This document shows, in pieces, positions 1-64,000 of a DNA stretch of 64,000 bases (its first letter is position 1; each line of letters starts with the position of its first letter). Under the pieces are notes generated by a model. The model was not told where the DNA came from, searched no databases, and saw only the letters and a list, made by a program, of their open reading frames with translations. The stretch covers positions 1,413,001 through 1,477,000 of the forward strand of contig NC_019676.1 of the NCBI RefSeq assembly GCF_000316625.1. Direction: 5' to 3'. The position numbers and the translations under genes are program-made. This stretch comes from Nostoc sp. PCC 7107 (lineage in GTDB: Bacteria > Cyanobacteriota > Cyanobacteriia > Cyanobacteriales > Nostocaceae).

Positions 1-215
1 TGCGACCTGAAGGTGAACAGTTTGATCCTAACCTCCATGAAGCAGTAATGCGCGAACCTACGGATGAACATCTAGAAGGAACAGTGTTAGAAGAGTTAGT
101 ACGCGGATATTATATAGGCGATCGCGTGCTACGTCATGCAATGGTCAAGGTGGCTGCTCCCAAGGAGGATACACCGTCTGCACAAGAAGATCAGTCGAGT
201 CCAGCTAACAGTTAG
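1..215 (+). CDS. grpE: GrpE nucleotide exchange factor, C-terminal part (cut by window edge)
   Basis: The first 70 readable codons (frame beginning at base 3) end at TAG 213-215. The protein end has the GrpE beta-domain pattern: [10 protein letters not shown], then [20 protein letters not shown] and HAMVKVA, followed by a short hydrophilic tail. GrpE releases ADP from DnaK in the cytoplasm. The position directly before dnaK, same strand, supports the call. The start lies outside the window. A 357-bp gap separates it from dnaK, longer than in a tight operon, so dnaK may have its own promoter. Confidence 0.93.
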
Positions 216-572
216 ACTGTATTTGTCTGCCTCGCTGACTGTCCCTTCGCCCGAAGTAAAAAAGCCAAAGTTAAAAGAATCATGAATAAAGTTTTTCTCT
301 TTACCTTTTGAATTTTTACTTTTACGAAGTAAGTGCTTAGGTCACAGCACAGACGAGCAGTGTATATTTCAATAAGGAAAGGGCTGTTGACGGTTTGCCG
401 CAGTTTAGCAGCCCGCCCTCTAGCAGCAACTTGCACATAGGGACTGGTTTTGTGGCAAACGGCCGACACTCAGGTTAGTGCGTTTCACAGACTTAGCCCT
501 TAGCTTTAGCCCGTACAAAAATATCCCGCGCAATAACACACGCTAAAAGCATTCAGTACAAATACTGTAAGT
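216..572. other. grpE-dnaK intergenic region
   Basis: No coding sequence is supported here; the only open stretch on the minus strand has no recognisable content. No CIRCE element (TTAGCACTC-N9-GAGTGCTAA) is visible, so HrcA control of dnaK through CIRCE is not supported. The one conspicuous structure is the inverted repeat next to the dnaK start, listed separately. Confidence 0.5.
554..567. promoter_or_regulatory. Inverted repeat directly before dnaK start
   Basis: CAGTA-CAAA-TACTG forms a perfect 5-bp inverted repeat that ends 5 bases before the dnaK ATG at 573. There is no clear purine-rich ribosome-binding site between it and the ATG. It could be an operator or a small mRNA hairpin covering the start; this is inference from position only. 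Confidence 0.3.
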
Positions 573-2534
573 ATGGGAAAAGTTATAGGGATCGACTTAG
601 GCACGACTAATAGTTGCGTCGCAGTTTTAGAAGGTGGTCAACCGATTGTGATCGCTAATTCTGAAGGCGGACGAACCACTCCTAGTATTGTGGGATTCGG
701 CAAGGGTGGCGATCGCTTGGTCGGTCAGCTGGCGAAACGTCAAGCAGTAACTAATGCCGAAAATACAGTCTACAGTATTAAAAGATTCATCGGTCGTCGT
801 TGGGAAGATACGGAAGAAGAACGCGATCGCGTTCCTTATAATTGTGTCAAAGGTCGAGATGAAACTGTTGATGTGCAAATTCGTGGCAAGAACTACACAC
901 CACAAGAAATCTCGGCGATGATTCTGCAAAAATTGAAGCAGGATGCAGAAAATTTTTTGGGTGAAACTGTCACACAAGCAGTAATTACCGTACCAGCATA
1001 TTTTACTGATGCCCAACGGCAAGCCACCAAAGACGCTGGCACAATCGCCGGCTTAGAAGTATTACGCATCATTAATGAACCGACTGCTGCGGCTTTAGCC
1101 TTTGGCTTAGATAAGCAAGACCAAGAACAACTAATTCTAGTTTTTGACTTGGGTGGTGGTACTTTTGATGTCTCCATTCTGCAATTAGGAGATGGAGTTT
1201 TTGAAGTTAAAGCTACTAGTGGAAATAATCAACTTGGTGGTGATGACTTCGATAATTGTATTGTCCGCTGGATGATTGAACGCTTCCAGGAACAAGAAAA
1301 AATTAACCTCGCCCAAGACAAGATGGCTTTACAGCGTCTACGAGAAGCAGCAGAAAAAGCCAAAATTGAACTATCCAGTATGGCAAGTACCTCGATTAAC
1401 TTGCCTTTTATTACGGCTGATGACTCTGGGCCAAAGCATCTAGAGACGGAACTTAGCCGTTCTAAATTTGAGGAACTGGCTGCAACTTTGATTGAAGCTA
1501 CCATCGAACCGATGATTCAATCCCTTAAAGATGCTGACCTTAAACCACAAAATATTGACAGAATTATTTTAGTTGGTGGTTCTACCCGCATTCCCGCCGT
1601 TCAAAACGCTTTAATTAAGTTTTTTAATGGTAAAACCCCTGATCGTTCGATCAACCCTGATGAAGCTGTAGCGTTGGGCGCTGCAATTCAAGCTGGAGTT
1701 CTGGGTGGCGAAGTTGATAATCTTTTGTTATTGGATGTTACTCCTCTGTCTTTGGGTATTGAAACCCTGGGCGAAGTATTTACTAAAATTATCGAACGCA
1801 ACACCACAATTCCTACTAGTAAATCTCAAGTTTTTTCCACTGCTATTGATGGGCAAACTTCGGTAGAAATTCATGTTCTCCAAGGGGAACGGGCAATGTC
1901 GCGGGATAATAAAAGTCTGGGTAAGTTTTTGTTGGCGGGGATTCCCCCGGCTCCCCGTGGTGTCCCGCAAATCGAAGTGTCTTTTGAAATCGATGTTAAC
2001 GGTATCCTCAAGGTTGCTGCTCAAGATAAAGGCACAGGTAGAGAGCAAAGCATTCGGATTACGAATACTGGAGGTTTGAGTTCCAACGAAGTCGAACGGA
2101 TGCGCCAAGAAGCTGAAGCATTTGCGGATGAAGACAAAAAACGTAAGGAATTTGTTGAACTTAAAAACCAAGCAGATAATCTAGTATTAAGTTACGAATC
2201 CACCTTGAAGGATAATGGCAACTTTATTGGTGAGCAGATGAAAACTTTAGCTCATGAAAAATTTGTCCAACTTCAAGCTGTAATGACTAACTCCAGTATT
2301 TCGTTGCAAGAATTTCAAAATTGTCTGGATGACTTCCAGCAAACCCTATTTGCGATCGGTGCTGATGTTTACAACCGCGCTAACGGTCAAAATTCTGATG
2401 AATGTGAAGAAGGTTCAGAGTCAGTATTAACATCACAATTAGAAAATCCTGCGAGTGGAACTGTAATACCACAGTTTAATTTTGATTTTGATGAGGAAAT
2501 GACTGCACAAGCTGATTATGAGGCGATAGACTAA
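573..2534 (+). CDS. dnaK: Chaperone DnaK (Hsp70)
   Basis: 653 residues, the usual DnaK length. The ATPase domain begins with GIDLGTTNS (residues 6-14) and contains [11 protein letters not shown] and [12 protein letters not shown], the phosphate and adenosine binding signatures of the Hsp70 family; [10 protein letters not shown] follows near residue 335. The substrate-binding part starts around [14 protein letters not shown], and the helical lid ends in a variable acidic tail (DYEAID) rather than EEVD. With GrpE and DnaJ on the same strand it forms the KJE folding machine. Cyanobacteria carry several dnaK paralogues; the grpE/dnaJ context suggests the general (DnaK2-type) copy, but that is inference. 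A HIP1 site occurs inside the gene. Confidence 0.98.
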
Positions 2535-2985
2535 ATAAGAAAGTATGAAGTCTAAAGTATGAAGTATGAAATTAAAACCTTCAATACTTTATGCTTTACC
2601 CTCAAATGGTGTCTCACTACAGATGCGATGTATTACAAATGGGGGGTTTTCCACACCTAATGGTGCGGATAGCCCCTCTAGTTCGTGGGCAGGATTTTTC
2701 CCTGACACGTAGCACAATTGTAAAGGACACAGCGAGAGATTCTTGCATCTGCTAACTTTCGTTAGTTCTTGTCATCTTCTAGACAACAGCAAATTTTGCT
2801 AAATGTTTCCTGGTGATTTTTATAAAAGGTAAAAGGTACAATCAATTATTAATAAAATTTAATCTATGCCTTCTGCCTTAAAAAGTGCTGAGTAGTGAGT
2901 GCTGAGTGCTGAGTTAAGATTCACTAGTAATTCTTCTACGCCTCCTTCCTTCTTCCTTCTTCCTTCTATATTTTACCTTTGCTAT
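2535..2985. repeat. dnaK-dnaJ intergenic region with short tandem repeats
   Basis: About 450 bp without a supported gene. Near 2541-2572 there are 7-bp units of the type GAAGTCT / AAAGTAT / GAAGTAT, near 2886-2916 repeats of GTGCTGA and GAGTGCT, and at 2946-2967 a CTTCCTT run. These are the short tandemly repeated heptamers common between genes of filamentous cyanobacteria. No terminator or promoter could be defined with confidence. Confidence 0.55.
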
Positions 2986-4116
2986 ATGGCCCGCGATTAT
3001 TACGAAATTCTGGGTGTCTCTCGTGACGCCGAAAAAGAAGAAATCAAACAAGCTTACCGCCGTTTAGCCCGCAAGTATCACCCAGATGTGAACAAAGAAG
3101 CGGGAGCGGAAGAACGGTTTAAAGAAATTAACCGCGCTTATGAGATACTCTCAGAACCAGAAACCCGTGCGCGTTACGATCGCTTTGGCCCAGAAGGTGT
3201 TTCCGGTGCTGGTGTGGGCTTCCAAGATATGGGCGATATGGGTGGTTTTGCCGATATCTTTGAAAGCATTTTCAGCGGTTTTGCTGGCGGCGGTATGGGT
3301 GGACAGACAGCGCAAAGACGGCGCAGTGGCCCAGTGCGGGGTGATGATTTACGGCTAGACTTGAAGTTGGACTTTCGAGAAGCGGTATTTGGTGGTGAAA
3401 AAGAAATTCGCATTTCTCATTTAGAAACTTGTGAGGCTTGTAGTGGCTCCGGTGCAAAACCAGGAACTCGCCCCCGTACTTGTTCAACTTGTAGCGGTTC
3501 CGGCCAAGTGCGACGGGTAACTAGAACACCTTTTGGTAGTTTTACACAAGTTTCAACTTGTCCAACTTGTAACGGTACAGGTTCGGTAATTGAAGATAAG
3601 TGTGATTCTTGTGATGGTAAGGGTACAAATCAAATTACCAAAAAACTCAAAATTACCATTCCGGCTGGGGTTGATAACGGTACACGCTTACGCATAGGAC
3701 AAGAAGGTGATGCAGGTCAACGTGGTGGCCCCCCTGGAGATTTATATGTTTACCTGTTTGTTAACGAAGATGAAGAATTCCAAAGGGATGGAATTAATGT
3801 TCTTTCGGAAATCAAAGTTAGCTATTTACAAGCGATTTTAGGCTGTCGTTTAGAAGTCAATACGGTCGATGGGCCAGTGGAATTAATCATTCCTCCAGGA
3901 ACTCAGCCGAATACAGTGATGAAGCTAGAAAATCGTGGTGTACCCCGCTTAGGTAATCCGGTAAGTCGCGGAGATCATCTCCTAACAGTGTTAATTGATA
4001 TCCCCACAAAGATCATCCCAGAGGAGAGAGAATTGCTAGAAAAGCTGGCTAAAATTAAAGGCGATCGCACTGGTAAAGGTGGTTTAGAAGGATTTTTGGG
4101 AAATTTGTTTAAGTAA
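2986..4116 (+). CDS. dnaJ: Chaperone DnaJ (Hsp40, type I)
   Basis: 376 residues starting [12 protein letters not shown]. The frame is open further upstream to 2899, but that stretch is heptamer-repeat DNA and low complexity, so the ATG at 2986 is the real start. J domain residues 1-70 with HPD at 32-34, then a Gly/Phe-rich linker, then four zinc-finger CxxCxGxG motifs ([32 protein letters not shown]), then the C-terminal client-binding domains. It stimulates DnaK ATPase and holds unfolded clients. Its stop codon overlaps the next start (TAATG at 4114-4118), so the TusA-like gene is translationally coupled. Confidence 0.97.
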
Positions 4117-4373
4117 TGAGTCTATCTTCTGTATCTACTCCCGATGCTCAACTTGATCTGCGCGGTACTCCTTGTCCGATTAACTTCGTGCGAACAAAAC
4201 TTCGCCTAGAAAAAATGTCGCCCGGAGATTTGCTGGAAGTATGGCTCGACCCAGGAGAACCGATTGAGCAAGTACCTGATAGCTTGACTATGGCAGGCTA
4301 TCAGGTAGAGCAAATTCTAGATTGTTCTGATTATTTTTCTTTGTTAGTCCGCCGTCCAAGCGTTAGCCCATGA
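4116..4373 (+). CDS. TusA-like sulfurtransferase-family protein
   Basis: 85 residues. LDLRGTPCPINFVRTKLRLE matches the SirA/TusA fold, whose active-site motif is CPxP; here it reads CPIN, so the cysteine is kept but the second proline is lost. TusA relays persulfide sulfur to tRNA thiolation or molybdenum cofactor synthesis; which partner applies here cannot be told. It overlaps dnaJ by one base and rsgA by four (ATGA at 4370-4373), so the three genes are read as one operon. Cyanobacteria commonly keep this small gene next to dnaJ. Confidence 0.85.
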   Translation: MSLSSVSTPDAQLDLRGTPCPINFVRTKLRLEKMSPGDLLEVWLDPGEPIEQVPDSLTMAGYQVEQILDCSDYFSLLVRRPSVSP

Positions 4374-5449
4374 TCGGGGACACGGTGACAACTACTGGAC
4401 AGTTATTCGGTACCGTCTTGGCTGTACAAGCAAATTTTTATCGTGTACAGCTAGATCAAGAGGATAAACAGAAAAAGCCGGCTCATTTCCCTATTCTTTT
4501 GTGTACACGCAGAACGCGACTGAAAAAAATTGGACAGCAGGTAATGGTAGGCGATCGCGTTGTGGTGGAAGAACCAGATTGGGCTGGTGGACGCGGTGCG
4601 ATCTCAGAAGTTTTACCCCGCACCGGACAATTAGATCGGCCAGCGATCGCTAATGTCAACCAGATTATGCTGGTATTTGCGGTTGCTGATCCACCACTGG
4701 AACCTTACCAGTTGAGTCGATTTTTAGTTAAAGCTGAGTCCACTGGCTGGGATGTAGTAATTTGTTTGAATAAAAGCGATTTAATCTCAGCCCAGGAACA
4801 GCGAGAAATTAGCGATCGCCTCTTGGGTTGGGGTTATGAGCCGCTATTTATTAGTGTGCAAAGTAGTCTCAATATTGACCAGATATTAACTTATCTCAGT
4901 CATAAAACTACTGTGATTGCTGGGCCTTCTGGTGTGGGTAAATCCAGCTTAATTAACGCCCTAATTCCCGATATTAACCTGCGCGTCGGGGAAATTTCAG
5001 GTAAACTTGCCCGTGGTCGCCATACGACTCGCCACGTAGAATTATTTGAATTACCTGATGGTGGTTTGCTGGCTGATACTCCTGGCTTTAATCAACCAGA
5101 TTTAGATTATCAACCAGAAGAATTAGTCCAATATTTTCCCGAAGCGAGAAAGTTACTAAAAGTTGCTCATTGTCGGTTTAGTGATTGTTTACATCGAGAC
5201 GAACCTGATTGTGCTGTGCAAGGAAATTGGGAACGCTATGAACATTATGTAGAGTTTTTGGATGAAGCGATCGCCAGACAAACCCAATTAAACCAACAAG
5301 CCGATCCCGAATCCACCTTGAAGTTAAAAACCAAAGGTAAAGGACAAAGTAAATACGAACCTAAACTAGAAAGTAAAAAATATCGTCGAATTTCTCGCAA
5401 AACTCAACTGCAAGCATTACAAGACTTATATCAAGATAGCGAAGAATAA
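4370..5449 (+). CDS. rsgA: Ribosome small subunit-dependent GTPase RsgA (YjeQ/EngC)
   Basis: 359 residues. N-terminal OB fold, then a circularly permuted GTPase: the NKSD motif (G4) at 134-137 precedes the P-loop GPSGVGKSS at 185-193 and DTPG (G3) at 236-239. The C-terminal zinc knuckle is Cys268, Cys273, His275, Cys281. RsgA proofreads late maturation of the 30S subunit. The start overlaps the TusA-like stop by four bases. The C-terminal 40 residues are Lys-rich, longer than in E. coli, and probably bind rRNA (inference). Confidence 0.96.
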   Translation: MIGDTVTTTGQLFGTVLAVQANFYRVQLDQEDKQKKPAHFPILLCTRRTRLKKIGQQVMVGDRVVVEEPDWAGGRGAISEVLPRTGQLDRPAIANVNQIMLVFAVADPPLEPYQLSRFLVKAESTGWDVVICLNKSDLISAQEQREISDRLLGWGYEPLFISVQSSLNIDQILTYLSHKTTVIAGPSGVGKSSLINALIPDINLRVGEISGKLARGRHTTRHVELFELPDGGLLADTPGFNQPDLDYQPEELVQYFPEARKLLKVAHCRFSDCLHRDEPDCAVQGNWERYEHYVEFLDEAIARQTQLNQQADPESTLKLKTKGKGQSKYEPKLESKKYRRISRKTQLQALQDLYQDSEE

Positions 5450-5620
5450 TTCTTTGCGTCTCTGCGTGAGAAAAAATATTTAATATTTATATCCATATAA
5501 ATTTTTGCTATTGTAAACTACAAGAAAATATAATTAAACGCAAATGAATATGTATTGTATCCGCGTGAAAAGCAATATAATATCAAATGTAAAATCCCAA
5601 ATCTAAAATCTCAAATAATA

Positions 5621-6409
5621 TTACGCACCCATCCCAGAATATTGTTTTAGTCCGGCCCGCCACAACAAACGGTTTGCGCCCAAAAATATCATTATCCAAC
5701 CAATCATACATAAAAAACCCCGCGCTATATCCACAGGTAGCCCCACCAAAATGCTTGCAGGAAAATCAATTAAATAAGGAAAAGGTGTAAATAACACAAT
5801 ATTCCGAATATATTCGGGAAACACATTTAAAGGCGCAATCATCCCCGATAAAAATAAAAAGAACAAGAACCAGAAACTTTCTAGCGCACTAGCCCGTTCT
5901 GTCCAGAAAGCTAACATAGCAAAGGTATACTGAATTACAAACCGCAAGATAAATGCTAACACCACTGCTAAGGTAAATAGAGACACTTGACCTAAATTCG
6001 GCAACCACAAAGCCTGGGGATAAAGTGTGAAAAATAAAGCTGTTAACAATATGGTAAAAGGTATGCGAGTAAATCTTTCAGCCAGATGAGATGCAACATG
6101 ATGCCATACAGGATCTATTGGTTGCAACAATTTAGGTGAGAGTTTACCTTCTACAACTTCCTTTTCAAATTCCCAAATTACCCAAGCAACTGTCATTTGC
6201 CTAACTACAAAAACTGTCAGAAAATAACGAGAAAAATCCACAGATGACAACCCAAATTTGCCCCCTTGTGCAGCTTGCATCCAAACACCCATGAGAATGA
6301 TTGGTAAAGACCCAGACAAAACCCATAAAATTAGTTCTGCACGAAACTCCATCATGTAGGCGTTGTATACAGACAAAAAAGTGAAAGTTTTTCTAATAAA
6401 TTTTTTCAT
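5621..6409 (-). CDS. ABC-2 type exporter permease
   Basis: 262 residues with about six hydrophobic segments and the pattern FEKEVVEGKLSPKLLQPIDPVW after the second one, as in the ABC2_membrane_6 / COG4587-type permeases. These pair with a COG4586-type ATPase, and exactly such an ATPase lies upstream in the same direction at 6494-7474, 84 bp away. The substrate is unknown; the family is usually annotated as an uncharacterised export system. The second permease often found with such pairs (COG3694 type) is not next to it here. Confidence 0.85.
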   Translation of the reverse strand: MKKFIRKTFTFLSVYNAYMMEFRAELILWVLSGSLPIILMGVWMQAAQGGKFGLSSVDFSRYFLTVFVVRQMTVAWVIWEFEKEVVEGKLSPKLLQPIDPVWHHVASHLAERFTRIPFTILLTALFFTLYPQALWLPNLGQVSLFTLAVVLAFILRFVIQYTFAMLAFWTERASALESFWFLFFLFLSGMIAPLNVFPEYIRNIVLFTPFPYLIDFPASILVGLPVDIARGFLCMIGWIMIFLGANRLLWRAGLKQYSGMGA

Positions 6410-6493
6410 TTGTCATTTGTATCTTTGTCGTTAACTAAGTTGTCTTATTTTTTTTCAGCATGTGCTTTCGCCCCGGTGCGCTAACAGCGCTGA

Positions 6494-7474
6494 CTAAACA
6501 ACTCCCGCCTGAAAAACTTTACCGATTACTTCTTCTATAGGTGGTTCTGTTACTTTTAAATCGATGACTTCTAGCTCTGACAAAATTTTAGATACGGTAC
6601 GAGTTAGAGCTTCTTGCTCTACCATAAAACATACGGAGCGCCCATCTAAAAGTTGCACATCCCCATAAAACCTGAGTTTTTCTCTAGATAAAGGTTGGGC
6701 TAACTCTACATGAATTTCTCGGTATGGTGCGAAGCGTTCTAATAACCCATCTAAACTACCGTCATACATCAGCTTTCCTTGGTGAATTAACAAAACTCGT
6801 TGGCATAAAGCAGTAATATCAGCCATGTAGTGACTAGTTAATAATACTGTGGCTTGATAACGCTGATTGTAGTCGCGCAGGAAATCACGCACTGCTACCT
6901 GAGCATTTACATCTAAGCCTAGAGTTGGTTCATCAAGAAATAATACTTGGGGACGGTGTAAAAGTGCAGCTAACAGTTCTGCTTTCATCCGTTCACCCAA
7001 AGATAGCTTGCGTACTGGTTGAGTCAGCTTTCCTTGGAGGTTTAACATCTCTGTTAATTCTCTTAAGCGGTGAGAAAATTCTTGGTCAGAAATGTCATAG
7101 ACAGCAGCATTAATTTTTAAAGAGTCTATTGCTGGTAAGTCCCAAATTAACTGCTGCTTTTGTCCCATCACCAAGGTAATTTTTTGCAAAAATGCTTCTT
7201 GGCGCAGAAATGGGACGTGTCCAGCTACTCTGACTGTTCCACTAGTAGGATGAATAAGACCAGTGAGCATTTTGAGGGTGGTAGTTTTTCCAGCACCATT
7301 TGGCCCTAAAAACCCCACTACTTCGCCAGGAGCAATTTCAAAGGAAACATTTTCTACAGCTTGAATTGAACGGTAGGTGCGGCGGAAAAAGTGCGTAATT
7401 GTCCCAGCAATACCTGGTTCTTTAATCGCCACCGGATAAGATTTACTTAAATTTTCAACAAAAATATGCGGCAT
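6494..7474 (-). CDS. ABC transporter ATP-binding protein (COG4586 type)
   Basis: 326 residues from MPHIFVENLSKSYPV; an in-frame ATG 39 bases upstream (7513) is also possible, but family members begin close to the chosen start. Walker A GPNGAGKTT, signature LSLGERMKAE and Walker B VLFLDEPTLGLD are all present. The insertion before Walker A (EPGIAGTITHFFRRTYR) is typical of the family that teams with ABC2_membrane_6 permeases. It energises the membrane partner encoded downstream at 5621-6409. Neither candidate start has a strong ribosome-binding site. Confidence 0.9.
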   Translation of the reverse strand: MPHIFVENLSKSYPVAIKEPGIAGTITHFFRRTYRSIQAVENVSFEIAPGEVVGFLGPNGAGKTTTLKMLTGLIHPTSGTVRVAGHVPFLRQEAFLQKITLVMGQKQQLIWDLPAIDSLKINAAVYDISDQEFSHRLRELTEMLNLQGKLTQPVRKLSLGERMKAELLAALLHRPQVLFLDEPTLGLDVNAQVAVRDFLRDYNQRYQATVLLTSHYMADITALCQRVLLIHQGKLMYDGSLDGLLERFAPYREIHVELAQPLSREKLRFYGDVQLLDGRSVCFMVEQEALTRTVSKILSELEVIDLKVTEPPIEEVIGKVFQAGVV

Positions 7475-7740
7475 AAAATTTATCTTAAAACCTTCAAGGG
7501 TATTGTTAGGCATAAGCCGTAACGCACCAAAAGCTTTGCGGTAGATGTATTACGCTGTCGCTAACATATCCTACGTGTATTTCCAACATCAAATATGAGT
7601 TCTACACAAGTTAAAGTATGACTGAGCCTGATATTCATGCTCGCAAAATGTCCATCGGCTGTTTTAAATTATTAAATTATGGATTTTTAGTGATCAGTAT
7701 TATCCCTGATATTAATAAAGTCAAGGTAAAATAACCCGGT

Positions 7741-9405
7741 CTAACGTAAACGACCCGATCGCAAAATACTAATAATCAACCACAATCCTAATAAACTGGC
7801 GGCGGCAAATAACACACTACTTAAAACCGATAGTTGCGGTGTCTGTGCTTTTGTGGAAATAATTGCTGCCCCCATAATCAGTGAACCTACGAGAATACTG
7901 AAAGAAAGACGATTGGCTGCATCATCCATTGTGCGGCGTACACCATCTAACCCATGTAATGAGAGATTCCAACGCAGTGTTTCTGATGTTACACGGTCGA
8001 GTAAAAGTTCAACTTGTCGGGGTGATTGTAATGATAAACTTTTGAGGTCGAGGGCTGTGCGGAGAAGCGATCGCACTGGATTTTCACCGACTAATTGCCG
8101 GCGAAACAAATCTGTCATTAATGGCTTGACTTCATCAAACAGATTAATTTCTGGATTAAAAGCACGAGCTACACCTTCTAAGTTAGCTAGGGTTTTGGCA
8201 TACAAACCCATATTGCTCGGCAATCTAATTTTATTGTTCCGGGCAACTTGTAAAATTTCATAAATCACTTGACTAAAATTCATCTGTGTCAAGCTGACAT
8301 TATGATATCTCCGCAACATGCGATCGTAATCATTTTCTAGTCGCGCCACAATTACAGGCTGTGCCGAATCTGATAGTTGCAACGTTAACTGAGCGCATCT
8401 CCCTGCATCTAAATCCACGATCGCCAACAACATTTCTGTTAAAATCTGCTGCGTGCGGGGATCAAGTCTGCCAACCATACCGCAATCTAAAATTGCTACC
8501 CGACCATCGTGCAGATAAAATAAATTTCCGGGATGGGGATCAGCATGAAAAAAACCATCCAGGTATAACTGCTGAAAAAATGCTCGAAATAGTAAAGTAG
8601 TAATATCTTTACGTTGGGTGGCAATATCTTTACCATTATTGTTACTGGTCAACTTTGCCGACAGTAAAGGCACACCATCTAACCACTCCATTACTAATAA
8701 CTTCTTAGATGTAAGATGCCAGTGAATTTCCGCAACTACAATTTGTTTCGGGTCAAACCAACGCCCTTTCGCTAAATTCTGCCGTAATTGATCTGTAAAA
8801 CCTGCTTCTCGCGTAAAATCTAACTCTGCTTCTAAAGCTTTAGTAAATTCTTCCGCAATAGATTTAATCTCATAAGTTTGCCCAAAGTCAGTCCGGGCGA
8901 CTAAATCAGCGATACCCTGAATTAAAGCAATATCTTGAGCAATGGTGATATCAATTCCGGGACGCTGCACTTTCAAAGCGACTTCCCGACCATCGGCGAG
9001 CGTGGCGCGATGAGTTTGGGCAATTGAACCCGCCGCGACTGGGACAGGATTTACCTTTTGAAAAACTTCTTCTAGAGGACTTTTTAGCTGTTTGCGGATG
9101 AGTACTTCTATTTCTGACCAAGCAACTGGCGGTACTTCGTCTTGTAGTGTTGACAGTTCCTCAATGTAGGCGGCGCTGAGTAAATCTGGACGAGTAGATA
9201 ATAACTGACCAAGCTTGATATAAACAGGCCCCAAATTTACCAAAATATTTTTTAACACTGCTGGTGTTGGTAGCTGGGGTTCATCAGTTTTGCCACCAGT
9301 CAGTAGCCTTCGCATATAATCCCAGCCATTACGCAGCACTACTTCAATAATTTCTCGTTGACGAGGAACAGTTTGGGTTAGGAACATTGTGGTAAACAAC
9401 TGCAA
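7741..9405 (-). CDS. ABC1/UbiB-family atypical kinase
   Basis: 554 residues. UbiB-specific features: the KxGQ motif in YIKLGQLLSTRPDLL, the Ala-rich nucleotide loop AAGSIAQTHRA, VALKVQRPG carrying the catalytic-type lysine, FHADPHPGNL, and ILDCGMVGR in the place of the kinase DFG. Two hydrophobic C-terminal segments (SILVGSLIMGAAII, LFAAASLLGLWLII) anchor it in a membrane. Family members support quinone or prenyl-lipid biosynthesis and in cyanobacteria and plastids are linked to plastoquinone and tocopherol. Cyanobacteria hold several paralogues, so no symbol is given. Confidence 0.92.
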   Translation of the reverse strand: MQLFTTMFLTQTVPRQREIIEVVLRNGWDYMRRLLTGGKTDEPQLPTPAVLKNILVNLGPVYIKLGQLLSTRPDLLSAAYIEELSTLQDEVPPVAWSEIEVLIRKQLKSPLEEVFQKVNPVPVAAGSIAQTHRATLADGREVALKVQRPGIDITIAQDIALIQGIADLVARTDFGQTYEIKSIAEEFTKALEAELDFTREAGFTDQLRQNLAKGRWFDPKQIVVAEIHWHLTSKKLLVMEWLDGVPLLSAKLTSNNNGKDIATQRKDITTLLFRAFFQQLYLDGFFHADPHPGNLFYLHDGRVAILDCGMVGRLDPRTQQILTEMLLAIVDLDAGRCAQLTLQLSDSAQPVIVARLENDYDRMLRRYHNVSLTQMNFSQVIYEILQVARNNKIRLPSNMGLYAKTLANLEGVARAFNPEINLFDEVKPLMTDLFRRQLVGENPVRSLLRTALDLKSLSLQSPRQVELLLDRVTSETLRWNLSLHGLDGVRRTMDDAANRLSFSILVGSLIMGAAIISTKAQTPQLSVLSSVLFAAASLLGLWLIISILRSGRLR

Positions 9406-9418
9406 AAACGCAGAGAAG

Positions 9419-9721
9419 TTAAAGGGGTAGACAACAGGGAATTACAATACAGCCAGAGCTAGTTTTAGTTAGGGTTTTACTGGCAAAAGCACAGTCTTGA
9501 AATCTTTTTTGGGATGATTTTACAACTTCTATCAAGCTTTGCTCACTTAATATTCTTTTAATGTAAGTAGAACAAGATTCTCCACCATATAATTGTCGAT
9601 GAGGACAAGCAAAGCCTTTCACCGGAGAAATATATTTTTGATAAGCAGTGATAGACTTGATTGCCATTGTCTTGGCCAGAGGCTCAAAGCTAAGGGTATT
9701 CATAACTGTCAGTAAAAACAA
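9419..9721 (-). CDS. yidD: YidD-like membrane protein insertion efficiency factor
   Basis: 100 residues at most; an internal start at MAIKSITAYQKY is also possible. The core ITAYQKYISPVKGFACPHRQLYGGESCS is the cyanobacterial version of the YidD signature, followed by a helix and Cys-rich end (SGCIVIPCCLPL). YidD assists YidC/Sec insertion at the inner face of the membrane. It lies 13 bp upstream of the UbiB-like gene on the same strand, so the two are probably co-transcribed. Confidence 0.8.
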   Translation of the reverse strand: MFLLTVMNTLSFEPLAKTMAIKSITAYQKYISPVKGFACPHRQLYGGESCSTYIKRILSEQSLIEVVKSSQKRFQDCAFASKTLTKTSSGCIVIPCCLPL

Positions 9722-9787
9722 CAGACAGTCAAGTTATAATAGGAAAACTAGCTTTTAAGCCTCTGTCAAGGGTTTTAACTTTGATAA

Positions 9788-10864
9788 TTACAGTAGGTCA
9801 GTAAAGCGGGAGTCATCTTGCAGGATTTTGAGAACCTGCTTAATTTCTTGGGTGCGTTCTTTATTAACGATGAGGGTAACATTGCGATCGCGCACAATCA
9901 CCACATCTTCTAAACCAATAGTAACAATTACATCCTCTGGATTAGTAGCATAAATAATTGCTCCTTGCGTATCTAAACCTATATGGGTAGCTAATTCTAC
10001 ATTGGGAGTCTCTTCTTTTTTTAACAAGCGTTCGATCGCATTCCAATCTCCTAAATCATCCCAACCAAAATCAACCGGGAGGACGTATGCTAGATTGGTT
10101 TTTTCCATGAGTGCATAGTCTATACTCTTTTTAGGTAAACCAGGGTAAATCTCAGGGCCATATTGTTCTAGGGGTTCTATAATTTCTGGAGCATGGGTGT
10201 ATAGTTCTTCCAGAACAACCCCAGCCCGAAATACGAACATTCCACTATTCCAGCTAAAGCGTCCCGTAGATAAAAAAGTTTCCGCTAATTCACGGTTAGG
10301 CTTTTCAGTAAAGCGATTGACATGATAAGCTGGCAACTCATTAAAGCTACCAATCTGTTCACCTTGTTCAATGTAGCCGTAACCAGTTGATGGAAAAGCA
10401 GGCTTGATTCCTAAAGTAACAATCGCTTTGGTGCTTGTTGCTAGTTGAGTAGCAGCCTTAAGAGTGTCTGTAAAAGCCTTTTGGTCAGCTATCCAATGGT
10501 CAGCCGGAAAAAAGCCGATGATTGCGTCTTCTCCATAACGCTTTTTAATTTCTAAACTTGTCCAAGCAACAGCTGCGGCAGTATCCCTTCCTTCTACCTC
10601 AATTAGTAAGTTTGGCGATGGGAGTTCGGGTAACTGTTGACGAACACCTTCAGCTATCTGGCTGGAAGTAATCACCCATAAGGAATCCCAACCGTCTGCC
10701 AATGGAAGCAACCGATCAGCGGTTGCTTGCAGTAAACTTCTAGAACTACCATCTAGGCTTAAAAATTGTTTAGGACGGTCTTTACGACTCACAGGCCAAA
10801 AACGCTCACCTTTGCCACCAGCGAGGATGACGGGGAACAAGGAACTATTCATGTTGTCATACAC
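9788..10864 (-). CDS. manC: Mannose-1-phosphate guanylyltransferase
   Basis: 358 residues. LAGGKGERFWPVSR near the N-terminus is the nucleotide-sugar pyrophosphorylase signature with the GDP-mannose type RPKQFLSL; FFPADHWI, GYIEQG and VNRFTEKPN are further family motifs. It makes GDP-mannose from GTP and mannose-1-phosphate for exopolysaccharide, glycoprotein and lipid glycans. There is no C-terminal isomerase domain, so it is the short single-function type. ATG at 10864 has AGG six bases upstream; a second ATG lies at 10852. It is divergent from the LCP gene. Confidence 0.93.
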   Translation of the reverse strand: MYDNMNSSLFPVILAGGKGERFWPVSRKDRPKQFLSLDGSSRSLLQATADRLLPLADGWDSLWVITSSQIAEGVRQQLPELPSPNLLIEVEGRDTAAAVAWTSLEIKKRYGEDAIIGFFPADHWIADQKAFTDTLKAATQLATSTKAIVTLGIKPAFPSTGYGYIEQGEQIGSFNELPAYHVNRFTEKPNRELAETFLSTGRFSWNSGMFVFRAGVVLEELYTHAPEIIEPLEQYGPEIYPGLPKKSIDYALMEKTNLAYVLPVDFGWDDLGDWNAIERLLKKEETPNVELATHIGLDTQGAIIYATNPEDVIVTIGLEDVVIVRDRNVTLIVNKERTQEIKQVLKILQDDSRFTDLL

Positions 10865-10969
10865 ACCTACGCAAGAACACTACAAGTGTACAGTGAGCTT
10901 TTACTCTGGCAAGATTTGTAGCTTGCATTAACATAACTTTTATGGAAGTGGTTGAGTGGGGAGAAAATT

Positions 10970-12481
10970 GTGATTAGAGAAGTTCAATTATCCGAGAATC
11001 AAGTTAAGTCTCAGCAAATACCGAATTTAGACTTAGAGAGCAAACCTGGTCAAATCCAACGGGTAGAAACTCAGGGAACGTTGCAAACAGTAGCAGATTC
11101 AGACTCAGACACTACATCTCAAACAGCATCAGCCAGTGCCACTCGCAGTGTTGTTGAGTCAGTCAGTGCAATTCCCAACGAACTGTACGATAGATTGGGC
11201 TTAAGTATGCCCCGATGGCTACTGTGGATATTGACAGTGGTGATGGGCGTGATTCTCTCAGGGCTTTTAGTCTCAACTCTGGCGCTCTGGACTCCTTTAT
11301 GGAGCAATTTGGATAAAACCGATGAGGAACTGGGTTTTGCTGGTAAAGACGAGCAAAAAGTGCCTTTACCGGGGGAATTATGGAGCAAAATTTCCCAATA
11401 CCAGCTATCACGCCCCATGAACATTTTGATTATGGGGATTGAGCCAGTCAACGGGGCTGTAGATGGCTCACCTGAAAGTTTTGCTGGCAAAAGTGACACC
11501 ATGCTTTTAGTGCGGCTCAACCCCAGTGATAAATCCATTAGGGTGCTTTCCGTTCCCAGAGATACGATGATAGCGATCCCAGAAAAAGGGTTAACCAAGC
11601 TATCAGATGCTAATCCCCAAGGCGGGCCAGTGTTGGCAGCGCGGGTAGTTAGCAGGACTTTAAATAATGCGCCGATTGACCGTTACATTCGGATTTCCAC
11701 CAGTGGCTTAAGGCAATTAGTTGATCAACTGGGTGGGATCGAAGTATTTGTACCTAAAGCAATGGAATATCATGATAGTACCAGTCAATTGAACATTAAT
11801 CTAGTGAGTGGCTGGCAAACTCTCAACGGCGAACAGGCGGAACAGTTTTCCCGCTTCCGGGAAGATGGGTTAGGGGATTTACCGAGAGTGCAGCGACAAC
11901 AAGCACTTATGGCTGCATTAATCCAACGCCTCAATAGTCCTACTGTCGTACCGAAATTGCCCCAATTAACCCGTATTATGCGGAAGTATTTTGATACCAA
12001 CTTAAAGATAGAAGAAATGATGGCATTGGTAAATTTCTCCGTAAATGTAGAGCGGGATAATTTCCAAATGACCACTGTACCTGGTACTTTCAGCCGTTTC
12101 AGTCAAGACCCTAATAGCTATTGGCTGAATATGACTGGGCAACAGAATCTACTGAATAATTATGTTGGGGTAGATGTACCTGGACTCAAACCAGATACAC
12201 GTCCGGTTTCTAACCTCAAAATTGCTATTCAAAATGCCTCTAATCAACCACAAGTAACCGAAAAAGTTATTGCTTATCTCAAAGAGAAAGGCTTTAAAAA
12301 TATTTACACAGTATCAGATTGGCCTGACAGCCAGCGCCAAACCCAGATTATTGTCCAAAGAGGTAGCCGACAGCCAGGAATTGACTTACAAAAAGTCTTA
12401 GGCTTAGGTCAAATTGAAGTCTCAACATCTGGAGATTTGGAATCTGATATCACAATTCGGATTGGTAAAGATTGGAAATAA
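10970..12481 (+). CDS. LytR-CpsA-Psr (LCP) family protein with LytR C-terminal domain
   Basis: 503 residues from GTG 10970, chosen because GGGGAG lies six bases upstream; a TTG at 10952 is in frame but lacks such a site. A Ser/Thr-rich cytoplasmic segment is followed by one membrane helix around residues 85-108, then the LCP domain (MNILIMGIEP, KSDTMLLVRLNP, VLSVPRDT, SRFREDGLGDLPRVQRQQ) with its conserved arginines, then a LytR_C domain (LKIAIQNASNQPQVTEKV). LCP enzymes attach undecaprenyl-linked glycans to peptidoglycan or release exopolymers. The adjacent GDP-mannose gene fits a glycan role. Confidence 0.93.
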   Translation: MIREVQLSENQVKSQQIPNLDLESKPGQIQRVETQGTLQTVADSDSDTTSQTASASATRSVVESVSAIPNELYDRLGLSMPRWLLWILTVVMGVILSGLLVSTLALWTPLWSNLDKTDEELGFAGKDEQKVPLPGELWSKISQYQLSRPMNILIMGIEPVNGAVDGSPESFAGKSDTMLLVRLNPSDKSIRVLSVPRDTMIAIPEKGLTKLSDANPQGGPVLAARVVSRTLNNAPIDRYIRISTSGLRQLVDQLGGIEVFVPKAMEYHDSTSQLNINLVSGWQTLNGEQAEQFSRFREDGLGDLPRVQRQQALMAALIQRLNSPTVVPKLPQLTRIMRKYFDTNLKIEEMMALVNFSVNVERDNFQMTTVPGTFSRFSQDPNSYWLNMTGQQNLLNNYVGVDVPGLKPDTRPVSNLKIAIQNASNQPQVTEKVIAYLKEKGFKNIYTVSDWPDSQRQTQIIVQRGSRQPGIDLQKVLGLGQIEVSTSGDLESDITIRIGKDWK

Positions 12482-12596
12482 TTAGTAGTCATTAGTCAAT
12501 TGTCATTAGTCAATTGTTTTTACTTATTAATTACTTGTTAGCCTACTTGTGATACTCACTCTTGACTAGGGACTATTGACTCTTGACTATAAAGCT
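12482..12596. repeat. Short tandem repeats after the LCP gene
   Basis: Units based on CATTAGTCAATTG occur twice at about 12489-12516, and GACTATTGACTCTTGACTA-type units near 12564-12590. These are heptamer-type repeats of the cyanobacterial STRR class, without a gene. Confidence 0.55.
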
Positions 12597-12805
12597 ATGA
12601 AAAAGATTTGTCCGAGATTATCAAGTTTAACACAATCAAAGTTAACCCATTCCTCATAACTCACTAGTGAAGTTAGTAAAGTTATGAAAAAGATTTGGCT
12701 GAGATTATTAATTTTGGCACAATAAAATTTCAATCAGTCCTCATCATTAAGTAATGATGTACGTAAAGTTATGAAAAAGATTTGGCAGAAATTATTAAGT
12801 TTAAT
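12597..12805 (+). repeat. 87-bp tandem repeat containing the start region of the pentapeptide gene
   Basis: ATGAAAAAGATTTG occurs at 12597, 12684 and 12771, at exact 87-base intervals; the third copy is the real start of the following gene. The first two units align base for base over 87 positions with roughly three quarters identity, and both end TAAAGTT just before the next ATG. The first two copies can be read for 20 and 13 codons (MKKICPRLSS..., MKKIWLRLLILAQ) before a stop. A perfect palindrome CATCATTA-AG-TAATGATG lies in unit 2 at 12742-12759. Confidence 0.85.
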
Positions 12806-13277
12806 TATGATTCTGCTTTTAGCTGGTTTGTGGGTAATACTTAGCCCACGACCAGCTTTTGCACAAATTAATACAATTAACTACAGCAATGCCAATTTAG
12901 AAAACCGCGACTTTGCCAATGCCGATTTAGCAGGTGTAACTTTTGTGGCAGCGGAAATGCGGGGTACAAACTTCCAAGCAGCAAATTTAACAAACGCCAT
13001 TTTTACTAAAGGTGTTTTATTAAAGGCTAATTTAGAAGGCGCTAACTTAACAGGTGCTTTAGTAGACCGTGTGACTTTAGATGGTGCTAATTTAAAAAAT
13101 GCTAATTTCACAGAAGCTACTTTAACCCGTAGCCGTTTTTACGATGCTGACATTACAGGCGCGGATTTTACAGATGCGTTAATTGACCGCTATCAAATTT
13201 CTTTACTGTGTGAAAGGGCTGATGGAGTAAATCCGGTTACGGGTGTAGCAACTAGAGAGAGTTTGGGTTGTAAATAA
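12771..13277 (+). CDS. Secreted pentapeptide-repeat protein
   Basis: 168 residues. A signal peptide ([20 protein letters not shown] ... PAFAQ) ends near residue 31. Residues 40-135 are A(D/N)Lxx pentapeptide repeats ([32 protein letters not shown]) that fold into a right-handed quadrilateral beta helix. The C-terminal motif [13 protein letters not shown] with a final Cys is shared with the protein at 44850-45359, suggesting a disulphide-capped, lumenal or periplasmic family. Function is not known. Its start region is one of three 87-bp tandem copies. Confidence 0.88.
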
Positions 13278-13391
13278 AAGAATGAAGGGTGAAGTTTGAA
13301 GTATGAAATATATTAATTAAATATTTATTTTTGGGATTTCAGCTTTTAGCCTAGAAATTTCATCCGTCTTCAGACTTGTCGGGTATTATTT

Positions 13392-14996
13392 GTGACTAAT
13401 CAAGAACAAAAATCTTCTCGTTCTTTCGCTGGGATTGCTGGCATTGTTGCCGCAGCCACGCTAATTAGTAAAGTATTTGGTTTGATACGGCAGCAAGCGA
13501 TCGCTGCCGCTTTTGGTGTTGGTGCAGCTGCTACTGCTTATAGCTATGCCTATATTATTCCTGGCTTTTTATTGATATTACTGGGTGGTGTGAATGGGCC
13601 GTTACACAGCGCTGTTGTGAGTGTTTTAGCCAAACGCCAGCGAGAAGAAGCCGCGCCTGTGGTAGAAACAGTAACAACGCTGGTAGGTGGAGTACTGTTA
13701 TTGGTGACTGTTGCTCAGGTTTTCTTAGCCGATACGATTGTTGATATTGTCGGTCATGGTTTGTCAGCGACTACACGCGCGATCGCTATTCAACAACTGC
13801 AAATTATGGCCCCAATGGCGTTATTTTCCGGTTTGATTGGCATTGGCTTCGGTACCCTCAATGCAGCTAATCAATATTGGTTACTCTCTATCAGCCCTTT
13901 ATTATCTAGTATTACCGTAGTTGCAGGAATCGGTATTTTGACTTTGCAATTGGGCAAAGACATAATTCTGCCAGAATACGCCTTTATGGGTGGTATGGTG
14001 TTAGCTTGGGGAACTCTAGCTGGCGCAATTCTTCAGTGGGTAGTGCAGTTAATTGTGCAGTGGCGATTAGGACTGGGGACACTGCGGCTAAGCTTTGATT
14101 TTAAAGCCCCTGCCGTTCAAGAAGTCATTAAAATCATGACTCCGGCAACAATTTCTTCGGGAATGATGCCGATTAATGTTGCTACTGACCTTTATTTTGC
14201 CAGTCCTATCCCCGGTGCTGCGGCTGGTTTTAACTATGCTAATCTGCTAGTTCAAACACCTTTAGGGATTATCTCTAATATTATTTTGTTGCCTTTATTG
14301 CCCATCTTCGCCAAACTAGCGGAACCAGACAATTGGCCTGATTTAAAATTACGCATTCGCCAAGGTTTATTACTCACAGCCTGCACTATGCTACCACTGG
14401 GGGCTTTGATGGTGGTGTTATCTGTACCAATTGTGCAGATAGTATATGAACGCGGCGCTTTTAAGCAAGAAGCTACACAGTTAGTTTCTTCGTTATTGGT
14501 CGCTTATGGTATCGGGATGTTTGTTTACTTAGGGCGTGATGTGTTAGTGCGAGTATTTTACGCCTTGGGAGATGGACAAACCCCTTTTCGCATCAGCACT
14601 TTCAACATTCTGTTGAACGTTGTACTTGATTATTTTTTCGTTAAACCCTTTGGCGCACCGGGTTTAGTATTAGCAACTGTTGGTGTTAATTGCAGTTCGA
14701 TGTTAATGCTGTTATGGTTACTCGATCGCAAACTTAACGGTTTACCTTGGCGGGAATGGAGTTTGCCAATTTTGGGTTTAGCTGGTGGTAGTGTTGTCGC
14801 TGGAATAGCCAGCTATGGTACTTTGTTTGGTTTACAGCAGTTATTAGGTACAAAAGGTTTAATAATTCAGTTGGTAGAGTTGTCAATTTCTGGTTTAGTG
14901 GGTTTAGTTGTGTTTGGTGCGATCGCTTCACTTATGAAAATCCCAGAAGTAAATACTTTTGTGATCCGTATGCGCCAGCGTTTCTTAAAAAAATAA
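13392..14996 (+). CDS. murJ: Lipid II flippase MurJ
   Basis: 534 residues, GTG start. A MurJ/MviN protein: about 14 hydrophobic segments, N-terminal ATLISKVFGLIRQQAIAAAFG with the conserved arginine, GRDVLVRVFYALGDGQTPF in the second half. It flips lipid II across the inner membrane for peptidoglycan synthesis and also belongs to the MOP superfamily. Some cyanobacterial paralogues act in export of other lipid-linked glycans, so the exact substrate is inferred. A strong palindrome downstream looks like its terminator. Confidence 0.93.
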   Translation: MTNQEQKSSRSFAGIAGIVAAATLISKVFGLIRQQAIAAAFGVGAAATAYSYAYIIPGFLLILLGGVNGPLHSAVVSVLAKRQREEAAPVVETVTTLVGGVLLLVTVAQVFLADTIVDIVGHGLSATTRAIAIQQLQIMAPMALFSGLIGIGFGTLNAANQYWLLSISPLLSSITVVAGIGILTLQLGKDIILPEYAFMGGMVLAWGTLAGAILQWVVQLIVQWRLGLGTLRLSFDFKAPAVQEVIKIMTPATISSGMMPINVATDLYFASPIPGAAAGFNYANLLVQTPLGIISNIILLPLLPIFAKLAEPDNWPDLKLRIRQGLLLTACTMLPLGALMVVLSVPIVQIVYERGAFKQEATQLVSSLLVAYGIGMFVYLGRDVLVRVFYALGDGQTPFRISTFNILLNVVLDYFFVKPFGAPGLVLATVGVNCSSMLMLLWLLDRKLNGLPWREWSLPILGLAGGSVVAGIASYGTLFGLQQLLGTKGLIIQLVELSISGLVGLVVFGAIASLMKIPEVNTFVIRMRQRFLKK

Positions 14997-15023
14997 CTTC
15001 GAGAATCTGGGTTGTTTCTCTAG

Positions 15024-15049
15024 TTCACCCAATTGGGTGAAAGATTTTT
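15024..15049 (+). terminator. Likely rho-independent terminator of murJ
   Basis: TTCACCCAATTGGGTGAA is a perfect 18-base palindrome, 28 bases after the murJ stop, followed by AGATTTTT. A second weaker hairpin, CACTCA...TGAGTG, follows at 15050-15071. Confidence 0.65.
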
Positions 15050-15151
15050 CACTCACTCGGCTACTTGAGTGTAGGAGGGTAAAACTGGTTAAAAAAGCGA
15101 CTCTAGTAGTAGAGAGCATTGATTGCACTCAACTCTAGTGGAGAAAAACTT

Positions 15152-15664
15152 ATGAAACTCAGAACTTTAACTACTTCTGCATTTGTAGTTGCTTCTATCG
15201 TCCTCTCAGCTGGAATTGCTGCTGCTCAAACAGCTGGTACTAACGGTAGCTATATCGGTGTTGGTGTTGCAGCAGGAGCTACTAGTGGCGGACAAAGAAA
15301 TGATGATGCTCAATTTGGTGGTAACGTACAAGGACGTTACGCCGTACCCAATGCGCCTGTATCACTGCGGGGAGCCGTTTTGTTCGGTGGTGATACAACT
15401 TCCTTGATGCCTATAGTGACTTACGATGCGCCTATTGCCAAAAACACTAATGTTTATGTTGGTGGTGGTTATTCGTTTTTGACTGATGAAGGTCACAACA
15501 CCCCTTTAGGTAATCGCAATGCACCTGTAGTGACTTTGGGCGTAGAATCTGAAGTGAGCAAAAACATCATCGCCTATGGTGATGCTAAATGGGGCATTGA
15601 TGCTTACAAAAACAGTGATGCTGATGCTGTGAGTTTCCAAGCAGGATTAGGCTATCGTTTTTAG
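15152..15664 (+). CDS. Small outer-membrane beta-barrel protein
   Basis: 170 residues from ATG 15152 with GTGGAG about 11 bases upstream; the frame is open to 15119 but that ATG gives a poor signal peptide. A cleavable signal ends at AGIAAAQT. The mature part alternates Gly-rich amphipathic strands (GSYIGVGVAAGAT, NTNVYVGGGYSFL) and ends in GLGYRF, with the terminal aromatic residue that the BAM complex recognises. About eight strands are plausible, as in OmpA-like or OmpX-like barrels. No catalytic motif is visible; role unknown. Confidence 0.75.
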   Translation: MKLRTLTTSAFVVASIVLSAGIAAAQTAGTNGSYIGVGVAAGATSGGQRNDDAQFGGNVQGRYAVPNAPVSLRGAVLFGGDTTSLMPIVTYDAPIAKNTNVYVGGGYSFLTDEGHNTPLGNRNAPVVTLGVESEVSKNIIAYGDAKWGIDAYKNSDADAVSFQAGLGYRF

Positions 15665-16247
15665 ATTAGGACTTACGCATAAAACCGAAAAATCAAGGTT
15701 TTTAACAAGGGTATGAGGCACTACGGTTCAGATAAGAAAACTAAATCAAAACAGAACCAACAAATAATTACTCAACCAAAAACGCAAGAATGATTTTGCA
15801 GGGGGTTTGGGGGACGCAACCGTCACCCAATCGGGTGTTTTTCAACGCAGAGGGGCGCAGAGTCAAGCGCAAAGTTGAGGCAGAGAGAAGTTGCCAGGAG
15901 GGTTTCCCTCCAAGCAAACTTCGGTGGGGTTGCCTAATTTTATTAGCAATGTATTTAGTACTTCAGCAGATTAGGAAATGCTATGTTGATCGTTTTTATT
16001 CTTTCCCTTATACCCCTACCCCCTGACACCCAAAGCTCAGTCACATAATTGATTTAAGTTTTACAAGCGTGCTATTCTACCTCTACACCTAATCTTCACA
16101 GATAATCTTGGTGGGTAAGTTCTACATTAATTAAAGGGATAGATGACATTCCCTTGCGGCGAAGCACCTACCCCCTGATAGCTGCCCAGATGACTAAACC
16201 TGGAACCCTATAATTTGGTATCTTATTCACCCAGTATCAACGGAGAG
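15665..16247. other. Intergenic region with repetitive sequence
   Basis: Part of an 1100-bp stretch without an intact recognised gene. It begins with TTAGGACTTACGCATAAAACC, a sequence type that recurs between genes in many cyanobacteria, and holds the CGCAGAGGGGCGCAGAG repeat near 15846. An open frame at 15790-16026 is built from that repeat and is not a credible gene. Confidence 0.5.
15824..15842 (+). terminator. Terminator-like hairpin
   Basis: CACCC-AATC-GGGTG followed by TTTTT. Short stem, but the classical layout; it may end transcripts from the barrel-protein gene 160 bp upstream. Confidence 0.4.
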
Positions 16248-16385
16248 ATGTTGATTGTCACTGGGATAGATACGGATATAGAAGATATTTATGAAAACAT
16301 TGTAAAGATGTTGAGAAATGACGCTAAATTGTGCATTTGCAGGAAAATTATCAGTGATTATCCTGATTACATCCTCACAGCATAA
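16248..16385 (+). CDS. Possible 45-residue small protein
   Basis: ATG 16248 is preceded by CGGAGAG, placed very close to the start. The peptide MLIVTGIDTDIEDIYENIVK... ends at TAA 16383. Composition is protein-like, with acidic helix-forming residues and two cysteines, but there is no recognised family. It lies just before the decayed gene at 16409-16717 and may itself be a remnant. Confidence 0.25.
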   Translation: MLIVTGIDTDIEDIYENIVKMLRNDAKLCICRKIISDYPDYILTA

Positions 16386-16408
16386 GTAATTAAACACCCA
16401 AGTATTGA

Positions 16409-16717
16409 ACCTTTGCCAAAGCTCTCTATAGTGAAGTGGCAATAATTGAACTAAATTTAACTGAACAAGTATAACTGCAACTAGTTACAGTACGCGATCG
16501 TCATAGCGAATTACTCAATTACAATCCGGCGAATAAAATGCCAACATTAGCTACTGATAACGGATTTATTTTAAGTGAAACTCGCATCACTACTGCTTAT
16601 CTTAATCATTAGTCGCCTGGGCAACAATTAGCAGAAACCTTAAGCGTGATTCAAAGTGTGGGAATTGGTGTGGTGACATTAGGAATTGTGTTGCTAAGTG
16701 TAGAGAGGCATAGTTAG
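16409..16717 (+). pseudogene. Decayed glutathione S-transferase-like gene
   Basis: Reading in one frame from 16409, with two stops (TAA 16472-16474, TAG 16610-16612), gives IELNLTEQV*LQLVTV, then LLNYNPANKMPTLATDNGF, then ILSETRITTAYLNH*SPGQQ and a helical end VIQSVGIGVVTLGIVLLSVERHS. This follows the GST N-terminal thioredoxin-fold pattern (NPxxKxPTLxxDxGFxLxETRxIxxYL) and the start of the helical domain. The conserved N-terminal catalytic segment and most of the C-terminal domain are missing. Recognition is by eye. Confidence 0.6.
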
Positions 16718-16765
16718 TTATAAAGTCTGAATTTCTTAAGTAAATATGATTAATTGGTATAAGAT

Positions 16766-17422
16766 ATGCCTACTAACGCTATCCTGTTTGATTTAGATGG
16801 GACACTGACAGACCCTAAGCCGGGAATTACTCGCTGTATTCAGTATGCGCTGTCTGAACTCGGTCACAAACCACCAGAAGCTGATGAATTGAATTGGTGT
16901 ATTGGCCCGCCAATTAAAGACAGTTTTTCTCAGTTGCTGAAGACTTCAGATGAGGCAATGCTGGCACAAGCCATCTCACTATATCGCAGTCGTTTTTCTA
17001 CGATTGGCTTATTTGAAAATACTCTTTATCCCCAAGTTTTAGAAACTCTCACAGCTATTCGTTGTGCTGGTTATCAAACCTTTGTGGCAACTTCTAAACC
17101 TTATATTTACGCGATGCGGATTATTGAATATTTTGGTTTATCGCTGCTGTTCGATGGTGTTTATGGTAGTGAACTTGATGGAGTGCGGAGTGTCAAAGCT
17201 GATTTAATTCATTATATTTTAGTGACAGAAAATCTTTTACCTGCGAATGCGGTGATGGTAGGCGATCGCAAACACGACATAATTGGAGCCAAGCACCATC
17301 AGATTACTACAATTGGTGTGACCTATGGCTATGGCACTGAGCAAGAGTTACAAACCCACGGTGCAGATTTTATTGCCCATTCTCCAGATGAGATTGCCAA
17401 ATTTCTGATATGGCAATCCTAA
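16766..17422 (+). CDS. HAD-superfamily phosphatase, phosphoglycolate-phosphatase-like
   Basis: 218 residues. HAD motif I DLDGT with nucleophile Asp9 and acid Asp11, motif II VATSKP, the motif III lysine near VKADLI, and motif IV VMVGDRKHDIIGAK. The cap domain lies between residues 15 and 85, making it a class I (HAD-IA) member like Gph and YfnB. Phosphoglycolate phosphatase is the best-known activity, needed for photorespiration in cyanobacteria, but paralogues act on other sugar phosphates or pyrophosphate, so the substrate stays open. Confidence 0.88.
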   Translation: MPTNAILFDLDGTLTDPKPGITRCIQYALSELGHKPPEADELNWCIGPPIKDSFSQLLKTSDEAMLAQAISLYRSRFSTIGLFENTLYPQVLETLTAIRCAGYQTFVATSKPYIYAMRIIEYFGLSLLFDGVYGSELDGVRSVKADLIHYILVTENLLPANAVMVGDRKHDIIGAKHHQITTIGVTYGYGTEQELQTHGADFIAHSPDEIAKFLIWQS

Positions 17423-17657
17423 ATAAGTTGTGCAATTTCTCGTTTAAATAATTTGGGCTTTTATGGATTCAGAAGTAATGGAAAAATTTTATATAAAAAA
17501 ATTATTTTTTCTTAACTTTTTGAAGTTAACTACTTGGCAAGATGCAAAATTTAATATTCAAAAAGCTTTTAAACGCACACTAGCTCATGTATACTTTAAA
17601 TCATCTATAAGTTTACATAGAGTTTTAATTTAAAATAAGTATGTTAGCAGTTTTTTT

Positions 17658-20600
17658 TTGCATATTAAGGTTGAAAAAATTACAAGCAAATTACCAATAA
17701 TTTTTCAACAAAATCAGGCAAAAGCTCTATCTCAAGTCAAAATATTAACAGCTATCAACATCATTTTAGGATTATATTTAATACCTGCAAAAGTCCAAGC
17801 CCAAAACATAACTCCCGCCAACGATAGTACAGGCACAACTGTTAACTCCCAAGGTGACATCAGTGGTGGTAAGCTCAGTAGCGACAAATCCAACCTATTC
17901 CACAGCTTCAGCAAATTTGAACTAGATGCTAACCAAACAGCCAACTTTTTATCGCAACCATCAATTCAAAACATCTTAGGTAGAGTCACAGGTGGTGAAG
18001 CATCGATAATTAACGGCATCATTCGTGTTAGTGGTGGAAATTCCAACTTATATTTAATCAACCCCGCAGGTATTATCTTTGGTGCTAATGCCCATTTAAA
18101 TGTGCCAGCATCATTCACAGCTACCACAGCTAATCGTCTGGGTTTTGGTAATAATAACTGGTTAAATGCTGTGGGCAGCAACAACTACAGCCAACTTATT
18201 GGTACACCCAATAGTTTCGCTTTTGATGCTAGTGTTACTAGTGCCATTTTCAATCAAGGTAATTTAGCTGTACCAAATGGTAATAATTTAAGTTTATTTG
18301 GCGGCGCAGTCGTGAGTACAGGAACTTTGTCAGCGCCTGGCGGTAATGTCACAATTGCGGCAGTACCTGGCAGTAATTTACTCAAATTGAGTATGGCAGG
18401 GAATCCTTTGAGTTTAGAAATTCAACCGCTGAATTCCACTAATAATCTAGCATCAAATTCGTTACCAGCATTGTTAACTGGTGGTGATGTTGGGAATGCT
18501 TCTGGCTTACAAATTGCAAATGGTGAGGTGAAGTTAACTGGTTCTGGTTTGACTATTAGCAATGGTGATGTTGTTAGTACAGCTAACATTGTTGCTCAAA
18601 ATGTCACTATTCAGGCAGCAGCTAATATCACAACTCAAGATATCATCACTAATGATAAATCTACTGGTTTGGCAGGTACAGTTAATTTAACAGCAGGTGA
18701 TAATATCACAACTAATAATATTGATGCTTCAGCTTTTAGTCGTTTTGAAACTGCTATGGCAGGTGCCGTTAATTTAACAGCAGGCGGTAATATTACAACT
18801 AATAATATTGACACTTCAGCAGCTTTAATTTTAGGGACGGCTAGTGCAGGTGCAGTCAATTTAATAGCTGATGGTAACATTACTGTGGGCAGCATCAATA
18901 CAAGTGCGATTAGTATTGATGTTGAGCAAATTGAATTGCTCAATGCAAATTCTCCAAATCAAGCTGGTATTTTGTTGCCCAATACACCCCCATTCGCTCA
19001 AGGTGGTAATGTTAATCTTTTAGCCAATGGAACAGTTAGGGTAGTAGGAGAAATTATTGATAATGGTCAGCTTACCGGAAATTCAATTTTGACCAGCGCA
19101 TTTACTCAACCTGGGGCTGTCAAGATTCAACATGACGGCGGTGTGAATAACGTTCCATTTATTGTGGGTGATGCTAACTTGAATGGTACAAAAGCAGCTA
19201 TTAATGTCAGTCAGGTTAGTCTTTTTAATGAAAATCCAACTATTGAAAATATCATCCTAGATAGCAACAATTCCCAAATTGCACCCACATCACCAATTCA
19301 CATTTTTCCTGTCCTTCCACTAGGCGGACGATCAGAAAGTACTCCTAGCTTAATTTCTATTAATTCTGTTAACACACCACCTATTATATTAGATAATTAT
19401 AGTGTAATTAATACGCGCCAAAATCGACCTATTACATTTACTTTTGGTTCATTAAATATCAATACTAATGATGTTAATAATGATGTCAGCCAAATAATTT
19501 TTGATGGTATATTATCTGGCTCTGTATCATTTCAAGATGGAACACCAGTTACATCAGGAACAGTGTTGAGTGCAAATACTGTTTTAGTTTATACTCCCCA
19601 ACGAGGTTCTGTTGGTAAAATCCCAGCTTTTAATATTAAAGCGAGTGATGGTGTTTCTGAATCTGCACCGCAATCAATCAATATTAATATTACGCGACAA
19701 CCCATAATTATTACCCCACCTAATCCTGACACAGATAATCCCTCACCTAATCCCGAAACAAATAATTCTCCTCCCGTAGAAACGAATAATTCTTTCCATT
19801 CCGGAACAAATAATCTGCTAAATATTGACTTAACTAATAATGTAGTTAATTCTGAGACAGAAGAAAAGAAAATGGCTAGTATTCCAATTGTGGAAAAAGA
19901 TCAGTCTTTGCTAGATGTAGATATAGATAAAGAGATAGCTAAAATTGATGCCAGATTTACTAACCAGTTTGCTCAATATTTAGGTACAGCTACACCGCCA
20001 ATTAAAGGCATTAAAGAAGCTAGTGAGATTTTAGTAAATATTGAAAATTCTACAGGGGTGAAACCTGCTTTAATTTATGTTTCTTTTATACCTAAAACAC
20101 TCAAACGGAATGTTTTACCGGAACAAAAACTCACACCTCAAGCCGATGATATTTTAGAGTTATTAGTGGTTACAGGTAAGGGTGAGCCGATTCGGAAAGT
20201 AGTTAATGTGACGCGATCGCAAGTCTTAGCTATAAGTAAACAGTTTACCAACAATGTTACCCAAGCAACTTTGTTAAACAGCTATATTACTCCTGCCACA
20301 AAATTATACAACTGGTTAATTGCACCCCTGAAGTATAACCTGCAAGCACGGCAAATTAATAATCTAGTTTTTATTGTAGATGCGGGTTTGCGAACTATGC
20401 CCATAGCCGCCCTTTATGATGGTAAACAGTATCTAATCGAAAACTATAGTGTTGGCTTAATGCCAAGTCTGAGCCTGACAGATACTCAATATATTGATAT
20501 TAAAAAATCTGAAGTTTTAGGGATGGGCGCATCGCAATTTATGAATCAAGACCCATTACCATCTGTACCTTCAGAATTAACTACTATTACTCAAAAGCTT

Positions 20601-21173
20601 TGGCCTGGTAGAGCTTTCTTAAACGAGGCCTTCACTTTAACAAATCTCAAAGCCCAGCGACAGCAAAAAGCCTTCGGGATTGTTCACCTTGCTACTCACG
20701 GAGAATTTAACTCAGGTGCGCCAAATAACTCTTATATTCAATTGTGGGATACGCAACTGAGAATGGATCAAATCCGTCAACTCGGCTGGAATAACCCACC
20801 TGTAGAACTAGTTGTGCTGAGTGCTTGTCGTACAGCCTTGGGTAACGAAGATGCAGAATTAGGTTTTGCAGGCTTTGCAGTGCAAGCTGGTACAAAGTCT
20901 GCATTGGCGAGTTTATGGTATGTTTCCGATGAAGGTACTCTCGGATTAATGACTCAATTTTATGAAAAGTTGAAACAAGCGCCTATCAAAGCCGAAGCTC
21001 TGCGACGAGCGCAAGTCGCCATGCTCAAAGGCCAAGTGCGGATAGAAATGGGTAGACTGAGAACTGCGCGTGGTGATGTAGCATTACCACCAGTTCTACT
21101 AGAACTTGGTGATAGAAAGTTAACTCATCCCTATTTTTGGGCAGCTTTTACCATGATTGGTAATCCTTGGTAA
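17658..21173 (+). CDS. Filamentous haemagglutinin N-terminal (TPS) domain protein with C-terminal CHAT protease domain
   Basis: 1171 residues from a TTG start. A signal-like hydrophobic segment (ILTAINIILGLYLI ... VQAQ) precedes a TPS secretion domain at about 48-270 (SNLFHSFSKFELDANQTANF, NLYLINPAGIIFGANAHL), then Gly/Asn-rich beta-helix repeats (VNLTAGGNITTNNIDTS), a Pro/Asn-rich linker near 680-710, and a CHAT domain at about 890-1171 with catalytic-type His1014 (LATHGEF) and Cys1057 (SACRTA). TPS proteins cross the outer membrane through a TpsB pore, not encoded nearby. CHAT domains are caspase-like proteases. The start is doubtful: an ATG at 17641 is out of frame by one base across a run of nine T. 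It converges on the CHASE2 operon. Confidence 0.9.
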   Translation: MHIKVEKITSKLPIIFQQNQAKALSQVKILTAINIILGLYLIPAKVQAQNITPANDSTGTTVNSQGDISGGKLSSDKSNLFHSFSKFELDANQTANFLSQPSIQNILGRVTGGEASIINGIIRVSGGNSNLYLINPAGIIFGANAHLNVPASFTATTANRLGFGNNNWLNAVGSNNYSQLIGTPNSFAFDASVTSAIFNQGNLAVPNGNNLSLFGGAVVSTGTLSAPGGNVTIAAVPGSNLLKLSMAGNPLSLEIQPLNSTNNLASNSLPALLTGGDVGNASGLQIANGEVKLTGSGLTISNGDVVSTANIVAQNVTIQAAANITTQDIITNDKSTGLAGTVNLTAGDNITTNNIDASAFSRFETAMAGAVNLTAGGNITTNNIDTSAALILGTASAGAVNLIADGNITVGSINTSAISIDVEQIELLNANSPNQAGILLPNTPPFAQGGNVNLLANGTVRVVGEIIDNGQLTGNSILTSAFTQPGAVKIQHDGGVNNVPFIVGDANLNGTKAAINVSQVSLFNENPTIENIILDSNNSQIAPTSPIHIFPVLPLGGRSESTPSLISINSVNTPPIILDNYSVINTRQNRPITFTFGSLNINTNDVNNDVSQIIFDGILSGSVSFQDGTPVTSGTVLSANTVLVYTPQRGSVGKIPAFNIKASDGVSESAPQSININITRQPIIITPPNPDTDNPSPNPETNNSPPVETNNSFHSGTNNLLNIDLTNNVVNSETEEKKMASIPIVEKDQSLLDVDIDKEIAKIDARFTNQFAQYLGTATPPIKGIKEASEILVNIENSTGVKPALIYVSFIPKTLKRNVLPEQKLTPQADDILELLVVTGKGEPIRKVVNVTRSQVLAISKQFTNNVTQATLLNSYITPATKLYNWLIAPLKYNLQARQINNLVFIVDAGLRTMPIAALYDGKQYLIENYSVGLMPSLSLTDTQYIDIKKSEVLGMGASQFMNQDPLPSVPSELTTITQKLWPGRAFLNEAFTLTNLKAQRQQKAFGIVHLATHGEFNSGAPNNSYIQLWDTQLRMDQIRQLGWNNPPVELVVLSACRTALGNEDAELGFAGFAVQAGTKSALASLWYVSDEGTLGLMTQFYEKLKQAPIKAEALRRAQVAMLKGQVRIEMGRLRTARGDVALPPVLLELGDRKLTHPYFWAAFTMIGNPW

Positions 21174-21189
21174 TAAAATTAGAAAACGT

Positions 21190-21951
21190 CTATTGGATAA
21201 TCATTTTGGCTACGTTAGCCATAACTTGACTTAAGGGATGTTCTGGATGACGTAAACAAAACAAATCGCTACTGGCCAGTTGAATCAATTCTTCGGAAAG
21301 TGGTAAAACACCAGCTACAGGTGCGTTATATGTTTTTTCTACCTGTTGCTTGAGTGCATCAAAATCTAGGGCTGGAAGTGCTTTATTAATTAATAACAAC
21401 ATTTTTGGGACTTCTAATTTGCGGGCTACTTCCACTGTGACAGCAGTACCTTGAAAATCTTGGCGATCGGGGCGGAGAATCAGAACTAAAATGTCAGAAA
21501 TAGCAATTGAAAGTAAGGTTTCTTCATTGAGTCCTGGATGGGTATCAATGAATAGATAATCTAATTTTAAAGCAACCAATAGTTTTTGAAAGCCTTCATT
21601 GAGTAAATTAAAATCAAATCCTTCTCGCAGAATTTTAGTAATATCTCTAGCTTTAATACTCGAAGGGATGAGATAAATACGTCCTTTGGCTCCTGTTGTT
21701 TGACTTAAAATTGAGCTAACATCGTAGGCAGATTCTTCAATATTACAGCGTCCCCAAAGATAATCATTAAGGGAATATTTGATTTTCTGATCATCAAAAC
21801 CAAACAGAACATGAATACCTGGAGATTGGATATCTGTATCAACAATCCCAACCCGATAACCAGAACGTGCAACTATTCCTGCTAGGTTAGCGGTGGAATT
21901 TGATTTACCTGTACCGCCGCGAAATGAGTGGATAGATACAATTTTTGACAT
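21190..21951 (-). CDS. ParA/MinD-family ATPase
   Basis: 253 residues. The P-loop at 11-17 reads RGGTGKS: the deviant Walker A of ParA/MinD normally starts with lysine (KGGxGKT), here replaced by arginine, and the second Thr is Asn. VGIVDTDIQSPG is motif A' and YLFIDTHPGLNEET is Walker B. ParA/MinD proteins dimerise on ATP and position cargo on DNA or membranes. It is the last gene of a minus-strand run CHASE2-wHTH-ParA with gaps of 5 and 58 bp. There is no ParB gene nearby, so plasmid-type partition is unlikely; a role in signalling or localisation is inference. Confidence 0.88.
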   Translation of the reverse strand: MSKIVSIHSFRGGTGKSNSTANLAGIVARSGYRVGIVDTDIQSPGIHVLFGFDDQKIKYSLNDYLWGRCNIEESAYDVSSILSQTTGAKGRIYLIPSSIKARDITKILREGFDFNLLNEGFQKLLVALKLDYLFIDTHPGLNEETLLSIAISDILVLILRPDRQDFQGTAVTVEVARKLEVPKMLLLINKALPALDFDALKQQVEKTYNAPVAGVLPLSEELIQLASSDLFCLRHPEHPLSQVMANVAKMIIQ

Positions 21952-22009
21952 GATAAAAATGATTTTGGTAAGCGAACCATAGAGACGCAGAGATTACAGA
22001 GTAATATTT

Positions 22010-22306
22010 TTAGAATTTATCCCATATCTTTGAATTCAGCTTACTTTTTTGTTTAGAAGTAAATAGAGGTCGATAGTAAACTGATTCACCATCATTTAAC
22101 TCTTGAATAAATCTTTGGTTAACTAAAGTTTGAAGATGCTGTTTTACCAGTTCTTCAGAAATATTTAGATAAGTTACTACTTCTGATACAGTAGCTGTTT
22201 GCTGGCGAGTTATCCAATTAATCAGTTGTCGCTGTTCATCAGGTAAATCTAGGATATTTAACTGACTGTTTTGATGTGATGATTCGGCAGGTTCTTGATG
22301 ATTCAT
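22010..22306 (-). CDS. Small winged-helix DNA-binding protein
   Basis: 98 residues. LINWITRQQTATVSEVVTYLNISEELVKQHLQTLVNQRFIQELNDGESVYYRP has the layout of an ArsR/MarR-type winged helix: recognition helix around residues 45-62 followed by a beta-hairpin wing. No metal-binding cysteines are present. It is sandwiched between the CHASE2 gene (5 bp) and the ParA-like gene (58 bp), so the three are very probably one transcript. It could regulate this operon or the divergent DUF928 gene; that is inference. Confidence 0.75.
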   Translation of the reverse strand: MNHQEPAESSHQNSQLNILDLPDEQRQLINWITRQQTATVSEVVTYLNISEELVKQHLQTLVNQRFIQELNDGESVYYRPLFTSKQKSKLNSKIWDKF

Positions 22307-22311
22307 GATGA

Positions 22312-24018
22312 TTATTTATTTTCTTTCAATTTTTTGCTACGACGCTGTAAATCTGCTAGGTATTCTAATTCGTCTGGTTCTTCAATTGTCGTTGGTGTTG
22401 TGGTTATTTCTAAGTTATTATTTTGGTTTTGAGGAAGTACAGTTTCTTGGGAATTAAGTTGGTTGCGTTTGTCGCGCACTTGCTGTAGATAATCTATTTC
22501 TATAGGTTCAGTATTGGCAGGTTGAGTAATGATTGTATCAGGTAAAAAATTATTTGTTTCTAAGTTATTAACAACAGGGATAGTTGTGATTGGCAAGTTT
22601 TCTAATTCATCCCGACCCCGCAAATCTTTAGCCTTTTGCTGTAATTCTAAGAAGTAGTTACTTTCGGTAATGGCAGCGACTTCTTGATTTTTTTTGTCTT
22701 CGTCAATATCAATATTAATTTTGAGAAAGCCTTTAACTGTTTTCACAATTGTAGCGGCATATCTATCTATTAAAATAACAGCAACAGCACTACCGAAAAG
22801 GCTTAAAACTGGTGGTACTAAAGGTATCCAACCAGCATGGATAAATATTATATAGTTGGTTCCTAATAATATAGCGATCGCTACTCCTCCACCCAAGATT
22901 AACAGCCAGGGTTTACGAATCCGCCAAGCTAAAAATCCGCCGACTAATGACCAAGCAAATACCCATAAGCCTTCTTGTAATTCATTCCAGTACCAAAATA
23001 AAGGTCGTTTATTCAAAACAGCACTTAATATCTGACTAGCATTTTGGGCGTGAACTACTACCCCTGGCATTTTTTGGCTATCCGCTGACCCTGCACTATA
23101 AGGCGTATAAAAAGTATCTTTGACAATTTGGGCAGTGTAGCCAATCATCACAATTTTGTCTTTAATCAACGCTGGGTCAACTTTATTTGCTAGAACATCG
23201 CTGAGGGATACTTGCTTGACAGCGTTTTTTCCAGAACGATAGTTAAGTAGTATTTGGTAGTCTGATGTATCAATTTTGTGGTATCCACCCGATTTTGGCG
23301 TTAAGCGTTTGAGAACAGTAGAGTTAAACTGTAATTCCCCAGATTTTGTCAGTTCTGGTTCAATTCCTTGGGCAGCTAAGTAACGCACCACCATTTGAAA
23401 ACTCAGAGATGGTAATTGGTTTTCAGGATCGGCGATATTGCAGATATGTTCGCTAGGTTTTGGCAGTTTGGAAGCTTTAGGAATGGAAATGATCATCCCT
23501 TGACGGACTGTACCCCCAGCATCTACGGGAAAATCCGCGACTCCAACTCTGTCTTCGGGAATTCCTGGTGCTGCGGCGATACCAGGAGAATCGGCTTTAC
23601 TCACGACGCAGACAGCGGCAATATTTTCGTTTGCTGATAATATTTGCATTAAGTCTGTACGACCTGTGGCTGTACCTTGCTTCACATCCCGCAAAATATC
23701 AATCCCAATGACGCGCGGTTCGTGTTCTGCGAGTTTTGTTAATAACTGCGCCATTGTGCCGTCTTCAATGGGATATTCTTTGCGGGTTTGGATATCTGTA
23801 TCATCGACACCAACGATTAAAAAGCGATTGTCTATCCCTTCATCTGGACGCGATCGCATTAACCAATCAAATGCAGCTAACTCCATTCCCTGCAAACTAC
23901 CCAATTCGCGCAATCCTAAAATCAATCCGGCGATCGCTACACTGGTGACAACTACTGTCCCGCCAATGCTTAACACTGTTTGACGGAAATTGCGGTGTTG
24001 GGAATCTTGACCAAGCAT
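22312..24018 (-). CDS. CHASE2-domain membrane sensor without catalytic output domain
   Basis: 568 residues. One helix near 16-34, then an extracytoplasmic CHASE2 domain to about 340 (LAAFDWLMRSRPDEG, FLIVGVDDTDIQ, VIGIDILRD, GKIVMIGYTA-like IKDKIVMIGYTAQIVKDTFYTPY), then three membrane helices at about 350-430. CHASE2 proteins usually continue into a kinase, cyclase or phosphatase; here only a 135-residue charged tail follows, with three copies of Y-(F/L)-x-x-(L/V)-(Q/R)-x-(K/R) starting at Tyr455, Tyr510 and Tyr553. Output is therefore probably through a partner such as the wHTH or ParA-like protein of the same operon (inference). Confidence 0.9.
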   Translation of the reverse strand: MLGQDSQHRNFRQTVLSIGGTVVVTSVAIAGLILGLRELGSLQGMELAAFDWLMRSRPDEGIDNRFLIVGVDDTDIQTRKEYPIEDGTMAQLLTKLAEHEPRVIGIDILRDVKQGTATGRTDLMQILSANENIAAVCVVSKADSPGIAAAPGIPEDRVGVADFPVDAGGTVRQGMIISIPKASKLPKPSEHICNIADPENQLPSLSFQMVVRYLAAQGIEPELTKSGELQFNSTVLKRLTPKSGGYHKIDTSDYQILLNYRSGKNAVKQVSLSDVLANKVDPALIKDKIVMIGYTAQIVKDTFYTPYSAGSADSQKMPGVVVHAQNASQILSAVLNKRPLFWYWNELQEGLWVFAWSLVGGFLAWRIRKPWLLILGGGVAIAILLGTNYIIFIHAGWIPLVPPVLSLFGSAVAVILIDRYAATIVKTVKGFLKINIDIDEDKKNQEVAAITESNYFLELQQKAKDLRGRDELENLPITTIPVVNNLETNNFLPDTIITQPANTEPIEIDYLQQVRDKRNQLNSQETVLPQNQNNNLEITTTPTTIEEPDELEYLADLQRRSKKLKENK

Positions 24019-24378
24019 TGGTGTTACCTCTTGATTGATTAGCTAAAGTGTAAATGTTAAAAAATAGCTCATTTCCCCAAAAAAATTTGGCTGTAATGAT
24101 TTTTTTTGTAAAAAATATTTAGTTAATGTGCGTCCAAATTACCTGTTTTTCTTCATGCTGTCATTGGTTATTTAATATTTCTATATGAAATTGATGTATA
24201 GACTGCGATTCTTGACTTCTTTAATCAGTCAGGAATCTCGTTATCTAGAAGTGCTATAGTGATTTCACTGAGGTTATATTAATCCTAAATTCACTAAATT
24301 TAGGCAGAGAGATTCACAAAATGAAACTTTAAATACTATGAAATAGTCATTAATATAGACATACATATTGTAAAAAAT
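24019..24378. other. Divergent intergenic region between CHASE2 and DUF928 genes
   Basis: 360 bp, AT-rich, must hold the promoters for both directions. The only clear structure is the hairpin repeat at 24206-24238. No specific operator was recognised. Confidence 0.5.
24206..24238. repeat. 33-bp hairpin repeat, copy A
   Basis: GATTCTTGACT...AGTCAGGAATC forms an 11-bp stem with one G-T pair. Same length and consensus as copies at 25244-25276, 57043-57075 and 63233-63265. Confidence 0.7.
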
Positions 24379-25197
24379 ATGCTCAAAAAAAACTTACTAT
24401 TAATTACACTCGGTTTAACTCTCATTCCAGATTTGTTCCTAGGTGGAATCCCCAGCATCGCAGCACCTATTAATAATGTTGCTCAACTAAGCATTCCGCG
24501 TTCCACACCCAGACTATTTCCGCGTCGCCGTTCTCTATTAAGATTTAAAGTGCCAGGAATTCGTGGTTCTCGCAATCTAGAAGCAGGTGCAGCACGGGGA
24601 AAATGCAGTCCACAAGATATTAGTGGTGTTTTACCACCCAAACCTCCCAAGAGTGCAGCTAATCAAGTGCCTGTAGAATTAACAGTTAGCGATCGCCCGG
24701 CATTTTTTGTGAATGTTCCCCAAACCTCAGCCCAGCAAGCCGAATTTTTACTCAGGGATGAAGCTGGAGAAGAATTACTCGACAAAACTTTACCCTTAAC
24801 AGCCAGCACCGGAATTATGAGCTATAGCTTACCAGGGGATTTTGCAGGATTAGAAGTGGGGAAGAAATATCAATGGCGCTTTTCTCTATTGTGTGATGCT
24901 ACCAGTGGCGATCGCAGCGGTGATCCTATTGCTAGTGGCTGGATTGAACGAGTAGAACTACCGACATCTTTAGCAGACAAGTTACAACAAGCAACACCTA
25001 AACAGCGTTTACTCATCTATGCAGAAAATGGTTACTGGCATGACACCTTAAAAGCACTGGCTGATTTACGTGCTGCCTATCCCAATGATTTAACTGTAGT
25101 GCGTGATTGGGATGATATTTTGCGATCGGTAGGATTAGACACAATGTCTAAGCAGCCTTTAATTCCTCTCAATCCCACTACAGCTTCTAGTCAATAA
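24379..25197 (+). CDS. Secreted DUF928 protein
   Basis: 272 residues. A signal peptide (LLLITLGLTLIPDLFLGGIPSIAA) ends near residue 30. Then an Arg/Pro-rich linker and the DUF928 core: PAFFVNVPQTSAQQAEFLLRD, ASTGIMSYSLPG, VGKKYQWRFSLLCD and SGWIERVE, ending with a short helical part (LLIYAENGYWHDTLKALADL). DUF928 is nearly confined to cyanobacteria and its function is unknown; in that group it is often found close to CHAT, CHASE2 and haemagglutinin-type genes, exactly as here. Divergent from the CHASE2 operon. The hairpin 47 bp downstream is its likely terminator. Confidence 0.85.
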   Translation: MLKKNLLLITLGLTLIPDLFLGGIPSIAAPINNVAQLSIPRSTPRLFPRRRSLLRFKVPGIRGSRNLEAGAARGKCSPQDISGVLPPKPPKSAANQVPVELTVSDRPAFFVNVPQTSAQQAEFLLRDEAGEELLDKTLPLTASTGIMSYSLPGDFAGLEVGKKYQWRFSLLCDATSGDRSGDPIASGWIERVELPTSLADKLQQATPKQRLLIYAENGYWHDTLKALADLRAAYPNDLTVVRDWDDILRSVGLDTMSKQPLIPLNPTTASSQ

Positions 25198-25243
25198 AAA
25201 CACTTCTATTTATCCCAACTCATTCACAGCAAATATTAATCTC

Positions 25244-25280
25244 AGATCCCCGACTTGTTGAAGCAGTCAGGGATCTTTTT
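25244..25280 (+). terminator. 33-bp hairpin repeat, copy B, acting as DUF928 terminator
   Basis: AGATCCCCGACT...AGTCAGGGATCT followed directly by TTTTT (25276-25280): stem of about 12 bp with one mismatch. It belongs to the same dispersed 33-bp family as copies A, C and D, and here has the U-run of a rho-independent terminator. Confidence 0.7.
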
Positions 25281-25502
25281 GTTAGCCGCCTGACGGTCTC
25301 TGGAGGAATCATCAATAATCTCAAAATTAAAAACTATGTATATAGATTTCACCAGACAACATCGCATAACACACCTCATAGCAACAAATATAGCAGATAC
25401 ATTCATTTCCTAAAAACTTTTTTAACCCCTAATAAAATTAGGATGCTGATTGAACAATTAGCTTCATCAAAGCATCTTTAACTAGAACTTATTCACGCAT
25501 AT

Positions 25503-25531
25503 TTGATTAATTTAAATTTTAAATTAATCAA
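25503..25531. repeat. Perfect AT-rich palindrome
   Basis: TTGATTAATTTAAA, one T, then its exact reverse complement TTTAAATTAATCAA: 14-bp arms with a single-base centre. It lies about 190 bp before phoX and 70 bp before the Pho-box-like site. The remainder of the 522-bp DUF928-phoX gap shows no gene. Confidence 0.7.
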
Positions 25532-25601
25532 TACATAACCTTTTGTTAATACTCACTGCGTAAATTTTCTTATATTCATTATTGATAGCTTTTTGAGCAG
25601 T

Positions 25602-25620
25602 CTTAACTTGGCATTAACTA
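25602..25620 (+). promoter_or_regulatory. Pho-box-like direct repeat upstream of phoX
   Basis: CTTAACTT-GGC-ATTAACTA: two 8-bp units separated by 3 bp, close to the cyanobacterial Pho box (PyTTAAPyPy(T/A) repeats at 11-base steps), 100 bp upstream of the phoX start. The first unit fits fully; the second has A instead of a pyrimidine at position 1. Control by the phosphate response regulator is inferred. Confidence 0.55.
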
Positions 25621-25719
25621 GTAATAGTTGGCTGTTAAGAATGAGGGAAACTCAAAAAATCTGCAAGATTTACTTAAATCCATACCCGATAATCCTTAAC
25701 ATAATACGGAGACACAAGA

Positions 25720-27894
25720 GTGAAAGGACGCTTTCATCCCAAGAACGATGTCACGCTAAACCCATCACGTAACGAATCAATTCGTGACGTAATTGATCGT
25801 GTTAGCATGAGTCGTCGGAAGTTCATCATGACAGCAGCTGGCGCATCAGCGTTAACAGTGTTAGGTGAAGTTTCTATCGGTGGTTTTCTCCAAACTGTTG
25901 AGGCTGCACCAATTCCCAGAGGAACAGGATTTGGTGGCATTGGCTTCAAGAGTGTTCCGCCAAACCTACTCAACCCAGCTACAGAACGTTTGCAAAAAGA
26001 TTTGGTAACTGTTCCTGAAGGTTACACAGCTAGAGTCTTGATTGCTTGGGGAGACCCAATCATGCCTGGCGCACCCACTTGGTTAGCAGATGCTTCTCAA
26101 GATGCAGCGGCTCAGTCAATGCAGTTTGGGATGCACGCTGATGGGATGCACTACTTCCCTCTATCACCAGGGAATGTTGTTGCTCGGACAGTTAGTTCCC
26201 AAGCCAGATCATTAAGAAGCTTCTTAAATCAGCCCATCAATAACGGCTTGTTGTGTGTCAACCACGAGTATACCCACGAAGAAATTTTGCATGGTTCAGA
26301 AGGTCTGAATCCCATCTCAATTGCAAAAGTGCGGAAGTCTCAAGCTTCTCATGGTGTGTCTGTTGTTGAAATTTTCAAAAACGGCAATACTTGGACTTAC
26401 AATCGCAATTCTCGCTTTGGTCGCCGGATTACTGGCAACACTGAGATGCGAGTTTCTGGGCCGGCAGCGGGTAGTGCGTTGTTAAAATCCAAGAAGTTTG
26501 ACATCACCCCAACTGGCTCAATTGAAATTGGCACCAATGACGGTTACACCGCTTACGGTACGCTCAACAACTGCGCCAACGGTTACACACCTTGGGGTAC
26601 TTATTTGACCTGTGAAGAAAACTGGAACGGTTACTTTGGCCACCAGGATGAGCCTCTAGCTTCAATTCCTGGAATTGATAGCGCGGATATTGCGAATGGA
26701 CAAAGACGGTATGGCGTTACACGCAACGGATTTGGCTATCGTTGGCATGAACTTGATCCACGCTTCAATAACCGGACAAATCCCCTCGAAACTCATTTAT
26801 TTGGCTGGGTAGTTGAGATTGATCCTTACGATACTAATCCTGCAACCAACAAACCTGTGAAGCGGACTGCTCTTGGCCGATTCAAGCACGAAAGCGCTCA
26901 AGTTGTTGTTGATGACAATAACCGGGTTGCTTTTTACATGGGTGATGATGAACGTAACGAGTATATCTACAAGTTTGTTTGCGCCCAACCTTTAACTCCT
27001 GGCAATCCTGCTGCTAACCGCGATTTGATGGATACCGGTGTTCTTTACGTTGCTAAATTCAATGATAATGGCACTGGTGTATGGCTACCTCTGGTTTATG
27101 GTCAAAATGGTCTGACACCTGAGAACGGTTTCAATAGCCAAGCTGAAGTTTTGGTTAAGACACGTCAGGCGGCGGATAGACTTGGTGCAACTTCTATGGA
27201 TAGACCAGAGTGGACAACTGTACGTCCTCGAATTGGTGGATTTAGAGAGATTGAAGTCTACTGCACATTGACCAATAATAGCCGTCGTGGTACACAACCA
27301 CCTTCTTCCAATAGTCCAGATGGCACAACAGCGGCAGACGGCGCTCGTCCTCCTGTAAATGCTGCTAACCCTCGTCCTAGTAACCTTTACGGTCACATTA
27401 TTCGCTGGCGTGAAGATGGACAGAGAGTTACAGCCACTACTTTTAGATGGGATATTTTCTTTGAAGCTGGTGACAGTACTAGACCTGAAGCAAATCTTCA
27501 AGGCAACATTAATGGTGATGACCTCAGTTCACCGGATGGTTTGTGGTTTGATGATTTCGGTCGTTTATGGGTTCAAACTGACCACGCTGGCGATGGTGTG
27601 GGTAATTTGGTGAATATCGGTAGTAACACCATGTCTTGTGCTGACCCCAACACTAGACAGGTTCGACGCTTCCTGACCAGTCCTCAAGATTGTGAAGTAA
27701 CTGGTATTCACTCTACACCTGATGGTAGAGCGATGTTTATCAATATCCAACACCCAGGTGAAGGTTCACCCGCGACCAATCCCACACTGACTAGCAACTG
27801 GCCTTACACTCAAGGCTATGGCCCATCTGGTCGCCCACGTTCATCAACAGTAGTGATTACCCGCAATGACGGTGGCGTTATTGGTGGTTTGTAA
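25720..27894 (+). CDS. phoX: PhoX-family alkaline phosphatase, Tat-exported
   Basis: 724 residues, GTG start with CGGAGA seven bases upstream. A twin-arginine signal SRRKFIMTAAG (31-41) with hydrophobic stretch and cleavage near VEAAP (about 60-64). The PhoX (DUF839) domain shows VNHEYTHEEIL, GTYLTCEENWNGYFG, GRFKHESAQV, YMGDDERNEYIYKFV and DGLWFDDFGRLWVQTD; the glutamates and Cys of the CEEN and NHE motifs are ligands of the Ca/Fe active site in known PhoX. It frees phosphate from organic esters outside the inner membrane. The Pho-box-like site upstream fits phosphate-starvation control. Confidence 0.93.
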   Translation: MKGRFHPKNDVTLNPSRNESIRDVIDRVSMSRRKFIMTAAGASALTVLGEVSIGGFLQTVEAAPIPRGTGFGGIGFKSVPPNLLNPATERLQKDLVTVPEGYTARVLIAWGDPIMPGAPTWLADASQDAAAQSMQFGMHADGMHYFPLSPGNVVARTVSSQARSLRSFLNQPINNGLLCVNHEYTHEEILHGSEGLNPISIAKVRKSQASHGVSVVEIFKNGNTWTYNRNSRFGRRITGNTEMRVSGPAAGSALLKSKKFDITPTGSIEIGTNDGYTAYGTLNNCANGYTPWGTYLTCEENWNGYFGHQDEPLASIPGIDSADIANGQRRYGVTRNGFGYRWHELDPRFNNRTNPLETHLFGWVVEIDPYDTNPATNKPVKRTALGRFKHESAQVVVDDNNRVAFYMGDDERNEYIYKFVCAQPLTPGNPAANRDLMDTGVLYVAKFNDNGTGVWLPLVYGQNGLTPENGFNSQAEVLVKTRQAADRLGATSMDRPEWTTVRPRIGGFREIEVYCTLTNNSRRGTQPPSSNSPDGTTAADGARPPVNAANPRPSNLYGHIIRWREDGQRVTATTFRWDIFFEAGDSTRPEANLQGNINGDDLSSPDGLWFDDFGRLWVQTDHAGDGVGNLVNIGSNTMSCADPNTRQVRRFLTSPQDCEVTGIHSTPDGRAMFINIQHPGEGSPATNPTLTSNWPYTQGYGPSGRPRSSTVVITRNDGGVIGGL

Positions 27895-27966
27895 TCTCAA
27901 ATTTTGATTTTTCTAGTTCGTATAGAGAGGTTGCACTGCAACTTCTTTATATTTTTTTTATCCAAC

Positions 27967-27992
27967 AAAAAAAGACAGGTATCAAACCTGTC
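27967..27992 (-). terminator. Terminator of the PEP-CTERM gene
   Basis: On the minus strand GACAGGT-TTGAT-ACCTGTC is followed by seven T, a classical rho-independent terminator 29 bp after the stop of the minus-strand gene. It may also serve phoX from the other side. Confidence 0.75.
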
Positions 27993-28020
27993 ATGCTTGC
28001 AATCTTTTTTAAGATTGGTT

Positions 28021-28566
28021 CTATTTGGCGACTATGGCTTTTTTCTTACGCTTCATCCATATTCCTAAAGTAGCAGCGATCACAGTTCCACCAACAGTCA
28101 ATGGTTCGGGTACTTTAGCATAAGTTACTGAACCTACTTCTGTCGTAAATACTGATTGATTAACCAAGTAAAATCTGTTTCCTCCTACATCTGGAGTGTT
28201 CAGATCACCACCAATAATAAACTGATCTCTCACAAAATAGCTAAGTCCCAAAAGCTGACCATTATTGAAGCTGGCTATAGGAAATAAATCAAAGGATTCA
28301 TCATCTACTTCTGTATAGTTAGTACCCAAGTAGTTGAATGCCACTCTTAATCCGTTCTCAACGCCGATTGTTTCTAGTCCTAAACCAGTTAAAAAATCAT
28401 CATCATATTGAAAGTTACCAACGTACTGACCAGGATTACTTCCAGATGTGGCATCTACAGTGAAATCGTATTTAATTAAAGCAGCTTGTGTTGGGTTAGC
28501 ACCAATAGTAGTAATAGAAATAGTAGCGGCAATAGCAGCAATGCCTAAGTTTCTGGTTGATTTCAT
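28021..28566 (-). CDS. PEP-CTERM sorting-signal protein
   Basis: 181 residues from ATG 28566, which has GGAGA about nine bases upstream; a TTG five codons earlier is in frame but less likely. A signal peptide ends near NPTQAA. The C-terminus VPEPLTVGGTVIAATLGIW followed by MKRKKK is a PEP-CTERM signal: VPEP motif, membrane helix, basic tail, cleaved by an exosortase. The middle (KYDFTVDATSGSNPGQYVGNF) is a beta-rich domain of the kind seen in many such proteins. Probably envelope or exopolymer associated; specific function unknown. Confidence 0.85.
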   Translation of the reverse strand: MKSTRNLGIAAIAATISITTIGANPTQAALIKYDFTVDATSGSNPGQYVGNFQYDDDFLTGLGLETIGVENGLRVAFNYLGTNYTEVDDESFDLFPIASFNNGQLLGLSYFVRDQFIIGGDLNTPDVGGNRFYLVNQSVFTTEVGSVTYAKVPEPLTVGGTVIAATLGIWMKRKKKAIVAK

Positions 28567-28879
28567 CAGACCAATCTCCAAATATCAAAAGTAAATATTG
28601 TGGCAATATCACTTAAATAAACTTTGAAGTATTCTCTGAAGGTTAAGAAAAATAGAATAAAAGGTTAAGTAGTTTCGCTCAAGAGAAATTTATACATCAC
28701 AAATCAAGAAAACCGCAAATTCTTGGAGGTGCTAAATTTATTAATCCAGTGTTTTCAGGGTATGAATTTAGCCGACATATTTGGCAAACTAAAACAATTG
28801 AGCAATTGTCTACAGCAAGTTCATCCTGTACTTTGCTCTCGTGATTCCATTAGTTTGTGCAAAATTTCTGACAAAAACT

Positions 28880-29173
28880 ATGAAAAAAATATTTTTACTG
28901 ACACCAATTACGATAATGTCCTTTCTTTGTCTGTCCAGTCCTTCCTTTGCTTCTGTTTACATCAAATACTCAAATCATGACGATCAAAAGCATGAAATGA
29001 CAGTTCAGATGGACGGCTCAACCAAAAAAGTAACATTTAATAGTAGAACATCAGGGGCAGCAACAATTCAAGGTAGTGGCAAGGATGCGGTCATTGAAAC
29101 TTCATGCGGAAAAGTCGAAGTGAAAGACGATGCCAAAATTGAAATCAAAAACGGCTGTGTCAAAGTCTTGTAA
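28880..29173 (+). CDS. Small secreted protein of unknown function
   Basis: 97 residues from ATG 28880; the frame is open 13 codons further but MKKIFLLTPITIMSFLCLSSPSFAS is a textbook signal peptide. The mature part of about 72 residues (YIKYSNHDDQKHEMTVQMDG ... TSCGKVEVKDDAKIEIKNGCVKVL) is polar, with two cysteines that could pair and alternating beta-type residues. No family recognised. It is convergent with the histidine kinase gene, 20 bp away. Confidence 0.65.
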   Translation: MKKIFLLTPITIMSFLCLSSPSFASVYIKYSNHDDQKHEMTVQMDGSTKKVTFNSRTSGAATIQGSGKDAVIETSCGKVEVKDDAKIEIKNGCVKVL

Positions 29174-29193
29174 TAGCGTTTAAGATTTAATGC

Positions 29194-31155
29194 TCAACTT
29201 TTGGAGATTTTTTCTACTAATGGTAGTTGATAATTATCTTCTTGAGCATTTATTTCGTTAGAGTTTACCTCTGAGGTTTTCTCGTCTTCAGAGGTAACTT
29301 TCATATCTTCCCCATTTTCGCTGATGAGTGGCAAAATAATTTTGACAGTTGTGCCTTGATTAAGACCAGCACTTTCTAGGGAAATGCTACCACCCATCAG
29401 TTCAATTAAGTTGCGAGAAATTGCCAATCCCAATCCTGTACCATCGAACTTACGTGTAGAAGCACCATCTATTCGGACAAAGGGGCGAAATAATTTGTGT
29501 TGTTGAGTAGGTTCAATCCCTAAACCTGTGTCGGTTACAGAAACAATGACTTGAGAATTACTATTGTATTGTTCAATGGTAGCGGCGATCGCAATACTGC
29601 CTTCATCGGTAAACTTAGTGGCATTACCAATAATATTAATTAATACTTGCCGCAGTTTAGCTGCATCTGCCTTGACTGGAATCGGCTCATCACCCAAGGT
29701 TATTTTCAACTGTAAACCTTTTTGCTGCACAGTTACCGATTGGATGTTAATTACCTCTAACAAAGTTTGTCGCAAATCCATTGGTACGGAAACAACTGAG
29801 AGTTTACCCGCTTCAATTTTAGAAATATCCAGTAAATCGTTAATAATGCCTAGTAAATGGATGGCGGTTTCGTCAGCGCGTTTGAGAAACTCTAGTTCCT
29901 CTTCGCGGTTATCGCACATATCTTCTCTCACTAGCCGCACACAATTAATAATGATATTCAGGGGGTTACGTAACTCATGAGAAGTTGTAGCCAAAAACTG
30001 ACTTTTAATTTGGTTGGCAGTTTTGGCTTCTTTCCAAGCAATTTCTAGTTCTTCCGCCCAAGCTTTGAGCCTTTCAAACATTTGATCTATTGCTTGTGCT
30101 AGTTGGTTAAACTCCCGAATTTTAAAGTTTTGCGGGACTGCTTGGGCTGCATGATGACTGTGAATATTCAGCACATAATCTCGCAATTCTTCTACAGGGG
30201 CTGCCAAGTAAGGAGCCAAATATAGCGATGCCAACAAAGTTGCACCAATTAAACCAACTGTCAAGACAATTAAGATTAATTTAATTTCCTCTAAACCAAA
30301 TAGTGCATTATCCACACTAGTCACAGCTAAAATAATCCATTGTTGTGGCTGTTGAGCGATGGGATTGCTAATCACACTGTAACCAGCGACTAATTCTTTA
30401 CCTTCTTGAAACGATAAGTTGACAGAATTACTTTGCCCTGTGATGGCATTTTTAATAATGCTTTGTAATTGCTTGGCATCAGGGTAATCTTGAATATTAC
30501 TGCTGATCCTTTCTGGAATTGGGTGTGCGAGGATTGTGCCATCGTCAGCAATTACCAATGTGGAACCAGCCAATGAACCTGGATGATTTTTGGTGTGCTT
30601 GAATAGTGACGACTGCATACTGAAAACATACTTGAATTGCCCATTTTGACTGTACACAGGGGCAGATAGTACTATTTGCAGTTGATTTTCGGGATCTCTT
30701 TGGCCAGTTGTACCTGCCTTGGGTGGTAATATTGCCTGGATTTCCAGATTTTCAGCCAAAAAAGGCAACTTCGGTTCTCTAATTACTTTGTCACCACAAC
30801 TACTAGCAATGATGTCGCCGTTTTGCAGATTGCTTAATTGCACACACTCAATGTAGGTTGGTAGTTCTTTGACTACCTGATTGATAAAGTCTTGGACTTC
30901 AGCCTCTGAACCCGATCGCAGTATAGATGTTTGACTAGTAACTAGTACACTGGTTTTGAGAGCAGCGATCGCATTAACTATCTTTTCACCTTTGAGAACT
31001 GCACTTTCTGTAAGATTTTGACGGGCAGTGTTCAGTAGGCTAGAACGGGCTTTATTCAAAGCTACAATTTCCCCCAGTAGTAACACTGGGACAAACAGCA
31101 GCAAAATTCTTGTTACTAAAATACGTCTAAATGACGATTGACGGGAATTAGCCAT
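29194..31155 (-). CDS. Membrane sensor histidine kinase (double-Cache type, HAMP)
   Basis: 653 residues from ATG 31155; an in-frame TTG at 31197 is less likely. Membrane helix near 12-35 (ILVTRILLLFVPVLLLGEIVAL), a periplasmic region of about 240 residues with dCache-like features (SQTSILRSGSEAEVQDFINQV, VFSMQSSLF, SLAGSTLVIADDGTILAHP), second helix near 290-312, HAMP, then HisKA FLATTSHELRNPLNI with phospho-acceptor His, and HATPase motifs (NIIGNATKFT, VTDTGLGIEP, GTGLGLAISRNLIELMGG). It has no receiver domain and no response regulator next door, so the partner is encoded elsewhere. The ligand is unknown. Confidence 0.92.
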   Translation of the reverse strand: MANSRQSSFRRILVTRILLLFVPVLLLGEIVALNKARSSLLNTARQNLTESAVLKGEKIVNAIAALKTSVLVTSQTSILRSGSEAEVQDFINQVVKELPTYIECVQLSNLQNGDIIASSCGDKVIREPKLPFLAENLEIQAILPPKAGTTGQRDPENQLQIVLSAPVYSQNGQFKYVFSMQSSLFKHTKNHPGSLAGSTLVIADDGTILAHPIPERISSNIQDYPDAKQLQSIIKNAITGQSNSVNLSFQEGKELVAGYSVISNPIAQQPQQWIILAVTSVDNALFGLEEIKLILIVLTVGLIGATLLASLYLAPYLAAPVEELRDYVLNIHSHHAAQAVPQNFKIREFNQLAQAIDQMFERLKAWAEELEIAWKEAKTANQIKSQFLATTSHELRNPLNIIINCVRLVREDMCDNREEELEFLKRADETAIHLLGIINDLLDISKIEAGKLSVVSVPMDLRQTLLEVINIQSVTVQQKGLQLKITLGDEPIPVKADAAKLRQVLINIIGNATKFTDEGSIAIAATIEQYNSNSQVIVSVTDTGLGIEPTQQHKLFRPFVRIDGASTRKFDGTGLGLAISRNLIELMGGSISLESAGLNQGTTVKIILPLISENGEDMKVTSEDEKTSEVNSNEINAQEDNYQLPLVEKISKS

Positions 31156-31450
31156 CGGGTGTCTCACTTCATATCTGCAAACCACAACAGCAAACAATAT
31201 GCAATTAGATTAGCTAAATGAGACATTCTGTGACGTTGGGAGAGTTTTGTTAACAACCCCTAACAGTATCAAACATTGAAGGCATAAAAAGAAATGTGTT
31301 ATACCAAAACTCTTATGGGCGAGATGTAATTGCGACTTATGTTGCATAAAAATCAAGTGATGAAATTGGTAAACAGTAGCTTGCTAGGCAGAGATTTTTT
31401 ACAATCAACACACTAGCAAGAAAAATACTTTAGACTATCAAACCAACCCA

Positions 31451-32137
31451 ATGGCGCAACATCGTCCTCATACCACAGTAGTTTTGGCAATGAGTGCAGA
31501 TGGCAAAATAGCAGATTTTAGGCGATCGCCTGCTCGATTTGGCTCCGGGGCTGATCAATCACACCTAGAAAAACAAATCGCTGCCTCTGATGCCGTTCTA
31601 TTTGGTGCTGGCACTCTCCGTGCTTACGGTACGACACTTACCGTATCACATCCAACACTGCTGCAACATCGAATCAAAGAGGGTAAGACCCCTCAACCGG
31701 TTCATATAGTCATTACACAATCTGCGGATTTTAATCCGGAAATCAAGTTTTTTAAACAGCCTATCCCACGTTGGTTATTGACAACAACAGCGGGAGCAAC
31801 TGCTTGGCAAGGACGCTCAGAATTTGAACAGATTTTAGTTTTTGAAACCTCAACAGGAACACTTGACACTACAGCTGCGTTGCAATATCTGGCATATCTA
31901 CATATAACACGCCTAGTAGTCTTAGGTGGTGGTCAATTAGTAGCTTCTATGGTTCACTCAGATTTAATAGACGAATTATGGTTGACTATTTGCCCATTGA
32001 TTTTAGGTGGTATTACAGCACCAACACCAGTAGAAGGACAGGGATTTCTAGCTAATTTGGCTCCTCGGCTCAAACTTCTGGAAGTTGAACAAGTTGAGCA
32101 AGAAGTCTTTTTACACTATCAGGTGCAACGACATTAA
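31451..32137 (+). CDS. RibD C-terminal-domain reductase
   Basis: 228 residues. HTTVVLAMSADGKIAD, LFGAGTLRAYGTTLT, VHIVITQSADF and RLVVLGGGQLVASMVHSDLIDELWLTICPLILGG are the RibD_C / dihydrofolate-reductase-like fold motifs. The deaminase half of RibD is absent. Such stand-alone reductases can reduce 5-amino-6-ribosylamino-uracil phosphate in riboflavin synthesis using NADPH, but the family also has other pteridine-like substrates. No other riboflavin gene is nearby. Divergent from the histidine kinase. Confidence 0.87.
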   Translation: MAQHRPHTTVVLAMSADGKIADFRRSPARFGSGADQSHLEKQIAASDAVLFGAGTLRAYGTTLTVSHPTLLQHRIKEGKTPQPVHIVITQSADFNPEIKFFKQPIPRWLLTTTAGATAWQGRSEFEQILVFETSTGTLDTTAALQYLAYLHITRLVVLGGGQLVASMVHSDLIDELWLTICPLILGGITAPTPVEGQGFLANLAPRLKLLEVEQVEQEVFLHYQVQRH

Positions 32138-32219
32138 ACTAAATAAAGTAAAAAGTAAAAAGGCAAAAGTCAAAAGCTTGTTTTACTCTTTAACTTGCAA
32201 GTCCTAATCTTCTACAAAG

Positions 32220-33398
32220 ATGGTGGAACAACTGAAGCCGCGCTATTCTGTTGCTTGGATTAACAAAATTGCTGAAGTACCCCAAAACGCCTGGGATGCT
32301 CTAGCACTGCCTTTGAAGACTCCATTTTTAGAGTGGCAATGGTTAAAAAATCTAGAAACTTCTCACAGTGCGACAGATAAAACTGGCTGGTTGCCCAATC
32401 ACTTAACCCTGTGGCGAGACAGAACCTTAATTGCTGCTGCACCTTTTTATTTAAAAGGACATAGTTACGGTGAATTTGTCTTTGATCATCAATGGGCAGA
32501 ATTAAGCGATCGCATCGGTGTCCAATATTATCCAAAACTCTTGGGTATGGCTCCCTTTACCCCCGCGGAAGGTTATCGCTTCTTAATTGCACCGGGAGAA
32601 GATGAAGATGAAATCACTGCTATGATGGTGCATGAAATTGATGCTTTCTGCACTAAACATAAAATTTCTGGCTGTCACTTTCTCTATGTCGATCCTGAAT
32701 GGCGGCCTGTTTTAGAACGCAACGGGTTTAGTTCTTGGTTACACCACAGCTACATCTGGGAAAATCTTGGATTTAATACTTTTGATGACTACTTAACAGT
32801 GTTCAACGCCAATCAGCGCCGGAATATTAAACGGGAACGCAAAGCTGTAGAGAAGGCGGGTTTACGACTACAACCACTGACTGGTGATGAAATTCCTAAA
32901 TCTTTGTTTCCGTTGATGTACCAATTCTATGCTGATACTTGTGATAAGTTCGGCTGGTGGGGGAGTAAGTATTTAACAAAGCAATTTTTTGAACAGCTAC
33001 ACGCAGATTATCGCCATCGGGTAGTATTTTTCGCCGCTTACAGCGAACAGGATGATCGCCATCCTGTGGGTATGTCTTTTTGCCTTTATAAAGACGATAG
33101 ATTATATGGGCGCTATTGGGGGAGTTTTCAAGAAATCGATTGCCTACATTTTGATGCTTGCTATTACGCACCAATTGAGTGGGCGATCGCTCATAATATC
33201 CAATTATTCGATCCTGGTGCGGGTGGAAGGCACAAAAAACGGCGCGGATTTCCGGCTGCACCCAATTACAGCCTGCATCGCTTTTACAATCACCGTTTAG
33301 CGCAAATTTTACTTCCTTATATTAGAGAAGTGAATCAACTAGAACAGCAGGAAATCGAGCAAATTAATGCGGAAATGCCATTTAGAGACTATTTATAA
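32220..33398 (+). CDS. FemAB-like (DUF482) acyltransferase, 3' end altered by IS insertion
   Basis: 392 residues. A tandem GNAT-like protein of the FemAB_like/COG3146 group: PFLEWQWLKNLETSHSA, LYVDPEWRPVLERNGF, YLTVFNANQRRNIKRERKAVEKAG, GRYWGSFQEIDCLHFDACYY and FDPGAGGRHKKRRGF. The family is often labelled peptidoglycan biosynthesis/recognition, without direct biochemical proof. The IS5 element inserted at 33385 supplies the last four codons and the stop (RDYL). If the element and one TTA copy are removed, the frame reads SQKKDEG and stops at 34320, so the change is limited to the tail and the protein is probably still functional. Confidence 0.88.
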   Translation: MVEQLKPRYSVAWINKIAEVPQNAWDALALPLKTPFLEWQWLKNLETSHSATDKTGWLPNHLTLWRDRTLIAAAPFYLKGHSYGEFVFDHQWAELSDRIGVQYYPKLLGMAPFTPAEGYRFLIAPGEDEDEITAMMVHEIDAFCTKHKISGCHFLYVDPEWRPVLERNGFSSWLHHSYIWENLGFNTFDDYLTVFNANQRRNIKRERKAVEKAGLRLQPLTGDEIPKSLFPLMYQFYADTCDKFGWWGSKYLTKQFFEQLHADYRHRVVFFAAYSEQDDRHPVGMSFCLYKDDRLYGRYWGSFQEIDCLHFDACYYAPIEWAIAHNIQLFDPGAGGRHKKRRGFPAAPNYSLHRFYNHRLAQILLPYIREVNQLEQQEIEQINAEMPFRDYL

Positions 33399-33407
33399 AG
33401 TAAATCT

Positions 33408-33848
33408 TTAGACGACAAGACGACGCAACATAATCCGAGTCATAACAGCATATATAGCAGCTTCACTCATTTCGGGTAGGCGCTCATAATCTTTGCTGAG
33501 ACGATGATATTGGTTAAACCACCCAAATGTTCTTTCGACTACCCAACGTTTCGGTAAAACCTGAAATTCTGACTCGGTACGCCGTATGACTTCAACATGA
33601 GCTTGGATCATCAACCAAACACAAAGAGCAAACTTATCACCGTCATAACCGGAATCAACCCATAAAACTTCAACTTTCTCAAGTAATTCAGGACGCTCCT
33701 CTAACAATTCCATCAAAGCATAGGCAGCAAGCACTCGCTCTGGGGCATTTGCTTCACTTACAACCACTTTCAACAATAATCCCAGGCTATCAACCAAAGT
33801 CTGTCGCTTTCGCCCTTTTACCTTTTTACCGCCATCAAAACCGTACAC
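33408..33848 (-). CDS. IS5-family transposase, C-terminal frame
   Basis: Carries the second Asp and the Glu of the DDE triad: VLWVDSGYDGDKFA and RWVVERTFGWFNQYHRLSKDYE, the latter matching the IS5-type signature. The frame overlaps the upstream frame by 31 bases and is reached by a -1 shift, giving ...KKGDVYGFDGGKKVKGRKRQ, with the first part of the domain contributed by the other frame. By itself it begins only at a weak GTG. Confidence 0.85.
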   Translation of the reverse strand: MYGFDGGKKVKGRKRQTLVDSLGLLLKVVVSEANAPERVLAAYALMELLEERPELLEKVEVLWVDSGYDGDKFALCVWLMIQAHVEVIRRTESEFQVLPKRWVVERTFGWFNQYHRLSKDYERLPEMSEAAIYAVMTRIMLRRLVV

Positions 33849-34201
33849 ATCCCCCTTTTTTGGTCAGTTTTAACTGACTGACTGTCTGCGGCGAGGGCGC
33901 TGGGTTGTGTTGATTTACCTAATTTTAAGCGAACCTGACCGCGTAATGAATGGTTTAATTTTTCCCATACCCCTTTGCGCTGCCATTTGCGGTAGTAGTT
34001 GTATACAGTTGAGCTGGGCGGGAAGTCTCCCGGAAGCATATTCCATTGGCATCCTGTCTTCAGGTGATAGTAGATAGCGTTGCATACCTCCCGCATATCA
34101 GTTGTGCGCGGGTGTCCTCCTTCTTTCGCTGGTGGAATCAAGGGGGCTAGGATTTCCCACTCCATATCTGTTAAGTCTGTGGGGTAAGACTTTCGCGCCA
34201 T
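33818..34201 (-). CDS. IS5-family transposase, N-terminal frame
   Basis: 127 residues: MARKSYPTDLTDMEWEIL...LIPP is the DUF4096-type N-terminal domain of IS5 transposases, followed by YNYYRKWQRKGVWEKL and the first catalytic Asp in LAADSQSVKT. The frame ends shortly after the A6G5 run (33851-33861 on the plus strand as C5T6), a typical programmed -1 frameshift site of this group, so one fused transposase is probably made. Confidence 0.85.
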   Translation of the reverse strand: MARKSYPTDLTDMEWEILAPLIPPAKEGGHPRTTDMREVCNAIYYHLKTGCQWNMLPGDFPPSSTVYNYYRKWQRKGVWEKLNHSLRGQVRLKLGKSTQPSALAADSQSVKTDQKRGMCTVLMAVKR

Positions 34202-34317
34202 ACCTAACTATGTAAATACACTACGTTTAATGTATCTTATCGTTGTCATAACTCTTTTCTTTTCGCTTTTAGATTTACTTTATAAATAGCCTCTTAGCCA
34301 AAAAAAGGATGAAGGAT

Positions 34318-34361
34318 GAAGTCTGAAGGCTGAAATTGATGCTTCAGACTTCACTTTTTTT
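34318..34361 (+). terminator. Strong hairpin with T-run, original terminator of the FemAB-like gene
   Basis: GAAGTCTGAAG ... CTTCAGACTTC: perfect 11-bp arms, 13-base loop, then ACTTTTTTT. One arm is part of heptamer repeats (GGATGAA, GTCTGAA, GGCTGAA). It lies after the reconstructed pre-insertion stop of the FemAB-like gene. Confidence 0.7.
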
Positions 34362-35493
34362 AATTAGTTGATTGTTCTAAAGATACAGGTACATCACTGG
34401 AATTACTTGGTGTTGTGCCTGGAGTCGCTGGAGTGGGTTGTTCTGGTGTGGCTACATTCTCAGTCGGTGCCGGTTTTTTGCCAGCTTGACGTTGCTGTTG
34501 TTCTTGTAGTTTCAGTTGAGCAATTTGCTGTGTAATTTGCTGCATTAATTGTTCAACTTTGGCAGTTTGTTCGGTGTTACCTTGTGTGCGGTAGTTATTC
34601 AGCGCATTTTTCAAGGCTGCATTCGCTTTTTTGAGTTCACCTTGATTGTATAAAGTGATGCCCAAGTTATGGTATGCGGCAGCATCTTTAGAGTTTTGGC
34701 GAATTGCTTGCCTATAAACAGTAATTGCTTCGGTAGCCTGACCTTGAACTACCAGCAAACCAGCCATGTTATTGTAAGCAACAATATTTTTGGGATCTAG
34801 CTGAATAACTTGACGATAAGCGGCGATCGCTTCTTCTAATTTTCCTTGCTCTTGGAGAGCGATCGCCAGATTAAAATGTGTACTCACATTACCACTATCC
34901 AGATTAGCTGCTTGCTGATATGCGGCGATCGCTTCTTGCGGTTGCCCTAGTTCTTGCAGCACTACACCCAAGTTATACTGGGCGGCGGCCATTTTCGGTT
35001 CGATGACTAAAGCTTGGCGATAAGCTGTAACAGCGGCTTCTTTCTGCCCTTGTCGTTGTAATACTAATCCTAAGTTGTAATAAACCTCACTCTGATTCGG
35101 GTTTATTCTAATCGCTTCGCTATATTCTTGGACTGCTACATCTAGGCGATTTTGTCTTAACAGAATATTCCCCAAGTAATTTCGCGCCATCCCAATATTG
35201 GGATCATGTTCTAACGCTTGACGAAAGGCAGATTCTGCACCGTCTAAGTCTTTGCGGTTATATAGTGTCACTCCTTTTTGGTAAAAAATCGCTGCATCCA
35301 AATCTTGAGAGATGACATTCTCCGCCAATAACCTGCTTCCTGGTAAATCTATTACGGATGGCGCAGCTAACACCAAAAACACCGAGGCCGCTGAGATAAT
35401 TGTTAAATGTGAATTCCGCCAATTGATAACTTGATGAAACGCTATCTTAGAAAAGCCGCAATACCACTGACGAATTTGATGCTGTTTATACAT
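34360..35493 (-). CDS. Membrane-anchored TPR protein
   Basis: 377 residues from ATG 35493 with CAGGG at usual spacing (a GTG three codons upstream is possible). A hydrophobic segment at about 30-55 (IISAASVFLVLAAPSVIDLPG) is a signal anchor. At least seven tetratricopeptide repeats follow (AIFYQKGVTLYNRKDLDGAESAFRQAL..., SEVYYNLGLVLQRQGQKEAAVTAYRQAL..., AAAYHNLGITLYNQGELKKANAAL), then a Gln-rich coiled coil and a Pro/Thr-rich tail. TPRs are protein-binding scaffolds; the partner is unknown. Divergent from hisD. Confidence 0.85.
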   Translation of the reverse strand: MYKQHQIRQWYCGFSKIAFHQVINWRNSHLTIISAASVFLVLAAPSVIDLPGSRLLAENVISQDLDAAIFYQKGVTLYNRKDLDGAESAFRQALEHDPNIGMARNYLGNILLRQNRLDVAVQEYSEAIRINPNQSEVYYNLGLVLQRQGQKEAAVTAYRQALVIEPKMAAAQYNLGVVLQELGQPQEAIAAYQQAANLDSGNVSTHFNLAIALQEQGKLEEAIAAYRQVIQLDPKNIVAYNNMAGLLVVQGQATEAITVYRQAIRQNSKDAAAYHNLGITLYNQGELKKANAALKNALNNYRTQGNTEQTAKVEQLMQQITQQIAQLKLQEQQQRQAGKKPAPTENVATPEQPTPATPGTTPSNSSDVPVSLEQSTN

Positions 35494-35766
35494 AAATGGC
35501 ACCCTGCCTTTGTAGTGAGATCCTATAAGTCAGAGTACCCACTACAGCCAGAAAAATTAAAAATGCCGCTGCAAAAAGATACAGAGGAAAAGAGGGTTTA
35601 TGCAAAGGTGTAAAGGTTGCTTGTATACACCCAGTCCCCACAGATAACCTTTGTGTGTATGCAATTATTGTAGTATTTACCAGCAACCCCACCGGGCGAT
35701 CGCCTCATACTCTACACTAATTAATATCCTGACTGCCAACCTGCACTGATTTCAAAGATACTGTCC

Positions 35767-37050
35767 ATGCAGCTACTTAAAACAACTGACACAGATTTTT
35801 CCACCGCATTCCAAGCACTTGTCAATAATCGCCGGGAAGCCACGGTTGATGTTAGTGGTACAGTACGCGGCATTTTGGCTGATGTAAAAGTGCGAGGTGA
35901 TGCCGCAGTTAAGGAATATACTAGACGTTTTGACCATTTCAGCCCAGAATCTTTGCATCTGAGTGCCGATTTTATCGCCGCCCAAGCCGCCAAATGTCCG
36001 GCTGATGTGAGAATCGCCTTGGAATTAGCCGCAGAACGCATCGGTAGCTTTCACCAAAAACAACTGCCCCAAGATATTAGTTACACCGACGCAACAGGAG
36101 TGAAACTCGGTTTAAATTGGATTTCTCTCTCCCAAGTGGGGATTTATGTCCCCGGTGGACGCGCCAGCTATCCCAGTTCGGTGTTGATGAATGCCCTCCC
36201 AGCTAAAATTGCCGGGGTGGAACGCATTGTGATGACAGTACCAATGCCTCATGGGGAAATTAACCCGGCTGTGTTAGCAGCGGCGCAAGTGGCTGGTGTA
36301 ACGGAAATATATAGTATTGGTGGGGCGCAAGCAGTAGCCGCCCTCGCCTATGGTACAGAAACTCTAACGCCTGTAGATAAAATTGTTGGCCCTGGTAATG
36401 CTTATGTTGCGGAAGCCAAGCGTCAGGTATTTGGAACTGTGGGTATTGACAGCATCGCTGGCCCTTCAGAAATTTTGGTGGTGGCTGATGATCAAAATAA
36501 CCCAGAGTGGATAGCTTGGGATTTATTATCGCAAGCAGAACATGACCCCAGCGCCCAATCAATCTTAATTACTGATTCGGAAGTTTTCGCCCAGCAAGTT
36601 ATCACAGCAGTTGAATTAGTTCTCACCAAGCTGTCTACTCAAGAGGTAGCAACGGCTAGTTGGCAAAATCATGGGGCAATTATTGTAGTTAGTGATTTGG
36701 CAGAAAGTATCCCACTCTTGAATCAATTGGCTCCTGAACACGTCGAGTTATGTGTAGATAACCCGCAATTACTCGCCAGTCAAATTAAATGCGCCGGTAG
36801 TGTGTTTTTAGGACGCTACACCCCAGAAGCCATTGGCGATTATTTGGGTGGCCCCAACCATGTATTACCAACTTCCCGTTCGGCGCGGTTTGCTTCTGGG
36901 TTGAGTGTGTACGATTTCCTCAAACGCATTACTTATTTAGAATGCAATCAAGCCGCGTTGCAAGAAATTGGTAAAGCTGCGGTGACTTTAGCTGATGCGG
37001 AAGGTTTGCCAGCCCATGCTGGGAGTGTGGCTATTCGTTTGCAATCATAA
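35767..37050 (+). CDS. hisD: Histidinol dehydrogenase
   Basis: 427 residues, the usual size. Signature GIDSIAGPSEILVVADD, preceded by PGNAYVAEAKRQVFG and followed by LLSQAEHDPSAQSIL, then LAPEHVEL and GPNHVLPTSRSARF, which carry the zinc-binding and catalytic histidines known for the family. It performs the last two oxidations of histidine biosynthesis, histidinol to histidine, using two NAD. As in other cyanobacteria it is not in a his operon. Ergothioneine synthesis at 59-63 kb uses its product. Confidence 0.95.
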   Translation: MQLLKTTDTDFSTAFQALVNNRREATVDVSGTVRGILADVKVRGDAAVKEYTRRFDHFSPESLHLSADFIAAQAAKCPADVRIALELAAERIGSFHQKQLPQDISYTDATGVKLGLNWISLSQVGIYVPGGRASYPSSVLMNALPAKIAGVERIVMTVPMPHGEINPAVLAAAQVAGVTEIYSIGGAQAVAALAYGTETLTPVDKIVGPGNAYVAEAKRQVFGTVGIDSIAGPSEILVVADDQNNPEWIAWDLLSQAEHDPSAQSILITDSEVFAQQVITAVELVLTKLSTQEVATASWQNHGAIIVVSDLAESIPLLNQLAPEHVELCVDNPQLLASQIKCAGSVFLGRYTPEAIGDYLGGPNHVLPTSRSARFASGLSVYDFLKRITYLECNQAALQEIGKAAVTLADAEGLPAHAGSVAIRLQS

Positions 37051-37084
37051 TTGGAGAAATTTCGCGCAAAGGCGCAAAGTTGAT

Positions 37085-37837
37085 ATGGATGCAGAGAAAA
37101 AGACACCTGTTTCTTTTATCAAAAATCTGCTGGTTGCCCGTGGGCGATCGCTTTTACTCCTGTTTCTTGGGGTATATTTACCATTGCAGACATTTCAACT
37201 GCTGGCTATCCAAGTTTGGCAATATCAAGCTGGCTTGCCTTGGGATGTGCCGATTTTGTTGGCGGTTCACTCTACAGCTAATGCACAGTTAGATACTCTG
37301 GCGGTGGTGCTGACTAAGTTAGGGTCATTTTGGACTGTGTTACCAATTTTAACTACAGTTGCCCTGATATTACTCTGGCAAAAACGCTGGCGATCGCTAG
37401 TTTACCTACTCATGACTGCCTTGGGAAGCGCCTTCATCAACCGCACAGCCAAAGAATTATGGCATCGTCTCCGCCCAGATTTTTGGACATCCCTCGCGCC
37501 AGAGTTAGATTTTTCTTTTCCTAGCGGCCATGCTATGACAAGTATTACCCTGGCTATCATTGTGTTGATTTTAGCTTGGCAAAGTTCATGGCGCTGGTTG
37601 GTATGTATTTTTGGTAGCTTGTATGTATTCACTATTGCCTGGACACGCCTTTATTTGGGAGTTCACTTTCCCAGTGATATTATCGCAGGTTGGATGGTGG
37701 CGATCGCTTGGGCAACTGGTGTGAGTATGATTATTAAACCTTATCTGACGAAAACTGTACCCGTCCCTGGCGCACAGCCTACGTTAGAAACTACCTTACT
37801 CCCAGAAGAACAGGACAAGTTAACCGCTAATGAGTGA
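37085..37837 (+). CDS. PAP2-family membrane phosphatase
   Basis: 250 residues from MDAEKKTPVSF at 37085; the open frame extends back into hisD but that part is not credible. About six membrane helices. The three PAP2 motifs are present: KELWHRLRP, FPSGHAMTS and TRLYLGVHFPSD. Such enzymes dephosphorylate phosphatidate or undecaprenyl pyrophosphate on the outer face of the membrane. Starts 34 bp after hisD and may be co-transcribed, without a functional link. Confidence 0.88.
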   Translation: MDAEKKTPVSFIKNLLVARGRSLLLLFLGVYLPLQTFQLLAIQVWQYQAGLPWDVPILLAVHSTANAQLDTLAVVLTKLGSFWTVLPILTTVALILLWQKRWRSLVYLLMTALGSAFINRTAKELWHRLRPDFWTSLAPELDFSFPSGHAMTSITLAIIVLILAWQSSWRWLVCIFGSLYVFTIAWTRLYLGVHFPSDIIAGWMVAIAWATGVSMIIKPYLTKTVPVPGAQPTLETTLLPEEQDKLTANE

Positions 37838-38029
37838 ATATGATTGGTGAGCTACCCTCTGATATTTACTTAAATAAATCAGAAAACAGATAAATCAGTT
37901 AAAACACTGTAGCTATGTTTAAACAATTTATTATGATATTTTTTACCCAAGAAACCCAAACTTTCCTGAATCACCCCCAATAGCGATCGCCGCAAAATTC
38001 CTTAAATTTTTGCATAAGAGGTATGAGAT

Positions 38030-38866
38030 TTGAACATACTAGAATTTTCTTTACTAGTTTGGCTTGGCTCATTTAGTGCTGGCTTTATCGGTGCGTTAAC
38101 AGGTTTAGGTGGCGGAGTAGTCATTGTTCCTCTATTAACTTCAGTCTTTGACGTAGATATTCGCTACGCTGTTGGTGCTTCCTTGGTATCTGTGATTGCT
38201 ACTTCCTTGGGTGCAGCCTCCACATATATCAAAAAAGGCTACACCAATTTGCGCTTAGGTATGTTTTTAGAAGTTGCCACCACAATTGGGGCAATTATCG
38301 GGGCGATGATTGCGGTGTTTGTCTCTGTAAAAATGTTAACGATTGTTTTGGCGATCGTCTTGATATATTCTGCATATCTTTCACAACGCCCAAGAATTGA
38401 AATTGATCAAAATCAACCCGCAGATCCCTTAGCCGATTATTTCCACTTGAATGGTACTTATCCCACGCCAGATGGATTGATGTCTTACAAAGTTCATTCT
38501 GTACCAGCAGGGTTTAGTGTGATGTTTGTTGCTGGAATATTGTCTGGATTACTGGGTATTGGTTCAGGCGCATTCAAGGTACTAGCAATGGATCAAGCCA
38601 TGCGTATACCTTTTAAAGTTTCAACTACCACTAGCAATTTTATGATTGGTGTCACCGCTGCCGCATCAGCCGGCGTTTATTTAGCCAGAGGATACATCGA
38701 TCCGGGATTATCAATGCCAGTAATGTTAGGAGTATTACCTGGCGCTTTTTTAGGAGCAAAAGTACTCATAGGCGCTAAAACGCAGATTTTACGAATTATT
38801 TTTAGTCTTGTGCTGGTGGTAATGGCTTTTAAAATGGTCTACAACAGTCTAATAGGGGGGCTGTAA
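38030..38866 (+). CDS. TauE/SafE (DUF81) membrane transporter
   Basis: 278 residues with a TTG start, AAGAGG about nine bases upstream. Two related halves, each beginning with a Gly-rich helix (GFIGALTGLGGGVVIVPLL and GILSGLLGIGSGAFKVLAM), typical of the TauE/SafE fold; about eight helices and a hydrophilic central loop of about 45 residues. Family members export sulfite, sulfonates or related anions. The next gene, DUF1634, starts one base after its stop and is the customary partner. Confidence 0.9.
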   Translation: MNILEFSLLVWLGSFSAGFIGALTGLGGGVVIVPLLTSVFDVDIRYAVGASLVSVIATSLGAASTYIKKGYTNLRLGMFLEVATTIGAIIGAMIAVFVSVKMLTIVLAIVLIYSAYLSQRPRIEIDQNQPADPLADYFHLNGTYPTPDGLMSYKVHSVPAGFSVMFVAGILSGLLGIGSGAFKVLAMDQAMRIPFKVSTTTSNFMIGVTAAASAGVYLARGYIDPGLSMPVMLGVLPGAFLGAKVLIGAKTQILRIIFSLVLVVMAFKMVYNSLIGGL

Positions 38867-38867
38867 A

Positions 38868-39407
38868 ATGTATAAATATGAGGTTAATTCTAGTTTTCAT
38901 TGGCAGTCATCAGCATCACCAGAAGCTGAAGTGGTGGCAATTACCTTACCACCAGCAGAAGCAGACTCTGATATTCAACAATTAGAAGAACAACACACTG
39001 GCATTAATCTCACTGCCAGTCATATAGTCAGCAAAACCCCCAGTGAACAGCAATTAGAATACATACTCAGCAATCTTTTAAAGTATGGTGTATTAATAGC
39101 TAGTTCTGTTGTTTTGTTAGGCGGAATTTTATATTTAATTCACCACGGTTCAGAGCCTGCGACATATCAAGTTTTTCACAGTGAACCATCAGAGTTTCGC
39201 TCGCCAAAAGGTGTAATCAAGGCAGTTTTATCTGGTAGCCGTCGCGGAATTATTCAATTAGGATTATTACTATTAATCGCCACACCAATTTTACGTGTAA
39301 TTATTTCTTTATTGGCTTTTATACTCAAACGAGAATTAACTTATATAGTTGTAACTCTGTTGGTATTAGCGAGTTTAACTTATAGTTTGGTAGGAGCATA
39401 TTTTTAA
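38868..39407 (+). CDS. DUF1634 membrane protein, TauE partner
   Basis: 179 residues. A 65-residue polar N-terminus, longer than in most relatives, precedes three membrane helices (YGVLIASSVVLLGGILYLI, IIQLGLLLLIATPILRVIISLLAF, YIVVTLLVLASLTYSLVGAYF) with the DUF1634 motif SGSRRGIIQLGLLLLIATP. The family is found almost only beside TauE/SafE genes and is probably an accessory subunit (inference from genome context in general). The two genes are one base apart. Confidence 0.85.
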   Translation: MYKYEVNSSFHWQSSASPEAEVVAITLPPAEADSDIQQLEEQHTGINLTASHIVSKTPSEQQLEYILSNLLKYGVLIASSVVLLGGILYLIHHGSEPATYQVFHSEPSEFRSPKGVIKAVLSGSRRGIIQLGLLLLIATPILRVIISLLAFILKRELTYIVVTLLVLASLTYSLVGAYF

Positions 39408-39411
39408 CAAG

Positions 39412-39472
39412 ACTTAAAGGCAAAAGTTGTCTATTAAGAATGGATATTAAGATTTTGATAGACTTTATATCC
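39412..39472 (+). repeat. Uninterrupted copy of the IS630 target sequence
   Basis: This 61-base stretch occurs a second time, split: bases 39412-39449 equal 39627-39664, and 39450-39472 equal 41219-41241. The split falls at TA, exactly where the 1.55-kb insertion 39665-41216 begins and ends. It therefore serves as an empty-site reference. Confidence 0.85.
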
Positions 39473-39509
39473 CAATACCGTTCAGTTAAGACTAAAAACC
39501 AATTCTGGC

Positions 39510-39615
39510 GTAGGTTGGGTTGAGGAACGTAGACACGCTCCGCGCGGCTTCTCGAAGCGTAACCCAACATCCGAGCATACTTTGTTGGGTTACGCTATCG
39601 CTCCACCCAACCTAC
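39510..39615. repeat. Nested inverted repeat, cyanobacterial intergenic type
   Basis: Outer arms GTAGGTTGGGT (39510-39520) and ACCCAACCTAC (39605-39615); inner arms AGCGTAACCCAACA (39556-39569) and TGTTGGGTTACGCT (39583-39596). It also contains a GACACGCTCCGCGCGGCTTCTC-like GC-rich segment near 39532. It lies between the two copies of the 61-base direct repeat. Confidence 0.75.
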
Positions 39616-39730
39616 TTTTCTGCTTAACTTAAAGGCAAAAGTTGTCTATTAAGAATGGATATTATAGCTGTAGCCAATAAGATTAGGACATAAACTATGA
39701 AGTATTCCTAGTATTGCGATTCAAACTCAG

Positions 39731-40117
39731 ATGGCTAAACCCTATAGTGATGATTTCCGGCAAAAGGTGATGCAAGCAATTGAGTTGGACGGTCTCAAAA
39801 AGAGTGAGGCGAGCCAATTGTTCAATATCAGTCGCAATACGATTAACTTGTGGTGTCAAAGAAAAGCCCAAACGGGTGATATCAAGGTCAAATCGAGGCA
39901 GGAATGCCAAAGGGGTGGCAAAATCGATGATTGGGAGAAGTTTCGCGCATTTGTCAAAGCAAATGGTGATAAAACTCAAGTCCAAATGGTAGAGTTATGG
40001 GAAGGAGAGATTAGTCAACGCACGATTTCACGGGCATTGCAGAAAATTGGACACACCCGTAAAAAAAAACATATGGCTACTGTCAACGAGATGAAGCCAA
40101 ACGAGCAACCTTTCTAG
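39731..40117 (+). CDS. IS630-family transposase, N-terminal frame
   Basis: 128 residues. MAKPYSDDFRQKVMQAIE...KSEASQLFNISRNTINLW is the helix-turn-helix DNA-binding part, followed by a second HTH-like segment (DKTQVQMVELWEGEISQRTISRALQKIG). Similarity to the family ends after HTRKKK; a -1 shift on the A9 run at 40061-40069 leads into TYGYCQRDEAKRATFLAQL and the catalytic frame. Confidence 0.85.
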   Translation: MAKPYSDDFRQKVMQAIELDGLKKSEASQLFNISRNTINLWCQRKAQTGDIKVKSRQECQRGGKIDDWEKFRAFVKANGDKTQVQMVELWEGEISQRTISRALQKIGHTRKKKHMATVNEMKPNEQPF

Positions 40118-40146
40118 CACAACTGAAGAACCCAAAAGCACCACAC

Positions 40147-40608
40147 TTGGTTTATGTCGATGAATCGGGAATGGATGAACGAGATAACTACGGCTATGGG
40201 TACTCACCAACAGGGGAACGATTTTACGACCTCAAATCCGGTCGGCGACAGGGACGCATTAACATGATTGCTGGGTATCGGGATAATCAATTGATTGCCC
40301 CATTTACAGTCGAGGGGGCGTGTAACCGCACAGTGTTTGAAACCTGGCTAGAAACATGTTTGATTCCGGTTTTGCGTCCCGGTGAGTGGGTAATTGTGGA
40401 TAATGCGACGTTTCATCATGGTGGTCGAATTGCCCAACTCATACATGATGCAGGCTGTGAACTTGTTTATTTACCTCCCTATTCACCAGACCTTAATCGT
40501 ATTGAGAAGTGTTGGGCATGGTTAAAAAGTAGGATTCGCAAACAATTACACAATTGTGATCATTTACGTGATGCTATCGAATTCGTTCTCAAGCACGCAG
40601 CGTCCTAA
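40147..40608 (+). CDS. IS630-family transposase, catalytic frame
   Basis: The DDE catalytic domain: LVYVDESGMD, WVIVDNATFHHG and YSPDLNRIEKCWAWLKSRIR give the two Asp and the Glu. The frame is open from about 40062, so the domain joins the upstream frame by -1 slippage on nine A. Both frames look intact, so an active enzyme is possible. Confidence 0.87.
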   Translation: MVYVDESGMDERDNYGYGYSPTGERFYDLKSGRRQGRINMIAGYRDNQLIAPFTVEGACNRTVFETWLETCLIPVLRPGEWVIVDNATFHHGGRIAQLIHDAGCELVYLPPYSPDLNRIEKCWAWLKSRIRKQLHNCDHLRDAIEFVLKHAAS

Positions 40609-40733
40609 TAAAACTGGCTATAGCTATAAAAGGCAAAGGGCAAAAGTAAGAAGTAGATTTCCTCGTTGCCTGTTTGCCCCGATAACCTAAAGTTTCGCTA
40701 AGATCAGAGTGTTTACTTATATGTGGTCAAGTT

Positions 40734-41105
40734 GTGGCTACTATATCTTGTCCCCGTTGCCATCAAACTGTTGAGAGTCAGGCTATTACCTGTCCTTATT
40801 GCCGAACCACACTCAAAGCCTTCGGCCATCCCGGTATTCCATTGTATCGTGCTACCGGGGACGAGTATTTGTGCGATCGCTGCACCTACCACGCAGACGA
40901 TACTTGCAACTTTCCTCAGCGTCCCTACGCCAAAGAATGTACCCTTTATCAAAACATTGCCGAATACAAGTTACAGCAAGAACAGCAGCATCATAACAGC
41001 AGTTTTGGCACAACTTTTCAAGGTTGGGTAAAACGTAATCAAACTTGGCTATTATTAGTTGGTTTATTACTCATTTGTTTAGTTATCGCTGTGGCGACAT
41101 CTTAA
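40734..41105 (+). CDS. Zinc-ribbon membrane protein, passenger copy 1
   Basis: 123 residues, GTG start. Residues 5-25 form a zinc ribbon (CPRCHQTVESQAITCPYC). A second Cys cluster, CDRCTYHADDTCNFPQRPYAKECTLY, follows at about 43-68, then a Gln/His-rich linker and one C-terminal membrane helix (WLLLVGLLLICLVIAVA), giving a tail-anchored protein with a cytoplasmic zinc head. Function unknown. The protein is identical to the one at 58811-59182. It lies between the IS630 right end and an IS630-like terminal sequence, and so appears to have been carried as a passenger. A heptamer repeat array with six units follows. Confidence 0.82.
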   Translation: MATISCPRCHQTVESQAITCPYCRTTLKAFGHPGIPLYRATGDEYLCDRCTYHADDTCNFPQRPYAKECTLYQNIAEYKLQQEQQHHNSSFGTTFQGWVKRNQTWLLLVGLLLICLVIAVATS

Positions 41106-41112
41106 ATATAGC

Positions 41113-41154
41113 AGGAGGCAGGAGGCAGGAGGCAGAAGGCAGGAGGCAGAAGGA
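41113..41154 (+). repeat. Heptamer tandem repeat, six units
   Basis: AGGAGGC x3, AGAAGGC, AGGAGGC, AGAAGGA. The duplicate locus at 59190-59224 has five units, lacking one AGGAGGC. Confidence 0.85.
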
Positions 41155-41286
41155 AAAGTCTTATTATTCCTGGCGTTCAAGCTTTCAAATTGTCCCAACA
41201 GACCTGACTACTGCTATAAGATTTTGATAGACTTTATATCCAATTTGCCTTTAAAATACACTAAATCGATAGAAATAGTGTATTTT

Positions 41287-41748
41287 ATGGAAAGCGCCCA
41301 AAAAGCTAGTCAAGAGTTGAGTTTATCAGTAAATACAGCCCCAGAGCGATCGCCACAGACTGTTCCTCACGAATCCCCAAAAAATATCTTCAAAAAGCTC
41401 AGAGGTGGATTCCTACTGGTTTTGGGATATTTATTATCCCCTTTATGTTGGTGGAATGACCTTTTATTCAATTTACCCATTGCTTACTTTTTTGGGTACT
41501 TATGTAGTTTACTTTCCCCGAAATTGCTCATTCCTTGTTCCATTATAGGTTACTGGCTCTCCAATGTTGTGGGAATCCTGTTGATACAATATGGCTCTAA
41601 GGATATCTTTCAAAAAGATTCTCAAGAGCGTAACCTCAAAAAAGAATTGTTATCAGGTTTAGTTTCTTCCACAATTTATACTCTGGTGATTATTGTATTG
41701 ATTCAATTGAAGATTCTTGATTTTCCTGTATTGTTTGCCAAGAGTTAA
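41287..41748 (+). CDS. Small membrane protein of unknown function
   Basis: 153 residues from MESAQKASQEL at 41287; the open frame begins at 41224, but that part is the target-repeat sequence flanking the insertion. A 45-residue polar N-terminus is followed by three hydrophobic segments (FLLVLGYLLSPLCWWNDLLF, YFFGYLCSLLSPKLLIPCSIIGYWL, LVSSTIYTLVIIVLIQLKIL). No family recognised. The composite insertion ends 70 bp upstream and may have displaced its promoter. Confidence 0.65.
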   Translation: MESAQKASQELSLSVNTAPERSPQTVPHESPKNIFKKLRGGFLLVLGYLLSPLCWWNDLLFNLPIAYFFGYLCSLLSPKLLIPCSIIGYWLSNVVGILLIQYGSKDIFQKDSQERNLKKELLSGLVSSTIYTLVIIVLIQLKILDFPVLFAKS

Positions 41749-41858
41749 TGCTCAATTTTAGAACTAATTGGACGAATAAAATTTGCTACTACATAAACAA
41801 AGTTCAGCTATGTGTACTTAATAAAATAACAGCGCAGGCGGGTTTTGTTTGTATGGAC

Positions 41859-41873
41859 GCGATTTTTAATCGC
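41859..41873. repeat. Short hairpin GCGATT-TTT-AATCGC
   Basis: Six-base perfect arms in the 240-bp gap between two convergent genes. A GGACGCGATTTTTAATCGC-type sequence common between cyanobacterial genes; it may terminate either neighbour. Confidence 0.4.
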
Positions 41874-41989
41874 CAGGAATGAATAAAATATGACTGTTAG
41901 CTTTGATTTCCAATCTACATGTTTTCTCATAACTCAATTTGGATTGCTAGAACTCAGGAGAAATATTAACAATTTGAACTCCTGAGTTA

Positions 41990-42799
41990 CTAATTATAAG
42001 CTTTAAGTAATGCACTAAAATCCCAAACTTTAGAATTTTCTTTTCCAATAACTAATGGTAGCTTACCATTCCATTTTTCAATTGCTTGTTTTTGGAGTAA
42101 TTCAGTTGTTAAACCATCGCGTAGTAATCTATAAGTTTCAGCTTCGCCTTTGGCTAAATTAACTTTCGCCTCAGCTTCTTTGACTGCTTTCAAAGCCAAA
42201 AATTCGGCTCGTTTAGCTTCTTGTTCCGCAATTTGCTTTGCTTCTACCGCCTCACCAAAGCGCTCAGAAAAATGCACATGAACTAAAGAAATATCATCCA
42301 CTGCGATATGATAACTACGTAAACGTTTAGTTAATGCTGTATCTATTCCTAATTTGACTGCTGCTCTTTTAGTAATAATTTCTTCTGCTGTATATTGAGA
42401 AACAATAGATTTAATGACTTCTTCAACTGCTGGGTTAATAATTCGAGTAATTACATTTTCTTTACTACCAATCTGTTGAAAAATAATATTAACTTCTTCT
42501 GGGATGAGATGCCAATTTAGTGCCACATCAGTGAAAACATCTTGTAAATCTTTAGCCGCAGCTTCAGTAGATATTTCCTGTTTCTGCACACGGATACTTA
42601 ACTTTTCTACTGTATTGACTATCGGGATAATTAAATGAAGTCCTTCGCTTAATATTTGCTCTTGAACTTCGCCAAACTTCATTAATACGCCACGTTCCCC
42701 TGCGTTAACTATTACGCAAGGCGTGAGGAAAATAGTAATTAAACATAAAAGTGCTGTCAATTTTCCAGCATTATTAAAAGCTTTATTGTTTTTCATCAT
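41990..42799 (-). CDS. SPFH/Band 7 (prohibitin-like) membrane protein
   Basis: 269 residues. N-terminal membrane helix (LTALLCLITIFLTPCVIVNAG), then the SPFH domain: GERGVLMKFGEVQEQILSEGLHLIIPIVN, VQKQEISTEAAAKDLQDV, AVEEVIKSIVSQYTAEEIITKR, and the coiled-coil part rich in Ala/Glu (AEQEAKRAEFLALKAVKEAEAKVNLAKGEAE). Prohibitin-type proteins form ring scaffolds in membranes and help membrane proteases and microdomain organisation. No NfeD or FtsH partner lies next to it. Confidence 0.9.
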   Translation of the reverse strand: MMKNNKAFNNAGKLTALLCLITIFLTPCVIVNAGERGVLMKFGEVQEQILSEGLHLIIPIVNTVEKLSIRVQKQEISTEAAAKDLQDVFTDVALNWHLIPEEVNIIFQQIGSKENVITRIINPAVEEVIKSIVSQYTAEEIITKRAAVKLGIDTALTKRLRSYHIAVDDISLVHVHFSERFGEAVEAKQIAEQEAKRAEFLALKAVKEAEAKVNLAKGEAETYRLLRDGLTTELLQKQAIEKWNGKLPLVIGKENSKVWDFSALLKAYN

Positions 42800-43116
42800 C
42801 GTCTGTCAAATTCACTAGTACGCAAAGGCGGAAATAAAGAAATCCATATAGTCAGCTTTTCAGCAATTTATAATGGGTGCTTGATTTAGGCTGTGTTGTA
42901 CTAGCTTAAAAAATATTACAGGATATCTGCGATCGCCAACACCAATTCCCAGAAATATGACATATTCCTATTCAGGAAAAGGTAGAGAGTCGATTCTTCT
43001 GCTGAACTCTGACTCCAAAATTCTGGGATATGTATTTCAGTCCACATCAGGTATCATGCAATCTGTCTAACCTATTAGTAAACTAGTAGAGCTATTTGAT
43101 TGAGGGGGATGGAAAC
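42800..43116. other. Divergent intergenic region
   Basis: About 317 bp between the Band 7 gene and the small membrane protein, which diverge. Apart from one HIP1-like GCGATCGC near 42930 and the GAGGGGGA ribosome-binding site at 43102-43109, no signal could be named. Confidence 0.4.
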
Positions 43117-43386
43117 ATGAGAATTTGGCTGGCTTGCTTTGTGCTAGTATTCGCCTTGGCAGAACTGTTTGACTGGTTACAAGAATTTTCTCTACCATTG
43201 CCGATTTATATTTTAGGTGGAGCGTTTTTAGCAGTTGCTTCTAATTATGACAAAATTGTGGGTTCTTACTTCAGTGACACATCAATTGCTGCATCACTAG
43301 AAACACCACAGCTAGATGCGCCCACTCAACCCCTCGCCTCAATTTCTGCGGTTGAGGATATACAGAAATCAGAACAACAGGTTTAG
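43117..43386 (+). CDS. Small membrane protein of unknown function
   Basis: 89 residues from ATG 43117, fixed by GAGGGGGA eight bases upstream. The first half is hydrophobic (IWLACFVLVFALAELFDWLQ and LPIYILGGAFLAVASNY, two helices); the rest is an acidic, Pro-containing cytoplasmic or periplasmic tail. No recognised domain; short proteins of this layout are widespread in cyanobacteria. Its last four bases overlap the end of the convergent Lin0512 gene. Confidence 0.65.
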   Translation: MRIWLACFVLVFALAELFDWLQEFSLPLPIYILGGAFLAVASNYDKIVGSYFSDTSIAASLETPQLDAPTQPLASISAVEDIQKSEQQV

Positions 43387-43754
43387 TCTGTTTCGATCAA
43401 AACTGTCACCGCAGCGATCGCAATTAACATTTCATCGTTTTTATCATTGAGAGAGGGAATCGCTCTTCCTTCAACCACCATTCCCCCAGACTCAACAGTG
43501 ATAGTTTTGCGTCCAAAAGGTAATACTGCAAGAACCTCATCTGTTCTCACTTGTTCGGGATAAGGTACTGCTATTTGAACTTCCACAATCATCTCATTGG
43601 GATCATTCAAACCAGCGACTTCCCAAACTCCTGGTAAAGCATTATGAGCGATCGCATTGCGTACTGCTCTTGCAGCTGCTACAGTTGGTTCTTGTCCATG
43701 CTGATCTACACCCATCCCCATCTCAATTACTAAACGTTTACGCGCCACAGTCAC
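43383..43754 (-). CDS. Lin0512-family protein
   Basis: 123 residues. KRLVIEMGMGVDQHGQEPTVAAARAVRNAIAHNALPGV is the characteristic segment of the Lin0512 family, and PFGRKTITVESGGMVVEGRAIPSLND continues it. Members are small, probably multimeric proteins without an established biochemical role; conserved His and Asp residues have been noted, but no reaction can be assigned. Convergent overlap of four bases with the preceding gene. Confidence 0.85.
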   Translation of the reverse strand: MTVARKRLVIEMGMGVDQHGQEPTVAAARAVRNAIAHNALPGVWEVAGLNDPNEMIVEVQIAVPYPEQVRTDEVLAVLPFGRKTITVESGGMVVEGRAIPSLNDKNDEMLIAIAAVTVLIETD

Positions 43755-43823
43755 CTCCTGGATATCCTCGATATTTATACTTAACTACTGTAATTAGATT
43801 TGATGTGTACAGCGTTTATTTAG

Positions 43824-44696
43824 TTAATCGCCACCGCCACCGCCACCGCCACCATAATCACCCCCACCGCCACCATAATCACCCCCACCGCCATAGTAAT
43901 AACTGCTACTGTCTCCAATGTAGCTACTACTAGTCCCAGTCCTAGAGACAATAATGAGGAGAAGAGGGATACCAAAGACTAGCAATCCCGACAAAATCCA
44001 CAATAACCTCTCATAAAAAAATTGTGAACTTTGCCATCCAGAGGTTTCAATCTTAGTACCTGTACGATCAAATGCCACCTGAATTTCTAACCCTTCCCCT
44101 GGCTCTAGAGATTGTTTAGCAACAGCCTCAATAGTTTTTGTATCGACTCGGCGAATATTTGCAACTACACCAAAGCTTTGGAATATTTTAATTTTATTAG
44201 TAAATTCTTCAGGAAATTCTACCCTAACCTGCGCCTGTTTAATAGGGGCTTTACGGTCAGAGAATATCGCTTCCCAATATACTTGAGCATAGTTATGATT
44301 GACGCTCAATCCTCCAATAACACGATATTTCAACACGAAAGTAGGGCTTTCTGGTGGTTGCAATTGATGTTCCCAACGAATCCAAAATAGATTATTTACT
44401 GTACTTGTTATACTGGGTAACACTTGACCATTTTCGGATACAGAAACTTCAGTAATTCTGTCTACCTTATATAAAGGAATGTACCGGGAACGCAGATGGT
44501 TATACTCTCCAGTAAAATTATATTTTTGTGTCTCAGTGACTAACATATCACCGTTAGGCTGTACGGCAATATCGACATTGATAAATTCCCAATAGAAAGG
44601 TGCTGATTCGGCTTGGACATTATGAATAGTAAATGTGAAGCCAAGAACAAATGTGAAACAAAATAGCAGCAGCCTGTCTACTAATTTTTTGCTCAT
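43824..44696 (-). CDS. DUF2207-like membrane protein with Gly-rich tail
   Basis: 290 residues from ATG 44696 (MSKKLVDRLLLF); an ATG six codons upstream is possible. Signal peptide ending near VQAE, then a DUF2207 extracytoplasmic beta domain (INVDIAVQPNGDMLVTETQKYNFTGEYNHLRSRYIPL), one membrane helix (LLWILSGLLVFGIPLLLIIV) and a short cytoplasmic tail of (G)nD and Y repeats (GGGGDYGGGGGDYGGGG). Full DUF2207 proteins have a longer C-terminal cytoplasmic part; this is a short form. The tail is encoded by GGC/GGT triplet repeats and could vary in length. Confidence 0.82.
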   Translation of the reverse strand: MSKKLVDRLLLFCFTFVLGFTFTIHNVQAESAPFYWEFINVDIAVQPNGDMLVTETQKYNFTGEYNHLRSRYIPLYKVDRITEVSVSENGQVLPSITSTVNNLFWIRWEHQLQPPESPTFVLKYRVIGGLSVNHNYAQVYWEAIFSDRKAPIKQAQVRVEFPEEFTNKIKIFQSFGVVANIRRVDTKTIEAVAKQSLEPGEGLEIQVAFDRTGTKIETSGWQSSQFFYERLLWILSGLLVFGIPLLLIIVSRTGTSSSYIGDSSSYYYGGGGDYGGGGGDYGGGGGGGGD

Positions 44697-44849
44697 ATAT
44701 TTACAAATTGGCATATTTTGGAAAACGAAAAGAGACGTGATGTATTTACAAAATACCTTCGCAATTTTACGAGGGTAAGTTGATGTCTGAACTCTCTTTT
44801 CTCCGAATTCTTGGCAAAAACAATAAGTCCTAAAAATAAGTTCATTCCA

Positions 44850-45359
44850 CTAAGGACAAAACAAAGTATCACGAGTGTCTCGTCCTGTGGTGGGATTAGT
44901 ACCTTTAGCCACTTTGCACAACTTTTTTTGTTCATCTGGGCGCAGCAGCACATCAGTAAAATCTGCTCCATCAATAATTGCGCCATCAAATTTAGCATTA
45001 GCCGCAAATGCACCTTCTAAAACTGCATTAGTCAAATCGGCTTTCATTAGCCTCGCTGAGTCTAAGGTAGCATTTGTCAAATCAGTTCCCTGTAAATTCG
45101 CTGATTCTAAATTAGCAGCAAAGAAACTCACACCACGCAAGTTACTATTACTAAAATTACTTTGCCGGAGATTAGCTTTGGTAAAGCTAGAATCTGTTAA
45201 ATCACGTCCAGAAAAATCAGCATCTACTAATATTTCTTTGTTATATTCGAGTGCTAAAGCTGTTGGCGTATAAGTAAAATTAGCTGTGATGCTAAAAACT
45301 GCCCACAGCAATACACTGAGTATACCTGCCCAAATGCGATCGCTTAACCTAGAATTCAT
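44850..45359 (-). CDS. Pentapeptide-repeat protein, exported
   Basis: 169 residues from MNSRLSDRIW at 45359; an upstream in-frame ATG overlaps yraN's start region and is less likely. A signal anchor or signal peptide (IWAGILSVLLWAVFSITANFTYTPTALA) is followed by A(D/N)LxX repeats from about 50 to 140 (DADFSGRDLTDSSFTKANLR ... MKADLTNAVLEGAFAANAKF). The ending CKVAKGTNPTTGRDTRDTLFC is the same motif as in the protein at 12771-13277, suggesting one family located in the lumen or periplasm. Divergent from yraN with 14 bp between starts. Confidence 0.87.
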   Translation of the reverse strand: MNSRLSDRIWAGILSVLLWAVFSITANFTYTPTALALEYNKEILVDADFSGRDLTDSSFTKANLRQSNFSNSNLRGVSFFAANLESANLQGTDLTNATLDSARLMKADLTNAVLEGAFAANAKFDGAIIDGADFTDVLLRPDEQKKLCKVAKGTNPTTGRDTRDTLFCP

Positions 45360-45373
45360 CGTACTTTTAACCA

Positions 45374-45856
45374 ATGGCGAATCATCCTCCATCCCATTAT
45401 CTCGATATTGGTCAACTAGGTGAAGATTTAGTTACACAATGGTTACAGTCTAAAGGTTGGTTGATTCTACATCGGCGCTTTTCTTGCCGTTGGGGAGAGA
45501 TTGATATTATTGCTCAATATCCAGGAGGACAAGGGGAAGAATATCTTACTCAAAACTCTACACTTGCTTTTGTCGAGGTGAAAACCCGCAGTTCAGGCAA
45601 TTGGGATGCAGGTGGAAGAAACGCTATCACGCCGCAAAAACAGGCAAAACTATGGCGTACAGCCGAAATATTTTTAGCTCAATATCCCGACAAAGCTGAT
45701 TATCCTTGTCGGTTTGATGTAGCTATTGTGAGTTATCAGCCAATATCTCAGTTACAAACTCAGATCAAATCAGTTCAAGATGCTGTATTTAGTTCATCAG
45801 TTGCGGGATACAAATTTCATCTGCAAGAATATATCCCGGCAGCTTTTGATTCTTGA
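45374..45856 (+). CDS. YraN/UPF0102-family endonuclease-like protein
   Basis: 160 residues. [24 protein letters not shown], then [10 protein letters not shown] and [14 protein letters not shown] give the E/D-(x)n-EVK pattern of the PD-(D/E)XK fold seen in UPF0102 proteins. The family is predicted to bind or cut branched DNA, but activity is not proven in general. An insertion [14 protein letters not shown] between the two catalytic motifs is typical of cyanobacterial versions. The start codons of yraN and the pentapeptide gene are so close that their promoters must overlap. Confidence 0.9.
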
Positions 45857-45861
45857 ATTGA

Positions 45862-45957
45862 TTAAAGTGAGGGCGAATAATAATTGATCACAACTTCAAT
45901 ATCTTTGTCAGCAATTACAAATTCTTTGCAGTCGCCCTCACAATAAAGAGTTTCACG
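45862..45957 (-). other. Coding-like 31-codon frame without a start, inside a hairpin
   Basis: On the minus strand the frame after a stop reads RETLYCEGDCKEFVIADKDI then EVVINYYSPSL and stop. Composition looks like protein, with two close cysteines, but there is no ATG, GTG or TTG. Perfect 10-base arms GTGAGGGCGA (45867-45876) and TCGCCCTCAC (45932-45941) enclose most of it. It may be a small gene fragment or an RNA structure. Confidence 0.3.
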
Positions 45958-46342
45958 CTAAAGTTTCAGGACAGTAACCTAATCCACGGACAAACTGTTG
46001 GCGGAATGCTTCGATTTCATCTCTCTCTGGACTACCATGAGAAACGATCGCTACTTGATAGCGGCGCATTACGTCTACAGGACACTGGCCAGCTTCCAAA
46101 CTCCAAAGTGCCATTTGCACACGCATTGGTGGCTCGTAGCAAATTCCTAATTCATTTAGGAAAGCCCGAAAGTCTCCATCCTGTTGCGCTGAGACTTGAC
46201 CTTTAAGTTTGACCCTAACCACCCAGCCATCAATTTGATGAATTACGGTAACGAACGAAACTGGTATTTGGGGCGTTGCGTGCAGATGTTGAACGACCCG
46301 CAATGTTAGACTGGCATTTGCCAGATAATACAAATATTCCAT
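45953..46342 (-). CDS. Conserved cytoplasmic protein of unknown function
   Basis: 129 residues from MEYLYYLANASL at 46342; the longer frame begins with a TTG eight codons earlier. It shows VTVIHQIDGWVVRVKLKGQVS and ALWSLEAGQCPVDVMRRYQVAIVSHGSPERDEIEAFRQQFVRGLG, a mix of beta strands and helices with no signal peptide or membrane segment. I do not recognise the family beyond its cyanobacterial look. The last five bases overlap the coding-like frame described at 45862-45957. Confidence 0.6.
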   Translation of the reverse strand: MEYLYYLANASLTLRVVQHLHATPQIPVSFVTVIHQIDGWVVRVKLKGQVSAQQDGDFRAFLNELGICYEPPMRVQMALWSLEAGQCPVDVMRRYQVAIVSHGSPERDEIEAFRQQFVRGLGYCPETLA

Positions 46343-46416
46343 GTTGGTGCTTGGGATCAAAGCCAATCCTACACTTCTATCATCCTCAATAGATCAGTTT
46401 CCCGGTAGGGTAGAAG

Positions 46417-46435
46417 CCCCCGTCTTTGGATGGGG
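46417..46435. repeat. Hairpin resembling an IS200/IS605-type end
   Basis: TAGAAGCCCCCGTCTTTGG then ATGGGGA forms a CCCC-stem hairpin of the type found at the right end of many cyanobacterial tnpB elements. No tnpA or tnpB remains nearby, so this would be at most a relic. Confidence 0.3.
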
Positions 46436-46566
46436 AGTTTTACCCATATTTATGACTCATCATTAGGTATTACTTAATGATGCCCGTAGGAAAACCCTAT
46501 GAATGAAGTTGTGTTTTCCCTAGAAAATATCTACTAACAAACTCGTAAAATTTAGCATAACCTTCA

Positions 46567-47727
46567 ATGGAGCCACCAATAACGCAAGGAAATTTTAATA
46601 AAGTGACTGCCACAGGAGTAGAAGAAGTAAACTTAGATTGTTCATTAATTGGGTATGACTACGTACTACCTCCAGAACTGATTGCCCAAAATCCGGCAGT
46701 TCCCAGAGATAGTTCTCGATTATTAGTCGTCAACTCCGCCGCCACAAGCGATAATTCCGCCCCTCTACACCACATCTTCCGCGATTTACCTGAACTCCTG
46801 CGTCCTGGTGATTTGTTGGTGATGAATAATACCAAAGTTATACCCGCCAGACTGTACGGTAATAAATCTACTGGAGCCGAAGTTGAGGTATTACTTTTAG
46901 AAGAGAGGCAAGATAATTGTTGGTTAGCATTAGTTAAGCCAGGAAAGCGTTTTAAATCAGGTTCCCAAATTATTTTTTCTGGTAAAGGACTAGAAAATAA
47001 CTCCCCCACGCCCCAACTCACAGCTAGAGTTTTAGAAACCGATGCAGCGACTGGCGGGCGGTTGTTGCAATTTGATGTCCCGCCAGGAAAATCTTTGGTA
47101 GAACTGTTAGATAAATTTGGTGAGATTCCTTTACCGCCTTACATCACTACTTCAGATGCGGCGGATGAACAATACCAGACTGTATACGCCGAACAACCAG
47201 GTGCGATCGCAGCGCCAACGGCTGGGTTACACTTTACTCCAGAGTTACTAGAAAAATTGCGCGATCGCAATATCCATCAAGCATTTGTCACACTCCATGT
47301 TGGTGTGGGTACATTTCGCCCTGTGGAAGTGGAAGATGTCACCACCCACGAAATGCACGAAGAATGGATTGAAGTTCCTGTGGCTACAGTAGAACAAATC
47401 CGTGCCACTCAAGCCGCTGGTGGGCGAGTTATTGCTGTCGGTACAACAGTGGTACGTTCTTTAGAAGGTGCAGCCCAATTGGGGGAATTACAACCATTTT
47501 GTGGCAAAACCAACTTATTTATTTATCCTGGCTATCAATGGCGGGTAGTGGAGGGGTTAATTACTAATTTTCACCTACCGCGTTCGAGTTTACTAATGCT
47601 GGTAAGTGCCTTAATTGGCAGACTAAGATTATTGCAAATATACCAAGAAGCGATCGCCTCTCGATATCGGTTCTATTCTTTTGGTGATGCCATGCTAGTT
47701 TTGCCAGCAGAAAATAAAAAGATATAG
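46567..47727 (+). CDS. queA: S-adenosylmethionine:tRNA ribosyltransferase-isomerase
   Basis: 386 residues. [25 protein letters not shown] at about 30-55 is the QueA start signature, with [44 protein letters not shown] and [16 protein letters not shown] further on. It transfers the ribosyl part of SAM to 7-aminomethyl-7-deazaguanine in tRNA to form epoxyqueuosine. The first 28 residues before the conserved part are longer than usual; a later start is not obvious in frame. No preQ1 riboswitch was recognised upstream. Confidence 0.95.
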
Positions 47728-47733
47728 ATTTAC

Positions 47734-47766
47734 AAGAAGTCCTGGTTACAGTAACTAGGACTTCTT
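47734..47766 (+). terminator. queA terminator hairpin
   Basis: AAGAAGTCCT-x-GTTAC-A-GTAAC-x-AGGACTTCTT: arms of 10 and 5 bp with one unpaired pair between, seven bases after the queA stop. The U-run is short (CTTCTTTATAAA) but the stem is very strong. Confidence 0.65.
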
Positions 47767-47777
47767 TATAAATCTAT

Positions 47778-47890
47778 TCAATTAGAGCGGTAGTCAGATA
47801 TGTTAGTTTCAAAGTTGTTAAAATCGGGGCGAAAAACAACAAGGCCAATTAAATCTCTTTTGGGAAAATCAATTAGTTTTTGTTTGAGTG
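47778..47890 (-). pseudogene. Fragment paralogous to the small gene at 50607-50852
   Basis: Minus-strand frame ending at 47778 reads LIDFPKRDLIGLVVFRPDFN then NFETNISDYRSN and stop. This aligns with the N-terminal part of the 81-residue protein at 50607-50852 (ELFGSVVFTPDFNSFKTINPS). There is no start codon in frame and the membrane segment of the paralogue is missing, so it is a remnant or a frameshifted relic. It lies directly downstream of the SLH-DUF3370 gene on the same strand. Confidence 0.5.
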
Positions 47891-47919
47891 GAGTTTCAAG
47901 GTGGGCATTGCTGCAAAAC

Positions 47920-49818
47920 TCACATCTGCGTTCTCACAGTTAAAACCTGTGGCGGGGTAGCATCAGGGGGATACAAAAAGTCTACTTGAATTTGGCGCTG
48001 ATCTCCGGCTGGCATCTGCAAAGTTATCAAAGCTTTTCCTACTTGTCCCCGTCGCTGAACTAAATGAACATAGCGTGTTTGTTCTACTTTACGATCATCG
48101 GTGTAACGTAATCTCACTGTTCCGCGAAAAAATACTTGTTCAACTTGGGGATTTAAAAACAGCAGTCTGTCCTTACCACCCTCATCTTTTAATGGCGTTT
48201 CTATTGATACAGTTACAGTCTGAGTTTGGTTACTGGGATTGTGTAGCGGCAAAGTGAGATTGTATTCTACACCATAGTTACTGTGAGCAAAGTAGGCTGT
48301 ATCGTTGTAGCGTTTCAGCATTGGCGCACTTTGAATTTGTCCGGTGCTGAGTGTAATTAAATGCACTGTTCCCAAGGGATAAGAGAATGCTTTCCCTGGT
48401 TGGGGTATCGTCAACTCAGATACATTAGAATTATCTGTAATTTTTGCTTGCCATTGTGTACCTTGAGACACACCCGCAACTCGACTAAAAACTGTTGGTT
48501 CTCTAGGAGGGTCGAGAGGTGTAGGAATGGGGTCACGCTTACCTGCTAGACTACCTGTATCTAAAAGTGTTTGCCACTCACTTACAGAAGGCGGAACTTG
48601 ACTATTCTTTGCTAAGTTTGCCAGATAAATTGGGCGATCGCTCACTAATCGCATCATTGTTGTTCGACCATTAGAACTAGGTGCTTGTACAGGAATAGGT
48701 AAGTTCGCCAATATTTGCGTTTTTCCCGGTTCTATGACTAATTTATCGGGAAAATTTGCTTGTCTGACACCCCGCAACACATCGTTCATGGTTCTACTAC
48801 CAGGGCCAGCGTAAACTGTACTTTGAGGATTATCCGCCACATCAGGCAAATCAATAAACGGTGCTTCTCTGGTTTGGTAACTGGCTGCTTGTAGTACCTG
48901 CAATGTGGCGGGTTCATTTCCTGGGTTGTGAACCATTATCCCTTGGTAAACAGTGCGGTTTTGGGCTGGTGTTTCTGCCCTAACGATATGATGGGCAAAT
49001 ACATCAAATCTGCCTTGGAATGGGTAGTTTAAATGCGCTTCCTTGACTTGTTTGCCGTCGGAGGGGAAAGTTGAAAGTAAAATACCTTCAGTTGTGACTA
49101 ATTCGGGACTGTTGCTGTTAAAGGTGGGAATAATATCGAGTTGTCCTGGTAAAGAACGCACTTCTTGGGGGGATACTTGGACACCTGCAATATATTCTGG
49201 GGGAACAGTGTAGATATTTAACGCCCGACACATCAAGGCTGCAACTTCGCCTCTGGTAACACTTTGCAGCGGTTTTAGCTGTTTAACATTGGGATAATTA
49301 ACAACAATACTGTTAATTGTGGCAGATGCGATCGCATTCTGAGCGTAATTGGGAATTTGTTGAGCATCTGTAAAATAACGTTGTAATATCTGTGCTGGGT
49401 TAGGCTGAAGACTATAATTTTTTGCACCCGCTACAACACCGATAATTTGCGCCCTCGGAATTGCTTGATTAGGTTGAAATACTCCACCCGGATAACCAGA
49501 AAAAAATCCTTTTTGATAAGCTGTAGAAATTGCTTTTGCTGCCCAATAATTAGCAGGTACATCTTTAAAATTAGTGGCACTGCGTTTAACTGCTGCATCA
49601 GGAAAGGCGTTGAGCATCAGTACAGCCGCTTCTGCCCTGGTGACGGTAGAATTAGGGCGAAATGTGCCATCAGGATAACCTGTGATTAGTTTCCGTTCTC
49701 CCAGTTGTTGAACACAAGCTTCTCCCCAATAATTTTGGGTATCTATAAAAGTTAGTACACGAGAGTCTGAAAGACTTAAAACTAAGCCTGCTGCTAGAGA
49801 AATCTTGCCCAAATTCAT
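47920..49818 (-). CDS. SLH-domain protein with DUF3370-like C-terminal region
   Basis: 632 residues. A signal peptide is followed by three S-layer homology repeats within about 25-200 (YWGEACVQQLGERKLITGYPDGTFRPNSTVTRAEAAVLML, YWAAKAISTAYQKGFFSGYPGGVFQPNQAIPRAQIIGVV, and a third with VTRGEVAALMCRAL). From about 215 on comes a large beta-rich region (YAGPGSRTMNDVLRGVRQ, YFAHSNYGVEYNLTLPLHNPSN) that I take for DUF3370. SLH repeats bind peptidoglycan-linked polymers, so the protein probably sits in the envelope. Function of DUF3370 is unknown. Confidence 0.82.
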   Translation of the reverse strand: MNLGKISLAAGLVLSLSDSRVLTFIDTQNYWGEACVQQLGERKLITGYPDGTFRPNSTVTRAEAAVLMLNAFPDAAVKRSATNFKDVPANYWAAKAISTAYQKGFFSGYPGGVFQPNQAIPRAQIIGVVAGAKNYSLQPNPAQILQRYFTDAQQIPNYAQNAIASATINSIVVNYPNVKQLKPLQSVTRGEVAALMCRALNIYTVPPEYIAGVQVSPQEVRSLPGQLDIIPTFNSNSPELVTTEGILLSTFPSDGKQVKEAHLNYPFQGRFDVFAHHIVRAETPAQNRTVYQGIMVHNPGNEPATLQVLQAASYQTREAPFIDLPDVADNPQSTVYAGPGSRTMNDVLRGVRQANFPDKLVIEPGKTQILANLPIPVQAPSSNGRTTMMRLVSDRPIYLANLAKNSQVPPSVSEWQTLLDTGSLAGKRDPIPTPLDPPREPTVFSRVAGVSQGTQWQAKITDNSNVSELTIPQPGKAFSYPLGTVHLITLSTGQIQSAPMLKRYNDTAYFAHSNYGVEYNLTLPLHNPSNQTQTVTVSIETPLKDEGGKDRLLFLNPQVEQVFFRGTVRLRYTDDRKVEQTRYVHLVQRRGQVGKALITLQMPAGDQRQIQVDFLYPPDATPPQVLTVRTQM

Positions 49819-49977
49819 TTTTATAAATACAGATAAACACCGCTAAATTATCTATGTTCATCTATGTTTATCTGTGGTTTGTTACGAAAAATTATTTTTC
49901 AATTTTGCCATCTGGAATAGACCTTGCTCAAAACGATATAGCCTAAAGTGATGGAGAAAAGCTAGTATTAGCTTATG

Positions 49978-50295
49978 TTATGTGGGGAGAAATAAGCGTC
50001 TGCCTAAAAGAATGGCTCCTAAATTTGCCAACAGACAAATACTTCCTAGTCCCAATAAAATGTATGTGGGAGCCATGACAACTCCAATCATAAACCAAGC
50101 AAATACATGGAGTATCATTAATAAAGCAAAGATACTTGCAATTGCAGCACTTTGCCAAATCTCAATAGCTGGACGAGATGATAATCTTAAACCTATTGTC
50201 AACGAGGTGGCAATTAAGTTAGCTGGAATGAGAAAGGCACAAATACTAATGCAGTAATTGCTAGAAAATAGCGTCAAAGTGTTGAAGTCTAACAT
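49978..50295 (-). CDS. Small integral membrane protein, unknown function
   Basis: 105 residues with three or four hydrophobic segments (YCISICAFLIPANLIATSLTIGL, AAIASIFALLMILHVFAWFMIGVVMAPTYILLGLGSICLLANLGAILLG) and few charges. No recognised family, although the layout and the conserved-looking Pro/Asn in the first helix are frequent among cyanobacterial hypothetical membrane proteins. It stands alone between two intergenic stretches. Confidence 0.6.
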   Translation of the reverse strand: MLDFNTLTLFSSNYCISICAFLIPANLIATSLTIGLRLSSRPAIEIWQSAAIASIFALLMILHVFAWFMIGVVMAPTYILLGLGSICLLANLGAILLGRRLFLPT

Positions 50296-50606
50296 GATTT
50301 TTACTAGGATAAATTGCCAAATTTTAGATAAATATTTGTTCCCATATCCTAAAGGATATAGGACTTTAAAATATTTGTTGCTTGATAACCGAAACTATCT
50401 TACTCGATGTGTAACTTATTTTTGCAAACCCACTTCCATTCCTCTCCCTGCAACGGAGAGAGGCTTTGATTCTTTCTCCCCTTCCCTTGTAGGCAAGGGG
50501 TTAGGTTTGAGATAAAGTTGCAGCGTTATCTTATTAATCATCAAAAATTTAAACCACCAAGAAGTTGGTGGTTCACCGAAGATATTATTAACTATTAGTC
50601 AAGCAT
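50296..50606. other. Intergenic region with repeat and terminator
   Basis: 311 bp. A CCTCTCCCTGCAACGGAGAGAGGC hairpin followed by CTCCCCTTCCC...GGCAAGGGGTTAGG (about 50438-50505) is a repeat type seen again, shortened, at 52095-52180. The minus-strand terminator at 50552-50573 follows. Confidence 0.55.
50552..50573 (-). terminator. Terminator of the 50607-50852 gene
   Basis: On the minus strand AACCACCAA-CTTC-TTGGTGGTT is followed by TAAATTTTT; perfect 9-bp arms, 34 bp after the stop of the minus-strand gene. Confidence 0.7.
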
Positions 50607-50852
50607 TTAACCAGGAAAAAAAGCTTGGATAATCAATGTTCTGGCAAATCCAGATATACCGAGAGCCAGCACAGTCATAGTAAATAACAGGCTGATTCGA
50701 GGTTTAGAATCTAGTTTGTTATCTTCTCTACCGCCTGTGAAGAATAAAGACCATGCTTGTGAAGGATTGATAGTCTTAAAGCTATTAAAGTCAGGTGTGA
50801 AAACAACAGAACCAAATAGCTCAGGAGATTGGAAGTTTAAATTATTAATCAT
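50607..50852 (-). CDS. Small single-helix membrane protein, unknown function
   Basis: 81 residues. The N-terminal half (PELFGSVVFTPDFNSFKTINPSQAWSLFFTGG) is polar with several aromatics; residues 54-75 form one membrane helix (LLFTMTVLALGISGFARTLIIQAFF). Size and single helix are reminiscent of small thylakoid subunits, but no known photosystem or NDH subunit was recognised. A degenerate copy of its N-terminal part is found at 47778-47890, which shows that the segment VVFxPDFNxF is under some conservation. Confidence 0.6.
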   Translation of the reverse strand: MINNLNFQSPELFGSVVFTPDFNSFKTINPSQAWSLFFTGGREDNKLDSKPRISLLFTMTVLALGISGFARTLIIQAFFPG

Positions 50853-50929
50853 GTAAATAAGTATAACAAAAATCTTGCGGAAATGCTAAGTCCATGATTA
50901 AGACGTATTCAATGTAGCGATGCGATCGC

Positions 50930-51400
50930 CTAATTTCCTGGTAATTTTTGACTAAATTTCAGCAGTTTTGTTACTTCTGTTAGTAAATGCTGTATCTTTG
51001 AAGGCTTTTGGATATAAGTTTGGAACCCAGAAGCCAGCGCCTTTTTTTGTGCGTTAGCTTCAGTATTGCCAGTATAAGCGATCGCTGGAATTTCACTTTT
51101 TTTTGGAGATGTAATTTTCCTAATTTGCTCTATTAACCAATAGCCATTTTCTCCGGGCATATTAATGTCACTAATTAAGAGATCTAGCTTAAATTTTTCC
51201 ACTAAATCGAATGCTTCTAAAGCATTGGAGGCCGTCATTACCTTAATTCCACAGATTTCAAATATATCGGTAAGAGAAAGACGCATATTTTCATCATCGT
51301 CCACTACCAAAATTGTCAATTCTGGCAAAATATCTAAGTCTTTTGTATCGTCGGACAAATTTACATTCTCAAAGTTATGCGACCCATATATTTTATTCAT
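50930..51400 (-). CDS. Stand-alone response-regulator receiver protein
   Basis: 156 residues: 28-residue leader then a complete receiver domain with acidic residues Asp34-Asp36, phospho-acceptor Asp78 (LLISDINMPGENGY), Thr110 and Lys132 (YIQKPSK). No output domain follows, so it acts like a CheY or Spo0F-type relay. It overlaps the preceding receiver gene by eight bases, so both are made from one transcript. A kinase is not adjacent. Confidence 0.9.
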   Translation of the reverse strand: MNKIYGSHNFENVNLSDDTKDLDILPELTILVVDDDENMRLSLTDIFEICGIKVMTASNALEAFDLVEKFKLDLLISDINMPGENGYWLIEQIRKITSPKKSEIPAIAYTGNTEANAQKKALASGFQTYIQKPSKIQHLLTEVTKLLKFSQKLPGN

Positions 51401-51905
51401 AATGTTCCTTGATTCCTGCTAATAAGCTATCTGCTACAGCCAGACCATTAATAAAGGAGTGTTTGAGTTTATCAGCCAATAAATTATTTCTGACGAGTGG
51501 TATTAGATGCTCTATCATCACCAATAATTTATCCAGGTCGATTGGTTTAAGTAAATATCCTTCAAACTCTATCTCTGGAATTTGCTCAATACTCCCATTG
51601 ACACAGGTGGAAGTCACAATAATTGGAATATAATTCTTACTTAAGGATTCTATCTCAGTCAATTTATTTAGTAAAACATAGACATTTTCACCCAAAAATC
51701 TTATTTCACAAATGATGATATTGGGAAAGAACCAGGTCAGGCTGTTTACCGCCTCCTTGATAGAGCCAGCGGTGATCACATTTGCACCAAAATATGAGAG
51801 AAAGATAGTAAGTAGGACTCCACTATCGATATCGTTATCTACAACGAGTATTTGCACACCTTTGAGTGTTCCAACCTGGGAAAGAGAAGTAATAGTTGGA
51901 TTCAT
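51393..51905 (-). CDS. Degenerate (pseudo-)receiver protein
   Basis: 170 residues with the receiver fold: VQILVVDNDIDSGVLLTIFL, then IIICEIRFLGENVYVLLNKL, VTSTCVNG and GYLLKPIDLDKL. The phospho-acceptor Asp is Glu67 and the acidic pair is Asp23-Asn24, while Thr98 and Lys120 are kept. Glu at this place often mimics the phosphorylated state, so the protein may be permanently active or serve as a binding partner (inference). A 40-residue helical C-terminus extends beyond the domain. First gene of a two-gene overlap with a normal receiver. Confidence 0.82.
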   Translation of the reverse strand: MNPTITSLSQVGTLKGVQILVVDNDIDSGVLLTIFLSYFGANVITAGSIKEAVNSLTWFFPNIIICEIRFLGENVYVLLNKLTEIESLSKNYIPIIVTSTCVNGSIEQIPEIEFEGYLLKPIDLDKLLVMIEHLIPLVRNNLLADKLKHSFINGLAVADSLLAGIKEHYE

Positions 51906-52323
51906 AATAAAACCTACAATCAGGATTTCAAGTGCAAAGCAGGATGGAAAAAACCGTAACTACAAAGGGGCTAAATCAGCAGATAGTCAAATCAAAATAT
52001 AGTGTGAGTTTGACAAATCTTTCCCTAACGCCTCTCCGATGCTGATAGAGGCAGAAATATTCAGCGGTTTCAACAAAAAATTAGGTTTCCAAAGCCTCTC
52101 TCCCTGTCGGGGAGAGGTACCCTGCGGGTTCGCGGTAGCGTCTCGTAAGAGAAGCAAGCTATGGAGAGGGGTTTCTTCTATTCGTCGAACTCGCGTAAAA
52201 GTAGGAGAAAATTACTTTCTGCTCCTACACTATGATTTGGTGTTGTTTGATTTTGTGAATTAATTGATTAACTACGACACAAAACTTATTTAAGATCATT
52301 TTTGAGCAATTTAACGAAAAAAA
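51906..52323. other. Intergenic region with cyanobacterial repeat
   Basis: 418 bp. The segment 52085-52180 (AAAGCCTCTCTCCCTGTCGG, GGAGAGG, then GCGGTAGCGTCTCGTAAGAG and GGAGAGGGGTTTC) is a composite of interspersed repeats. An open frame across it (52039-52263) is repeat-derived. No promoter was defined. Confidence 0.5.
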
Positions 52324-54636
52324 CTATTGCCATTCCCTATCTTCCAGTTCTTTCTGCGGCAACAATAAAGTAGCTTCAATTTCTTGCCTAATAGCAGCAG
52401 TTACCTCACAATTGCTATGCAGACAATCGAGTAGTAGTTGATTAGCATCGTAGTAGCGTTGTAGTATTTGCTGTTGCTCAGGGCTAAACTGCCACTGGTG
52501 ATTAATATTGCGATAGTTCATGACTGTCGTTCTCAACTGTTCCGCCCAGGCCGCATAGCTAGTCTGCAACCACAGGCGAAACCGTGCTTGATTTTTATGA
52601 GAATTAGGCAATTGATCTGAGAGTTGTTGCAGAGATTTAGAAAGTCCAACATCGAGAACAATACCCAAAATGTTTGAGAGTGCATCTCCACAGGCGTGGA
52701 AGTGGGCAAAGTCCTGACTTTCATCAATTGCACACTCTAGTAGCAGGTTATCTAAGGCTGCATCGAGAAACATCCCTTGGTCAAGACTGCTGGCTAAGAC
52801 AAAGTGAGGTGCTACGCGGGGAGTCCGACTCAAGGCGAGGTAAAATGCTCTGACTGTCGCACCTTTTGGTTGGCTGGGAATAGTGCGAGATTTTTGGCTT
52901 GCCCAAGTTAAAAACTCTTGTATATAAGGGTCTTGGGCAACTAGGGCATCAATTTTTTGCTTCATTAACTGTACCAAAGAGTCTGCACTCCGCAGCATGG
53001 TAGCTGTCAATAAGAAGATTTCGCGCCAGTGTGGGTCAGTGATGTGACTGACCAATCCTCCCATTGCTTGCTCAAATGCCTGTAAGTTATGGCTGGCAAC
53101 AATTTTTCGGGCTGTAAAATATTCTTGAAACGCCAGATAGGAGAAGGAGAAAATTCCCCGCGCCCTTTCTGCTAGTAATCCATGTTGCGCCTCTATCGCC
53201 TTCAGCGCCGCTTCACTTTCTATTTGCAGTTCATCTGCATCCATCGACACGCTAGTGAGATTTTGAATATAGTCACCAATGTACTGCTCAACGACGCGTT
53301 GCTCAAAAAAGTACTGACCATGCTCAAATGTGGCGGCGGCAATTTGACTCAATAACTTGAACTTTTGCGGTAATAAGAATCCTCGGTAAACTTCATCCCG
53401 TTCCACACCTTTGGCTTCATCCCATTTACCCAATAGCAGATCTAAACCTTGCTTATAAAAATCAGTGCGCTTGGTGGGAAATTTTTCTTGACCGTGAAAC
53501 ACCCAGCAGGCAAGATGCAGAAATAAAGGTGTAACGATGAGTTGGCGGAATTGCCAGTTTTCATCTAAGTCTAGTTTCTGAATAAACTCAACGGACTGGG
53601 CTTGACCATCTTCAGTGTTGGTTTTGGTAAAAGCTACAAACCATTTTTGCGCGAAGGCTTCGATTTGTTCTGAGGTAAATGGGGCAATTTCAACATCGGT
53701 AAAGCCTCGGAGTCTCAGTCTTTGAGCTGCTGTACGACAGGTTGCGACTAACTGATTTTTATGATATTTATCTGAAAACGAGCGAATTTCGCTTAAGACA
53801 GCATTGCTCTGTTGGTTGAGAACTTCATCCATACCATCCAGCAACAATAATACTCTGCCTGCATTGAGTAAGGTTTCGATGACTGAGGTATCGGAAATGC
53901 CAGATGTGATGAATTCCTGGCGGATGTAATTTAATAGGCTGAACTCGTTAGTAACTTTACACTCTTGGGCAAAATTTCTCAGTGTGATAAAGATTGGTAC
54001 TTGATTGACTGCAAATGCGCCTTGGTTGCACTGAATGGCCAGATGTTGCAAAAAAGTAGTTTTACCTACCCCTGGTTTGCCGAGTACTCTTAGCTTAGAG
54101 TATGTTTCAACGGCTCGTTTACCCGGTATTTGTTTCTGAGATACTTCACCTAAGCCAACCCGATCAAATTTTTTGGGATCAAGGTTTTGCAGTTCTGTAA
54201 TTTCTAAATACTGAAAACTAGGAATGTCCTCCAAGATATTCACATCTATATATATGTCATCGATCGCCACGGGATGGCTGATGTCCAATAACTGCAAAAT
54301 ACCACACTGGTCTTGAATTTTCTCGAATCGCTGCGATCGCACTTGTTGCACTAGTGTATCAATATCCCAGACAGGGGGCTGGCGGAATTCTTCTCGGTCA
54401 AGAAATTCTGCGGGGGGATGAGTTGCAATCTCCCGCCAATTTAATTCCAGCACCGTGCAAATTTCGATAAAGGTATGACGCTCAACCGGACGACCACTAA
54501 AAAATCGCCAAATCGGTTGTCTAGTCTTAATATTAATTTCTCCAGCTAGGTTGTCTTGTGTCCACCCCTTGCGTACAAATGCTTTTTTAGCCTCTTGAAT
54601 TCCCTTAAGTGATGCTTGGAGCGATCGCTTGACCAT
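52324..54636 (-). CDS. HTH-NACHT NTPase, bacterial NLR-like protein
   Basis: 770 residues. An N-terminal helix-turn-helix-like domain at about 8-70 (GWTQDNLAGEINIKTRQPIW) replaces the usual effector. The NACHT domain has Walker A GKPGVGKT at 186-193 and the NACHT-type Walker B VLLLLDGMDE at 262-271 with acidic residues two and three places after Asp267. TCRTAAQRLRL (sensor region) and a winged-helix part follow. The C-terminal 350 residues are helical with no evident LRR or WD40. STAND NTPases of this kind act as stress or phage sensors that oligomerise; several bacterial NACHT proteins are antiviral. Stand-alone here. Confidence 0.87.
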   Translation of the reverse strand: MVKRSLQASLKGIQEAKKAFVRKGWTQDNLAGEINIKTRQPIWRFFSGRPVERHTFIEICTVLELNWREIATHPPAEFLDREEFRQPPVWDIDTLVQQVRSQRFEKIQDQCGILQLLDISHPVAIDDIYIDVNILEDIPSFQYLEITELQNLDPKKFDRVGLGEVSQKQIPGKRAVETYSKLRVLGKPGVGKTTFLQHLAIQCNQGAFAVNQVPIFITLRNFAQECKVTNEFSLLNYIRQEFITSGISDTSVIETLLNAGRVLLLLDGMDEVLNQQSNAVLSEIRSFSDKYHKNQLVATCRTAAQRLRLRGFTDVEIAPFTSEQIEAFAQKWFVAFTKTNTEDGQAQSVEFIQKLDLDENWQFRQLIVTPLFLHLACWVFHGQEKFPTKRTDFYKQGLDLLLGKWDEAKGVERDEVYRGFLLPQKFKLLSQIAAATFEHGQYFFEQRVVEQYIGDYIQNLTSVSMDADELQIESEAALKAIEAQHGLLAERARGIFSFSYLAFQEYFTARKIVASHNLQAFEQAMGGLVSHITDPHWREIFLLTATMLRSADSLVQLMKQKIDALVAQDPYIQEFLTWASQKSRTIPSQPKGATVRAFYLALSRTPRVAPHFVLASSLDQGMFLDAALDNLLLECAIDESQDFAHFHACGDALSNILGIVLDVGLSKSLQQLSDQLPNSHKNQARFRLWLQTSYAAWAEQLRTTVMNYRNINHQWQFSPEQQQILQRYYDANQLLLDCLHSNCEVTAAIRQEIEATLLLPQKELEDREWQ

Positions 54637-55064
54637 AGGACAAAAAACCTGCTCCCCAGATCATGAATTTTAACTTTTATTAATATCTGCAATCTTATTG
54701 TTTTCTCTGTGATACCAACATTTTACTACCTGAAAGTTATACAAAATCCTAGAGATCCTCTCAAGTTTTTGAATTTTTGTGACAAACTCAAACGTTATAC
54801 GTCATATTATACATTTCAAACTGTTGGTAAGACTTAAATTCAAACACTAAAATGTAATACTTAAGTAGAAACTGCAAAATGAATTAGTGATTATACTTTT
54901 GCATTGAAAAAGTTTTGTTCACGCATATACTAAACTTTTATTTGTGATTTTTGAATTTAAACTAAACATAAATATATGATTTTATTGTCAATAAAAAAAT
55001 AGACAAGCTTCTAGAAATAGCTGAATTAATTCATGTATCAAGAGGATCTGGAAGAATAAAACCA
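54637..55064. other. AT-rich intergenic region
   Basis: 428 bp, divergent between the NACHT gene and the DUF3775-like gene. Very AT-rich with no identifiable gene; the last 63 bases continue the frame of the downstream gene upstream of its first usable start (see findings). Confidence 0.45.
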
Positions 55065-55376
55065 GTGGAAACATTTTTAGATAAATTGTCTAATTATTTA
55101 GATGATTTCCACATCACCGGAAAATATTCATTAATCATCCTACACAAATATATTGAGGGATTTTCCGAGGAAGAAAAAGCAGAATTAATAGCCTTGATAT
55201 GGCTTGGTAGAAGTGTATCCAATGAACCACCACAAAACTTTACCAATTTGGTTAAACAAGTAAGAGAGCTTATTCCCCAAAATTATGCAACAACTTATAT
55301 TATCGATAATAGCTTTTTAGTAAGATATCTGCGTAATGGACTGCAAAAAATAAATATTTGCGCTGCTGCATCCTAG
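55065..55376 (+). CDS. DUF3775-like small protein
   Basis: 103 residues from GTG 55065. The segment FSEEEKAELIALIWLGRS is the recognisable DUF3775-like core; the rest is helical with no membrane part. The frame stays open with protein-like content for 33 codons upstream (KIDKLLEIAELIHVSRGSGR), to a TAA at about 54972, without ATG, GTG or TTG. The true N-terminus may therefore use a rare start or the original start has been lost. Function unknown. Confidence 0.6.
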   Translation: METFLDKLSNYLDDFHITGKYSLIILHKYIEGFSEEEKAELIALIWLGRSVSNEPPQNFTNLVKQVRELIPQNYATTYIIDNSFLVRYLRNGLQKINICAAAS

Positions 55377-55420
55377 AAAATCATCAGACTGAATATTGAT
55401 TGAATAGCACGATATCTTGA

Positions 55421-56269
55421 TTAAATCCAATACTCAGGATTGACTTGATAGTATCTGTTTAATAACTCATAAAGCGTTGAATGCTCCTTCAATAACTGCT
55501 GTGGCTTTTCAAAAAAAGTCTCTGTTGCTACGGCAAAAAATTCTGCGGGATTAGTCGCGCCATAACTATCAATTACAGTTTTGATATCTTGTTGAATATC
55601 GTTGCAGAGTTGTTGATATTCTGCTGTCATTACTTGCGCCCAAACAAGATAATCTGATTTGTTGGTTAAAATCGGCACACCCTCAGCTTTGCCATCTGCT
55701 TGGTCTAATTGATGGGCAAATTCATGCAGCACAACATTATGTCCATCATGCCAATTTTGGGTGTCTTGTTGCACTTGCTCCCAAGATAATATTACTTGGT
55801 CTTTTACCCAAGATTCCCCTAGTCGAGCATCGCGTCTTTCCTCGACAACATAATCACTTACAGCTACAGTTTGATTGACAAAATAAGTACTGGGATAAAT
55901 CAAAATTGAACGCAATTTAGGAAAGTATGCGCCGCGTTCATTTAGCAGTAGTAAACAAGCAACAGCCGCAATCGTAATTTTCATTTCTGCTGTGACTTGC
56001 AAGCCTTGACAGCCAATGAATTGTTTTTCGGCTAAAAATACTTGAATATGTCCTTGAAGTCGTCGGCGTTCTTCGGGAGTTAGACGTAAGTAAATTGGGA
56101 GATTATTTTCAATAACAGCACTCCACAATGGCGGAAAAAGACGCTTTTTCAGGCGATTTCGTCGCTGTTTTGTCAAAATGGGACTGATGAAAATTGCTGT
56201 TACAATCAACCCCAGGATGAGAAAAATAATAATTGCTGCACCCATTGATTTTCTATGATGCTGTGCCAC
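55421..56269 (-). CDS. M90-family zinc peptidase (MtfA-like), membrane-anchored
   Basis: 282 residues. HEFAH at 182-186 (His182, Glu183, His186) in LHEFAHQLDQADGKAEG is the HExxH metal motif of the M90 family, with NPAEFFAVATETFFEKP as the third-ligand helix. A membrane helix at about 11-30 places it at the membrane, unlike soluble E. coli MtfA, which regulates the glucose phosphotransferase repressor Mlc. Cyanobacteria lack that system, so the target here is different and unknown. Confidence 0.87.
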   Translation of the reverse strand: MAQHHRKSMGAAIIIFLILGLIVTAIFISPILTKQRRNRLKKRLFPPLWSAVIENNLPIYLRLTPEERRRLQGHIQVFLAEKQFIGCQGLQVTAEMKITIAAVACLLLLNERGAYFPKLRSILIYPSTYFVNQTVAVSDYVVEERRDARLGESWVKDQVILSWEQVQQDTQNWHDGHNVVLHEFAHQLDQADGKAEGVPILTNKSDYLVWAQVMTAEYQQLCNDIQQDIKTVIDSYGATNPAEFFAVATETFFEKPQQLLKEHSTLYELLNRYYQVNPEYWI

Positions 56270-56346
56270 TGTTAGTTAGTATAGCGATCGCACCACATGA
56301 CTAGCCATTACACTAGACACATACTCCAGATCACTTTATCTCCGCC

Positions 56347-57006
56347 ATGTCTCTTGCTCAAGATTTCAACACTCGTCAAGACACATCAGAAGATGTTATC
56401 TTTCCCCCTGGTGACTTATATAGTGATGAGCCTCCGTTGGAAACTGAACTACATCTACGACAGATCATCTTACTTTTGAAATGTCTGGAATGGTTGTGGC
56501 GGGACAGACAAGACTTTTACGCAGCGGCTAACCTGACAATTTACTACAGCCCGAATCAACGTAAATCAGAAGATTTTCGCGGCCCAGATTTTTTTGTAGT
56601 GCTGGGAACTGAACGCCGAACGCGAAAAAGTTGGGTAGTTTGGCAAGAAGAGGGCAAATATCCTAACATAATTGTCGAAATCCTTTCGCCAAAAACTGCT
56701 GATACTGATAAAGGTTTAAAAAAACAGATTTATCAAGATACTTTTCGTACTCCTGATTATTTTTGGTTTGACCCAGAGAGTTTAGAATTTGCCGGGTATC
56801 ATTTGTTAGATGGAGTGTATCAACCCTTGGAACAAAACCCTCAAGGGCATTTGTGGAGTCAACAGTTAAATTTATATTTGGGAATTCATCAAGGATTATT
56901 GCGATTTTTTACACCTTCAGGCAAATTAATTCCGACACCAGAAGAAGTTGCAGAACGTTTAGCTGCAAAATTACGAGAATTAGATATAGACCCAGACACA
57001 ATTTAG
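56347..57006 (+). CDS. Uma2-family (DUF820) PD-(D/E)XK nuclease-like protein
   Basis: 219 residues. NLTIYYSPNQRKSEDFRGPDFFVVLG and PNIIVEILSPKTADTDKGLKKQIYQD are the Uma2 motifs (GPD ... V-E-I-x-S), followed by VPEYWxxDP-like TPDYFWFDPESLEF. The family is greatly expanded in cyanobacteria; it has the PD-(D/E)XK restriction-endonuclease fold but no established substrate. The C-terminal VAERLAAKLRELDIDP is the usual helical end. Confidence 0.9.
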   Translation: MSLAQDFNTRQDTSEDVIFPPGDLYSDEPPLETELHLRQIILLLKCLEWLWRDRQDFYAAANLTIYYSPNQRKSEDFRGPDFFVVLGTERRTRKSWVVWQEEGKYPNIIVEILSPKTADTDKGLKKQIYQDTFRTPDYFWFDPESLEFAGYHLLDGVYQPLEQNPQGHLWSQQLNLYLGIHQGLLRFFTPSGKLIPTPEEVAERLAAKLRELDIDPDTI

Positions 57007-57042
57007 TTTTTGTATCTCTACAAAAACTATTTTCGAGCGAAA

Positions 57043-57075
57043 AGATCCTCGACTTCTCAAAGAAGTCAGGAATCT
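57043..57075. repeat. 33-bp hairpin repeat, copy C
   Basis: AGATCCTCGACTTCT...AGAAGTCAGGAATCT: 15-base arms with two or three mismatches, between the Uma2 gene and ilvA. Same family as copies A, B and D. Confidence 0.75.
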
Positions 57076-57132
57076 GAGTACACAAGTGCCGTAAAATTAA
57101 CATCTATATGGCATCTGCTAACCTTTGACACC

Positions 57133-58644
57133 ATGCTTTGCGACTATCTAGTACAAATACTGACCGCCCGTGTGTACGATGTTGCCCAAGAAACCCCACT
57201 GGAGTATGCCCCGAATCTCTCTCAAAGGCTGAATAATCAGCTGCTATTAAAGCGGGAAGATATGCAGTCGGTGTTTTCTTTCAAGCTGCGGGGTGCATAT
57301 AACAAGATGGTAAACTTACCGCCGGATTTGTTAGCACAAGGTGTCATTGCGGCTTCGGCGGGAAATCATGCCCAAGGTGTAGCTTTATCAGCCAGTCGTT
57401 TAGGAACAACTGCTATTATTGTGATGCCTGTTACAACACCCCAGGTAAAGATAGATGCAGTTAAAGCTAGGGGTGGAAAGGTTGTCTTGCATGGCAATAC
57501 TTACGATGACGCATACACTTACGCGCGACAATTAGAAGCCGAAAAAGGCTTAACTTTTATTCATCCTTTTGATGACCCTGATGTGATTGCGGGACAGGGA
57601 ACCATCGGGATGGAAATCTTACGCCAATACCAGCAACCCATTCATGCAATTTTTGTCGCTATTGGTGGCGGTGGTTTGATTTCGGGAATTGGGGCGTATG
57701 TGAAACGGTTGCGTCCAGAAATTAAAATTATAGGTGTGGAACCTGTCGATGCTGACGCGATGCACCAATCATTAAAAGCCGGGAAACGGGTGCGGCTGTC
57801 GCAAGTTGGTTTGTTTGCTGATGGGGTAGCAGTGCGGGAAGTCGGGGAAGAAACATTCCGCCTGTGCCAAGAATATGTAGATGAAATTATTTTGGTGGAT
57901 ACCGATGACACCTGTGCGGCAATTAAAGATGTATTTGAAGATACGCGTTCTATTTTAGAACCTGCGGGGGCATTGGCGATCGCAGCGGCTAAAGCCTACG
58001 TCGAACGCGAACAAATTCAAGGACAAACTTTAGTTGCTGTGGCTTGCGGTGCAAATATGAACTTTGACCGCCTGCGCTTTGTCGCTGAACGCGCCGAATT
58101 AGGCGAACGCCGCGAAGCGATATTTGCAGTCGCCATTCCCGAAGAACAAGGTAGTCTGCGGAAGTTTTGCGAATGTATTGGTCAACGCAACTTAACTGAG
58201 TTTAATTATCGCATCGCCGATGAAAAAGAAGCCCATATTTTTGTCGGTGTGCAGATTCAAAACCGCGCCGACAAAGCCAAGATGATCGAAACCTTTGAAA
58301 ATTGCGGCTTTAAAACAATCGATTTAACCGATGATGAACTGACAAAATTACACTTACGCCACATGGTAGGCGGACATTCACCCCTCGCCCACAATGAATT
58401 ACTGTATCGGTTTGAATTTCCCGAACGTCCTGGTGCATTGATGAAGTTTGTCGGTTCCATGAGTCCCAACTGGAATATCAGTATGTTCCACTATCGCAAC
58501 AACGGCGCAGACTATGGGCGCATTGTTGTAGGTATGCAGGTACCACCTCATGAAATGCAAAAATGGCAAGCTTTTCTCGATACCCTTGGTTATCAGTATT
58601 GGGATGAAAGCCAAAATTTGGCATATAAATTATTTTTGGGATAG
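57133..58644 (+). CDS. ilvA: Threonine ammonia-lyase, biosynthetic
   Basis: 503 residues from ATG 57133 (MLCDYLVQILTARVYDVA); the frame is open 41 codons further, but this covers the hairpin repeat. PLP-binding Lys51 in SVFSFKLRGAYNKM, the substrate loop ASAGNHAQG and the Gly-rich phosphate loop GGGGLISGI identify a type II-fold threonine deaminase. Two C-terminal ACT-like regulatory domains (residues about 325-503, EQGSLRKFCECIG and ERPGALMKFVG) show the isoleucine-regulated biosynthetic form. It makes 2-oxobutanoate for isoleucine. Confidence 0.95.
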   Translation: MLCDYLVQILTARVYDVAQETPLEYAPNLSQRLNNQLLLKREDMQSVFSFKLRGAYNKMVNLPPDLLAQGVIAASAGNHAQGVALSASRLGTTAIIVMPVTTPQVKIDAVKARGGKVVLHGNTYDDAYTYARQLEAEKGLTFIHPFDDPDVIAGQGTIGMEILRQYQQPIHAIFVAIGGGGLISGIGAYVKRLRPEIKIIGVEPVDADAMHQSLKAGKRVRLSQVGLFADGVAVREVGEETFRLCQEYVDEIILVDTDDTCAAIKDVFEDTRSILEPAGALAIAAAKAYVEREQIQGQTLVAVACGANMNFDRLRFVAERAELGERREAIFAVAIPEEQGSLRKFCECIGQRNLTEFNYRIADEKEAHIFVGVQIQNRADKAKMIETFENCGFKTIDLTDDELTKLHLRHMVGGHSPLAHNELLYRFEFPERPGALMKFVGSMSPNWNISMFHYRNNGADYGRIVVGMQVPPHEMQKWQAFLDTLGYQYWDESQNLAYKLFLG

Positions 58645-58650
58645 TACAAC

Positions 58651-58733
58651 AAGGCAAAAGTAAAAAGTAAAAAGGTAAAAGGCAAAGGGCAAAAGTAAAA
58701 AGTAAAAAGTAAAAAGGCAAAAGTAAGAAGTAG
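58651..58733 (+). repeat. Heptamer tandem repeats after ilvA
   Basis: Units AAAAGTA / AAAAGGC / AAAGGGC in series. The duplicate at 40627-40655 has four heptamers (28 bases) fewer. Confidence 0.8.
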
Positions 58734-58810
58734 ATTTCCTCGTTGCCTGTTTGCCCCGATAACCTAAAGTTTCGCTAAGATCAGAGTGTTTACTTATATG
58801 TGGTCAAGTT

Positions 58811-59182
58811 GTGGCTACTATATCTTGTCCCCGTTGCCATCAAACTGTTGAGAGTCAGGCTATTACCTGTCCTTATTGCCGAACCACACTCAAAGCCTTC
58901 GGCCATCCCGGTATTCCATTGTATCGTGCTACCGGGGACGAGTATTTGTGCGATCGCTGCACCTACCACGCAGACGATACTTGCAACTTTCCTCAGCGTC
59001 CCTACGCCAAAGAATGTACCCTTTATCAAAACATTGCCGAATACAAGTTACAGCAAGAACAGCAGCATCATAACAGCAGTTTTGGCACAACTTTTCAAGG
59101 TTGGGTAAAACGTAATCAAACTTGGCTATTATTAGTTGGTTTATTACTCATTTGTTTAGTTATCGCTGTGGCGACATCTTAA
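58811..59182 (+). CDS. Zinc-ribbon membrane protein, copy 2
   Basis: 123 residues, the same protein as at 40734-41105: N-terminal CPRC...CPYC zinc ribbon, second cluster CDRCTYH...CNFP...CTLY, C-terminal membrane helix. Because the IS630 element is absent here and the block lies in a plausible original setting after ilvA, this is the likely older copy (inference). The identity of two copies, with shared silent positions and flanks, shows that the duplication is recent. Confidence 0.82.
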   Translation: MATISCPRCHQTVESQAITCPYCRTTLKAFGHPGIPLYRATGDEYLCDRCTYHADDTCNFPQRPYAKECTLYQNIAEYKLQQEQQHHNSSFGTTFQGWVKRNQTWLLLVGLLLICLVIAVATS

Positions 59183-59189
59183 ATATAGC

Positions 59190-59224
59190 AGGAGGCAGGA
59201 GGCAGAAGGCAGGAGGCAGAAGGA
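59190..59224 (+). repeat. Heptamer tandem repeat, five units
   Basis: AGGAGGC x2, AGAAGGC, AGGAGGC, AGAAGGA; one unit fewer than the otherwise identical array at 41113-41154. Confidence 0.85.
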
Positions 59225-59303
59225 AAAGTCTTATTATTCCTGGCGTTCAAGCTTTCAAATTGTCCCAACAGACCTGACTACTGCTATAAAAGATGCTTAT
59301 TAG

Positions 59304-59324
59304 CCCCCCTATTTTGTAAGGGGG
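59304..59324. repeat. GC-rich hairpin CCCCCCT...AAGGGGG
   Basis: CCCCCCT-ATTTTGT-AAGGGGG then TTGGGCGG; common cyanobacterial intergenic repeat type, 63 bp downstream of the end of egtD. On the minus strand it may help end the egt transcript. Confidence 0.5.
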
Positions 59325-59387
59325 TTGGGCGGATCTGCAAAAACGTAAAATCTTAACTGAACTGTATTAGAATGCTCTCAACAAGAG

Positions 59388-60425
59388 TTAGACAGATTGC
59401 AACTGACACAACAACAAACCAAACCATTGATTTGAGTCTGTCCAGGTTTGAATGGGAACTAAACCTTGTGTTTTGAGTTGTTGTTGAATACTTTCTAGGT
59501 TAAATTTGCGCGATATTTCCGTCAAGATGGTTTCGCCTAGGGCAAAATTAACTGTGAGGTTGAGAGATTTTAAGTGTACAGTTTGCGATCGCAAGCTTCG
59601 CAAGTGCATCTCAATTTGATGGGCGGTTTCATTATAAAACGCCCAGTGTTCAAACTGGGTTGTATCAAAATCGCCTTCAAACCTGCGATTTAAATGCTCC
59701 AGCATATTGATGTTAAATGCTGCTGTCACACCTTGGCGATCGTTGTAAGCTGGTTCCAAAATTTCTTTTGGTTTTTGTAAATCTACTCCTAGTAAGAAAT
59801 ATTCTCCTACTTGCAGAGCATTGGTAATTTGTAAAAAGAAAGCATTACACTCTTCGGGGTTGAGATTTCCTAAAGAACTACCAATAAAGCCAATCATCCT
59901 ACTGGGTGAATGCTTTGGTGGGAGTTGAGCTAAAGCCATTTCATAAGTTCCAGCCAGTGCATAAACTAGCAATCCCGGATAATCTCTGAGTAACTTTCTC
60001 GCGCTATTTTCCAACATTCCCGCACTAACATCTATTGGCAAATAGCGCTGAAGATAACCTAGCTTTTGGTAAGCATCCAGCAAAATTCGGGTTTTTGTAG
60101 AACTACCACTGCCAAGTTCAACTAATTCGCAAGCACCCGTAAGTTTGGCAATTTCACCAGCGCACTGTTCTAAAATAGCTGTTTCTGTGCGAGTGACATA
60201 ATATTCTGGTAACTCACAGATTTCTTCAAATAAATCAGATCCTTGATCGTCATAAAAGTAATATGGAGGTAAGGATTTGGGGATTTGAGTTAATCCCTTG
60301 ACTACATCACTCCCCGCAGTTGATGTAACTACTCGTGTTGCTTCTATCAAACGCTGTATTTGCAACCGTTCTTCAATGCTTTTGAGGGAAGTAACTTTGC
60401 TGGTGACAGCTTTAGATATTGTCAT
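59388..60425 (-). CDS. egtD: L-histidine N-alpha-methyltransferase EgtD
   Basis: 345 residues. GLTQIPKSLPPYYFYDDQGSDLFEEICELPEYYVTRTE is the EgtD/DUF2260 N-terminal signature with the histidine-binding Tyr; VELGSGSSTKTRILLDAY is the SAM loop; GFIGSSLGNLNPEE and the C-terminal HLRSLRSQTVHLKSLNLTVNFALGETILTEIS complete the family pattern. It trimethylates histidine to hercynine, the first step of ergothioneine synthesis. Last gene of the minus-strand cluster egtC-egtB-egtD, 162 bp after egtB. Confidence 0.93.
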   Translation of the reverse strand: MTISKAVTSKVTSLKSIEERLQIQRLIEATRVVTSTAGSDVVKGLTQIPKSLPPYYFYDDQGSDLFEEICELPEYYVTRTETAILEQCAGEIAKLTGACELVELGSGSSTKTRILLDAYQKLGYLQRYLPIDVSAGMLENSARKLLRDYPGLLVYALAGTYEMALAQLPPKHSPSRMIGFIGSSLGNLNPEECNAFFLQITNALQVGEYFLLGVDLQKPKEILEPAYNDRQGVTAAFNINMLEHLNRRFEGDFDTTQFEHWAFYNETAHQIEMHLRSLRSQTVHLKSLNLTVNFALGETILTEISRKFNLESIQQQLKTQGLVPIQTWTDSNQWFGLLLCQLQSV

Positions 60426-60587
60426 TTAACCTCCGCAGAGTTCCAGTAGTAGATTTTTGATCAGCACAAACTTTCTTCTAGCTAGTGAAACACACAGCCA
60501 TAGCTGATAACATCACGCTTGAGCTAGATTACTCAAGGTTTAACACTAAATTTGCGTATTTACCACTAAAAACACCATAACTTTTCG

Positions 60588-61895
60588 TTAATTAAAACTT
60601 GTAGCGCAGCGAAAACCTGCAAATACTTGACGTACGTTAGGATGATACCAATTACGAAAACTAGCACGTAATACCCACGGACGAGTTGCCCAACTACCAC
60701 CTTTTAACACCCGGTGTTGATTGTCAAAATAAACTTGGGAGTAACCCACATAAGGGTAACTTTGGAAACCTTGGTAAGGCGCAAACCAAGAATCTGTCCA
60801 TTCCCAAACATTACCCAGAGTATCAAATAAGCCATATACGCTTTTGCTTTCAGGGTAAGCATCAACTGGGGTTGTCTGAGATATCAGGCGATCGCAATTA
60901 CAATATTTAGGTGTGGGCATTTCTTCACCCCAAGGATAGGTGCGCCGATGGTTAGCTTGAGCATCCCAACTAGCCGCTTTTTCCCATTCGGCTTCTGTGG
61001 GTAAACGCTTGCCAACAAACCGCGAATATGCTTCAGCTTCGTACCAACTCACACCGCAGACTGGATGATTATCATAACTGCGATCGCTCTGCCAATAAAG
61101 TGGTTGTGTTACTCTTTCAGTTTGTAACCATTGCCACCCATCATCAGACCACCACTCAGTATTTTCATAGCCTCCCGCCGCCATAAATTCCCTATACTGC
61201 CCGCAAGTCACCGGGAAACGGTCAATCCAATAAGTATCTAGATATACTCGATGACAGAGACTTTCATTATCCAACGCATCCAGAGAATTGTTTCCCTGTT
61301 CAAACTCCCCAGCGGGAATCATTACCATAGAAGTGCTGTTAGCGGTAGCGGGGCGTTTAGCCCGTGCTGTTAGCGGTAGCGGGGCGTTTAGCCAGTGTTG
61401 AGTGTTGAGTGTGATGTTCTTCCCTTGCCCCCCTACGCCCTTTCCTCTCTTCGCCAATTCCCACACATAACTGAGAATTTCACAGTGTTGACTTTCGTGC
61501 TGAATTAAAAACCGCCAGAGACGTTCTTGCGGTTCAATATCAGCGACTTCTAAATATTCCAGCACTTTGTCTCTAACTGTCTGTAAGTAATCACTGATTT
61601 CTGCTAAGTTTGGCAGTTGAACACGTTCACATTTGGGTAAACCATCGGCTGCAAACAGCTTGCGGTATTGCGGAAATAAACATCTTAAACCTGCACTGTG
61701 TTCTAGCAACCATAACGACTCAGTGTAAGCAATATGTCCCAAGTGCCAGCCAACAGGACTAAAATCAGGATGATACTGATTACGAAATGTCGTATCGTCT
61801 AATTCATCAATTAGCTTTAAAGTTTTTTTCCGACAATCATTTAAAGCATAATAAATAAATTCTTTGGTGCTAGATTTGTTCAATTTGGATATCAC
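60588..61895 (-). CDS. egtB: Hercynine oxygenase / sulfoxide synthase EgtB
   Basis: 435 residues from GTG 61895, preceded by GGGAGAAG; a TTG four codons on is the alternative. DinB-like domain with the iron-binding histidines His51 (GWHLGHIAYTE), His133 and His137 (HESQHCEI), then a formylglycine-generating-enzyme-type domain (MVMIPAGEFEQGNN, GNVWEWTDSWF, GGSWATR, FRNWYHP, GFRCA). It joins hercynine with a cysteine donor by O2-dependent C-S bond formation. It overlaps egtC by 26 bases. The inter-domain linker contains a 31-bp direct repeat in tandem and a heptamer run, so it is longer than usual. Confidence 0.92.
   Translation of the reverse strand: MISKLNKSSTKEFIYYALNDCRKKTLKLIDELDDTTFRNQYHPDFSPVGWHLGHIAYTESLWLLEHSAGLRCLFPQYRKLFAADGLPKCERVQLPNLAEISDYLQTVRDKVLEYLEVADIEPQERLWRFLIQHESQHCEILSYVWELAKRGKGVGGQGKNITLNTQHWLNAPLPLTARAKRPATANSTSMVMIPAGEFEQGNNSLDALDNESLCHRVYLDTYWIDRFPVTCGQYREFMAAGGYENTEWWSDDGWQWLQTERVTQPLYWQSDRSYDNHPVCGVSWYEAEAYSRFVGKRLPTEAEWEKAASWDAQANHRRTYPWGEEMPTPKYCNCDRLISQTTPVDAYPESKSVYGLFDTLGNVWEWTDSWFAPYQGFQSYPYVGYSQVYFDNQHRVLKGGSWATRPWVLRASFRNWYHPNVRQVFAGFRCATSFN
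61333..61394. repeat. 31-bp tandem repeat inside egtB
   Basis: GTGCTGTTAGCGGTAGCGGG then GCGTTTAGCCC is repeated at 61333-61363 and 61364-61394, differing in the last base, followed by GTGTTGA heptamers to about 61416. It encodes the linker between DinB and FGE-like domains. The unit is not a multiple of three, but the reading frame stays open across it. Confidence 0.85.
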
Positions 61896-62658
61896 AGTCT
61901 TCTCCCACACTGATGATGCTATTTTCTGGGCAAGGATTCCATTTACCAGGAAATAAAGGTTCCGAAGCAATAATTACAGAGTTCGGAAAATTCAGATCAT
62001 CTCGTATCCAGTACAAAGATGGATTTGGTGAACCAACAGAAAAACGGGAAGCTATCAGGCGTTTTCCGTCACTTAAAACTATGTTGGCTAAAACCTTGAT
62101 TTGATGACGTTTTGCTAACTCAGCAATACCTAACAAAGTAGCGCGTAGTGCATATTCTGGCGGACGATGTTTGTGAATTTGACGTTGAGAAAGTAATAAC
62201 GCAAATAAATGTTCAGAATCGGTACTTCCATAAATTTTGTCGTAAAAATCGGGTGTTAAAGTGCTACGAATTCTTCGATGTAATGTTTGCCGAAAATTTT
62301 CAATGAATCCGTTATGCAAAAATAGCCAATTTTCGTGATTGAATGGCTGACAATTGGTAAAATCTACAGCTTGCCCTATGGTGGCGCTGCGTACATAACC
62401 CAAAATACACTTTGATTCAACGTAACGACTTAGATGAGGTAAGTTAATATCATTCCAAATCGGCGATGTATTTTTATAAATATAGGGAGCAGTATCTTTG
62501 TGAGTATGATACCAACCCATACCAAAACCATCTGCATTTACTACACCAGAAGTCATTTCACGGGGTTGATAACTTTGGACAATCAAAGAATGTTCTGGTT
62601 TATACAGAAGATGCTCCAAGGAAACAGGCGAACCAAGATAGGCAAGTAAACGGCACAT
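61870..62658 (-). CDS. egtC: Class II glutamine amidotransferase-type gamma-glutamyl hydrolase EgtC
   Basis: 262 residues from ATG 62658, giving MCRLLAYLG with Cys2 as N-terminal nucleophile after Met removal; the frame is open 35 codons further but would bury that Cys. NADGFGMGWYH, HNGFIENF (with the Asn-Gly oxyanion loop) and GSTDSEHLFALLL are the class II glutaminase motifs. EgtC removes glutamate from the gamma-glutamyl hercynylcysteine sulfoxide. Its presence implies that EgtB uses gamma-glutamylcysteine; the ligase (EgtA or GshA) is not in this window. Confidence 0.92.
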   Translation of the reverse strand: MCRLLAYLGSPVSLEHLLYKPEHSLIVQSYQPREMTSGVVNADGFGMGWYHTHKDTAPYIYKNTSPIWNDINLPHLSRYVESKCILGYVRSATIGQAVDFTNCQPFNHENWLFLHNGFIENFRQTLHRRIRSTLTPDFYDKIYGSTDSEHLFALLLSQRQIHKHRPPEYALRATLLGIAELAKRHQIKVLANIVLSDGKRLIASRFSVGSPNPSLYWIRDDLNFPNSVIIASEPLFPGKWNPCPENSIISVGEDCDIQIEQI

Positions 62659-62864
62659 GATAAAAGTATTTACTCCCAATTGCATTACAGAATAAGCTTG
62701 ATTGCTGAGAATTTCCTGAATTGTAAATGAGTTTGCCCTATACTTGCCCGCTTCACCCTGCAAACCTGCTGATGCACTACAATTTTCTCAAGTTATATTA
62801 TTCTCTAGTAATTAGTAACCTTGACTACAAAATTATTTACCAATTACTTAACAAATAATTGCTC

Positions 62865-63215
62865 ATGACTAACTCAATGATGGTGATTTTTCCATATAGG
62901 CATAATCAAACATGGGTATTTGATGATGAGCGTCTAGATTTGGTGCAAGAACCGTTTGTGAGTGGTGTACCGGAAATGATTGATATTTTTGTTCAAGGTA
63001 TAGCTAATGTGGATGAAGGATTTAAACTCCTGTTTTCTGCTAGTCCTTTCCCTGGTTATCAAGCAGAATTAACATGGTTACGTGAGGAGTACAACGGTAA
63101 TTGGTATTTGTGGCGGGAAAAAAGTCTGGAAGGTTGGTTATGTCCAGCATTATTTAAATATTTTGAGCAAGCACCGACAAAAATCTATTGTCAAGCTGAA
63201 GGTTTGTATTCCTAA
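62865..63215 (+). CDS. DUF6717-like protein
   Basis: 116 residues from ATG 62865. MVIFPYRHNQTWVFDDERLDLVQEPFVSG, EMIDIFV, GFKLLFSASPFPGYQAELTWLREE and GWLCPALFKYFEQAPTKIYCQAE are strongly patterned with Trp and Tyr and fit the small DUF6717 family, named from memory. No signal peptide or membrane segment. No function is known. The 33-bp hairpin copy D follows 18 bases after the stop. Confidence 0.7.
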   Translation: MTNSMMVIFPYRHNQTWVFDDERLDLVQEPFVSGVPEMIDIFVQGIANVDEGFKLLFSASPFPGYQAELTWLREEYNGNWYLWREKSLEGWLCPALFKYFEQAPTKIYCQAEGLYS

Positions 63216-63232
63216 ATTATGTATGAAAGATA

Positions 63233-63265
63233 AGATACCCGACTTTTTACAAAAGTCGGGTATCT
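63233..63265 (+). repeat. 33-bp hairpin repeat, copy D
   Basis: AGATACCCGACTTTT...AAAAGTCGGGTATCT: perfect 15-base arms around TAC. Most intact of the four copies. Directly after the DUF6717-like gene, before a convergent glycosyltransferase gene. Confidence 0.85.
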
Positions 63266-63289
63266 GAGTATGTCGATATTTAGCTATAT

Positions 63290-64000
63290 TTACGAAACGC
63301 TAGGTATCAGAGAACGCAGAGTATTGATAAAGTTTTGCGCGTAGTTCTGGGTAGAGAAATCGAGGGCGCGTTGGCGTGCAGCGACGGCGACATTTTGGGC
63401 AAAGTCTTGTTCATCTAGATAACGGAGAATTGCGATCGCTAATGCTTCAGAATCACCGTAAGGTGTTAATAAGCCATTCATCCCATCGGTAATAATTTCG
63501 GTGGGGCCGCCAGCATCACCAGCAATGACAGGTTTACCCAGCGCCATCGCTTCAATAATCACAATGCCAAATGGTTCTTTATCAGAAGCATGAACAAAGA
63601 CATCCATTGCTTGCACCCATTCGGGAATATTGCGCTGAAGTCCGGGCATAATTACTTTCTCTTGCAGCCCTAAATTCGCTATCTCTGATTTGAGAAACTC
63701 TTCATAATCTGCCTCTAAATCATGTTTACCACCAACTACCACACAATGAGCATCAGGATATTTCTGTAAAACTTTTGGCATTGCTTGAACGAGGACGTGC
63801 ATTCCTTTCCAGCGTTGGAGTCTGCCCACAATGCCAATGAGTGGCCCCTGTGATGGTAAGCCGAGTTTTTGCCGTGCTGCTTGGGGTGAAGGTAACGCAG
63901 TTGGTTCAAATCTATCTAAAGCGACACCAGGATAAACCAGAGGTGTGGGACGATGCGGCCAAATCTGGGCTTGGGCTTGCTTGCCATCTTCTGAGAGGGT
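63290..64000 (-). CDS. Group 1 (GT4) glycosyltransferase, partial
   Basis: 236 codons are visible and the reading frame stays open to the window edge, so the N-terminal part lies outside. IGIVGRLQRWKGMHVLVQAM, VVVGG, VFVHASDKEPFGIVIIEAMALGKPVIAGDAGGPTEII and NGLLTPYGD are the nucleotide-sugar binding half of GT-B-fold retaining transferases, with the E-x7-E motif EPFGIVIIE. Donor and acceptor cannot be told. Close in spirit to exopolysaccharide or glycolipid genes. Confidence 0.9.
   Translation of the reverse strand, partial: TLSEDGKQAQAQIWPHRPTPLVYPGVALDRFEPTALPSPQAARQKLGLPSQGPLIGIVGRLQRWKGMHVLVQAMPKVLQKYPDAHCVVVGGKHDLEADYEEFLKSEIANLGLQEKVIMPGLQRNIPEWVQAMDVFVHASDKEPFGIVIIEAMALGKPVIAGDAGGPTEIITDGMNGLLTPYGDSEALAIAILRYLDEQDFAQNVAVAARQRALDFSTQNYAQNFINTLRSLIPSVS

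Follow-up and report, generated by a model that had tools for sequence, protein, structure and literature searches.

A probable composite of an IS630 element and a MITE behind the second copy of a zinc-ribbon gene in Nostoc sp. PCC 7107

Introduction

How does a chromosomal gene come to lie inside what appears to be a single transposed unit, when the one complete element in that unit is an IS630-type insertion sequence? The question is raised by a locus of Nostoc sp. PCC 7107 within the window analysed here, a 64,000-nt stretch of DNA (positions 1413001-1477000 of a single-contig 6.33-Mb genome, 99.99% complete), where a zinc-ribbon gene follows an IS630 element and both lie within the same outer boundaries. 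To our knowledge IS630 elements have not been known as gene carriers, and miniature inverted-repeat elements (MITEs) are usually viewed as passive derivatives, mobile either singly or as pairs of identical copies. For the IS630/Tc1/mariner group a useful reference is ISY100 of Synechocystis, described as an element of ~950 bp with a helix-turn-helix (HTH) and DDE transposase that inserts at TA and duplicates it, with the transposase as the sole protein needed, and of which mini-elements retaining 30 bp of each end equal the full element in function (PMC2170065). A sequence-only reading of the window had proposed that IS630 landed beside the gene and that both moved together, by one-ended recognition, from the left end of the IS to a pseudo-end beyond the gene. 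Here we examine which ends were used, where the gene came from and how the locus looks in related genomes.

Results

The locus is defined by a 61-bp sequence at 39412-39472, which recurs in two pieces further along the forward strand. Base-by-base comparison showed that its first 38 nt are identical to 39627-39664 and its last 25 nt to 41217-41241, that the two pieces overlap by two bases (38+25-61=2), which are TA, and that the match gains no further base on either side. Because the 61-mer is split with an exact TA overlap, 39665-41216 is one TA-flanked insertion of 1552 bp on the forward strand, consisting of the IS630 element, the zinc-ribbon gene and a MITE; both the split at TA and the single insertion had been claimed from the sequence, and both are borne out. 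The left flank ends in the target TA (39663-39664), the right flank consists of the second copy of the target TA followed by 5' sequence of the gene downstream, and the unoccupied 61-bp duplicate of the target at 39412-39472 serves as an exact empty site within the window. Between the two target copies (region 39408-39626) lies a 154-bp stretch of a dispersed repeat, with a 91% match at locus L011. The intergenic region that holds the target copies contains an 89-aa reverse-strand ORF in the related genome G002, which is missing here.

The first part of the insertion is a full-length IS630-family element of 962 bp (39665-40626, forward strand) with TA at 39663-39664 and 40627-40628, which confirms the earlier placing of its right end at 40626; the second of these TAs is internal to the insertion and separates the right end of the IS from the passenger block. 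Its ends, TATAGCTGTAGCC and TATAGCTATAGCC (the first TA being the target), agree at 22 of 28 positions. The transposase matches HTH_Tnp_IS630 (PF01710, 6.7e-13) and DDE_3 (PF13358, 1.4e-39) and also NF033545 above its cut-off, and this HTH and DDE architecture, together with terminal inverted repeats and a TA target that is duplicated on insertion, places the element among IS630/Tc1-mariner. Seven near-identical copies are present in the genome, window copy included; the six others all stand alone with TA on both sides (6/6, by eye), as is the case for two related full-length copies that are 77% identical (2/2, by eye).

The transposase is read in two frames, 39731-40117 and 40147-40608 (39731-40608 in all, forward strand), broken at a run of nine A at 40061-40069. 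The same split at the A-run occurs in all seven copies, five of which have A9 and two A8. The A8 copies do not encode a fused transposase, as neither A8 nor A9 is in frame. Since the split is common to all seven copies, an active enzyme needs either slippage or supply in trans, and it must be assumed that the transposase would have come from slippage or with help from the two 77% identical full-length copies. The seven copies are otherwise almost identical, which indicates that they have probably spread recently.

Beyond the IS630 element the insertion continues for 588 bp (40629-41216), a block that had been recognised before as carrying a zinc-ribbon gene and given as 592 bp; it matches the interval between ilvA (57010-58644, start uncertain) and egtD at 58.7-59.3 kb. 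The passenger block itself (40629-41108, forward strand) corresponds to the 5' region and zinc-ribbon gene of this interval, and holds a second, intact copy of the gene with a GTG start and a product of 123 aa (40734-41105, forward strand), the native copy lying downstream of ilvA at 58811-59182 (forward strand). Alignment of donor and copy revealed no substitutions; they differ in length alone, by a deletion of 28 bp (four heptads) within the 7-bp tandem array that precedes the gene and by a single additional heptad in the MITE. This array spans 58651-58732 (forward strand) at the native locus, and its TA at 58676-58677 is the probable landing site of IS630, the exact donor TA being inferred because the two arrays differ by those 28 bp. 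The native locus holds the zinc-ribbon gene and a MITE without IS630. The donor block that had been drawn at 58676-59288 is indeed free of IS630 and bounded by TA, but only its right side carries a transposon end, its left TA being unremarkable.

The zinc-ribbon protein gives DZR and Zn_ribbon_3 matches, both slightly under the Pfam cut-off, and has a C-terminal stretch that resembles a membrane helix (by eye). Of the 192 family genomes searched, 165 have the gene (E up to 1e-10), 163 of them with a single match; more than one match was found in this genome and in G094, a 12.7-Mb assembly with 38% contamination. As a single match is the rule in 163 of the 165 genomes having the gene, the second copy here is derived. 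Among ten relatives from the genus, ilvA adjoins the gene in eight (the exceptions being G003 and G004), and in a wider collection it lies within 3 kb at 6 of 29 named loci, which makes the linkage a feature of the genus rather than the family. Named loci with a zinc-ribbon protein at least 85% identical and ilvA as neighbour number six, five from Nostoc and one from Fortiea.

The last part of the insertion is a 108-bp IS630-type MITE (41109-41216, reverse strand), whose inner end is a GCAGRAG heptad array and whose outer end at 41216 coincides exactly with the right boundary of the insertion and forms the distal transposon end. Its counterpart at the native locus (59186-59286, reverse strand) is 101 bp long, has TA at 59184-59185 and 59287-59288, and is identical apart from the one heptad, while the aligned parts of other genomic copies diverge from the window copy by ~7-19%. 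A genome search with the insertion, for which 40 of 180 first-look candidates were scored, gave at least 25 further matches to its last ~70-110 bp, and 22 of 25 end at the TA or next to it, within 41216-41220. When the 25 further loci were examined, 23 aligned from the outer end and 17 showed a GCTAT[AG] closure within 330 bp, the others looking decayed or truncated at the inner end. Members of the family start at the outer end with TATAGC(G/A)GTAGTCAGATATGTTAGGACA, followed by a short core and, on the inner side, by a tandem array of 7-bp units that is closed off by TATAGC, so that both termini begin with TATAGC. Being short, without a transposase and dispersed in copies bounded by TA, these sequences have the properties of MITEs. 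Allowing up to three mismatches, the outer-end pattern has 25 occurrences in this genome, two of them in the window, whereas a reversed-pattern control has 0; the pattern is present in 10 of 11 genus genomes. The outer end agrees with the IS630 left end at 19 of 28 positions and with the right end at 20 of 28. The third, more divergent IS630-like end that had been noticed beyond the gene is therefore a related end as proposed, but at both the copy and the donor it forms the outer terminus of a multi-copy MITE and is not a pseudo-end.

A weight matrix built from seven distinct ends of the IS630 subfamily was applied to the 9308 TA sites of the window. The two IS630 ends, both in the training set, took ranks 1 and 2, and the two MITE outer ends, both outside it, took ranks 3 and 4, which relates this family of MITEs to the IS630 elements of the genome. 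The MITE inner end and the left boundary of the passenger scored far below the outer ends: 31 (donor) or 85 (copy) TA sites score at least as high as the inner end, and 2892 (donor, 58676-58677) or 1504 (copy) of the 9308 score at least as high as the left boundary. Judged by its sequence, the left boundary of the donor block is without terminal-repeat character.

One related genome preserves the native locus as it would have been without the MITE. In G002, the only relative with homologous sequence beyond the zinc-ribbon gene, the interval runs from ilvA through the gene and a single TA to the egtD side, has no MITE and, next to the TA, lacks one A that this genome has. Because the MITE is absent from the same place in G002, it reached the native locus by a separate event; as far as aligned genomes can establish a step of this kind, the comparison shows the arrival of the MITE in the ilvA-egtD interval, most likely after the split from G002 and before the gene copy was made. 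In seven other relatives with ilvA adjoining the gene, no such MITE was found directly after it, but these are not strict empty sites, since their downstream DNA is not homologous; one of the relatives, G005, carries a different MITE ~90 bp further downstream of the gene.

At the target, the insertion lies in the 5' region of a gene at 41287-41748 (forward strand) that has no Pfam or NCBIfam match. The target point is uninterrupted in G002 (93%) and G005 (90%) over 28-29 bp, corresponding to 39444-39471/2, a match that crosses the insertion point and has 4 bases on its left side. The earlier expectation that the 61-bp repeat would be met in relatives holds for this part and not for the full repeat; the left part of the 61-mer was not found in the relatives, and the target duplication was seen solely in this genome. 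Upstream of the target gene no such IS630 or zinc-ribbon gene was found in any of the six genus relatives surveyed (G002, G003, G005, G007, G008 and G009, the remaining four of the ten, G001, G004, G006 and G010, lying outside this survey).

Discussion

Our preferred reading, to which we give a probability of about 0.85, is that the IS630 element and the MITE flanking the zinc-ribbon gene were transposed together as an accidental, asymmetric composite transposon, which placed a second copy of the gene ~18 kb away. A MITE would have entered a TA just 3' of the gene with its strong outer end facing away from it, and IS630 would later have landed, on one copy of the chromosome, at a TA of the 7-bp array upstream. 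To judge from the junctions, an IS630-type transposase would then have brought together the left end of the IS and the outer end of the MITE, bypassing the right end of the IS and the weak inner end of the MITE, which were left inside the unit, and the IS-gene-MITE unit would have inserted at a TA within the 5' region of the 41287 gene. Transposition with the two outer ends paired in this way gives exactly the unit and the junctions observed. The product, a TA-flanked insertion of 1552 bp, gives the genome another intact copy of a gene that is normally single-copy. Because the distal end is a MITE end and the MITE arrived separately, the event is best described as two-ended transposition of an accidental IS-gene-MITE composite. 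The one-ended recognition of the sequence-only reading is replaced by the use of two ends, whereas its other elements, IS630 beside the gene, a joint move from the IS left end to an end beyond the gene and a donor kept in the window, are retained.

Most of these steps appear to be preserved in the genomes themselves: the MITE-empty site, the target-empty site, the donor and the product can be aligned, as can both outer junctions and the similarity of the ends. Three parts of the account we infer, namely the intermediate with IS630 at the donor TA, which was found in none of the genomes searched, the identity of the enzyme, and the reason why the donor is now free of IS630. Cyanobacterial cells commonly contain several chromosome copies. 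The IS-less donor would have persisted if the donor insertion was never fixed, and either an unfixed insertion among several chromosome copies or a lateral import would suffice to explain it.

Every alternative either calls for a further coincidence or is at odds with the MITE family. Homologous recombination, in which the one target TA received first IS630 and then a MITE beside it, and gene conversion with an IS-gene-MITE donor copied in the gene, draws on the fact that IS630 and the MITE are both multi-copy repeats and offer homology on both sides; we regard it as unlikely, since it requires that one TA was hit twice independently and that the MITE came to adjoin the IS end directly, an arrangement seen at the right TA of none of the eight other full-length subfamily IS copies (0/8, by eye), and since the target and donor MITEs are far more alike than the dispersed copies are. 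It is very unlikely that there were two transpositions, the block of zinc-ribbon gene and MITE moving first by a cryptic left end and IS630 inserting later in the boundary TA. The left boundary of the block does lie at a TA, the target of IS630, but its surroundings contain nothing end-like by the matrix scores given above, and the later IS630 insertion would have needed to fall on precisely this TA.

The greater divergence of the distal end from the IS ends (19-20 of 28 positions, against 22 of 28 between the IS ends) speaks for a chance pseudo-end used with the IS630 left end in one-ended transposition, as in ISEcp1, an explanation that becomes highly improbable once the distal end is seen to come from a dispersed MITE family whose site is empty in G002. 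We attach hardly any weight to an assembly artefact, or to the entire target region having been acquired laterally from a sister strain with the composite. The comparison comprised one genome per species, without a sister strain, and the donor intermediate was not seen, which leaves room for either; yet the assembly is a single, nearly complete contig, TA/TA junctions with an exact empty site are not expected from misassembly, and import would shift the event to another strain with the mechanism unchanged.

The composite reading can be set beside several known systems. In classical composite transposons of the Tn5/Tn10 type, a passenger is bounded by two copies of the same IS; here too the outer ends are used, the inner ends bypassed and the passenger moved, but IS630 stands on one side only and a MITE on the other. 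ISEcp1 mobilises its neighbours by one-ended transposition with alternative right ends. For IS801, one-ended transposition is described in which adjacent DNA is moved by one IS end (PMC3189936). Like both of these, the IS630 element would move adjacent DNA using one of its own ends; unlike them, it would have as its second end a recognisable, related terminal repeat from a multi-copy MITE and not an arbitrary or weak site. Comparable in the use of a miniature element as a transposon end beside a passenger gene are composites described as bounded by miniature elements, with the transposase provided by a full element (PMC13367494, PMC10969869), among them TIME-COMPs, in which two copies of one Tn3-derived MITE bound the passenger (PMC13367494). 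As described there, they differ from the present case, which has a single, different and asymmetric MITE at one end and a full IS630 at the other. The element shares with ISY100 a length near 950 bp, the HTH and DDE transposase and insertion at TA with its duplication, and departs from it in that the mobile unit measures 1552 bp, carries a host gene and has a distal end from a MITE. In Anabaena sp. 90, 147 MITEs are described that bear no evident resemblance to the genome's own IS ends (PMC3542288), unlike the MITE here, which resembles IS ends. Among the matches listed in a search of open-access titles and abstract beginnings, there was no report of an IS630-MITE composite moving a gene.

What this implies beyond one locus is less certain. 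A full IS and a MITE similar to it at one end only are indicated to have cooperated in copying an ordinary chromosomal gene, which suggests a simple route by which IS630 could duplicate host genes and predicts which genes are at risk. We tentatively raise the possibility, itself rather doubtful, that dispersed IS630-type MITEs are ready-made distal ends, and that IS and MITEs form a distributed composite-transposon system duplicating single-copy host genes; if this were true, any gene between a fresh IS630 insertion and an outward-facing MITE would become mobilisable in one step. The number of moved composites found is one, and the event may be rare. A scan of this genome with the one MITE family (25 outer ends) placed no listed end within 5 kb of the eight other full-length subfamily IS copies, the nearest being 10.8 kb away (positions compared by eye). 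In G009, a gene resembling D-Ala-D-Ala dipeptidase (named by eye from sequence) lies between two different MITEs whose outward-facing outer ends are 1.1 kb apart (L125, 1496-2619, in G009:C66). The gene has not moved, given that the neighbouring gene order is the same in relatives, and on this comparison the case is a loaded but unmoved composite, which counts as a negative for generality.

Heptad arrays are a recurrent part of these asymmetric MITEs, with units of the types GCAGRAG, TCAAAAG or TGCTGAG (window copies; L016-L035, L046-L050, L125-L132). Of 38 matches to the MITE pattern, which include a few loose ones or the same element read twice, 29 reach a closing GCTAT[AG] in no more than 330 bp, and a heptad periodicity of 12/16 is attained by 17 of these 29. 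Judging from these arrays, the heptad repeats of Nostoc may be tied to MITE ends. The window also contains two longer-period tandem arrays, at 12590-12804 and 18671-18883, whose consensus units differ while the period is 87 bp in both.
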